From a virus: 30,975 bases of DNA. Location of the stretch: positions 1-30,975 of IMG/VR virus record IMGVR_UViG_3300010401_000068. The stretch is one strand, 5' to 3'. Each line of letters opens with the position of its first letter. Positions within the stretch are counted from its first letter, which is position 1. The notes below the pieces were generated by a model. It saw only the letters and a program-made list of their open reading frames with translations, ran no database searches and was not told the origin of the DNA. This document shows positions 1 to 30,975 of the stretch, piece by piece. The position numbers were made by a program, and so were the translations under genes.

Positions 1-2
1 AT

Positions 3-62
3 GTAACTAAGGTAGACCTTATTGACCATATTGCTGACATCAACGAAATGGTGTGTAATTAA
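3..62 (+). CDS. 3' end of an unidentified plus-strand gene (partial)
   Basis: The frame beginning at base 3 stays open for 19 codons from the window edge and stops with TAA at 60-62. The residues look like an ordinary helical C-terminus (VDLIDHIADINEMV). It points the same way as the small operon that follows. With so little visible it may be chance read-through, and no function can be given. Confidence 0.3.
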   Translation, partial: VTKVDLIDHIADINEMVCN

Positions 63-99
63 CTTATTTACGCACCTTTATATACATTGTCTACAAAGG

Positions 100-108
100 T
101 GGTATAAT
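100..108 (+). promoter_or_regulatory. Extended -10 promoter for the left plus-strand operon
   Basis: TGG directly precedes a perfect TATAAT hexamer (103-108), giving an extended -10 element about 27 bases before the first start codon. No good -35 lies 16-18 bases upstream, which is tolerable for TGn promoters. It would drive the three small genes and the serine recombinase up to the hairpin at 1338-1377. Confidence 0.55.
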
Positions 109-134
109 AACTCCTAGTTAAAATAGGTGAAGAT

Positions 135-455
135 ATGTTTTATTTCAATCTTGATGAAAATAATAATCCAATAGCGTGTGAACTAAAAGATTGGAGCGAT
201 TTATACGAAACTAAAGATGGTCAGGAAAGAAGACGAGTTGGATGGGATGAGGTTAATGGTTATGAGGTTTCAACCGTTTTCCTTGGATTAGACCACGGTC
301 ATGGTTTTACAGGTCGCCCACTCTTATTTGAAACAATGATCTTTGGCAAAGGTGATGGGGATGGTTATCAAACTAGATGCTCCACTTGGAATGAGGCCAT
401 TGAGATGCATAAAGAAGCCATTTCATGGATAAATAATGGGTGTAAAGATGATTGA
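135..455 (+). CDS. Small phage protein of unknown function (106 aa)
   Basis: Reading frame with AGGTGA four bases before ATG. The protein is acidic and soluble, with no signal peptide or membrane segment. The stretch around residues 45-70 (VSTVFLGLDHGHG, then LLFETMIFG) resembles a recurrent family of uncharacterised phage and mobile-element proteins. In these a conserved VSTVxLGLDH core is followed by an FETM motif and a late Tyr/Ser-Thr-x-x-E-A segment (here CSTWNEA). The family has no assigned activity. It is the first gene after the extended -10 promoter and overlaps the next small gene by 8 bases, so the two are probably co-translated. Confidence 0.75.
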   Translation: MFYFNLDENNNPIACELKDWSDLYETKDGQERRRVGWDEVNGYEVSTVFLGLDHGHGFTGRPLLFETMIFGKGDGDGYQTRCSTWNEAIEMHKEAISWINNGCKDD

Positions 456-594
456 CTTCATGCATGAGTTTCATTTGTTTATGGCATCGGTAGGAATTGG
501 GGTGACAATATCAGTTCGATGGGAATTGACTCCTTTGTTGGCTGGAATTTTATGCGCTTCACTTAGATCTACATTTATATTAATGGGATGTTAA
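448..594 (+). CDS. Small hydrophobic, probably membrane, protein (48 aa)
   Basis: Short gene whose ATG lies inside the last codons of the preceding gene and whose TAA overlaps the start region of the next one. The first half has the run FHLFMASVGIGVTISV, and the second half LTPLLAGILCASLRS then FILMG. This gives one or two short membrane-spanning stretches. No family is recognised. A small membrane protein upstream of a recombinase could be a superinfection or host-interaction factor, but that is guesswork. Tight overlap with both neighbours and an uninterrupted frame are the main support. Confidence 0.5.
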   Translation: MIDFMHEFHLFMASVGIGVTISVRWELTPLLAGILCASLRSTFILMGC

Positions 595-596
595 AA

Positions 597-782
597 ATGA
601 TCATCAGTGAAAAACAAATCATGCAGTTGATGGAAATAGCTAGTGATTATCAGAATAAGATTGAATTGATGATAGAGAAAGAAATAGCACAAGGTGATGC
701 TAAATCGGTCGCTAATAATATTGCTAATTTGTTGCTTATCATTAGAAACCAACAATCCGAAAAAACAAAGGTGATCGACTAA
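597..782 (+). CDS. Small helical protein of unknown function (61 aa)
   Basis: Predicted to be almost entirely helical, with alternating hydrophobic residues and many Glu/Lys/Gln, suggesting a short helical bundle or coiled coil. Two starts are possible. ATG at 588 adds three residues but has no ribosome-binding site. ATG at 597 has GGGA eight bases upstream and is preferred. The stop is two bases before the serine recombinase start, so the two are almost certainly co-transcribed and may be coupled. No family recognised. Confidence 0.55.
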   Translation: MIISEKQIMQLMEIASDYQNKIELMIEKEIAQGDAKSVANNIANLLLIIRNQQSEKTKVID

Positions 783-784
783 AT

Positions 785-1339
785 ATGAGCCACCAAACCG
801 TTGGCTACGTTCGTGTTTCATCTCAAGGACAAAATACCGCAAGGCAGTTAGCGGGATTAAAATTAGACAAGGAGTTTGTCGATATCATGAGCGGAAGCAT
901 CAGAGAAAGAGAGAAACTGCTCGAATGTATAGAGTACGTTCGTGAAGGGGACATGTTGGTCGTGGAGAGTATCGATAGGTTGGCTAGGAATCTACGAGAC
1001 CTCCAAGATATTTTGCATGGCCTATTCAAAAAGGGGGTTTCCGTGAGATTCATTAAGGAAAATCTTACCTTTACGGGTAAAGACGATCCCATGGCAAACC
1101 TTATGCTGCAAATGATGGGAGCCTTTGCTGAGTTTGAACGCACGATGATCAAGTCTCGCCAGCGTGACGGTATCGATGCAGCCAAGAAAGCCGGAAAGCA
1201 TCTAGGCAGGCCTCCGACAATAACGCAACAATTATCTAGGGAGGCTAACTCGCTAAAAAAGGATGGGGTTAGCATCAGACAGATTGCCGTTCGGCTAAAG
1301 GTGTCCCGCGCAACTATCTATAAAATGCTTGCACAATAA
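785..1339 (+). CDS. Serine recombinase, resolvase/invertase family (184 aa)
   Basis: Full-length small serine recombinase. The N-terminal catalytic domain starts with YVRVSSQGQ, placing the nucleophile at Ser12. The conserved ESIDRLAR segment follows near residues 61-68. The E-helix motif GAFAEFERTMI lies around residue 115, and the Arg-rich region continues into GRPP. The C-terminal 40 residues form a Hin-type helix-turn-helix (SIRQIAVRLKVSRATIYKML). These enzymes cut both strands of paired sites through a phosphoserine link and carry out resolution or inversion of DNA; this short type is not a large phage integrase. The VRFIKENLTFTG variant is common in recombinases of plasmids and transposons. 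It could resolve multimers or invert a segment. The nearest substrates are tail-fibre genes 700 bases away, but no paired sites were found. The stop codon lies in the terminator hairpin. Confidence 0.93.
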   Translation: MSHQTVGYVRVSSQGQNTARQLAGLKLDKEFVDIMSGSIREREKLLECIEYVREGDMLVVESIDRLARNLRDLQDILHGLFKKGVSVRFIKENLTFTGKDDPMANLMLQMMGAFAEFERTMIKSRQRDGIDAAKKAGKHLGRPPTITQQLSREANSLKKDGVSIRQIAVRLKVSRATIYKMLAQ

Positions 1340-1393
1340 GTCAAGGAATAACTCCAGCAATTCCGTTTCCTTGACTTTTCTATTGTGTGCAAG
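1328..1393 (+). terminator. Terminator-like hairpin after the recombinase, with an extended outer stem
   Basis: AAGTCAAGGAA (1338-1348) pairs perfectly with TTCCTTGACTT (1367-1377) and is followed by TTCTATT, giving an 11-bp stem with a modest T-tract. Outside this, CTTGCACAATA (1328-1338) can pair with TATTGTG-TGCAAG (1381-1393) apart from a two-base bulge, so the whole structure could close further. A third copy of the TGCACA motif at 1411-1416 pairs with 1386-1391 and is followed by five Ts. The core is a plausible intrinsic terminator; the outer symmetry could also serve the recombinase as a site. Confidence 0.6.
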
Positions 1394-1439
1394 ATCTAAA
1401 TTTTGTACCATGCACACTTTTTACCCGTGAGAATATACG

Positions 1440-1577
1440 TTGAGATTTTATGTTGACGGTCACGAACTGGATGTTCAAGACCCAACTTTCTTTATGGACG
1501 AAGAGGAGTACACGCAGACTAACGAAACTTTAGATGAGATGTTAAACACTTATGCTGATGTATCAATGGCTCAATAG
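1440..1577 (+). CDS. Small acidic protein with TTG start (45 aa)
   Basis: A 45-codon frame starts at TTG 1440, six bases after GTGAGAA, and ends at TAG 1575-1577, overlapping the WGR gene by 26 bases. The peptide begins MRFYVDGHELDVQDP and continues very acidic (FFMDEEEY). It reads like a genuine small globular protein rather than an out-of-frame shadow: there are few rare codons and no antisense gene. No family recognised. It probably forms a two-gene unit with the WGR protein, possibly as a partner. The non-ATG start makes it easy to miss. Confidence 0.5.
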   Translation: MRFYVDGHELDVQDPTFFMDEEEYTQTNETLDEMLNTYADVSMAQ

Positions 1578-1785
1578 CGCTAAAGAACGCTTCTACAAAA
1601 TCACTGTGCAAAAAGATGGATCGCAGATTGTACTTAATTATCATTGGGGTTCAATTAATACAAATCGCGGTGGCAAGAAAAGTCTTTTTTTGTGTTCGGA
1701 AGAGGAAGCGAAAAAAACGATTGAACAAATGATGAAACGGCGCAAAAGTCGTGGGTACGAGCTTATTGCGCCGATGTCTTGTTAA
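1552..1785 (+). CDS. WGR-domain protein (77 aa)
   Basis: A stand-alone WGR domain fills most of the protein. It starts with aromatic strands (FYKITVQKDG, residues 15-24) and contains YHWGSINTNRGGKKSLF, corresponding to the WGRIGxxGQ core, here with Ser for the Arg of W-G-R. It ends with a helix of the SEEEAKKTIEQMMKRRKSRGYE type. WGR domains occur in PARPs, MolR-like proteins and many small phage or plasmid proteins, where they bind nucleic acids. The second in-frame ATG at 1558 is an equally possible start. It overlaps the upstream 45-aa gene. Its stop overlaps the stop of the convergent late operon, so it is the last plus-strand gene here. Confidence 0.8.
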   Translation: MLMYQWLNSAKERFYKITVQKDGSQIVLNYHWGSINTNRGGKKSLFLCSEEEAKKTIEQMMKRRKSRGYELIAPMSC

Positions 1786-1982
1786 GCTTCAGCGGGTTCT
1801 AACTCAGCCGCTTCTTCAGCTTTGCATTTATCTTGTAGCTTTTTAATGGACTCTTCTGTTGCAAAAATAGCACCTACGCATTGTTGCAAGTTTATTTGGA
1901 ACTGATCACGTTGTGCTTTGTAATGAGCCAAATCCACATTTAACGATTCCAAAACATTTACTTCTTTTTGTTCTTCTGACAT
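1782..1982 (-). CDS. Small coiled-coil protein at the end of the late operon (66 aa)
   Basis: GGAG seven bases before the ATG supports the start. The protein is one long amphipathic helix (residues 5-58) with heptad-like spacing of Leu, Phe and Ile, two cysteines and an acidic tail (EEAAELEPAEA). It is the last gene of the minus-strand late region, directly after a fibre gene. It could be a trimerisation or chaperone peptide for the fibre, as many phages place such a gene there, but no family is recognised. Its stop overlaps the WGR gene's stop in convergent orientation. Confidence 0.65.
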   Translation of the reverse strand: MSEEQKEVNVLESLNVDLAHYKAQRDQFQINLQQCVGAIFATEESIKKLQDKCKAEEAAELEPAEA

Positions 1983-2002
1983 CTTGTCGCTCCACTTTGT
2001 TG

Positions 2003-3289
2003 TTAAATTATGTAAGTCCCTGAAATAATAAACTGCGATGTTGCTTGCAAATCGGTATCTGCCAGCTGAGTTAAGCTTCCCGCCGCAAACTTATACAGAG
2101 TAATCACAGTTGATGCGTTAGCCGTAGTCGCTGCAGTAGCTGTAGTCGCACCAACCGCAAGACTTTGAAATGCCGTTGCAAGGGAAACTGTTGCTGCCGC
2201 TGCAGTAGGTAGACCTGCGATCGTTAGCGTTCCTGCGGCCAATGTTCCAAGCCCTGACAACACCAAATTAATATTAAACATAATCCTGTTGCCAATCTGG
2301 GTGTAAGCAGCTTGCTGTAGTGTATATGTTGGCGCACCACCACCAGAGCTTACCAAAGTCGGTGTCCATGTTCCAGTATTGTATATACCAACAGTGCCCG
2401 TAGTAGCCGGGAATGTGTAGGTGTTTGAGCTTGCTGGGAAGTTTAAGGTCGCCGTGTTCGCATAACCTGCCTGACTGAATAATAATATTTGGTTGGTTGT
2501 TGCTTCGGTTAATAACCTAAATACGCCCGTAGACTTAGTGTTCAAAGCCATGCTTATGGCGGCATCACTACCAACCGACAAAAGTGTAGGTGCGCTACCC
2601 GCAGTATTATTGTTAATTTGAAAAGAATTGGCAGCACTTCCAACAGTACCAATTAACAAGGCTTGCTGACCAGCCGTATCATAGATAGCATTAATGAGAG
2701 GCGTAGTCAGGGCCATATTTGTTGCGGCTATAGCAGCGGGTAACGTGCTGCTTATAGATGGAACGCCGCCAGCCGATGTTACTAGAACGCCATTGTTGGC
2801 CGTACTTAATCCACTGACCACATTGCCTGTAGCAGAGAACCATGCCAATTGATTCTGAGTGCCCGGAGAAACGCCACCACCAGCATCAACTATATAGCTC
2901 ACATTCCAAGATGCCGCCGTGGTTCCGCTGGTTAAAATACAGGTTAATACAGCACTCGTGTTGGTTGCTAAAACCTGAATAGCATTACCGCCAGATGAGT
3001 TTACCGTTACAGCACCGCTTGAGTTATTAAGTATTGTATAAGACTGTCCAACTACCAATGTAGAGGTCACAGGCATTGTTACTGTTTGTGTGGTAACGCC
3101 CGTAAATTCTTGTATTTGATTGCTGTTGACAGTCAGGACAGTAGTCCCTGCCGCTGTTGCAGTCGTAGTGAAGCCGCTGAGAAAATTATTTGCTGAGGGC
3201 AGTAATAGTGCTGGGCCTGTTGCACCAACAAATGCCCCTGATCCTGTTGATCCGGTGAGTGAGTTACCGACCGCGTTAACTGTAGCCAT
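2003..3289 (-). CDS. Tail fibre-like structural protein (428 aa)
   Basis: Low-complexity protein rich in Ala, Thr, Gly and Ser with many short beta-strand repeats, typical of trimeric fibres. Residues about 140-185 (QLAWFSATGNVVSGL and following, to GGVPSIS) form a module also found in the next gene upstream. The segment near residue 285 (FPASSNTYTFPATTGTVG) is a common fibre element. The C-terminal 120 residues begin GTWTPTL and include YTQIGNRIMFNINL, a C-terminal domain found on many phage fibres and probably exposed for receptor or stabilising roles. GGGGA precedes the ATG. Its position at the distal end of the late operon fits host recognition. Confidence 0.8.
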   Translation of the reverse strand: MATVNAVGNSLTGSTGSGAFVGATGPALLLPSANNFLSGFTTTATAAGTTVLTVNSNQIQEFTGVTTQTVTMPVTSTLVVGQSYTILNNSSGAVTVNSSGGNAIQVLATNTSAVLTCILTSGTTAASWNVSYIVDAGGGVSPGTQNQLAWFSATGNVVSGLSTANNGVLVTSAGGVPSISSTLPAAIAATNMALTTPLINAIYDTAGQQALLIGTVGSAANSFQINNNTAGSAPTLLSVGSDAAISMALNTKSTGVFRLLTEATTNQILLFSQAGYANTATLNFPASSNTYTFPATTGTVGIYNTGTWTPTLVSSGGGAPTYTLQQAAYTQIGNRIMFNINLVLSGLGTLAAGTLTIAGLPTAAAATVSLATAFQSLAVGATTATAATTANASTVITLYKFAAGSLTQLADTDLQATSQFIISGTYII

Positions 3290-3300
3290 TACTTATCCCC

Positions 3301-4086
3301 TTATGCTGTCGTCAATAGTGTACTAACGAAATATTTCGCAACCCATGACGTATTTGCCACGTCACAAACTACCTCGATTGTTTCCCCTGCTTGCGCGGTA
3401 CTAGTCACCGTACCACCTGCCGATGTCGTAGAATTCAATACTCGAATCGTATCGCCCGCAGGTGCGTCAAGAATCCATCCTCCAGTATTGGCAGTTGATC
3501 CAACCAGCGCAACAATGTCACCAACCGCACAAACAGCAGGGAGAGTTACCGTAGTTTGACCAGCATTTAAGGCAATATATTGTGTATTAATAGCAGCAGT
3601 TTGGGTTGTTCCTGCAATCGTTGCTGTGGCTAATCCGCCGCCTGTTGCACTAATTGTTATTGAGTTGCTTGCGTTGGTCACTGTAACGCCAGAACCAGCG
3701 GTAATACTTGCGGCAGCCGGAGCGCCAGCGGTAGAGCCTATTGCAATTTGACCATCAGTTAAAGCAAGCCACTGTGGCACGCCCGTAGCACTTGTCCCCA
3801 ATACGGCTCGGTTAGTGGTGGCCAGACCTGTGACGGCATTCGCGCCACTTGCATAAAGCAATGTGCTAACCGCATACGTGTCAGCAAATGTTGCTGTTGA
3901 CGCTACCCATGCAGCCCCACTCGATCGCAGTACAGTCCCCGCTGCCCCAATTACTACTGGTAATCCTAGTAATGTTGATAACTGCGTCATTGTTTCTTTA
4001 TAAGTAACACCAGCCTGAACCACCGGAAAGATATCCGTCAGTGCTGGGGTTACAATGGCTGGTAAATTACTTATTTTAACGCCCAT
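3301..4086 (-). CDS. Tail fibre-like structural protein (261 aa)
   Basis: Begins VKISNLPAIVTPALTDIFPVVQAG, a short beta-rich start seen on phage fibre and baseplate-attachment proteins. It continues with Ala/Thr/Ser-rich repeats such as GLATTNRAVLGTSATGVP and ITAGSGVTVTNASNSITI. The C-terminal 90 residues (from TQTAAINTQYIALNAGQTTVTLP) form a beta-sandwich-like module close to one in the neighbouring fibre. The frame is open to a TTG at 4092, but GGAG at 4094-4097 sits seven bases from the ATG at 4086, so that ATG is chosen. No catalytic motif is seen. Probably part of a multi-protein fibre or an attachment protein. Confidence 0.75.
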   Translation of the reverse strand: MGVKISNLPAIVTPALTDIFPVVQAGVTYKETMTQLSTLLGLPVVIGAAGTVLRSSGAAWVASTATFADTYAVSTLLYASGANAVTGLATTNRAVLGTSATGVPQWLALTDGQIAIGSTAGAPAAASITAGSGVTVTNASNSITISATGGGLATATIAGTTQTAAINTQYIALNAGQTTVTLPAVCAVGDIVALVGSTANTGGWILDAPAGDTIRVLNSTTSAGGTVTSTAQAGETIEVVCDVANTSWVAKYFVSTLLTTA

Positions 4087-4089
4087 GAC

Positions 4090-4102
4090 CAAACTCCTTT
4101 TG
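4090..4102 (-). promoter_or_regulatory. Short hairpin presenting the ribosome-binding site (AGGAG loop)
   Basis: On the minus strand CAAA and TTTG flank AGGAG, the Shine-Dalgarno of the 261-aa fibre gene. Four base pairs alone are weak, but the layout repeats that of stronger hairpins before other late genes. Confidence 0.35.
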
Positions 4103-4112
4103 TGTTAGCGTA

Positions 4113-4262
4113 TTATGGCGCATCTTCCGTTAATATCTCTTGGGATGTTTCAGTAAGAATTGGCACGCCCGTCTCTGTTAAAATAGCAAAGCTATCCTGT
4201 GGCCCTGCTTGAGCAGTCGCATAGACTATGATGACCACCAATCCACCGTAAGCACCTTGCAT
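4113..4262 (-). CDS. Small tail-region protein with three tandem ILTE repeats (49 aa)
   Basis: ATG at 4262 with AGGA eight bases upstream inside a perfect hairpin. The N-terminal half is hydrophobic (AYGGLVVIIVYATA). The C-terminal half is three tandem eight-residue repeats: ILTETGVP, ILTETSQE and ILTEDAP. The repeats use different codons, so they are maintained at protein level rather than being a fresh DNA duplication. Small phage proteins with repeated (I/L)LTE units occur in tail-fibre regions without a known role. They could form a short beta-stack or plug. It lies between two fibre genes and is co-oriented with them. Confidence 0.6.
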   Translation of the reverse strand: MQGAYGGLVVIIVYATAQAGPQDSFAILTETGVPILTETSQEILTEDAP

Positions 4263-4263
4263 G

Positions 4264-4279
4264 TCTAAATCCTTTTAGA
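4264..4279 (-). promoter_or_regulatory. AAGGAU-loop hairpin over the ribosome-binding site
   Basis: TCTAAA-AGGA-TTTAGA read on the minus strand: perfect 6-bp arms with the Shine-Dalgarno as the tetraloop, one base before the ATG of the 49-aa gene. The A-U closing pair gives the loop AAGGAU, matching the CsrA/RsmA hairpin consensus ARGGAU. Confidence 0.6.
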
Positions 4280-4280
4280 G

Positions 4281-4302
4281 ATGGGGGAAATTAATCCCCC
4301 AT
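4281..4302 (-). other. Perfect 8-bp intergenic hairpin
   Basis: ATGGGGGA and TCCCCCAT are separated by six bases just downstream of the 441-aa gene's stop. The stem is GC-rich, but neither strand has a T-run after it, so it is not a standard intrinsic terminator. It may stabilise or process the late mRNA 3' end. It sits immediately upstream of the AAGGAU-loop hairpin. Confidence 0.5.
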
Positions 4303-4308
4303 GCTTAT

Positions 4309-5634
4309 TTACTTGTAGATGACATAGTTGAATGTACCAACACCAGCATCGGCGGAGCTTACTACGTCAAACGAACCTGCTCCGGGAACAATCGTTAAGA
4401 TGCTCGCAGGAGTAGTTTGAGTTTGCCAAGCACCAACCACAACACTTGCAGCAGTACAGAATGCATCTGCAAAGTTTTGAGTTGCACTTCCGCCCGCAGC
4501 CGCAGCGTCAGCTACCATCTTCATACGAACCGCACCTGTAGAAACTACGATGCCGCCTGTAGACGCTAAGATGTCAGGAATCGTGTAAACAGTAGACTGA
4601 CCGATTGTTCCGCTTGTAATAGTAGTGTTAAATGCACCGCCAGCGTTACCAGCTGCGATAATCATTGTTCCGTTGGCCGCAGTGGCAGGGAATGCAATGA
4701 ATGTACCCGCGTCACCAGAAGAACCTGATGTGATGTTTCCAGCGGTAGACGTGATTGCGCCAGATGAGGTAATTGTTCCAGCAGAAACTGCAAAGTTACC
4801 TGTGGAAACAGTTAAGCCACCAGCAATCGTTTGGCCACCAGCTGTAGCACTTAGAACGAAGTTAGCGGTTGCAGCACCGGGATCAGGAATGCTAATAACA
4901 CTTGATTGACCCATTACGCTGTTACGAACAGTCGTATTAAATGCACCACCTGCGTTCAATGCTTCAAATATGAATGTGCCATTTGCAGCGGTTGCAGGGA
5001 AGGATATGAAGCTACCAGCATCGCCTGAAGAACCAGAAGTAATCGGGCCAGCAGTTGAGGTAATAGCACCAGATACACCAAGCGCTCCGGTGATATTTAA
5101 TGCTTGTCCTAGTGTTGTTGTAGTGCTTGCCGCTTTAATGTTACCAGCAGTATCTGAGAACACGACTAGAGCGTTAGCAGTAGACGCAGGGCCAGAGAAT
5201 GACACGCCACCAGCTGATGGGTCAGCATTGAACACAATTGCATCGACACCGATGGCTTGTGGAATAGGCTCAACCAAGGTATAGAAGTTACCAGCATTGA
5301 CAGAACCTGCGCCTACAGCTACATATTCGCCAGGTTTCATTTGTTCAATACTTTGTTGGTCTTCAGCGCGCTCTAGAACTACAGTTGATGCTATGCTCTT
5401 AACAACGTAGATACCTTGTTGGTAAGTAGTTGTTTGAGTGTGAAGTAACACGCGGTCACCAACTTGACATGCAACACTGTCAATAGTTAATGATGATGCA
5501 GCTACTGTAAGAGTCGCACCAACACCGTTGTTATTAGGGCCATTGTAATACGTTCCGGCGATATTGGATGTTGATGCCAATCGCACAGGCGTTAACCATG
5601 GTGAGAAAACAGTTTGAGAGAATGTTGTAGTCAT
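4309..5634 (-). CDS. Repeat-containing tail fibre or appendage protein (441 aa)
   Basis: Residues about 12-135 form a recognisable phage attachment module (VGDRVLLHTQTTTYQQGIYVV, then VLERAEDQQ and a GNFYTL segment), seen at the N-terminus of many fibre and tail proteins. The rest is Ala/Gly/Thr/Ser-rich. A unit of about 75 residues, GAITSTAG-ITSGSSGDAG...FPATAANGT...NAGGAFNTT...IGQS, occurs twice at residues 189-264 and 292-364. The C-terminal 75 residues (from VRMKMVADAAAAGG to NYVIYK) form a compact domain with a conserved-looking FADAFCTAASVVVGAW stretch. AAGGAA precedes the ATG. The internal duplication suggests shaft length changes by unit gain or loss. Confidence 0.8.
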   Translation of the reverse strand: MTTTFSQTVFSPWLTPVRLASTSNIAGTYYNGPNNNGVGATLTVAASSLTIDSVACQVGDRVLLHTQTTTYQQGIYVVKSIASTVVLERAEDQQSIEQMKPGEYVAVGAGSVNAGNFYTLVEPIPQAIGVDAIVFNADPSAGGVSFSGPASTANALVVFSDTAGNIKAASTTTTLGQALNITGALGVSGAITSTAGPITSGSSGDAGSFISFPATAANGTFIFEALNAGGAFNTTVRNSVMGQSSVISIPDPGAATANFVLSATAGGQTIAGGLTVSTGNFAVSAGTITSSGAITSTAGNITSGSSGDAGTFIAFPATAANGTMIIAAGNAGGAFNTTITSGTIGQSTVYTIPDILASTGGIVVSTGAVRMKMVADAAAAGGSATQNFADAFCTAASVVVGAWQTQTTPASILTIVPGAGSFDVVSSADAGVGTFNYVIYK

Positions 5635-5670
5635 TTTAAATTCCTTTTTAGATTAGTAATATTACCGTCC

Positions 5671-5686
5671 GAAGTTAGCTAACTTC
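5671..5686. repeat. Perfect 16-bp palindrome
   Basis: GAAGTTAGCTAACTTC is self-complementary and contains the stop codon of the 100-aa gene. No T-run follows on either strand. It could be a protein-binding site or a weak mRNA hairpin. Confidence 0.4.
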
Positions 5687-5981
5687 CCCATACCAAGTCA
5701 GTCGCTGTCGTACCCGCAGTATTCACCTGAATGGAGAATATTGGATGCCAAACACCTGAAGCTAACCCGATAAGAGTCTGATCTGTACCGTCCCATTTCC
5801 TATATGAAACGTTACCTGAAACGCCTAAATATAGCCAGCGCGCGAATTCTACAGTGCCATTTGCTCCGTACATTGTATCAAGAGTGATGCTACCTGTACG
5901 CGCAACGCCAGCCATGACCCGTGTCGGGCCAGTGTAGGCATTGGGATCTAAAGCTGGAACATTTTGTAATTGGACAGCCAT
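5679..5981 (-). CDS. Small virion protein resembling spike/fibre base proteins (100 aa)
   Basis: Begins MAVQLQNVPALDPNAYTGPT and ends NTAGTTATDLVWG. The central ARWLYLGVSGNVSYRKWDGT, followed by SGVWHPIFSIQVN, has the pattern 'LYVG.SGNV...(W/D)GT....G...PI....V..TGTTATD'. That pattern is typical of small phage tail proteins and of the gene-transfer-agent spike base family. Such proteins form a beta-barrel ring at the fibre or spike base. The start has AGGAG upstream. It lies between the tail-collar fibre and the repeat-containing fibre, which fits a base or adaptor role. The family assignment is by pattern only. Confidence 0.65.
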   Translation of the reverse strand: MAVQLQNVPALDPNAYTGPTRVMAGVARTGSITLDTMYGANGTVEFARWLYLGVSGNVSYRKWDGTDQTLIGLASGVWHPIFSIQVNTAGTTATDLVWGS

Positions 5982-5997
5982 TGTTTAGCTCCTTATA

Positions 5998-7599
5998 TTA
6001 AAGCTTGATAAATACATTCATGAAACTGGTAGGCTCCATGTTTCCGTCAGCAGCACCGCTACCTTGTGATGCCACTGATACAGTGGTGCTTCCGCCCGCG
6101 CTCATACTATTTGTTCCACCGCCAACCACGCTTATGGGGTTGATTTGAATTCCCACTGTAGAACCCGGATGATTATGTGCTGGCATTGCGGCAATCGATA
6201 TAGTTTCAGAACCAACGTATTCACCCAGCGCTCTAGAGGTTAGGCCAGCACCAGCCCCACTGTGCCCCATTGCGCGACCCAATGAACGAGGCAAAGTTAA
6301 AGTCTTGCCTGCTAAAAAGTCAGCCGTAGCACTTGCACCACGTCCGGTTGATACAGGAGCCCATGCGTCAGCAACGCCATCCCATAAAGTCTTGTACAAT
6401 TGATACGTGTAGGCTTGTGCAAGATTAGTCGCTCCAGACCCCACGTTACCTATTGAGTCATCACTCATTACAGCCCATCCGCTTGGACAAACAGAGGTTA
6501 AGGATGTTCTTATGTCACCCGTTCTAGGGGTCAGGTTTACAGAATCAATCTGGTCATATGTTTGGAAACTTGCATCAGGGTCAATATCACCTAAATACAG
6601 AGTTGGCTTTGTAAAGAACACATCACACGGCGTATTCAATGGCATCTCAACTTGAAGATATAACGCATCATCATCTGTTTGTAGCCCCGGTGTTCCCAAT
6701 GATTTGCCCGTCACATCAGGGATGATTATAGTGTCCCTGCAATGTGTCCACGTGGTACTTAAAGTGAAAGAGGACACCAAATCTCTAACCGGAGCGCTTG
6801 CCGCTGTTCCTGAACCAAAATACTGCATCACATAAACATTAAGCGTGACAGGGGTTACGCCAACCCTCGCCCATATTTGAAACGTCATCTGCTGGTTAGA
6901 AAGATTTTTAACTTTTTGCGTAATGGGAAATTGAAAATATTTAAACGTCTCTCCGACAGGACTATTTGTGCATTGATAACGCACGTAATCGACCGGGGTA
7001 ACATCACCTGTTAATGGTGCGCTTGCCAACGGAAATAATGGGAAGGTAAGAGTGTCTGTAGCAGGGGTTCCGGCGGTATTCTTACAGAATCTAATATCGG
7101 GCCCAACAACACCATAAGGCGTTGCAGAGATAGGGTTTAATTCCGCAGGAGTGAATCCTTTATGGTTACTTGGAGCAATCACTAGATTGGTCGGTAACGG
7201 ACTTGCTGGATCGGGAATATGGTCTATAAAAACACTGTTCGTAACATAGTTTAATAGAGGCACATAAGTAGTAACCGTCCCACCACCGCCACCTGACCCG
7301 GGTGAGAAGTCATTTATATCCCAAATTAAATTGCCATCAGCGTCATGTACAAAAATATAGTAGAGGTCATCTGGAGCGGCATCATTGAACTCCCAATAGA
7401 ATGGGCCTTGTACGCCGTTCAAATCAAAAATAATAGGGTTAGTCCAAGGAATTGTACCAGCAGCATCTTGATAGACTATCTTGTCTTGCTCAAGGTTCAG
7501 AGAACTTCGAGTATACATTTTAGCGCCACCAGCAACCGTTCCTTCATTGTTAATGATGACCCAAAATGGCTCCGGAGCTAAAGAGTATGTTATTGCCAT
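5998..7599 (-). CDS. Tail fibre with N-terminal attachment domain and tail-collar-like tip (533 aa)
   Basis: Residues 1-100 show the head/tail-binding pattern of many fibre proteins: GTVAGGAKMYTRSSLN, VYQDAAGTIPWTNPIIFDLNG, then a Y-Y-I-F-V-H-DADG strand. A glycine linker (SGGGGG) follows at about residue 102. The middle (about 120-350) is a beta-rich carbohydrate-binding-like region. The C-terminus (about 360-533) resembles phage tail-collar domains: GDIRTSLTSVCPSGW, then the tip motif ISIAAMPAHNHPG and a short MEPTSFMNVFIKL ending. It is the most likely receptor-binding fibre here. AGGAA lies in a 5-bp hairpin three bases before the ATG. It directly follows the ejection-protein genes. Confidence 0.8.
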   Translation of the reverse strand: MAITYSLAPEPFWVIINNEGTVAGGAKMYTRSSLNLEQDKIVYQDAAGTIPWTNPIIFDLNGVQGPFYWEFNDAAPDDLYYIFVHDADGNLIWDINDFSPGSGGGGGTVTTYVPLLNYVTNSVFIDHIPDPASPLPTNLVIAPSNHKGFTPAELNPISATPYGVVGPDIRFCKNTAGTPATDTLTFPLFPLASAPLTGDVTPVDYVRYQCTNSPVGETFKYFQFPITQKVKNLSNQQMTFQIWARVGVTPVTLNVYVMQYFGSGTAASAPVRDLVSSFTLSTTWTHCRDTIIIPDVTGKSLGTPGLQTDDDALYLQVEMPLNTPCDVFFTKPTLYLGDIDPDASFQTYDQIDSVNLTPRTGDIRTSLTSVCPSGWAVMSDDSIGNVGSGATNLAQAYTYQLYKTLWDGVADAWAPVSTGRGASATADFLAGKTLTLPRSLGRAMGHSGAGAGLTSRALGEYVGSETISIAAMPAHNHPGSTVGIQINPISVVGGGTNSMSAGGSTTVSVASQGSGAADGNMEPTSFMNVFIKL

Positions 7600-7602
7600 G
7601 CT

Positions 7603-7617
7603 TCACATTCCTTGTGA
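7603..7617 (-). promoter_or_regulatory. Hairpin presenting the ribosome-binding site (AGGAA loop)
   Basis: TCACA-AGGAA-TGTGA on the minus strand, three bases before the ATG of the 533-aa fibre. The same 15 bases occur before the 202-aa ejection gene at 11491-11505. Confidence 0.5.
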
Positions 7618-7629
7618 GAGTAAATTAAT

Positions 7630-9561
7630 TTATTCCTGTTCGTCCGAGGCTTTATGCCCACCAATCAACGTCAATTCTAAAGGCTTAAGACTATTCTTCT
7701 TACCTGATGATTTCGCCATCTTCTTCACTAATTTGGTGCGCGTTTTTTCAGACCTTAATGCTTTTGCTACGACAGGCGCTCCTAACATCTTAGCACCTAG
7801 GCTTGCAGGAGACTTAGAAAGAAGCGGCAAAATGTCCATGTTCATTTGCCCAGTCTCGGGGTTTTGCATTAACTTCAAACCCTTGGTATTCATATCAACA
7901 AGATTAACATAATCTCTTAACGCGTTCCTTATTACAGGATTAGGAAATAAAGCCTCAAATTGCTTATTGCCTAACGCGTTTTTGCTTAATAACGTCTTAA
8001 GCTTCAGTGGATTAAGAACGTTGTTTTCATCCATTGCTCGCTGTAGATAACCATATCCCAATAAATTCCGATCTTCCATAGGCAGTTTATCGGTAACCTT
8101 TTTAATTAAGTTAGCTCTATCAGACGACTTGCCTGTTTTAACGAAAGACTGGATCAATGTTTCTGGATCGGCATTGCCATTAATAAATTTATAAATCTGC
8201 TTATCCAAGAACGGTGAGAACTTTTTAGCATAGTTTTCTTCAGCTGCGTTATAGGCTTGCTTTAATGGTTCATGACCTGTTTTCTCAATTGCACCTTGGA
8301 TATCGCTCTTTAATGTCCGAGCCAAATCTCCAAATACTCCAGCTAAATGCCTATCAGACGGATGAGAAGACGCGCCGTGCTGATTGGATAATTGATTCAA
8401 TTTTCCTTTTAATAAATTGGCTTCTTCAAGTCTCGGCCTTGTAACCTTGGTTTCTTGAGACAAAGGTTTGCCAAATTCATCGACAATTTGACCCATGGTG
8501 GTTTGCGTTTTAACGGGCTCCTCATAGCCGCCCAGCTTTCTTAATAGGGCTTGCATTTCAGGCTCATATTTAAGAATGGCCGTGTCTTCAATCGCATTCT
8601 TATGCTGTTTAACCTTGTTCGAAAAGTTTGGCAGGTCAAGCTCTAAACCTGTTTCATCGGCCAATTTATTTACATTGGCATAGTGTGCGTTCTTTTCGCC
8701 TTGATGAGATTTGAATGAAGACTTGAGAGCATCATTCAAATACTTGTCTAGGTTTTCGATGTTGCTATTGCCAGCAAGTTGATCCATCAAACCATGACCA
8801 CGGTTAATAATTTCACCAGCGTTCTTTTGCATGGCCTCATTAACCCCTGAGAACGGTATTTTAGAGAGTACATTTTCATTTAAGCGCTTAAGCATAGGAT
8901 TGCCAATAACATCGCCAAGACCCGTTTCTGTGCCTTGTGTGATTCTTAAGTTATTCTGCAACTCTTCTGGTGTTAAGTTACCACGCAAGAAATTCTTAGG
9001 ACGTAACTTACCTAAAGTTCCAACAGCCTTAGTGGCTGGAAGGAGGGCGGGAAGGTTTCTAACTGCTCCACGAATAAGTTTTTCACCTTCAAATTGTGGC
9101 TTATCAAATAATTGATTGATTGCCTCGGTAGTATCTGGGGTAATCTTATTTAAAAAGTTCGGCACACTCTTAGGCAATAAGTGAAGCCGTTCATTTGCAT
9201 ATTGCGCAAGACCTACTGGAATATGATTTAATGCGTTAATGGCCTCTTGGCTTCCCGCAAGTGCTTGCATAGCTGCGTGAGCCTTGTGATTTTTAGCGAT
9301 ATCCCAAAGACCTGGCACTTCTGTTTTGCTTTGTCGGTATAGTTCAGGAATCTTTTGCAGACCGTGCCATGCGCCCATTCCAACGTCTTTTGCAACGCGA
9401 AACGGAGCGTAAGCTAAGGATTTAAGCACGCCCTCGTCTTCTGTTGGCTGCTCTCCTTCCACTGTCCAGTCGGATAGGTCACCAGCAGATTCTTGAGGAA
9501 TATTTTTTATTCTCTTGGGTCTGCTTTCATTAACGACTTCCCATCCAGCAAGGTCAGACAT
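7630..9561 (-). CDS. DNA ejection / internal virion protein, P22 gp16-position (643 aa)
   Basis: Third and longest of three consecutive genes placed where P22 carries gp7, gp20 and gp16. The N-terminal 70 residues are polar and disordered (two DLxxWxV repeats near residues 3-34). Residues 65-215 are helical and include hydrophobic stretches (NLPALLPATKAVGTLG). Residues 270-520 are helical, with a section typical of phage ejection proteins (PLKQAYNAAEENYAKKFSPFLD). The C-terminus is basic. Such proteins leave the virion with the DNA and help it cross the envelope. It overlaps the upstream gene by eight bases, and GAGGGG supports the ATG. Sequence similarity to gp16 itself is not claimed; the assignment rests on position, size and family resemblance. 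Confidence 0.7.
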   Translation of the reverse strand: MSDLAGWEVVNESRPKRIKNIPQESAGDLSDWTVEGEQPTEDEGVLKSLAYAPFRVAKDVGMGAWHGLQKIPELYRQSKTEVPGLWDIAKNHKAHAAMQALAGSQEAINALNHIPVGLAQYANERLHLLPKSVPNFLNKITPDTTEAINQLFDKPQFEGEKLIRGAVRNLPALLPATKAVGTLGKLRPKNFLRGNLTPEELQNNLRITQGTETGLGDVIGNPMLKRLNENVLSKIPFSGVNEAMQKNAGEIINRGHGLMDQLAGNSNIENLDKYLNDALKSSFKSHQGEKNAHYANVNKLADETGLELDLPNFSNKVKQHKNAIEDTAILKYEPEMQALLRKLGGYEEPVKTQTTMGQIVDEFGKPLSQETKVTRPRLEEANLLKGKLNQLSNQHGASSHPSDRHLAGVFGDLARTLKSDIQGAIEKTGHEPLKQAYNAAEENYAKKFSPFLDKQIYKFINGNADPETLIQSFVKTGKSSDRANLIKKVTDKLPMEDRNLLGYGYLQRAMDENNVLNPLKLKTLLSKNALGNKQFEALFPNPVIRNALRDYVNLVDMNTKGLKLMQNPETGQMNMDILPLLSKSPASLGAKMLGAPVVAKALRSEKTRTKLVKKMAKSSGKKNSLKPLELTLIGGHKASDEQE

Positions 9562-10870
9562 TCTTAACCCCTCTTTGTCTAGCTTCCCAAAGCGGCAATC
9601 TAATGGTTATACCGGGATTTTTAGGGTCTTTTAAGGTAATCATAGGCGATGTTAATTTTTTCACTTCCCTATCAATAGCCTTTACATCGACCATTTTGTT
9701 TGCTCTTTTTACTGCATCCCCTATGTTCATATGCTTGTCTTGCATCAAATCAAGGATGATGTCGTTCTTTCTTTCTGCAATCTCTTTTAATGCTTTAAGA
9801 GCTGTCAACTTACCGCGTGCGGTGTTCACTGTATCATTTTCATTAGGCTTCAATTGATCTGCGTAATCAAACTCACGCTTCATTGTGTTTCCCTTGAACT
9901 GATTAACAGTCGCCCCAGCGAAGCTCTTAACGTCTGCAATAAAATTACCTATCATTTCTTGCTGCTCAGGTGTTCCCACCTTACTTAAGGCATTAAGCTG
10001 CATGTCTTGGTAGAACGGAAAGTCTTTGCGCAATGACATGAATTTTGGATCGTTAATGTCATCAATAATCCTGTCAAGGTTAGCACCTGTATTGCTTAAC
10101 TGTAATTGCTGCTCACCTATGTCATTAATAACATCCGCACGATGCTTACCGAGTATCTTGCCCTCTTCGATATCGCCTTTTAATCTGCCAGTGTTTTCTG
10201 CCCACGTAGGCTGTCTTGCAGCACGCTGTCCTTCGGTCAGCTCTAAATTCATAGATGGCTCTGTCTCATCACCATACACAGGCTCACCTTTACTGTTATA
10301 CCATTGTTCGCCTTCAAGACTTACACCGCCCGGTGGTCTTGGCGCAGGGTTGTTGCGTTGCACGGGTGCATCGGAATACCCCGGAGGTGCATTGTATTGC
10401 CCGGGATTAGACGCAGATCCACCCAAAGCGTTGCCATTCTTCTGAGGCGTTGCACCAAATACATTTTTAAATTTATCAGCAATCCATCCAGATAATGCGT
10501 TAGTTCCGGGTTGACCAATTCCCGATGGATGGCCGCCTTGCATCTGATTAAATGCGTTGATCCCAGAGCCTTGGCCCATGCCAGCTCCAACGGCCTTTTG
10601 CAACGCTTGTCTGGCAGCATCATCGCCCATATTAGCGACCGCAGCATCATTGCCCAATAACTTAGCCAAGAATTGCGGGCCCATTAAATTAGCATAAGCA
10701 AGCTTAGATGCTGCCTCAGCTTGTGTTGTTAATGGCATATATTGTGCTTTAATAGAGTTAATTTTGCGCAATATCATATCATTGGCAAGAGAATTCATGC
10801 CGCCCATTGCGGTAACCAGTGGGCCTCCGGGGCCAACATCTGAAACAACTCTTGGTAATGGTAGTGCCAT
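9554..10870 (-). CDS. DNA ejection / internal virion protein, P22 gp20-position (438 aa)
   Basis: The N-terminal 90 residues are helical. Residues 100-215 are Gly/Asn/Pro/Gln-rich and probably disordered. Residues 225-400 are predicted long helices with high Lys/Asp content (IIDDINDPKFMSLRKDFPFYQD, an AERKNDIILDLMQDKH segment), and a short C-terminal beta-rich end carries RLPLWEARQRG. This layout fits ejected virion proteins. The frame is open to TTG at 10876, but AGGA at 10877-10880 is six bases from the ATG at 10870, which is preferred. It sits between the 202-aa and 643-aa genes of the ejection module. Confidence 0.7.
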   Translation of the reverse strand: MALPLPRVVSDVGPGGPLVTAMGGMNSLANDMILRKINSIKAQYMPLTTQAEAASKLAYANLMGPQFLAKLLGNDAAVANMGDDAARQALQKAVGAGMGQGSGINAFNQMQGGHPSGIGQPGTNALSGWIADKFKNVFGATPQKNGNALGGSASNPGQYNAPPGYSDAPVQRNNPAPRPPGGVSLEGEQWYNSKGEPVYGDETEPSMNLELTEGQRAARQPTWAENTGRLKGDIEEGKILGKHRADVINDIGEQQLQLSNTGANLDRIIDDINDPKFMSLRKDFPFYQDMQLNALSKVGTPEQQEMIGNFIADVKSFAGATVNQFKGNTMKREFDYADQLKPNENDTVNTARGKLTALKALKEIAERKNDIILDLMQDKHMNIGDAVKRANKMVDVKAIDREVKKLTSPMITLKDPKNPGITIRLPLWEARQRGVKNV

Positions 10871-10879
10871 AATCAATCC

Positions 10880-11488
10880 TTATAAGAAAAAGCTTCCAAT
10901 CATTCCAAGCCCACCACCGATAGTGTTCCAGAAATCTTGTTGCTTGCCAGCTTCTTTACCGTAGGCTGCTTGACCCATATTGTTGCCCATTTGGCCATAC
11001 AAGTTACTCAAGGAATTAGCGGCGTTTTGGCCGCCTTGCATCAAATTATTTTGACCTTGGCCATATTGGGTATTGATTCCTAATACGTTCTGTAACCATT
11101 GGTTTTGATCAGCCGATGCAATTTGCCCTGCGTTTTGCTGCAATTGTTGCATCAATGGAGTGCTTCCCATTAATCCACTTGCAGATGCAGCATTTTGTCC
11201 GGCATTCATTGATTGCTGTTGTAAATTTTGAGCGTAAGGACTGGTCGAGTAGTTTTTCATCTGGTCATTGATGAATTTCGATGGGTCTTGCTGACTTTGC
11301 AACCATTTCTGGTAATCGCCAATAGCACCCTTACCCGCATCTAAATAGGGTTGTTGTGTGCCCTGAGCTTGCTGCATCCATTGCTGATATTGCTGCATAG
11401 CCTCGTCATACGGCTTGCCGGAATCTCCAAACAGTCCACCAAGGAATCCGCCGAGCCCGCTTCCAAACATTTGTGAGTTAAAGTTCAT
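10880..11488 (-). CDS. DNA ejection-type protein, P22 gp7-position (202 aa)
   Basis: Gln-, Asn-, Gly- and Met-rich protein. A Gly-rich start (GSGLGGFLGGLFGDSG) could insert into membranes. A Gln-rich helical region follows (YDEAMQQYQQWMQQAQG and several NxQ/QQ repeats), with a hydrophobic Gly-rich end (IGGGLGMIGSFFL). Small phage proteins of this composition directly upstream of two larger ejection proteins are usually the first injected component. A GTG at 11494 is in frame but only two bases from AGGAA; the ATG at 11488 has proper spacing and is chosen. Confidence 0.7.
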   Translation of the reverse strand: MNFNSQMFGSGLGGFLGGLFGDSGKPYDEAMQQYQQWMQQAQGTQQPYLDAGKGAIGDYQKWLQSQQDPSKFINDQMKNYSTSPYAQNLQQQSMNAGQNAASASGLMGSTPLMQQLQQNAGQIASADQNQWLQNVLGINTQYGQGQNNLMQGGQNAANSLSNLYGQMGNNMGQAAYGKEAGKQQDFWNTIGGGLGMIGSFFL

Positions 11489-11490
11489 AA

Positions 11491-11505
11491 TCACATTCCT
11501 TGTGA
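11491..11505 (-). promoter_or_regulatory. Hairpin presenting the ribosome-binding site (AGGAA loop)
   Basis: TCACA-AGGAA-TGTGA on the minus strand, two bases before the ATG of the 202-aa gene and identical to the element at 7603-7617. Confidence 0.5.
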
Positions 11506-11520
11506 GTTATTCGTTTCATT

Positions 11521-11820
11521 TTATACAACTATAGTCCAACTTCCTACACCTGCCGTGACAAGCCACACCTGTACTTGTGCTGTTCTTGGTGTGACTGGTG
11601 TATTGGAATCAGACACATAAATCAACTGCCCTTCTTGGGGATTTTGAATAGCATCCCTTTGCTCTAAGGTAATGTTTGGAATGAACGCGCCACGTGCCGA
11701 TAGATATTCGCGCAATGATTCCACAAATGTGGCCATAAAATCAGACCATACATTACTTAAATAGACTTGGTCTTTGATCACCGGGTCATAAGTTGGGAAA
11801 TTATCAAAGTCTCGTGCCAT
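11521..11820 (-). CDS. Small structural protein between gp10-like and ejection genes (99 aa)
   Basis: Begins MARDFDNFPTYDPVI. The core VYLSNVWSDFMATFVESLREYLS is helical, followed by IPNITLEQRDAIQNPQEGQLIYVSD, a beta segment found in phage proteins that decorate or cap the tail or fibre base. The end is beta-rich (VQVWLVTAGVGSWTIVV). P22 has its tail needle gp26 downstream of gp10, but this protein is far shorter and lacks the needle's long coiled coil. It is not called a needle. The ATG is three bases after the gp10-like stop, with GGAG six bases upstream. Confidence 0.65.
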   Translation of the reverse strand: MARDFDNFPTYDPVIKDQVYLSNVWSDFMATFVESLREYLSARGAFIPNITLEQRDAIQNPQEGQLIYVSDSNTPVTPRTAQVQVWLVTAGVGSWTIVV

Positions 11821-11823
11821 CAG

Positions 11824-13695
11824 TTACTCCGGTAATGTCTCAAATGCCCACGCCGCACCTAAAATAATGAATGGGATATCATTAAAAAACTCAATTTTAG
11901 GTATAAACCCTTGTCCTCTAGGGGTTGTCCCTAGCTTTCTCCACAATGTTCTATATGTGCGTTCGCCAATCTTTCCCATAGGTGCTTGCAAGTAATTGCC
12001 ATATGTTTGGCCACCATCTTTTGATATGGCTAAATATACTGTGGCATGCCCACCACCCGTAGTTATTACCTGATCTGTTTCAATGACGACCCCTGATTCG
12101 GTCAGGATATCTTCTTGATCTTCCGTCCAAAGAGGGAGAGGAATCGTCTGGTCTAGAGCCTCTTGACCTTGAAGCAAGTCAATCTGAAATCTATCAATCC
12201 TTAGCCTATTGTACCCATCAGGGCTCATCTGTTTACCAATCCTCATGCGCCTGATGACTTCCCCGTTATTGGTAGAAACATCATCTGCTACAATGAAAAA
12301 TAGTGGTAAATGATAATCACCGTAATAATTAACCCCATCAAAGTAAGCGTGGGTCTGGGCGGGGTGCCTATTACCATTTAACACCTCCTCTTCATGCCAC
12401 TTCGGTGATTCAGCTGTACTCATGGTTACGTTTAGTACAAAAGTGTGATTCGCTAGTGTAAAGTTTAATCGATAAAAGATGAGGCCGTTTTCCTTGATAA
12501 GTATTCCGCGAGCATCTGCGACACCTGTAGCGGGGTCTGCTGCGTATTGGGCCAGCTGGAAATCAAGCGCCCTGTTGCTCACCAATATAGACTCTGTACC
12601 CTTTACCTCCATAACACCCGCAAGACCGTCTTTGTCTTGAGCCAAGAAGAACATGCGGTCAAAACCTACTGAAACACTTCCCAAAGCTGGTGTTCCTACC
12701 TCCATCAGCAATGAATTATTGCGTCTGAAGGGTAAATTAGTACCTAGTCCTGCGTTTTCCCAAACCTCGGTATAGTTCTGGGAAAAAAGAAATATTCGTC
12801 TATGTAAAGTGCGACATGCGACAATTGTGCCAGGGTGTGACGTAATACTGCCAAGTTGTAACTGCCCTGTGACTATTATCGAGTTGGTTGGCAAACCATT
12901 CGTTAATATGTCTATCGGAACGTTAGCTATAGCATTCGCGTAGCTGGTCGCTAACTTAATTGTTCCGGGATTGGTAGTGGATGAACCAACCCTGATCACA
13001 TAGTAAGTCGTACCCGCGACCAGCGGCGAAGGCAAAGTGCCCGTTGTCGTCACAGTGATGGGAACACCGGTTGCAAAATTCGCATTGCTGACACTTAAGG
13101 TCAGGATATCTGTTCCTGAGTCCGCTGTAAAAGTTCCTGAGGGAACTGACGCTGAACCTCCACTCCAAACCATCCCTTGATTAAGCGATGACAATTGAAA
13201 TGTATTGGTGTCACCGTTAGCGACCAAAAAGAAGCCGTCTAAATAACAGACATCGATGGGGTTGGCTGGGAAGCCTGTGTCGGTAATTTCTTCAAAAGTG
13301 TTTGCATTAGTGTCCCAAATCCAACCTTCTTGTCCGTCTGCAAATATTACCTGATACGTGTTTGCATCTATACCAACAAATCCCGCAGTAGTTGTAAGAT
13401 TCCCAATAAGACTTGTAGTAAGGAGCCCTGTCGATCCTGTAGTTCTAAATACAGAATCTCCATAAACCTGATATATTGCATCGTCAAAAACAAAAGTCGC
13501 TCTCGAACCACCCGATTCAGATCCAAAATCAAGACCAGCATCAACCAGCCCAGCGGTAGGCAGTAAAGCTTTTGGGCGCTTCCCCTGAGGATCGACATAC
13601 TCAAACATATTAACCGTTCGCTCAGCACTAATGGTGCTAACGCGCTGGTTATCATAACTGCCAACCAAGTCATAATCTGTAGCTTTAGTCGCCAT
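11824..13695 (-). CDS. P22 gp10-like packaged-DNA stabilisation / tail hub protein with inserted domain (623 aa)
   Basis: Residues 1-180 match the gp10 pattern: early VNMFEYVDPQGKRPKALLPTAG, a beta-propeller series (YQVYGDSVFR, FADGQEGWIWD), and YLDGFFLVANGDTNTFQLSSL. The pattern resumes at residue 281 (HPGTIVACRTLHRRIFLFSQ, then NYTEVWENAG), equivalent to the region where gp10 has its LWLFGSxTTEVWxxxG motif. Between them, residues 184-278 are a beta-rich insert (GTTYYVIRVGSSTTN, IKLATSYANAI) of the kind found in many phage tail proteins. Gp10 sits below gp4 and closes the head. P22 gp10 is 472 aa; the excess is largely this insert plus a longer C-terminus. The start is one base after the gp4-like stop. 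Confidence 0.85.
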   Translation of the reverse strand: MATKATDYDLVGSYDNQRVSTISAERTVNMFEYVDPQGKRPKALLPTAGLVDAGLDFGSESGGSRATFVFDDAIYQVYGDSVFRTTGSTGLLTTSLIGNLTTTAGFVGIDANTYQVIFADGQEGWIWDTNANTFEEITDTGFPANPIDVCYLDGFFLVANGDTNTFQLSSLNQGMVWSGGSASVPSGTFTADSGTDILTLSVSNANFATGVPITVTTTGTLPSPLVAGTTYYVIRVGSSTTNPGTIKLATSYANAIANVPIDILTNGLPTNSIIVTGQLQLGSITSHPGTIVACRTLHRRIFLFSQNYTEVWENAGLGTNLPFRRNNSLLMEVGTPALGSVSVGFDRMFFLAQDKDGLAGVMEVKGTESILVSNRALDFQLAQYAADPATGVADARGILIKENGLIFYRLNFTLANHTFVLNVTMSTAESPKWHEEEVLNGNRHPAQTHAYFDGVNYYGDYHLPLFFIVADDVSTNNGEVIRRMRIGKQMSPDGYNRLRIDRFQIDLLQGQEALDQTIPLPLWTEDQEDILTESGVVIETDQVITTGGGHATVYLAISKDGGQTYGNYLQAPMGKIGERTYRTLWRKLGTTPRGQGFIPKIEFFNDIPFIILGAAWAFETLPE

Positions 13696-13696
13696 A

Positions 13697-14431
13697 TTAG
13701 TACGCCAGTATATTTTGCCAGTAGAACGGCTCTGGTCTACTTAATATCGCTGACGGCCTCACGGTTAGGTCAGTTTCATTGGCATTTTTAATTATGTTGA
13801 AGTAATCCTGATACTCCTGTTCCGCTGTTTCAGGCCAATTTGCTGACGGATAATAAGATATGAATTTACGTGCCAAACAATATTTAAGGAAACCATAGTA
13901 AAAAGGAGGTAGTTCGGTTAATTCTTCATTCGCTATAAGCTCGTTAATCATGACCTTAACACCTAACAAGCAAGGATAAGGCTGGTCAGGTGCCGGATAT
14001 AAGGTCACAAAACTCTCTGTGGCTTGTTTATCTAAGAAGATAAAGCCGGGTCTGGTGTTTAACGGCAAAAGCCTTGTCACTCCGTAATATTGAGCCTTGT
14101 TTATGATTTGCAGCGGGTAAATAATGCCCTGCCCTGCACTTGGAACGGTATAGTTTGCAAAAGAGAGGTCAACTATGCGGTTAGATGTCACATCCGCTGT
14201 AACCATGTCAGAAATACTATAGGTTGGCTGATCGGCCACCATCGTAAAGCTTAACTCTTTTAAGAACGGAATATATATGCTGTCTGCGGCAAACTTATCA
14301 ATTAATTCATTAAGGAGCTCTAATCCTGAGGACAACATGAACGAGTCAGGTGTTTCACCAACACCTAATTCACCTGTTAAATAAAGAGCATTAATGATTA
14401 GCTCATTGGTAGTCCTCGTGACTTGTGGCAT
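13697..14431 (-). CDS. gp4-like head-tail adaptor / tail accessory protein (244 aa)
   Basis: Starts with TRTTNELIINALYLTGELG, then SSGLELLNELIDKFAADSIYIP, the helical pattern of phage head-completion adaptors (gp4-type), in which short helices pack on the portal ring. A beta-rich middle (PTYSIS, FIFLDKQATESFVTLYPAP) and helical C-terminus (LKYCLARKFISYYPSANWP) follow. It lies between capsid genes and the gp10-like gene, exactly where P22 places gp4. P22 gp4 is 166 aa, so this one is longer. P22 gp4 also has muramidase activity, but no such motif is claimed here. AGGA in a CATA-AGGA-TATG hairpin precedes the ATG. Confidence 0.7.
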   Translation of the reverse strand: MPQVTRTTNELIINALYLTGELGVGETPDSFMLSSGLELLNELIDKFAADSIYIPFLKELSFTMVADQPTYSISDMVTADVTSNRIVDLSFANYTVPSAGQGIIYPLQIINKAQYYGVTRLLPLNTRPGFIFLDKQATESFVTLYPAPDQPYPCLLGVKVMINELIANEELTELPPFYYGFLKYCLARKFISYYPSANWPETAEQEYQDYFNIIKNANETDLTVRPSAILSRPEPFYWQNILAY

Positions 14432-14433
14432 AG

Positions 14434-14445
14434 CATATCCTTATG
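14434..14445 (-). promoter_or_regulatory. AAGGAU-loop hairpin over the gp4-like ribosome-binding site
   Basis: CATA-AGGA-TATG on the minus strand: four perfect pairs with the Shine-Dalgarno as tetraloop, two bases before the ATG. Weak alone, but it has the same centre as the longer hairpins in this window. Confidence 0.45.
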
Positions 14446-14458
14446 TTTATAAATCGTA

Positions 14459-14490
14459 AGAAAATCGACACATCCGAAGGACATGTCGAT
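14459..14490 (-). terminator. Intrinsic terminator/attenuator between capsid and tail modules
   Basis: Read on the minus strand, the 14484-14490 and 14464-14470 arms (ATCGACA/TGTCGAT) continue inward through two G-U pairs and TCC/GGA. The result is a 12-bp stem with a three-base loop, followed by TTTTCTT. It lies after the 67-aa gene's stop and before gp4. There is no room for a new promoter before gp4, so partial read-through is expected: high capsid and lower tail expression. Confidence 0.65.
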
Positions 14491-14499
14491 CCCGTAGAC

Positions 14500-14703
14500 T
14501 TATTTCAAAGGATAAGCGTCATCAAGACCCGCGCACAATTTACGAGCTGAGACTTGCGCTTTTTCACCATCATTGCTCATGAAGGCATCAAAGTGCTTCA
14601 TTTCAGCAGGAGCGCCAGGACGATTACCCATGTGCTTTTTCATCTTTGCTTGTTCGGCTTTAACAAACGCATTGTTTGATTGAACCATTTTATTGTCTTT
14701 CAT
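14500..14703 (-). CDS. Small basic capsid-operon protein (67 aa)
   Basis: Hydrophilic, Lys/Met/Asn-rich protein with no recognisable domain. The helical region AFVKAEQAKMKKHMG is followed by PGAPAEMKHFDAFMSNDGEKAQ and a short end containing one cysteine. It overlaps the upstream 70-aa gene by 14 bases, so it is probably co-translated with it. The position just after the coat gene suits a minor capsid or decoration protein, but nothing in the sequence proves that. Confidence 0.6.
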   Translation of the reverse strand: MKDNKMVQSNNAFVKAEQAKMKKHMGNRPGAPAEMKHFDAFMSNDGEKAQVSARKLCAGLDDAYPLK

Positions 14704-14902
14704 CGGATTTCCCCTTTAGTTTGTCTATTGCCTTCCTTGCGGTCGGCTTAGATTCCTGTTTGATCTCATCTTCTACTTTGGCGCGATATTCCTTCGCCTT
14801 TGCAGGACTATCAAACCAACCGCCCGATGCTATCAGGCGCTCTGCTTCATCTTCTTCGACCACACGCATGGGGTCGATTGGGTGAAATACACAATTCAGC
14901 AT
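14690..14902 (-). CDS. Small phage protein after the coat gene (70 aa)
   Basis: Begins MLNCVFHPIDPMRVV. It contains DEAERLIASGGWFDSPAKAKEYRAKVEDE, a pattern seen in many short proteins encoded next to phage capsid genes: an 'ExLLaSGxWFdsPxeA' motif followed by a charged helix. Their role is unknown, but the location suggests capsid assembly or decoration. AAGGA precedes the ATG inside a weak GTCA/TGAC hairpin (14905-14920). It overlaps the next gene. Confidence 0.65.
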   Translation of the reverse strand: MLNCVFHPIDPMRVVEEDEAERLIASGGWFDSPAKAKEYRAKVEDEIKQESKPTARKAIDKLKGKSDERQ

Positions 14903-14913
14903 CGGTCAGTTCC

Positions 14914-16125
14914 TTATGACAGTACAACAACCGCATATTGATTGTGCCATTTGAATCCGCACAGTAAGTCAATACGCATGTAGTTTTGATAACCAAGGAT
15001 GTCACCTGTTTGAGTAACAGCAAGAGACAAGCCAGTTTCAGGGTCAACCGCTACAGATGCATAAGGTACTTGCAGCTTGTAAAGCGGAGGACAAACGATA
15101 TCTAAACCGCGTGATGGGTAAGCCACGTTTACGTTATGACTTGCAACCATTGTTACAGGAGCATTGTTAGGAACAGCATTGCTCACGTTACGGTTAGGGT
15201 TCAACGTATCAGAGATAATGCTAGGACTTACAGATACGGTGATATCACCTGTTCCGTTAGAGCTTGCATTGGCTGTTACTACGAACTGCATGTCTTGGCC
15301 AGTAGCCGCACGCCCAACAGGGTTAACAGATTGAACACCTGCGATGGAAATCAAATCACCCACTACAAAGTAGTCTGTAATATTGATAGTCGCGCCATCC
15401 ATAACAATCGTGTTACCAGAAGAGACCGCACCGTTAACAAGCAACGTATCGCCTGAGTGAAGAGTTGGGCCCGCACCAGCAACGTGATGTTTGATATTCT
15501 GAGATTGGAATATGTCAAAGTAGGACAAGTGACCAATTGCAGAGGAGCGCACGATGTCTTCGTTGAATACAGGAGTGAAGTTATTTAACAACGCGCCTTT
15601 CAAGCTAGAGCCATCTCGTACAGTCATTGCCATGTAAGCATCAGACGCAATATTTACGCCTTGCTCAAGCAATTTCGCACCCGCAGTATCTACAGTGGTA
15701 AAGGAGTTAATCGCAACACCAGCTGTACCTGTAAAGAAGTTTAGTTCTTGTTCAGCAGCGCTTGCGATGTCTTTTTCCATCTGGGTAATTACTTCCTGAA
15801 TTGCAGGAGCAATGAACAGACGGGAGAAGTCTTCAATACGCAAAGACAAATCTTGAATGGTGTATGCAATCAACGCATGGTATTGATGCGCAACCACAAT
15901 CGTTTCAACAGTTTCTATGATTGATTGAGGAGTTGCTACGGAACCATCACCAACGATGAAATGATTCTGTCTACGAACTTGTAATGTATCACCGATTTTA
16001 TAGCCAGAGGACACGAAGTCATCTTGATAAATACGTGATGCAGTCATTACAAACGGTGCATTGTTTGCGAACATTGCCAACGCAGTGTTTGACACTAGGT
16101 CGGTTGTAATAAATTGGTTAGCCAT
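14914..16125 (-). CDS. Major capsid (coat) protein, P22 gp5-like (403 aa)
   Basis: N-terminus ANQFITTDLVSNTALAMF then NNAPFVMTASRIYQDDF matches the P22 coat protein family pattern (L...LA.L..N.......V.R.Y...F...G). Further matches are the YKIGDTLQVRRQNHF strand, a Q-V-I-T-Q-M-E-KDIA helix near residue 130, and the later HLSYFDIFQSQNIKHHVAG segment. P22 coat is 430 aa, so length fits. It adopts the HK97 fold and forms the T=7-type procapsid on the scaffold encoded just upstream. GGAG eight bases before the ATG is the immediate ribosome-binding site. Two AAGGAU-loop hairpins lie in the 80-base leader, suggesting special control of this highly expressed gene. Confidence 0.9.
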   Translation of the reverse strand: MANQFITTDLVSNTALAMFANNAPFVMTASRIYQDDFVSSGYKIGDTLQVRRQNHFIVGDGSVATPQSIIETVETIVVAHQYHALIAYTIQDLSLRIEDFSRLFIAPAIQEVITQMEKDIASAAEQELNFFTGTAGVAINSFTTVDTAGAKLLEQGVNIASDAYMAMTVRDGSSLKGALLNNFTPVFNEDIVRSSAIGHLSYFDIFQSQNIKHHVAGAGPTLHSGDTLLVNGAVSSGNTIVMDGATINITDYFVVGDLISIAGVQSVNPVGRAATGQDMQFVVTANASSNGTGDITVSVSPSIISDTLNPNRNVSNAVPNNAPVTMVASHNVNVAYPSRGLDIVCPPLYKLQVPYASVAVDPETGLSLAVTQTGDILGYQNYMRIDLLCGFKWHNQYAVVVLS

Positions 16126-16135
16126 TTGCTAGTCT

Positions 16136-16155
16136 CCATTTAATCCTTTAAATGG
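16136..16155 (-). promoter_or_regulatory. AAGGAU-loop hairpin, coat leader, proximal
   Basis: On the minus strand CCATTTAA-AGGA-TTAAATGG has perfect 8-bp arms. Its 3' arm ends in GG, which is part of the GGAG that serves the coat ATG at 16125, so folding could affect initiation. Confidence 0.7.
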
Positions 16156-16182
16156 GCACATAGCAGTGTTCCAAGAGTAGCT

Positions 16183-16202
16183 AGAGTTTATCCTTAAACT
16201 CT
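16183..16202 (-). promoter_or_regulatory. AAGGAU-loop hairpin, coat leader, distal
   Basis: On the minus strand AGAGTTTA-AGGA-TAAACTCT has perfect 8-bp arms. It is 47 bases from the proximal hairpin, centre to centre, with the same loop but unrelated arm sequence. There is no start codon nearby, so here AGGA is not simply a ribosome-binding site. Confidence 0.7.
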
Positions 16203-16206
16203 TGTC

Positions 16207-17025
16207 TCACTTCCATGTGCCAGCCTTCATCCGTTGTCTGATAACAGACGCTGGAGTTTTATCCGTAACGGCATTGGCGGAGTGGGCTGGGTTCGCTCTG
16301 ACTTGTCCTAAGGGATTAGCCTTAGGTGGGCTTGACGTTTTACCGTTGTTGCCACCCATCAAAGAGAACGACAGCTTGTTCACTTCGCGTGCCTGATCTA
16401 GTGGATGGAGTCGTGAAATTCTTTCAAGTTCAGACTTGTTTTTGCCTAATCGATAAGCAACCTCAGCAGGATTTTCAACGAGTAACAGTGCGTCCCGCAC
16501 ATGTGGGGTAAACGGGACATCATCCCCTCTAACCACATCGTCAAAATCATCGTACTTGTCGGACGCTCTATCGAACTCATCATTCAAGCGTTGATACTGC
16601 TTGTGTACATGAGCTGCGCGTTGAGCATCTTGGGCTTGGCGCTCTTCGTGTTCCTTCGCTCCGAGAGCCATGCGTACGGCATGCTGTATTTTATCCTGTT
16701 CCGACATGGCTGGCGGGTTAGGCTGGCCGGGTGACGGGTAAGGATTGGAGTTGTATTGTTGTTGTTGAGGATTGGCGCTATCACCACCTAGCTGCGCTTG
16801 CATTCGCATTAAGTGCTCTTGCATTTGCCGCATTTCCCTTTGGTGTTTCTTGGCTTGCATCCCTAATCGCTTTTTAATGCTATAGGGCTCATCCTGATCT
16901 GCAATTCCCTGTTCTGCGTCTTCGCTTCCTAGCTCTTCCGCATCACCTGCGCCAACGCCACCATTCTCAACATCCTCATCATCTCCGCTTAACTGTTCAG
17001 CTAAAGCATTCTGATCTTCGTCCAT
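16207..17025 (-). CDS. Scaffolding protein, P22 gp8-like (272 aa)
   Basis: Very acidic N-terminus (DEDQNALAEQLSGDDEDVENGG), long charged helices with coiled-coil character (residues 50-85, rich in Gln, Met and Arg), a Gln/Asn/Pro-rich linker, another helical part, and a short basic C-terminus (VIRQRMKAGTWK). The C-terminal basic helix-turn-helix is what binds coat in P22 scaffold. P22 gp8 is 303 aa. It lies between portal and coat, as in P22. An in-frame ATG at 17058 with AGGG six bases upstream would add eleven residues. The ATG at 17025 behind GGAGA gives the usual acidic start and is preferred, without certainty. Confidence 0.8.
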   Translation of the reverse strand: MDEDQNALAEQLSGDDEDVENGGVGAGDAEELGSEDAEQGIADQDEPYSIKKRLGMQAKKHQREMRQMQEHLMRMQAQLGGDSANPQQQQYNSNPYPSPGQPNPPAMSEQDKIQHAVRMALGAKEHEERQAQDAQRAAHVHKQYQRLNDEFDRASDKYDDFDDVVRGDDVPFTPHVRDALLLVENPAEVAYRLGKNKSELERISRLHPLDQAREVNKLSFSLMGGNNGKTSSPPKANPLGQVRANPAHSANAVTDKTPASVIRQRMKAGTWK

Positions 17026-17087
17026 GACTTCACATCTCCATTTCGATGCATTCTGCACCCTAGACCATACGGTTGGCCTGAGACCCT

Positions 17088-17104
17088 GCGAGAATCCTTC
17101 CCGC
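17088..17104 (-). promoter_or_regulatory. AAGGAU-loop hairpin upstream of the scaffold gene
   Basis: On the minus strand GCGGGAA and TTCTCGC (one G-U pair) flank GGA, giving a 7-bp stem with loop core AAGGAU. It is 30-60 bases upstream of the possible scaffold starts and is not itself beside a start codon. Confidence 0.5.
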
Positions 17105-17141
17105 GCTTATTTAAAAGTATAGACCCATATTTCAATGTGCG

Positions 17142-17161
17142 TACCCCCATATATAGGGGTA
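17142..17161. other. Small hairpin after the portal gene
   Basis: TACCCC and GGGGTA flank an eight-base AT loop just downstream of the portal stop. There is no T-run on either strand. The 114-base gap between portal and scaffold also holds the 17088 hairpin and a TATACT hexamer on the minus strand without a convincing -35. Confidence 0.35.
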
Positions 17162-17172
17162 ACTAAAATAAA

Positions 17173-19380
17173 TTAGTCATTCCCATTCTTATGTGGATTA
17201 TTGTGTCTATGGATATCAGATAGGACTTGCGCAATTTTCGTTGAGAAGTCTTTCTCTGTTTTGTCAGCATCAAGCAATAGCTTGCCATGCTCAACTTTTA
17301 GATGTTGCTCCTCAAGACCCGCTTTGCGTTTCATTTCTTGAGCTTTTAGAATCATTTCTGCCTGTTCAAGAAGGTGTTTCTCTTTGCGAATCTTAAGCTC
17401 TTCCGCACGCTCTATAAGCTGTTGCTCTTCAAGGTGCATCTTTTGTTCGTTCATCATCATTTGTTGTTGCTGCGCTTTCATTTGCGCTTGCATCATTTGT
17501 TCTTGAGGGCTTGGCGGCTGAGGAGGTAACTGCTTGCCTTCTTCTTTAGCAATGATTTGAGGCGGTACCAATGTTTTAAAGCGCTCAGCAATCTGAGGCA
17601 TAAATTGAACGTCCAGATTCTTGGCCCATAGATCAGCAATAAGCGGGAAGGTTTGAGGATTAGCCTGTATGGTTTGTTGGAAAAACTCAAGTGCCATGTC
17701 TTTTTGGACTGCAAAAGATGGGCCTGTGTCGATTTCAATATCATAGTCGCCACTATCCAAAGCATTATCGCGAATCGGTTCACCATTCTCACTTTCACCT
17801 ATAACCTTGTTTAATGTGATGGACTCGGTTCGTCCATCCGCTTTTGAGACCACCATATGACGTTCTTGCTCACCCGCTATAACGGGCAGCAAATCAAGCA
17901 CCACACGCCCGCCTTGTTCTATGGCTTGGTTTAGGTTATCAAACCAAACAAAGGCTGACATTGACCCCTCAAGCTTGCGCTCACGGCGTGCTTTACCGGA
18001 CATGTCATGACCTTGAAGTGCCTCGTTTTCAGAGAAACCAAGGATTTCACGTATATCCTGTGACCCGCGCTGGAACTGCTGCAATAACGTACCGGATAGC
18101 TCCCATGGCGGCATTTTCTGCGGCATAGCGCCTGTTTTTGGATCGGGCTTCGCGGTAAGCATCCCTGCTTGTAATTCAGGGTTACGCCACATTTGCTCGT
18201 AGCCAACAATATTGTCGGGTGTGCCAAGCCATTGTTCACGTCTGCGGTTTTTAATTTCAGCTGCAATTTCAGAGCCAACGTAGTTAACAAACTTTTGCGC
18301 GTCTTTTGCTTCATGAATGAACGAACGGGTATATTGTTGTCCGTTAATGTAATTTGAATCACCATCTACAAAGATAATAGGCAAATATTTTGAAGGCCAA
18401 TCAGTAAACTCAATAATTTGATTCTGGGTTAAGACGTATTGGCGAATCTTGTAATCCTGACTCATCCGCTCACCAATTATTTGCGGGATGGTTTTTCTAA
18501 TCATGTCACCAACTACCTGAGACGCATCGGCAAGCTCCATTTGCATCTTGATATCTTCTTGCATGTCTTCCCACTCATCCTCGGTCACACTCCTGCCGTC
18601 ATTGAGTAGATAAAGCTTAATAGGGAACCATTCTTTACGGGCATACTTACAAACCACTATGGTGTCTCTGGTTTCCCATTGGAAATCCAAGAGTGACCTT
18701 GGGTCTGAATAGGACACGGGGTTCATTACATGCGGATAGGTTGCGTAAAATTCTTCTTTTGTGTACAGGTATTGTCGCGCACAAAAATTACCATCACCCT
18801 TATGGGGTTTTAATGCTGTAGGGTCAAATGAGGTGCGTGTGGCATCTGGTATTAATTCAAAACGAATGATTTGATTAAATGACTTCGGGCTCTCATAATC
18901 TAGGCATATTTCAAACGCACCGTAACCCATCATAAGGGCTGATCTAAATGCTGTCTGATACACTAAATCGTTTTGTGATTGATAAGATATGGTTCGTACT
19001 AAGTCGGCTCGCAGGTCTATTTGCTTTTGCGTGGATTTCCCTGTTAGTGACCTTACCATTAAGTCAGGTTTATTTTTCCGTTGTTCACCCAATACTTTCT
19101 TGGTTGTATCGTACAATTTGTTGAACGTCATCGCTGGCTTAAATAGGCGACTAAACTCCGAGCGTTCGACCGCTGACCATTGGTCACGCAGCACAAAGTT
19201 CATGTCGTCTTTACCACGAGTCACGTTCTCACCAAAGTAACCCTCCCAAAGAACGAGGTCTTCGCGTGCTTTCTTTAAAACCTCTGCCTCATCAATACCT
19301 GCTTCAGCAAGTTTTTCGTTAAGCGCATCGGTTATGCTTTCGATGTCCTCAATGGCCATCTGTTCAGCAATGATTTCCAT
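17173..19380 (-). CDS. Portal protein, P22 gp1-like (735 aa)
   Basis: Size close to P22 portal (725 aa). The N-terminal segment carries the P22-type pattern (REDLVLWEGYFGEN, RDQWSAVERSEFSR, FNKLYDTTKKVLGEQRKNKPDL). Later parts match the core with the crown-forming helices: ALMMGYGAFEICLDYES, FVDGDSNYINGQQY, and the QDIREILGFSENEALQGHDM region near residue 460. The C-terminal 110 residues are Gln/Met/Lys-rich helix and correspond to the barrel that extends into the capsid in P22. Twelve subunits form the DNA-packaging ring. It follows the Tad2-like gene; the leader between them contains competing hairpins. GGGG seven bases before the ATG supports the start. Confidence 0.92.
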   Translation of the reverse strand: MEIIAEQMAIEDIESITDALNEKLAEAGIDEAEVLKKAREDLVLWEGYFGENVTRGKDDMNFVLRDQWSAVERSEFSRLFKPAMTFNKLYDTTKKVLGEQRKNKPDLMVRSLTGKSTQKQIDLRADLVRTISYQSQNDLVYQTAFRSALMMGYGAFEICLDYESPKSFNQIIRFELIPDATRTSFDPTALKPHKGDGNFCARQYLYTKEEFYATYPHVMNPVSYSDPRSLLDFQWETRDTIVVCKYARKEWFPIKLYLLNDGRSVTEDEWEDMQEDIKMQMELADASQVVGDMIRKTIPQIIGERMSQDYKIRQYVLTQNQIIEFTDWPSKYLPIIFVDGDSNYINGQQYTRSFIHEAKDAQKFVNYVGSEIAAEIKNRRREQWLGTPDNIVGYEQMWRNPELQAGMLTAKPDPKTGAMPQKMPPWELSGTLLQQFQRGSQDIREILGFSENEALQGHDMSGKARRERKLEGSMSAFVWFDNLNQAIEQGGRVVLDLLPVIAGEQERHMVVSKADGRTESITLNKVIGESENGEPIRDNALDSGDYDIEIDTGPSFAVQKDMALEFFQQTIQANPQTFPLIADLWAKNLDVQFMPQIAERFKTLVPPQIIAKEEGKQLPPQPPSPQEQMMQAQMKAQQQQMMMNEQKMHLEEQQLIERAEELKIRKEKHLLEQAEMILKAQEMKRKAGLEEQHLKVEHGKLLLDADKTEKDFSTKIAQVLSDIHRHNNPHKNGND

Positions 19381-19425
19381 GCTTATACCCCTATTCCTTG
19401 GGTTAATGTAATCTGTCCTTAAGTA

Positions 19426-19462
19426 GCGAGTTCTACAATCCGATGTAAAACTCGCGTTTTAC
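19426..19462 (-). promoter_or_regulatory. Two mutually exclusive hairpins in the portal leader
   Basis: One stem is GTAAAAC/GTTTTAC (19445-19451 with 19456-19462), which on the minus strand encloses a GCGA (GNRA) tetraloop. A second is GCGAGTT/AACTCGC (19426-19432 with 19449-19455). The second reuses bases of the first's loop and arm, so only one can form at a time. The region lies between the Tad2-like gene stop and the portal start. Confidence 0.5.
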
Positions 19463-19468
19463 TTACTG

Positions 19469-19720
19469 CTATGCAGCGTCTTCTAGATCTACTTCGGCCT
19501 CTTTATCTTCGCTTGGCATTTCAAACAATTTCCAATCATCAGCCAATAAATCAGCCAAAGAGAAAATATAGTTACCAGCATTTGGGGATGGATGTAAAAC
19601 AATCTTCCAAACGTGCTGCATACCCTTCATCATGGCAAGATATCCTTCTTCAATCCTCCATGCTTCACGACATAAGACTTCGCCTTTTTGTAATAGATCT
19701 AACGCTTCTTGCAACAACAT
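19469..19720 (-). CDS. Tad2-like (DUF2829) protein, candidate Thoeris anti-defence (83 aa)
   Basis: Small protein with the DUF2829/Tad2 layout. An N-terminal helix EALDLLQKGEVLCREAW matches 'fgeALelLkeGkkvaRkgW'. It is followed by a Gly/Tyr strand (EEGYLAMMKG), a WKIVLHPSPNAG strand where the family has its pathway-ligand loop, and the signature ending SLADLLADDWKLFE, matching 'SqaDLLAeDWev'. Tad2 proteins sequester the cyclic ADP-ribose signal made by Thoeris. The acidic tail (SEDKEAEVDLEDAA) is extra. The frame is open to GTG at 19726, but GGAG is eight bases from the ATG at 19720. It is unusual in being placed directly upstream of portal in the late operon. Whether it binds a nucleotide cannot be seen. 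Confidence 0.7.
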   Translation of the reverse strand: MLLQEALDLLQKGEVLCREAWRIEEGYLAMMKGMQHVWKIVLHPSPNAGNYIFSLADLLADDWKLFEMPSEDKEAEVDLEDAA

Positions 19721-19746
19721 ATCCACTTCTCCATTTTAGTTTAAAG

Positions 19747-20007
19747 TTAAGGTAATACGGTCAATTGGCATGAGCCTGCAGTGAACACGGGCTTGTACCA
19801 TTGATGACCATTTGATGCGACAGCCGCAACAAAATCGGTTGGCAGTAAACTTGCGTTTTGAGTCCGTAAATAGTTATCTAGGAACCCTGCAGCAGCTACT
19901 TCAGAAAGAGTGTTATTTGGACAATATAAACGTCCAATTCTAGGGACAACAGCGTTTGCTTCACCAGCAAAGTTAAGCAATAGTGTTATTTGTGATTGTT
20001 CTGCCAT
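19747..20007 (-). CDS. Unknown small protein, probably virion-related (86 aa)
   Basis: No family is firmly recognised. The segment AGFLDNYLRTQNASLLPTDFVAAVASNGHQWYKPVF resembles short beta-rich phage proteins in which 'FL..Y...Q..SLL..DF.A.ASNG..WY' recurs, usually near structural genes. No signal peptide or membrane helix. GGAGA five bases before ATG. It sits between a zinc-knuckle protein gene and the Tad2-like gene in the packaging block. Confidence 0.6.
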   Translation of the reverse strand: MAEQSQITLLLNFAGEANAVVPRIGRLYCPNNTLSEVAAAGFLDNYLRTQNASLLPTDFVAAVASNGHQWYKPVFTAGSCQLTVLP

Positions 20008-20041
20008 GATAATCTCCGTTTAATAAAAGTTAATTTCCTTA

Positions 20042-20356
20042 CTAACCCCATACTATACCTCTACCATCGCAAGGATGGCATAATGCCCCTTCTTCATCGA
20101 AGGTAGAGCCGTTACAAATAGGACAGCGATGCGGTATCTTAATCTTACCAGTTTGCATATCAATAGCATCATCCATCATTTGACGTAACTGTTCTTGATT
20201 GTGTTTTAGGTTCTGCAAATCAACGACCATGCTCTTTAGGTCGTGCAACAAGCTGTGCGTTATTAACTCGGGGTTATCTATTTTGATGCCATCATCCATT
20301 GACTTCACCTTTAAATATTCCAATCCGTAACTCAGTATAGTTGCAACATCCATCAT
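20042..20356 (-). CDS. Zinc-knuckle protein with N-terminal helical region (104 aa)
   Basis: Residues 1-70 are helical. The last 30 residues hold two CxxC pairs, Cys78/Cys81 and Cys93/Cys96, in the setting CPICNGSTFDEEGALCHPC followed by DGRG. This resembles the CxxCxGxG zinc repeats of DnaJ and anti-TRAP-like proteins. It probably binds one zinc ion and mediates protein or RNA contacts. Its ATG overlaps the stop of the upstream 49-aa zinc-finger gene (ATGA), suggesting coupled translation of two zinc proteins. Confidence 0.65.
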   Translation of the reverse strand: MMDVATILSYGLEYLKVKSMDDGIKIDNPELITHSLLHDLKSMVVDLQNLKHNQEQLRQMMDDAIDMQTGKIKIPHRCPICNGSTFDEEGALCHPCDGRGIVWG

Positions 20357-20502
20357 TTTCTTGCAAGCCCCTTAAGTGCACCATCATACTTACGAGTAAT
20401 CTTACTCATAACCTCTTTGAACTGTCTTTCACACTCTAAGCATCGTTTTTTATCGTTTATTTGCGTAAAACGCCCGCAATAGTTACATCTGGTTGTTCCC
20501 AT
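20353..20502 (-). CDS. Tiny zinc-finger protein (49 aa)
   Basis: Two CxxC pairs, Cys6/Cys9 (RCNYCGRF) and Cys21/Cys24 (RCLECERQF), are separated by eleven residues, then a basic helix rich in Lys and Arg. The layout is a minimal treble-clef or zinc-ribbon, typical of small phage regulators. It is translated between the HTH protein and the 104-aa zinc protein, with an ATGA overlap to the latter. AGGGA is only two bases before the ATG, so initiation may depend on coupling. Easily missed because of its length. Confidence 0.6.
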   Translation of the reverse strand: MGTTRCNYCGRFTQINDKKRCLECERQFKEVMSKITRKYDGALKGLARK

Positions 20503-20507
20503 ATTCC

Positions 20508-20948
20508 CTACTTAACTGAGAGCGTTCTAAGTGCCGCTTTTAAGTCATCAAGAGATACCTCAGCATGATCAATACCATCCGCTAACTTGATGTGTACCTG
20601 ACCGTCACAATTGTTAACGCTAAGTATCACGCCTTTTTCGCCATCTAAGTCATCCACTACTACTTCCACTTTCATGCTATCTCCTTGTAAAAAATCTTTG
20701 TATTGCTGTAGGTAATCGGCCATACGGTGAGTATGATTTCCACGGTTTTCATAAATATAAACATTATCAGCGCCTATACACCGAGCTATGTGCCTAACCA
20801 ATCCATGGTGAATTCTTTCTACACTTCCATGGGATAAACCAAACTCTGCGCCCACATCTTTTAGTGATCGGCCTGTATTATGGTATGCAATTGCAATATT
20901 AACATCCCTGATTTTATTCGGACTGCGTATGCTTTTAACCTTAAACAC
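20508..20948 (-). CDS. HTH DNA-binding protein with GTG start (146 aa)
   Basis: Residues 12-55 form a helix-turn-helix of the sigma-70-region-4/resolvase type: NIAIAYHNTGRSLKDVGAEF, then GLSHGSVERIHHGL. The remainder is a mixed helical/beta region ending in a beta-rich acidic part (VEVVVDDLDGEKGVILSV) and a final helix. The GTG start overlaps the terminase TAG by one base, and GAGG is eight bases upstream. It may recognise phage DNA during packaging or regulate transcription. The location next to large terminase favours packaging or late control, but the target is unknown. Confidence 0.65.
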   Translation of the reverse strand: MFKVKSIRSPNKIRDVNIAIAYHNTGRSLKDVGAEFGLSHGSVERIHHGLVRHIARCIGADNVYIYENRGNHTHRMADYLQQYKDFLQGDSMKVEVVVDDLDGEKGVILSVNNCDGQVHIKLADGIDHAEVSLDDLKAALRTLSVK

Positions 20949-22510
20949 TAAAATATCCTCATTATTGGGTTGTACATATCAACTTTAGGTTGACTATTCA
21001 TTTTATCAGACGCAATTCTATCACTAGCTATCTCAAGACACGCATAACCTAATGCGTCCATTGGGTGCGATGCCATATTTTTGTTAGGTTTGTCTTTGTA
21101 GCGCTCTTCACCCGATACGGCGACACGCGCAAACACATAGTCCTTAACAAAGCCTTTAAACAGAGTAGGGCAATTACGCCTATCAAGCAGCAGACCGGGC
21201 TTACCATCTACCATCTTATTCAGAAAGTATCTGACCGAGCCTAATCTTGGATCGATATCATTTGTCCTAGCGCCACGCGTTGGAATGCCTAACGAGTTAA
21301 GCTCACCAATACAAGACATCTCCTCGATGATTTCATTGCGTGAGTTTCCCGCAGGGTCACCAATAGATAACTCACCTACCTTGCAATAGGGGAAATCCTT
21401 TAATAACGATGGGATGACAATAGAGTCGGCAAACGTTCTTATACCCATACCATCGCCAACATACTCTTTTAGTATCAGCAATTGTCCACGAGCTGACAGC
21501 TGCATAACAACGCAAGCAGGAGTAAGACCAAAGTCCCAACCAAGAATGAGTTGTTCACCTTGGATAGCAGATAGAGACTCAATCGCGTGAAAGTCAGGAT
21601 TAAACTCAGGATAAACTCGTTTACCAAAGCCAACAGAACCATATTCGCCAAGACAAAAAACCTTAACAAATTCTTGAGATTGTCCTTCTGCCAGCATTTC
21701 ATAGTAATTACCCGGCAGATGATCAGCATTGTCCGCATTAGGGTTTCTAACCCACTTGTTGTCCTCGTCCTTAATGAGGCCAGGAGGTTGCTTGAATAGT
21801 TTGTGATGTTCAAATGCTTGCTCCTCAAAATCCTTGAATATCCAGTGATCGTCTTCCGGTGGGTTGGTATCAGCAATAATGCCTGACCAATAAGGCTGCG
21901 GACAAAACGCCTTTGAAGGATAGCGATTAACACGTCCTTTCATATGCGCTAAAGCCGCTTTAGGAACCTCGGACAACTCGTTGATATAACATCCTGTTAA
22001 CTCTAAAGACTTAATCTTACGCACGTCCTCTGGCCTATCTAGGGCTATAAACAACAACTCAAGCTCTACAATCCCATGACCATCGTTAAACGTATGCTCG
22101 TAAGTCATGATAGGTTTTTGACGCTTACGCACATCACCTAAGTCCTCAAACCACGCAAGCCACGTTGCAAGTGTGGTGGTTGCTAGTTCTCCGCTTGTAT
22201 TTCGTACGATTCCCCATCGACTCCTGCGCCGTCCGGAATGCCACATTGGCACACTACACGCTCTTCTAACAATTTCGGTAACTGCCCATGTAGATTTACC
22301 ACTACCGTAAGGGCCCATAATGACACGCACAAAGCTGTCATCGAGATGAGCAATATTACCAGTCGCAGTCGGAATGTAGATTTTATCTTGCTCTCTTGCA
22401 TGAATGGTCATCCTTGTGTCGTTAACTGTTATTTGGCGTTCCACGCCCTTCTGCCTTTGATACTCTATTTCGGCTATTCGTTTAGCTATTCCCGATGCAG
22501 TTAGAATCAT
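20948..22510 (-). CDS. Terminase large subunit (520 aa)
   Basis: ATPase domain: Walker A GPYGSGKST at residues 66-74 and Walker B CYINE at 174-178, with Glu178 as the likely catalytic acid. The nuclease domain has Asp326 in LGWDFGLTPACVV, Asp385 in SIGDPAGNS and Asp485 in SHPMDALGYA, the expected RNase H-like acidic triad. It docks on the portal, pumps DNA into procapsids and cuts it. Length is normal for headful-type enzymes. It overlaps the NrdR-like gene upstream by four bases (ATGA-type). Small terminase lies 1.1 kb upstream, separated by six tiny genes, which is unusual. Confidence 0.93.
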   Translation of the reverse strand: MILTASGIAKRIAEIEYQRQKGVERQITVNDTRMTIHAREQDKIYIPTATGNIAHLDDSFVRVIMGPYGSGKSTWAVTEIVRRACSVPMWHSGRRRSRWGIVRNTSGELATTTLATWLAWFEDLGDVRKRQKPIMTYEHTFNDGHGIVELELLFIALDRPEDVRKIKSLELTGCYINELSEVPKAALAHMKGRVNRYPSKAFCPQPYWSGIIADTNPPEDDHWIFKDFEEQAFEHHKLFKQPPGLIKDEDNKWVRNPNADNADHLPGNYYEMLAEGQSQEFVKVFCLGEYGSVGFGKRVYPEFNPDFHAIESLSAIQGEQLILGWDFGLTPACVVMQLSARGQLLILKEYVGDGMGIRTFADSIVIPSLLKDFPYCKVGELSIGDPAGNSRNEIIEEMSCIGELNSLGIPTRGARTNDIDPRLGSVRYFLNKMVDGKPGLLLDRRNCPTLFKGFVKDYVFARVAVSGEERYKDKPNKNMASHPMDALGYACLEIASDRIASDKMNSQPKVDMYNPIMRIF

Positions 22511-22701
22511 TTATCAAGCACCTTTTTTGGAGGAGCTGTTTTATAAGCTGGGTGTTTATATGTGTCTCGCAGATTTTCTTGCGTGGTATAACGTCCACCA
22601 CATTTGATACATTCACGCCGCCTGTAGATGTGATTGCTTCGCTCATCGCTGGTCGTGGACACAACCCGTGAGTCCGGATAGCCGCATGATTTACATTGCA
22701 T
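22507..22701 (-). CDS. NrdR-like zinc-ribbon protein without ATP-cone (64 aa)
   Basis: Residues 1-45 closely follow the NrdR zinc ribbon: MQCKSCGYPDSRVVSTTS, then IYRRRECIKCGGRYTTQE, with Cys3, Cys6, Cys31 and Cys34 and the characteristic RRRxC and R-Y/F-TT-x-E. Cellular NrdR is about 150 aa and has a nucleotide-sensing ATP-cone after this part; here only a short basic tail follows. It could bind DNA without nucleotide control, acting as a decoy or a packaging helper. The ATG is directly adjacent to the upstream stop (TAGATG). Function inferred only. Confidence 0.7.
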   Translation of the reverse strand: MQCKSCGYPDSRVVSTTSDERSNHIYRRRECIKCGGRYTTQENLRDTYKHPAYKTAPPKKVLDK

Positions 22702-22869
22702 CTACTTTCGCACTCCACGCAGGGTTCGTGAGCGCGTAGCTCTTGATACCGTAAGATGAGGCGGAGCAATATTCTCATCATTCTGTATTTCAGAATTTGG
22801 AACGCGCGTACTTTCATAGGACTTTTTCTTGCGTTCTTTTTGCGTCCACTTGTTCGGAATGACTGCCAT
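22702..22869 (-). CDS. Small basic protein (55 aa)
   Basis: AGGA eight bases upstream of ATG 22869 and an uninterrupted frame to TAG 22702. The protein starts MAVIPNKWTQKERKKKSY and ends TVSRATRSRTLRGVRK, so both ends are strongly basic and fit nucleic-acid binding. No family recognised. It immediately precedes the NrdR-like gene and overlaps the preceding 51-aa frame by 56 bases. Confidence 0.5.
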   Translation of the reverse strand: MAVIPNKWTQKERKKKSYESTRVPNSEIQNDENIAPPHLTVSRATRSRTLRGVRK

Positions 22870-22969
22870 GATTAACATCCTTATTCTTTTTAGCTAACCT
22901 ACGAAGATTCCTAGCACTCAATGCCCTCTGAGTCTTAATCCTGCCACCGGGGTTTGCACACAGCTTCAT
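22814..22969 (-). CDS. Possible small basic protein (51 aa)
   Basis: ATG at 22969 overlaps the stop of the 71-aa gene (ATGA). The frame runs to TGA at 22814, through the beginning of the 55-aa gene. The peptide starts MKLCANPGGRIKTQRALSARN and is rich in Arg and Lys. The ribosome-binding site is weak (AAGAAG) and a third of it overlaps the better-supported 55-aa frame, so it may be spurious. Confidence 0.35.
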   Translation of the reverse strand: MKLCANPGGRIKTQRALSARNLRRLAKKNKDVNHGSHSEQVDAKRTQEKVL

Positions 22970-23181
22970 TTCTTCTTAGCCTTACCCAACACCTTATTAG
23001 CTTTAGCATCAATCTTAGCTTTGCTGGCTGGGGATAATTTTCCTTTGTTCTCCATTTGGGTTGCTCGTGCTTTAGCGTTTGCAGCATGTGATTTATCAGG
23101 CATCGGATAGGCTTCGCGTCCGGGCAAGCCAAAATCAGACTTAGGTAGTTTATTGCGTTTAGCGGTTGTTAGCTTAGCCAT
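22966..23181 (-). CDS. Small basic phage protein with LPGREAYP motif (71 aa)
   Basis: Contains KSDFGLPGREAYPMPDKSHAANAKARA, matching a widespread short family: '(K/A)xDFaLPgxRxYPi.d..HA.nAlaRv' followed by a Lys/Ala-rich tail. Members occur in phages and plasmids and are often fused to prohead or minor head proteins; function unknown. Its start is directly beside the stop of the 63-aa gene, with GGGAAG upstream. The C-terminus is almost entirely Lys/Ala. Confidence 0.7.
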   Translation of the reverse strand: MAKLTTAKRNKLPKSDFGLPGREAYPMPDKSHAANAKARATQMENKGKLSPASKAKIDAKANKVLGKAKKK

Positions 23182-23373
23182 TTAACACTTCCCTTTTTTC
23201 ATGGGCTTCTTCATGGCTTTCGATTCGTCTTTGCGGGCTTTCTTCTCCATACCCACCTCACCATACGCTGCACCCACCGCACGCTTCTTGGGGTAACCAG
23301 CTTTCTCCATAGCTTTAACATTGTGAGCCATCCCTTTAGGTGTACCAGCTTTTTTTCCTTTCTCTAGTTTCAT
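23182..23373 (-). CDS. Small, highly basic protein (63 aa)
   Basis: Lys makes up nearly a third of the chain. The middle shows KAMEKAGYPKKRAVGAAYGE, a pattern seen in small phage and mobile-element proteins next to terminase genes. AGGAG about nine bases before the ATG. It probably binds DNA or RNA non-specifically. It forms a pair with the similar-looking 71-aa gene downstream. Confidence 0.65.
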   Translation of the reverse strand: MKLEKGKKAGTPKGMAHNVKAMEKAGYPKKRAVGAAYGEVGMEKKARKDESKAMKKPMKKGKC

Positions 23374-23419
23374 TTACATCGCTCCTTGATATAAGTGAAG
23401 GGCCGTTAAGCCCTATAAG

Positions 23420-23608
23420 TTATTTATTGAATATGACACCGCTTATGTCTTTCTTCCCATAATTGGCTTTGCTTTGAGGTGGCAAATTGCGTGATGCACC
23501 AGCTTCTGCGTAAGTACGAGTTTCTTGTTTAGCTTCACGCTCAAGGTACACGTTGTTACGTGTTTTTAAATAGCCGTCTGGTTTAGGTGATGTATACTTA
23601 GCGCCCAT
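23420..23608 (-). CDS. Small hydrophilic protein (62 aa)
   Basis: AGGAGA six bases before ATG makes the start secure. The sequence is polar and probably poorly structured (YTSPKPDGYLKTRNNVYLERE, later SRNLPPQSKANYGKK). No domain is recognised. It is the first gene after small terminase in the cluster of tiny genes before large terminase. Confidence 0.6.
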   Translation of the reverse strand: MGAKYTSPKPDGYLKTRNNVYLEREAKQETRTYAEAGASRNLPPQSKANYGKKDISGVIFNK

Positions 23609-23628
23609 AGTGTATCTCCTTATGTGGG

Positions 23629-24036
23629 TTATTCCGTTGGGATGTCGTCTTTAGTTAATTTACCCTCTTTCTCAAGTCTATCCAATCGTTCGTTCATTTC
23701 AATTATGCCAGCTTGTGAACTGAAGTGCTTATAATGCCTTCGCTCTAGCTTCCACGCAGCAGCTTGCCACGCACCATCGTTCATTGCCTTATCTATCTTT
23801 TCAAGCCATACAAGGGCTGTTAGACCCTCTGCTTCTTTTAGATCCTTGAAGAATTGGATATAGTCGTCCAATTTTTCATCGTTTGCTTTCTTTTTCCAGT
23901 TAAGCAAAGTTGTATAATCTATGCCCGCATAATCACATGCCATGGAATAGGGAGCACCCTTTCGAATAGCAACCAAGAGCTTCTCTTTAATCTCTGGAGT
24001 GAACTTTGTAGGTTGCCCACGTTTATTTTCTGTCAT
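23629..24036 (-). CDS. Terminase small subunit (135 aa)
   Basis: N-terminal HTH (residues 5-52) with the small-terminase pattern GQPTKFTPEIKEKLLVAIRKG followed by YSMACDYAGIDYTTLLNWKK. A helical oligomerisation segment rich in Glu/Ala/Trp follows, with a C-terminal coiled coil (EMNERLDRLEKEGKL). It recognises packaging sites and recruits large terminase. The frame stays open to a TTG at 24081, but ATG 24036 begins the usual 'TENKRGQPTKF' start and has AAGG nine bases upstream. It overlaps the methyltransferase stop by 14 bases. Confidence 0.85.
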   Translation of the reverse strand: MTENKRGQPTKFTPEIKEKLLVAIRKGAPYSMACDYAGIDYTTLLNWKKKANDEKLDDYIQFFKDLKEAEGLTALVWLEKIDKAMNDGAWQAAAWKLERRHYKHFSSQAGIIEMNERLDRLEKEGKLTKDDIPTE

Positions 24037-25246
24037 GGAGCACCGCCTTCTTGCCCGTGAACTTTTCCCATCGCGCAACAATTACATCGCAATACTTTGG
24101 ATCTAACTCCATCATAAGCGCCCGTCTATCGCTCTTCTCACACGCAATCATAAGCGTGCCTGAACCTGCGAACGGGTCATACACATACTCACCGCTATTG
24201 GTGTGATGCTTAATAGACCGATAGAATAGCTCTACAGGCTTTTGCGTTGGATGTTCTGTCTTATCGTCTTTAGAGCCTGAGTTAGACATATTAGGCGCAC
24301 TAAAATCCCATACGGTAGTTTGCTTGCGATCACCCTTCCAGTTCGACTTTGCTCCCTTCTTAACAGCGTACCAACAAGGCTCGTGTTGCCAGTGATAGTT
24401 CGACCGACCCAATACGAAGTGTGACTTATTCCAAATGATTTGCTGCTTAGGCTCAAAGCCCGCGTCACGTAAGTTACTCATTACCACATCGGTATAAGCA
24501 CTCGCGTGCCAAACGTAAGCTATAGATCCGGGGAATAGTGTGTAGGTATCGTACCAATCAGACCTGTCGTCATTCTTAACCACATTTTCGTTGTTCTTGC
24601 CACCGCGGGCTTCATTACGCCATGACATATCCAATTTAACGCCATACGGTGGGTCTGTGACCATCGTATTAGGTGCTTGACCGTCTAGTAGTCTGTCCAC
24701 ATCAGTTTGAACAGTAGAGTCCCCACACAATAGCCTATGGTTGCCAAGAAAATACAAATCACCAATAACAGTCTTAGGCTCCTCAGGTACATCAGGACAC
24801 TCATCATCATTGCATAGACCTCCAATCTCTAAAGGCTGCATGATTTGGTCTATCTCATCCCTACTAAACCCTGTTAACGAGGTATCAAATTCATTTGCCT
24901 TCAAATACTCAAACTGGTTTTGCAATATGTTGAAATCCCAACCTGCATTAAGAGCGAGCTTATTGTCGGCTATGACATAGGCTGCCTTGTCAACATCGCT
25001 TAAGCCTTTCAGTATCACGCATGGTATTTCGTCTATGCCTACTATCTTCGCGGCTGTTATACGGCAATGACCTGCAATTATTGTATTGTCTTCATCGATT
25101 AGAACAGGATTGGTGAACCCAAACTTTCGCATGGAGTTGCACACTTCCTCTATTTGAGCCTCACTATGAGTACGTGAGTTTTGTTCAAAAGGATTTAATA
25201 TCCCAATTGAACGCGTTGTTTGTTCATGTGTAGGTAAAACAGCCAT
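24023..25246 (-). CDS. ParB-like domain fused to beta-class N6-adenine methyltransferase (407 aa)
   Basis: Residues 13-100 are a ParB/sulfiredoxin-like domain: LNPFEQNSRTHSE, FTNPVLIDEDNTIIAGHCR (GHCR at 59-62), then the YVIADNKLALNAGWD helix. Residues 155-400 are a DNA methyltransferase with catalytic DPPY at 198-201 preceding the SAM-binding DPFAGSGT at 357-364, the motif order of beta-class enzymes. It probably methylates adenine in phage or host DNA, protecting packaged DNA from restriction. This fusion is common in phages and mobile elements. The position right before small terminase suggests marking DNA shortly before packaging. A strong AAGGAU-loop hairpin covers its ribosome-binding site. 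Confidence 0.9.
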   Translation of the reverse strand: MAVLPTHEQTTRSIGILNPFEQNSRTHSEAQIEEVCNSMRKFGFTNPVLIDEDNTIIAGHCRITAAKIVGIDEIPCVILKGLSDVDKAAYVIADNKLALNAGWDFNILQNQFEYLKANEFDTSLTGFSRDEIDQIMQPLEIGGLCNDDECPDVPEEPKTVIGDLYFLGNHRLLCGDSTVQTDVDRLLDGQAPNTMVTDPPYGVKLDMSWRNEARGGKNNENVVKNDDRSDWYDTYTLFPGSIAYVWHASAYTDVVMSNLRDAGFEPKQQIIWNKSHFVLGRSNYHWQHEPCWYAVKKGAKSNWKGDRKQTTVWDFSAPNMSNSGSKDDKTEHPTQKPVELFYRSIKHHTNSGEYVYDPFAGSGTLMIACEKSDRRALMMELDPKYCDVIVARWEKFTGKKAVLHDRK

Positions 25247-25248
25247 TA

Positions 25249-25264
25249 CACAAATCCTTTTGTG
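25249..25264 (-). promoter_or_regulatory. AAGGAU-loop hairpin over the methyltransferase ribosome-binding site
   Basis: CACAAA-AGGA-TTTGTG on the minus strand: perfect 6-bp arms, tetraloop equal to the Shine-Dalgarno, two bases before the ATG. Confidence 0.6.
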
Positions 25265-25287
25265 ATGATCATTTCAATAAATGTATC

Positions 25288-25506
25288 TTACTTCTTTTTG
25301 TTCTTCAATACGAGCATAACAGCAAATAAGACAACAGCTTCAAAGCCATCCGCCGTAGAAAGTAACGAGTGAAATTCATTGCTGTCTATCACCCCATCTG
25401 AGAGAGCAGCAAAAAGGTTGGTTAAGAATGTCACAAAGCACAAAATTGCTGGAATACCAATTGCAACATGAGGCTTCTCTTTTAAGAACTGCCGTAGCTT
25501 ATCCAT
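25288..25506 (-). CDS. Holin-like small membrane protein (72 aa)
   Basis: Two hydrophobic segments, about residues 14-36 (AIGIPAILCFVTFLTNLFAA) and 54-68 (FEAVVLFAVMLVL), are joined by a polar loop, with a basic C-terminus KNKKK. This size and topology, directly downstream of an endolysin, fit a class II-type holin that opens the membrane for the lysin. AGGAGA six bases before the ATG. Family not identified by sequence, so the call rests on topology and neighbour. Confidence 0.7.
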   Translation of the reverse strand: MDKLRQFLKEKPHVAIGIPAILCFVTFLTNLFAALSDGVIDSNEFHSLLSTADGFEAVVLFAVMLVLKNKKK

Positions 25507-25532
25507 GGCTACTCTCCTCTAAGTCTACATAT

Positions 25533-25943
25533 TTATTCTACTAGTTCAAAATGCACCAAATCTTGAAACTTGTTATCGGTAATATCGTAATCCCTATCCC
25601 AATCACCACCAAACCTAACGCTATGCGTCATCTTGCCTTCATCCTTTAGCTTTTGAGCAATACCCATAACGTAACCCGCAAACCAATACATTCGCCTGTC
25701 GTTCTTCCAATCAATAGGATAAGGAATCACATCAACCGCCATTGATGGCCGATGATTGTGTTTTCCATGAGGCCAGTGCAATTGTGTATTGCCTGATGCA
25801 AATGCACGTTCTTGGTCTGTCTGATTTCGATAGCCTTCAAGAATTGTGCAATCAAATGTCTTAATCACCTCAAAGAATAGCGCCTGTAAATCCAAATGGC
25901 ATGTCGATAACTTGGAGAATGATGATTGACTAAACTTTGGCAT
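25533..25943 (-). CDS. Endolysin, M15-type peptidase (136 aa)
   Basis: Single-domain zinc peptidase of the VanY/L-Ala-D-Glu endopeptidase type. Zinc ligands are visible as His64 and Asp71 in KHNHRPSMAVDV and His131 in DLVHFEL. The early motif EGYRNQTDQ (residues 36-44) is also typical. It cleaves the peptide part of peptidoglycan to release virions. No signal peptide, so export depends on the neighbouring holin. It is the first gene after the candidate late promoter, so lysis and head genes share a transcript. AAGGA eight bases before ATG. Confidence 0.9.
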   Translation of the reverse strand: MPKFSQSSFSKLSTCHLDLQALFFEVIKTFDCTILEGYRNQTDQERAFASGNTQLHWPHGKHNHRPSMAVDVIPYPIDWKNDRRMYWFAGYVMGIAQKLKDEGKMTHSVRFGGDWDRDYDITDNKFQDLVHFELVE

Positions 25944-25973
25944 GTGACCCGTCCTTGTCTAATTGTTAATTTA

Positions 25974-26001
25974 ATACTAGCACAGGATTTCATTAGGTAA
26001 A
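25974..26001 (-). promoter_or_regulatory. Candidate late promoter
   Basis: Minus-strand TTTACC (25996-26001), a 16-base spacer ending in TGC, then TAGTAT (25974-25979): an extended -10 promoter pointing at the endolysin and everything down to 1782. It begins right after the terminator of the replication operon. Confidence 0.5.
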
Positions 26002-26020
26002 GAAACCCGCCGAAGCGGGC
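25999..26020 (-). terminator. Intrinsic terminator of the replication operon
   Basis: Minus-strand CCCGC-TTCG-GCGGG followed by TTTCTTTA: a short GC stem with a stable UUCG tetraloop and a T-rich tail, 38 bases after the VRR-NUC stop. Confidence 0.75.
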
Positions 26021-26056
26021 ATCTAATAAGGAAGGATCATGAATGAAGAAATCAAA

Positions 26057-26452
26057 TTAAGTTAGGAGATAACTTTCTATAATTCTTTTTCCATCTATCC
26101 AACCGTAGCAAAATTCCCCTGCAAAGCCAACACTTTTTACCTGTTCTATAAACTTTTCTTGCGCTATCCACGTAGGTGTAGAACGCTCGGACTTTGTGTA
26201 CTTTTTATTGCGCTTAACCTCTAGCCATAACCCCGGGTGTGTCTTTGTTGGCCAATAAATGAACAAGTCACTTACTCCCGGTCTTAGCCCTAACAGTTTT
26301 AAGTTATAGCCTTGTATCTCTGTGCGTTTTCCCTCGTTATTATTTTTACAAAAGAAGTCACGAACAATTGGGTGGTAACTTAACCACCTCACTAGCGCCC
26401 GCTGTTCCTGACTCTCGCTGGGTATTAGGTTTCTTAGCGTCATCCTTGACAT
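26057..26452 (-). CDS. VRR-NUC domain nuclease (131 aa)
   Basis: Phage stand-alone VRR-NUC nuclease. Early SQEQRALVRWLSYHP carries the conserved Glu. KNNNEGKRTEIQGYNLKLLG and GVSDLFIYWP hold the catalytic Asp, followed by GLWLEVKRN with the E-x-K motif, then the QEKFIEQVKSVGFAG helix. It likely acts on branched DNA (Holliday junctions or replication forks) and suits the last position of a replication operon. Starts at 26452 or 26443 are both possible; a GTCA-AGGA-TGAC hairpin (26439-26450) spans them. Confidence 0.85.
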   Translation of the reverse strand: MSRMTLRNLIPSESQEQRALVRWLSYHPIVRDFFCKNNNEGKRTEIQGYNLKLLGLRPGVSDLFIYWPTKTHPGLWLEVKRNKKYTKSERSTPTWIAQEKFIEQVKSVGFAGEFCYGWIDGKRIIESYLLT

Positions 26453-26537
26453 CCTCGTTACCGTAGAGCTGCTTCATTAGCTCCATCATATTTTTGTGGT
26501 CTTTCAAATTAACAACCTTCTTACTGCTTCTTTTCAT
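26358..26537 (-). CDS. Small charged protein overlapping VRR-NUC (59 aa)
   Basis: ATG 26537 follows AAGGAAG with nine-base spacing, and the stop is at 26358, 95 bases inside the VRR-NUC gene in another frame. The first half is basic with several Met (KRSSKKVVNLKDHKNMMELM); the second half is polar. The good ribosome-binding site and the otherwise empty gap of about 90 bases before VRR-NUC support it; the long overlap weakens it. No family recognised. Confidence 0.45.
   Translation of the reverse strand: MKRSSKKVVNLKDHKNMMELMKQLYGNEDVKDDAKKPNTQRESGTAGASEVVKLPPNCS
26439..26450 (-). promoter_or_regulatory. AAGGAU-loop hairpin at the VRR-NUC start
   Basis: GTCA-AGGA-TGAC on the minus strand, four perfect pairs with the same AGGA tetraloop. 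It lies across the two possible start codons rather than wholly upstream. Confidence 0.4.
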
Positions 26538-26539
26538 TT

Positions 26540-26758
26540 TTAAGAACTTCCTTTTCTTTCTGGGTAATATTTTAACTGTTCAACCATTTCTTGATAACAA
26601 GCAATAGCCTCCTCTATTTTTTCATCAGGGTGTGCCTCAACAACCTCATTCCAGTGCTGACGCACAAACTCAATATCATCTCCACCGTGCCCATCAGAAA
26701 CTTTTTTAATCAGAGAAAACAAATAATTCTTGCGAGCTATCCATAGCCCTTTGTTCAT
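26540..26758 (-). CDS. Small acidic helical protein in the replication operon (72 aa)
   Basis: Helical protein with LWIARKNYLFSLIKK at the start, then FVRQHWNEVVEAHPDEKIEEAIACYQEMVEQLKYY. No known domain. GGGAGAG upstream; the start is four bases after the P-like gene stop. Probably co-expressed with the replication proteins; a role as accessory factor is only inferred. Confidence 0.65.
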   Translation of the reverse strand: MNKGLWIARKNYLFSLIKKVSDGHGGDDIEFVRQHWNEVVEAHPDEKIEEAIACYQEMVEQLKYYPERKGSS

Positions 26759-26761
26759 CCA

Positions 26762-27667
26762 TTACTCTCCCGTCCAGTTCTTGTAAACCTTTTGTGGCCC
26801 ACCACCTCGTCTATCAGAGGCTTTCGGAGATTCATCGTTAACACGCTCGTTAGGCGGTATGTAGCCTGACTCCTTTAAATGTTTAGCCGTGTCCTGCTCT
26901 GCTAAAAATTTCATTCTAGCGTAAGCGTATGGAATAGGTAGGCTCAAAACAAGCTTCTCAGGGATAGCCATCAAATAACGCCTGTACTCCTTGTACACCT
27001 CACCATCAAAGTTTCTACCGCCAATTTTTATCTTATCCTCTGGGAACTCAGGGTGCTTTTGATCTTTAAGCTGCATCTTTCCTTCATGCGCACGCCTTTC
27101 GTACTCCTGCATTCTTTGTTGCCATCCAATATGCTCTTCACGCGTTAATGTTTTGGACGGCTCATCAAGCAAAGGCGTGGCGTTGTGTTCGCTTAACTTA
27201 TTCCATAAGGCGTTAGGGTTGGCTCTAAACTCAACAAGGCAATCATCGTAAGCTGTGCGCGTTTTACGCCGTATCTCCTCTGCTGTTCCGTTTTTAAGTG
27301 CCCATGTACCTATGCGGTCATAGACAAGTTTTACCATTGGGTGGTCAAACTGTCTTGCGACCATCCGCTTTATTATTTCATCCTCGGATGGAACACCGGA
27401 TATCTTTAAGCACAGGTCAATTAGCTCACCTAGTGTTGGCGGGTGTTTTTTGTGGATTAAGAACACTTGGCTTACGGCTTTACGCAGTATGTCAAACTCG
27501 AACCCTTTTAACCCGTCAAGCCACGTATCAATACAATCAAGCCATTCATCATCTGCCTTGTGCCTACTAGACCAGAGGTGACCGTAGACACTAGAGAACT
27601 TAACAAAGAGCTTGCGTATTAAATCCCGATCAATTGAACGGGTTAACGCTGTTACCACGCTCGTCAT
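26762..27667 (-). CDS. Lambda P-like helicase-loader candidate (301 aa)
   Basis: Helical N-terminal half with IRKLFVKFSSVYGHLW, DTWLDGLKGFEFDILRKAV and KKHPPTLGELIDLCLKI, resembling phage replication protein P and related loaders, which bind host DnaB helicase and bring it to the initiator. The C-terminal half is charged and ends in a flexible Gly/Arg-rich tail. It overlaps the O-like gene by 38 bases, the classic O-P order. No Walker motif is visible, consistent with P and unlike DnaC. Similarity is by pattern, so confidence is moderate. Confidence 0.6.
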   Translation of the reverse strand: MTSVVTALTRSIDRDLIRKLFVKFSSVYGHLWSSRHKADDEWLDCIDTWLDGLKGFEFDILRKAVSQVFLIHKKHPPTLGELIDLCLKISGVPSEDEIIKRMVARQFDHPMVKLVYDRIGTWALKNGTAEEIRRKTRTAYDDCLVEFRANPNALWNKLSEHNATPLLDEPSKTLTREEHIGWQQRMQEYERRAHEGKMQLKDQKHPEFPEDKIKIGGRNFDGEVYKEYRRYLMAIPEKLVLSLPIPYAYARMKFLAEQDTAKHLKESGYIPPNERVNDESPKASDRRGGGPQKVYKNWTGE

Positions 27668-28481
27668 AAGTTACCCCTGCATCGCTTTTGCCATACATCA
27701 CGTTTGAGAACGACCCGTTACCTGTAGAGGCTTCTTTTGGCCTACGGTAGATAATTTCGTCATTCCATCGTTCGTTGTTTAGGTAGGTTGATGCGTGTGG
27801 TATGAATTGTACGTCTTGCCATTGTGCTTCATTCGCTAGGCGGTTCAAGATGTCTTTGCAGATAAGCGTTACGATTGTGCTGTATTTCTTTCGCTCCCAT
27901 ATTTTCTTGGCTCTGAACTTGTTTTTCTTTACGGGGTATATTTTCCAGAATTCCTCAAAAGCATCGTCTACGGTCACGCGTGCAACTTCTGTTGCACTAT
28001 AATCTTTTAAAGATATTTCTTTATAATCCTCTTTTCTCTCTAAATCTCTTTCTTTTCTAATGTCCGTGTTCACCGGATCCGGCTGAACCGGATCCGGATT
28101 ATCCGGAAGCGGTTGCACATCTATGTGCACATCCTCTACAGGCCGCTCTGTATCTAGGAAGTCATCCCCGTTGAGCACAATATAAGTCGTGGAAATATGT
28201 GTGCCTTTCGCGCTTAATTGCACATTCCTGATTAATAGGTTTGTGCGAATTAGGTAGTTTAATATTGAGTAAATTTTATCCTTCCCGATTTGGAAGTGTT
28301 TTCTTAGTTGGTGGGGATTTAACGTCCATGATTCACTGCGGCTTTGAAGATGACACCATATTGCTAACGCCTCAAGATTTCTGCACTCTTGTAAGGTCTT
28401 GTTTAATATTTGTGCGAATGGTTTGGAATCTTGAGTAAGTTTGCCAGACTCAAAAACTGGCTTGTATTTTTGCACCGACAT
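27630..28481 (-). CDS. Phage replication initiator, O-like (283 aa)
   Basis: Residues 20-110 form a winged-helix DNA-binding region: LNKTLQECRNLEALAIWCHL, LNPHQLRKHFQIGKDKIYS, then a strand pair. A Pro/Asp-rich linker (PDNPDPVQPDPV) follows. The C-terminal region has the common initiator pattern FEEFWKIYPVKKNKFRAKKIW, then FIPHASTYLNNERWNDE. Such proteins bind origin repeats and recruit the P-type loader encoded next. The linker-coding DNA contains GC-rich repeats followed by an AT-rich stretch, a possible origin as in lambda O. AAGGA seven bases before ATG. First gene of the minus-strand replication operon. Confidence 0.8.
   Translation of the reverse strand: MSVQKYKPVFESGKLTQDSKPFAQILNKTLQECRNLEALAIWCHLQSRSESWTLNPHQLRKHFQIGKDKIYSILNYLIRTNLLIRNVQLSAKGTHISTTYIVLNGDDFLDTERPVEDVHIDVQPLPDNPDPVQPDPVNTDIRKERDLERKEDYKEISLKDYSATEVARVTVDDAFEEFWKIYPVKKNKFRAKKIWERKKYSTIVTLICKDILNRLANEAQWQDVQFIPHASTYLNNERWNDEIIYRRPKEASTGNGSFSNVMYGKSDAGVTYDERGNSVNPFN
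28001..28131 (-). other. Candidate replication origin inside the O-like gene
   Basis: ACCGGATCCGG occurs at 28072-28082 and 28087-28097 (15-base period), with partial ATCCGGA copies at 28092 and 28101. The inverted pair TGCACAT/ATGTGCA (28114-28120, 28123-28129) lies beside them. Immediately downstream in gene direction (28001-28060) is an AT- and purine-rich run. Repeats plus an AT-rich unwinding stretch within the initiator gene copy the lambda origin layout. Confidence 0.45.
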
Positions 28482-28780
28482 AGCGCGTCCTTTTTAGTAT
28501 TAAAGATTGACCTATCCGTAGTCATAGCTATAATTGCGTGAAAGCCCGTAAATGCTTTATACTTGTTTTGTAGCTACTACTACAGACAGATCCCAGAGTG
28601 CCGTGTTTCTAGCACGGCCACTCACTTCCACCATCCTAGTACACAATCAAAAATAATGTAAGCCCTACGACTACATATAATTAAATGTATTGATCTGCTA
28701 TATTTCCTATTGCATGCACAAATAAATAATGGTACATTTGATTATATGAACATTGTTGTTAGATAAAAGGAAGATAAAAC
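28482..28780. promoter_or_regulatory. Divergent control region between replication and early operons
   Basis: No gene. Visible elements are a minus-strand TATAAA hexamer (28556-28561, weak -35) for the replication operon, and a plus-strand extended -10 TGC-TATATT (28696-28704) for the ribbon-helix-helix gene. There are also a TGTAG/CTACA inverted repeat (28570-28584) and a hairpin GCCGTG/CACGGC (28600-28605 with 28613-28618, extended by AGT/ACT over a one-base bulge). The inverted repeats could be operators for the Arc-like protein. Start and strength of the promoters are guesses. Confidence 0.4.
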
Positions 28781-28963
28781 ATGAGTAAAGAACAGGTAGA
28801 GGTTAAACATTTCAACATGAGAATGCCAAGAGATTTATGGCTGTTCTTAAAGCATTCAGCCGCATCACAAGGGACTTCTATGACAGATATCATTGTGGAT
28901 TGCTTAGATAAATATAAGAAGAAAATCGAAAAGAAGTTGACTGAAACTGATGCGTATGTATAA
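28781..28963 (+). CDS. Arc-like ribbon-helix-helix regulator (60 aa)
   Basis: HFNMRMPRDLWLFLKHSAASQG then TSMTDIIVDCLDKYKKK is the Arc/MetJ layout: a beta strand (FNMRMP) that pairs in a dimer and reads the major groove, then two helices. P22 Arc has the comparable start 'FNLRWPREVLDLV'. Probably an autoregulator or early repressor of the divergent region directly upstream, where inverted repeats lie. AAGGAAG eight bases before ATG. Confidence 0.85.
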   Translation: MSKEQVEVKHFNMRMPRDLWLFLKHSAASQGTSMTDIIVDCLDKYKKKIEKKLTETDAYV

Positions 28964-29000
28964 TTGTAGAAAGGTATAAAAGAGGCAAGGAAGTAAGGTG

Positions 29001-29032
29001 TTGAGATGCAGGATTGCCGTCCCACATCTCAA
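29001..29032. promoter_or_regulatory. Long imperfect hairpin before the 177-aa gene
   Basis: TTGAGATG and CATCTCAA (8 bp) enclose CA-GGA ... TCC-CA. On the minus strand the CA/CA positions become G-U pairs, giving a 13-bp stem with a six-base loop; on the plus strand they are mismatches. No T-run follows. It lies in the 102-base gap between the regulator and the 177-aa gene, and a nine-codon frame (29006-29035) sits within it. Confidence 0.45.
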
Positions 29033-29065
29033 TGAACATAAATAATCCGTAGCAGGAGTTAATAA

Positions 29066-29599
29066 ATGAACACTAGCAGTGTATCGCATAGTTATGCGCA
29101 AAATCAACAGCCTTCATCATGGATTGATGATCCGTTCCAACTAGGAACATATGCTGTCAAAGGAGTGACGAAGGTAATGAGCCACAAGCGAAACCTTGAA
29201 AACTATGCCGAAGAATTGGTGGCACAGTACGCTAAATTCGATGGCGACCATTACGAGCTTTACCTTGATATGCTCCCCGAGGACGTTCAAAACGAACTAG
29301 CACAATACTATATTGAATCAATAGACCGCGAAATAGAATGGGCCTGTTACGGCCAAGACGAGTCAATCAATAGCAGCTATTTGTGCGCCCTCCTAGCAAT
29401 GCTTAAAGACGACTCCAAAGAAAACCGCGAACACTTTGCTGAGGTAACACGTCAAAACATACTCTCTTACTACGCTAAAGCACTTGACGATGTTCTTGAT
29501 CAAGCATGCGACAGCTATCACCACGCAATAAATAACGAGCAAGGATTGTACGCCAGCCAAGACCAAGAAACAGGTGAAATTGTGTGGGGTAGATTCTAA
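29066..29599 (+). CDS. Early protein of unknown function (177 aa)
   Basis: No family recognised. The N-terminal 35 residues are polar; the rest is an acidic, mainly helical domain. It carries MLPEDVQNELAQYYIESIDREIEWACYG near residue 70 and SSYLCALLAMLKDD near 105, then a helical HFAEVTRQNILSYYAKALDDVLDQACDSYHHA. No membrane segment. AGGAG eight bases before ATG. The TAATG junction couples it to the next gene. In this position phages often carry host-takeover proteins, but the sequence gives no direct hint. Confidence 0.7.
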   Translation: MNTSSVSHSYAQNQQPSSWIDDPFQLGTYAVKGVTKVMSHKRNLENYAEELVAQYAKFDGDHYELYLDMLPEDVQNELAQYYIESIDREIEWACYGQDESINSSYLCALLAMLKDDSKENREHFAEVTRQNILSYYAKALDDVLDQACDSYHHAINNEQGLYASQDQETGEIVWGRF

Positions 29600-29781
29600 T
29601 GGAAGACACTATCGGTCAATACAAGTTTGTCGTTAAAGAAGAACCAACCAAAATATTTTTTTACGAGATAACAAAACCAACCAATGAGATTGTGTCATCG
29701 AATGAAACGTTTGATTGCGAGGCACGGGCTAGATTAGCAGCAATTGGGCATATATCGCTTATGGAAAAGGGAGAACTATGA
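29599..29781 (+). CDS. Small early protein (60 aa)
   Basis: ATG overlaps the TAA of the previous gene. Contains IGQYKFVVKEEPTKIFFYEI, followed by FDCEARARLAAIGHISLMEKGE, i.e. a beta-hairpin followed by a helix. This resembles short uncharacterised phage proteins that carry a C/S-xx-EA-R-AA-G-HI segment. Overlaps the next tiny gene by four bases (ATGA). Confidence 0.6.
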   Translation: MEDTIGQYKFVVKEEPTKIFFYEITKPTNEIVSSNETFDCEARARLAAIGHISLMEKGEL

Positions 29782-29864
29782 TGGTGATGCGTGATCAAAT
29801 TACACCCAGTGAAAGACTTAGATGCACACGTTTTAGATGGTTTGGTTGGTTTCGTAAGAGATAA
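29778..29864 (+). CDS. Tiny Arg/Trp-rich peptide (28 aa)
   Basis: ATG overlaps the previous stop and has GGGAG four bases upstream, a very good ribosome-binding site. The peptide ends LRCTRFRWFGWFRKR, cationic and aromatic like membrane-active peptides. It could be real or just a by-product of the coupled junction. No family. Confidence 0.4.
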   Translation: MMVMRDQITPSERLRCTRFRWFGWFRKR

Positions 29865-29871
29865 ATACTTT

Positions 29872-29917
29872 ATTCGCTTATTCGGTTAAAAAGCGAATTT
29901 TGGGCGAATGAGCGAAT
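29872..29917 (+). repeat. Cluster of GCGAAT repeats upstream of the Sak4-type gene
   Basis: ATTCGC at 29872-29877 and ATTCG at 29880-29884 are mirrored by GCGAAT at 29893-29898, 29904-29909 and 29912-29917. The pair 29872-29885 and 29904-29917 forms an imperfect 14-base inverted repeat (12 matches). It looks like a cooperative operator in the leader of the recombination gene. Confidence 0.6.
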
Positions 29918-29974
29918 ATGGGATTTATTTCGTAGACCTTAAATGGTCATTATTAAACTAGTAGGAGAGTTACA

Positions 29975-30820
29975 ATGGCGTTAAGAGCAAAGAAACCAGA
30001 GGCAATTGAGAAGCGTTTAAAAGCCCTATTTTATGGTTCTGCCGGGGTCGGCAAAACGACCGCAGCAATTCAATTCCCTAAGCCTTATCTGATTGATACG
30101 GAGAAAGGTGCTGAGAATGACCAGTACATTAAAATCCTTCAAAAGTCTGGCGGTGTTGTATTTCAAACGACCGACTTTGACGAGCTTATGAATGAGGTTA
30201 AGGCGTTGCTTACAGAAAAGCACGAGTACAAGACTTTAATTATTGACCCCTTAACGACCCTTTATAACGACCTTCTAGACAAGTCAGCGCTTAAGAATGG
30301 CACAGAGTTTGGTCGCCATTATGCTGATGCAAACAAAAAGATTAACCACCTGATTAATTTCCTGTTGAGGCTTGACATGAATGTGATCATAACGAGTCAC
30401 GCTAAAGCGGTTTACGGCGACAACATGTCTGTTTTAGGCAATACCTTTGATTGTTACAAAAAATTAGACTACCTTTTTGACCTAGTGTTTGAGATCCAAA
30501 AGCGTGGCAAACACCGTGTTGGGTTAATTAAAAAGTCACGAATCGAGGCGTTCCCAGATACAGAGACGTTCGACTTTTCATACAAAGAGGTGGCCGAGAG
30601 ATACGGTAAGGCGATATTAGAGCGTGACGCTGTAGCGCAAGAGTTGGCTACGGGTGAGCAGCTTAAAGAGATTGTGCGCTTGATTGATTTAATCAAAGTG
30701 CCTGAAGAAACCTATAGGAAATGGCTAGATAAAGCTGGGTCTGAGCGGTGGGAAGAAATGCCAAAAGATGCAATACAAAAGTGTATCGACTTTCTAACAT
30801 CTAAAATCAAAGGTGAATAA
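29975..30820 (+). CDS. Sak4-type RecA-fold ATPase, single-strand annealing (281 aa)
   Basis: Walker A GSAGVGKTT at residues 21-29, Walker B TLIIDPLTTLYN with Asp91, and sensor-like IITSHAK at 138-144: the pattern of phage AAA_24/Sak4 proteins. The core spans about residues 10-205, followed by a helical C-terminal extension. Sak4 proteins are minimal RecA-like cores that act in phage recombination by single-strand annealing, usually with a phage SSB. AGGAG seven bases before ATG. The GCGAAT repeat cluster lies upstream, and a membrane peptide and a further early gene follow. Confidence 0.85.
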   Translation: MALRAKKPEAIEKRLKALFYGSAGVGKTTAAIQFPKPYLIDTEKGAENDQYIKILQKSGGVVFQTTDFDELMNEVKALLTEKHEYKTLIIDPLTTLYNDLLDKSALKNGTEFGRHYADANKKINHLINFLLRLDMNVIITSHAKAVYGDNMSVLGNTFDCYKKLDYLFDLVFEIQKRGKHRVGLIKKSRIEAFPDTETFDFSYKEVAERYGKAILERDAVAQELATGEQLKEIVRLIDLIKVPEETYRKWLDKAGSERWEEMPKDAIQKCIDFLTSKIKGE

Positions 30821-30894
30821 TGATTATTGGTCTGTTGTGTGTGGTTGTCGTTTTTGTAATAGCGTGCAACTTATTCGCCATATGGATTGGCTGA
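30820..30894 (+). CDS. Single-span membrane peptide (24 aa)
   Basis: The ATG overlaps the TAA of the Sak4-type gene, and AAGGTG lies five bases upstream. Almost the entire chain is one hydrophobic helix (GLLCVVVVFVIACNLFAIW). A very small phage membrane peptide; function unknown. Confidence 0.45.
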   Translation: MIIGLLCVVVVFVIACNLFAIWIG

Positions 30895-30918
30895 GTTAAA
30901 TAATAAGGAGAGTAGCAA

Positions 30919-30975
30919 ATGTTTATGTATGACGTAATGAGCGAACAAGAAGCAATCGAAGAGCGGTTTAACCTC
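30919..30975 (+). CDS. 5' part of an early gene, cut by the window edge
   Basis: AAGGAGAG precedes the ATG, and 19 codons remain open to the end (MYDVMSEQEAIEERFNL). Position after Sak4 suggests a DUF669-like or SSB partner, but the visible part is too short to decide. Confidence 0.6.
   Translation, partial: MFMYDVMSEQEAIEERFNL

What the first reader, a model, noticed from the sequence alone, without database searches (positions are those of the whole stretch)
16126..16206. Two tandem 8-bp AAGGAU hairpins in the coat-gene leader
The 81 bases between scaffold and coat are almost entirely two perfect hairpins with identical AGGA tetraloops and unrelated arms, 47 bases apart. The distal one has no start codon beside it, so its AGGA cannot simply be a ribosome-binding site. 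Paired GGA hairpins suit bridging by a dimeric RNA-binding protein. The proximal stem also includes part of the real coat GGAG, so folding could gate production of the major capsid protein relative to scaffold.
Basis: partly seen in the sequence, partly recalled or inferred. Interest (0 to 1): 0.65.

Follow-up and report, generated by a model that had tools for sequence, protein, structure and literature searches.

The report
CsrA-like RNA switch controlling phage coat
Between the scaffold and coat genes of this uncultured bacterial virus lies a conserved folded RNA whose two hairpin loops match the docking site of the bacterial global regulator CsrA/RsmA, which suggests that a host-type RNA-binding protein decides when the virus makes its shell protein.

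Summary
The two hairpins are real and conserved. In 136 distinct leaders from relatives, the stems drift with compensating changes while the loops stay A-N-G-G-A-X. In 87 proximal loops A is 87/87, N is A/U/C/G = 32/31/23/1, and X is U/C/A, never G. That is the published high-affinity hexaloop of CsrA/RsmE, and the 39-53 nt spacing fits one dimer bridging both sites. The free N and the absence of GGAG argue against a ribosome-site reading. ANGGA hairpins also precede scaffold, portal and some tail genes; GGA loops are 7.9-fold enriched among intergenic hairpins of 21 family genomes, with no enrichment in 7 cultured phage sequences. No relative searched encodes CsrA, so the protein would be the host's, and the host is unknown. 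Best reading: a Csr/Rsm-type dual-hairpin translational operator on a phage head operon, probably coupled to scaffold translation. CsrA binding and the direction of regulation are inferred.

The parts
16183..16202 (-). Distal hairpin P2, AGAGUUUA-AGGA-UAAACUCU; ANGGAX loop AAGGAU, GGA at 16191-16193
   Evidence: Sequence; compensatory changes in 4 of 6 pairs counted
16136..16155 (-). Proximal hairpin P4, CCAUUUAA-AGGA-UUAAAUGG; GGA at 16144-16146; its 3' arm takes the GG of the coat SD
   Evidence: loop rule A-N-GGA-X over 87 leaders; compensatory changes in 2 of 7 pairs
16134..16137 (-). Coat Shine-Dalgarno GGAG, itself part of an AUGGA site
   Evidence: Sequence; position relative to the ATG
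16215..16221 (-). 5' arm of P1 (GGCACAU), within the last scaffold codons
   Evidence: Predicted fold; cognate against non-cognate pairing, 0/5000 permutations
16155..16161 (-). 3' arm of P1 (AUGUGCC), abutting P4 and sharing one C with it
16198..16204 (-). 5' strand of the alternative stem P3 (CAAGAGU), overlapping the 5' arm of P2
   Evidence: Minimum-energy fold; covariation by arm exchange
16172..16178 (-). 3' strand of P3 (ACUCUUG)
14914..16125 (-). Coat gene (P22-type major head protein, phrog_283), the controlled gene
16207..17025 (-). Scaffold gene (phrog_8865); its 3' end supplies the 5' arm of P1
17088..17104 (-). AGGAU-loop hairpin GCGGGA-AGGAU-UCUCGC in the scaffold leader
   Evidence: 54 of 69 leaders have one, with drifting stems
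19387..19403 (-). Portal leader: ACCC-AAGGAAUA-GGGGU, a GGA-loop hairpin over the portal SD region
   Evidence: 25 of 49 portal leaders have such a hairpin

Best explanation
The leader is a cis-acting translational operator of the CsrA/RsmA (Csr/Rsm) type on the coat gene. Shown by comparison: two hairpins displaying ANGGAX loops about 47 nt apart are maintained by selection; the proximal one pairs with part of the coat SD; a stem (P1) joins the scaffold 3' end to the base of the proximal hairpin; and an alternative stem (P3) competes with the distal hairpin. Inferred: one host CsrA/RsmA dimer binds the distal and the proximal loop, holds the proximal stem shut over the SD and represses coat initiation, as in glgC (bridging) and as RsmA does when it stabilises an SD hairpin. 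Inferred: scaffold translation, which must open P1, changes which fold is present, so coat output depends on scaffold translation and on free CsrA. Related hairpins on scaffold, portal and tail genes would make this a late-gene regulon, perhaps relieved when late mRNA outnumbers the protein.
For: Loop rule over 87 proximal leaders: A 87/87, N free, GGA, X never G, equal to the published Csr/Rsm hexaloop rule (PMC4005645; PMC7652899). Compensatory changes in stems, 0/500 shuffles. Distal hairpins re-created on unrelated stems, two with the CsrB repeat CAGGAUG. At least two ANGGA sites in 51/66 main-clade leaders against 4.3 in shuffles, mostly 39-53 nt apart. Four primary A(N)GGA sites within 100 nt of the coat start; 45/66 relatives have at least three sites and two pairs 10-60 nt apart. 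ANGGA at -15 to -35 in 86% of coat leaders against 16% shuffled, and 0-11% for most other mapped genes. GGA loops enriched 7.9-fold in intergenic hairpins of 21 family genomes, and none in 7 cultured phage sequences. P1 conserved by arm exchange.
Against: No csrA in the window or in 48 near-complete viral relatives and the host is unknown, so presence of CsrA is not shown. The stems (7-8 pairs) are longer than most CsrA SELEX hairpins. In the predicted equilibrium fold the distal GGA is partly paired. About 12 of 66 main-clade leaders lack a distal GGA hairpin. Distal N is mostly A (40/46), which would also suit an SD. No binding or expression data exist.
Confidence: 0.62

Rival explanations
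1. The AGGA loops are ribosome features: the distal and proximal GGA act as standby or decoy Shine-Dalgarno sites shown in loops, raising 30S loading for the most heavily made protein, with no regulatory protein.
For: Several genes of the family display their own SD (AAGGA) in a hairpin loop; the distal N is mostly A, giving UAAGGA.
Against: The proximal N is free (A32/U31/C23), which removes SD complementarity, and X is never G. The distal hairpin has no start codon near it. The proximal stem hides part of the real SD.
Confidence: 0.14
2. A phage-encoded RNA-binding protein with CsrA-like loop preference, unrelated in sequence to CsrA (possibly a head protein acting as an autoregulator), binds the hairpins and coordinates late genes.
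For: The family shares the motif genome-wide but has no csrA; many small family proteins have no Pfam match.
Against: The match to the Csr/Rsm loop rule, including the free N and X, and to CsrA bridging distances needs no new protein. No candidate was identified.
Confidence: 0.12
3. The scaffold-stop region is mainly an RNase III processing or mRNA-stability element (the long P1-P3 stem) that separates scaffold from coat message; the GGA loops are secondary.
For: P1 plus P3 form a long irregular stem in the predicted fold, and P1 persists where the middle is replaced.
Against: The leader also conserves ANGGA loops and P2 pairs that compete with P3, and the short leaders have only a short P1. 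A processing site needs neither the loop rule nor its repetition before other genes.
Confidence: 0.09
4. Chance or shared ancestry: hairpins that happen to carry AGGA.
For: The relatives are related to one another, and permutation tests do not fully remove ancestry.
Against: None in 300 shuffles, compensatory changes, hairpins re-created on unrelated stems, proximal hairpin kept in coats down to 75% identity (L123, L112, L184, L201).
Confidence: 0.02

Closest known systems
CsrA-repressed mRNA leaders of the glgC type (high-affinity hairpin site upstream plus a site at the SD, bridged by one dimer)
   Same: GGA in hairpin loops, a site at the SD, spacing within 10-63 nt, a leader with three or more A(N)GGA sites.
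   Different: Lies in a phage head operon, not a host metabolic gene; the distal site competes with an alternative stem; the lower stem is built from the upstream gene's coding end; binding is untested.
RsmA repression by stabilising an SD/anti-SD hairpin (described in PMC7652899)
   Same: An ANGGA loop sits on a stem whose 3' arm takes part of the SD.
   Different: Here only the GG of GGAG is paired and a second, distant site is conserved.
iraD leader: CsrA repression through translational coupling (PMC5574718)
   Same: Combines A(N)GGA sites with an upstream reading frame and an SD-sequestering structure.
   Different: The upstream frame here is the full scaffold gene, whose 3' end pairs with the coat leader; coupling is inferred, not tested.
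Phage-encoded CsrA (Vibrio phage VvAW1, coliphage PTXU04)
   Same: Shows that Csr proteins matter to phages: VvAW1 has a coat 28% identical to this one and carries a CsrA-like gene; PTXU04 csrA knockdown shrinks plaques (PMC11879866).
   Different: Those phages carry the protein; this family carries the sites but no csrA was found.

Membership tests
Csr/Rsm-regulated mRNA leader | A(N)GGA site overlapping or near the SD | tested here: met
   AAGGA at -21 and AUGGAG (the SD) at -12
Csr/Rsm-regulated mRNA leader | At least three sites and at least two pairs 10-60 nt apart (PMC4066749) | tested here: met
   Four primary sites; 45/66 main-clade leaders meet a strict form of the rule; 10 of 42 window genes also pass, so the rule alone is weak
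Csr/Rsm-regulated mRNA leader | GGA in an ANGGAX hexaloop directly on a stem | tested here: met
   Proximal loop over 87 leaders; rule from PMC4005645
Csr/Rsm-regulated mRNA leader | GGA exposed, not paired | tested here: inconclusive
   Proximal GGA about 0.92 unpaired; distal about 0.3 unpaired in the equilibrium ensemble
Csr/Rsm-regulated mRNA leader | A CsrA family protein present in the infected cell | tested here: inconclusive
   None in the phage or in 48 viral relatives; the host is unknown
Csr/Rsm-regulated mRNA leader | Direct binding and csrA-dependent expression | not testable with these tools
   Needs gel shift, footprint and reporter assays
T4 RegB GGAG processing site | GGAG cleavage motif within the loop | tested here: not met
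   X after GGA is never G in 87 proximal loops; the motif itself is recalled, not looked up
Described RNA family (Rfam 15) | Match to a covariance model | tested here: not met
   No match above gathering in the window; no credible match at E up to 5 over 16080-17200

The most novel reading that the evidence does not exclude
A whole family of podoviruses places its head and tail genes under the host's Csr/Rsm regulator through ANGGA hairpins. On the coat gene this is combined with a bistable leader whose lower stem is made of the scaffold's last codons, so that coat synthesis reads both scaffold translation and free CsrA, with abundant late mRNA titrating the protein to give a timed switch.
Probability: 0.35. 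Interest if true: 0.82.

Novelty: new variant of a known kind. Interest (0 to 1): 0.62.

Why it matters
[quoted passage not shown]). None of the papers found reports a Csr-type operator on phage capsid genes. If right, this ties capsid production to the host's metabolic state and gives a directly testable site with loops, spacing and natural variants already defined. The scaffold-end stem P1 also suggests a way by which a phage could set the ratio of scaffold to coat.

Tried and rejected
DNA-level search in cultured phages: no match. Rfam: nothing. A phage-encoded CsrA: not found in the window or in 48 near-complete viral relatives. Cultured relatives as a source of host and leader: their scaffold-coat gaps are only about 15-26 nt, and in P22 the genes abut. 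Plasmids: one weak Nocardia hit. tRNA clue to the host: none. Intrinsic terminator: none called at the hairpins. RegB: no GGAG in the loops. Simple SD reading of the loops: disfavoured by the free N. A proposed ribosome-at-stop effect on SD exposure gave no useful difference, because the SD GG is paired in P4 either way. A first count of hairpins against shuffles was biased by SD enrichment and was replaced by the loop-triplet comparison. A first alignment of all scaffold leaders gave no clear fold because it mixed clades; the main-clade subset did.

Full report
CHECK OF THE OBSERVATION. The window is an IMG/VR virus record with a P22-type head module on the minus strand: terminase, portal, scaffold, coat. 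The 81-base gap between scaffold (ends at 16207) and coat (ATG at 16125) contains AGAGUUUA-AGGA-UAAACUCU and CCAUUUAA-AGGA-UUAAAUGG, 47 bases apart, as reported. They are the only two perfect 8-bp AGGA hairpins in the window, and 300 shuffles gave none. The leader folds far better than its shuffles (z = -4.7).

RELATIVES. Three scans of IMG/VR by coat protein, two by DNA pattern and one scan of genome contigs gave 136 distinct leaders, with coats 71-100% identical to this one. RNAalifold on 38 dereplicated leaders predicts the distal (P2) and proximal (P4) hairpins plus one short three-pair helix at the scaffold end. Of 13 P2/P4 pairs counted, 6 have compensatory changes and 99% of cells pair; no shuffle of 500 reaches this, and slid registers collapse. 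This set was chosen to have GGA in both loops, so conservation of GGA inside it is not evidence. The evidence lies in what was not selected for: in 87 proximal loops position 1 is A every time, position 2 is A32/U31/C23/G1, and position 6 is U55/C18/A14 and never G. With one leader per 93%-identity coat cluster, A is still at position 1 in 53 of the 55 that have a GGA there.

LOOP RULE. A-N-G-G-A-X, with N required but free, directly on a stem, is the high-affinity rule for RsmE and CsrA (PMC4005645; PMC7652899). Distal hairpins were replaced several times by unrelated stems that again show AGGA: CCAAC[AGGAU]GUUGG (L096), CUCUCGC[AGGAU]GUGAGAG (L112), GGACU[AGGAU]AGUCC (L201), CUACUAAUU[UAGGAUG]AAUUAGUAG (L154). 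The first two contain CAGGAUG, the CsrB repeat. At least two ANGGA sites lie upstream of the SD in 51 of 66 main-clade leaders against 4.3 in shuffles, mostly 39-53 nt apart, inside the 10-63 nt range bridged by one CsrA dimer. The coat leader passes the published target rule with four primary sites, although 10 of 42 window genes also pass it.

ARCHITECTURE. The predicted fold has a lower stem P1 between the last scaffold codons (GGCACAU, 16215-16221) and AUGUGCC (16155-16161), directly abutting P4. P1 is present in both clades, including leaders whose middle is short or exchanged (L083, L063, L066, L148, L153). Cognate arms pair better than non-cognate arms (main -15.9 against -14.0, sister -13.0 against -9.6 kcal/mol; 0 of 5000 permutations), and one pair switches C-G to U-A in 9 sequences. 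Inside P1 the 5' arm of P2 can also pair with a downstream strand (P3). P3 is favoured by 4.9 kcal/mol on average and partly hides the distal GGA, and both pairings co-vary by arm exchange. The leader is therefore probably bistable, with P2 the form that displays the site. Relatedness of the sequences weakens the permutation tests.

GENOME-WIDE PATTERN. The same loops precede the scaffold gene (54 of 69 leaders, stems drifting) and overlap the portal SD region (25 of 49). In 21 family genomes GGA is the most enriched triplet at loop positions 3-5: 91 against 11.5 expected in intergenic hairpins. CCU is second, as expected from its being the reverse complement. Seven cultured-phage sequences, P22 and T7 included and one partial, show no enrichment (14 against 12.4). 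Several tail and other late genes display their own SD in such a loop.

MECHANISM. Best supported: a Csr/Rsm-type operator that represses coat initiation by holding P4 over the SD while anchored at P2. Shown by sequence comparison: hairpins, loop rule, spacing, SD overlap, P1, and the P2/P3 alternative. Inferred: the identity of the protein, repression rather than activation, dependence on scaffold translation, and relief by titration. No csrA lies in the window or in 48 near-complete viral relatives, so the protein would be the host's, and the host is unknown.

COMPARISON AND NOVELTY. It works like glgC (upstream hairpin plus SD site), like RsmA-stabilised SD hairpins, and in part like iraD. 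Membership is met on the sequence features tested, inconclusive on exposure of the distal loop and on presence of the protein, and untested on binding. None of the papers found in the library reports a Csr-type operator on phage capsid genes. It is a new variant of a known kind.

Noticed in passing
17026-17110, minus strand (scaffold leader): Below the AGGAU hairpin lies a very conserved structured motif, CUCAGGGUYUCAGGCC-ACCGUA-GGYCUAGGG followed by a variable stem before the SD. Rfam shows no credible match, and a pattern scan found it only in contigs that, where checked, belong to this phage family. It may be a new structured RNA.
   Followed up: partly
L005, L014, L035, L071, L082 and L012, between scaffold stop and proximal hairpin: A different leader type with about three GGTTGACAA-like repeats some 25 nt apart replaces the distal GGA hairpin; P1 and the proximal ANGGA hairpin are mostly kept.
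   Followed up: no
19408-19466, minus strand (portal leader): A strong hairpin GCGAGUUUUACAUCGGAUUGUAGAACUCGC is conserved in form before the portal gene, but its loop keeps GGA only in part of the relatives.
   Followed up: partly
11491-11505 and 7603-7617, minus strand: The same SD hairpin TCACAAGGAATGTGA stands before two different late genes.
   Followed up: no
L083 and L082: Contigs of this phage family are binned in a Planctomycetota MAG and a Sulfuricurvum MAG, perhaps mis-binned viral contigs; the Sulfuricurvum MAG carries csrA, and none was found in the other.
   Followed up: partly
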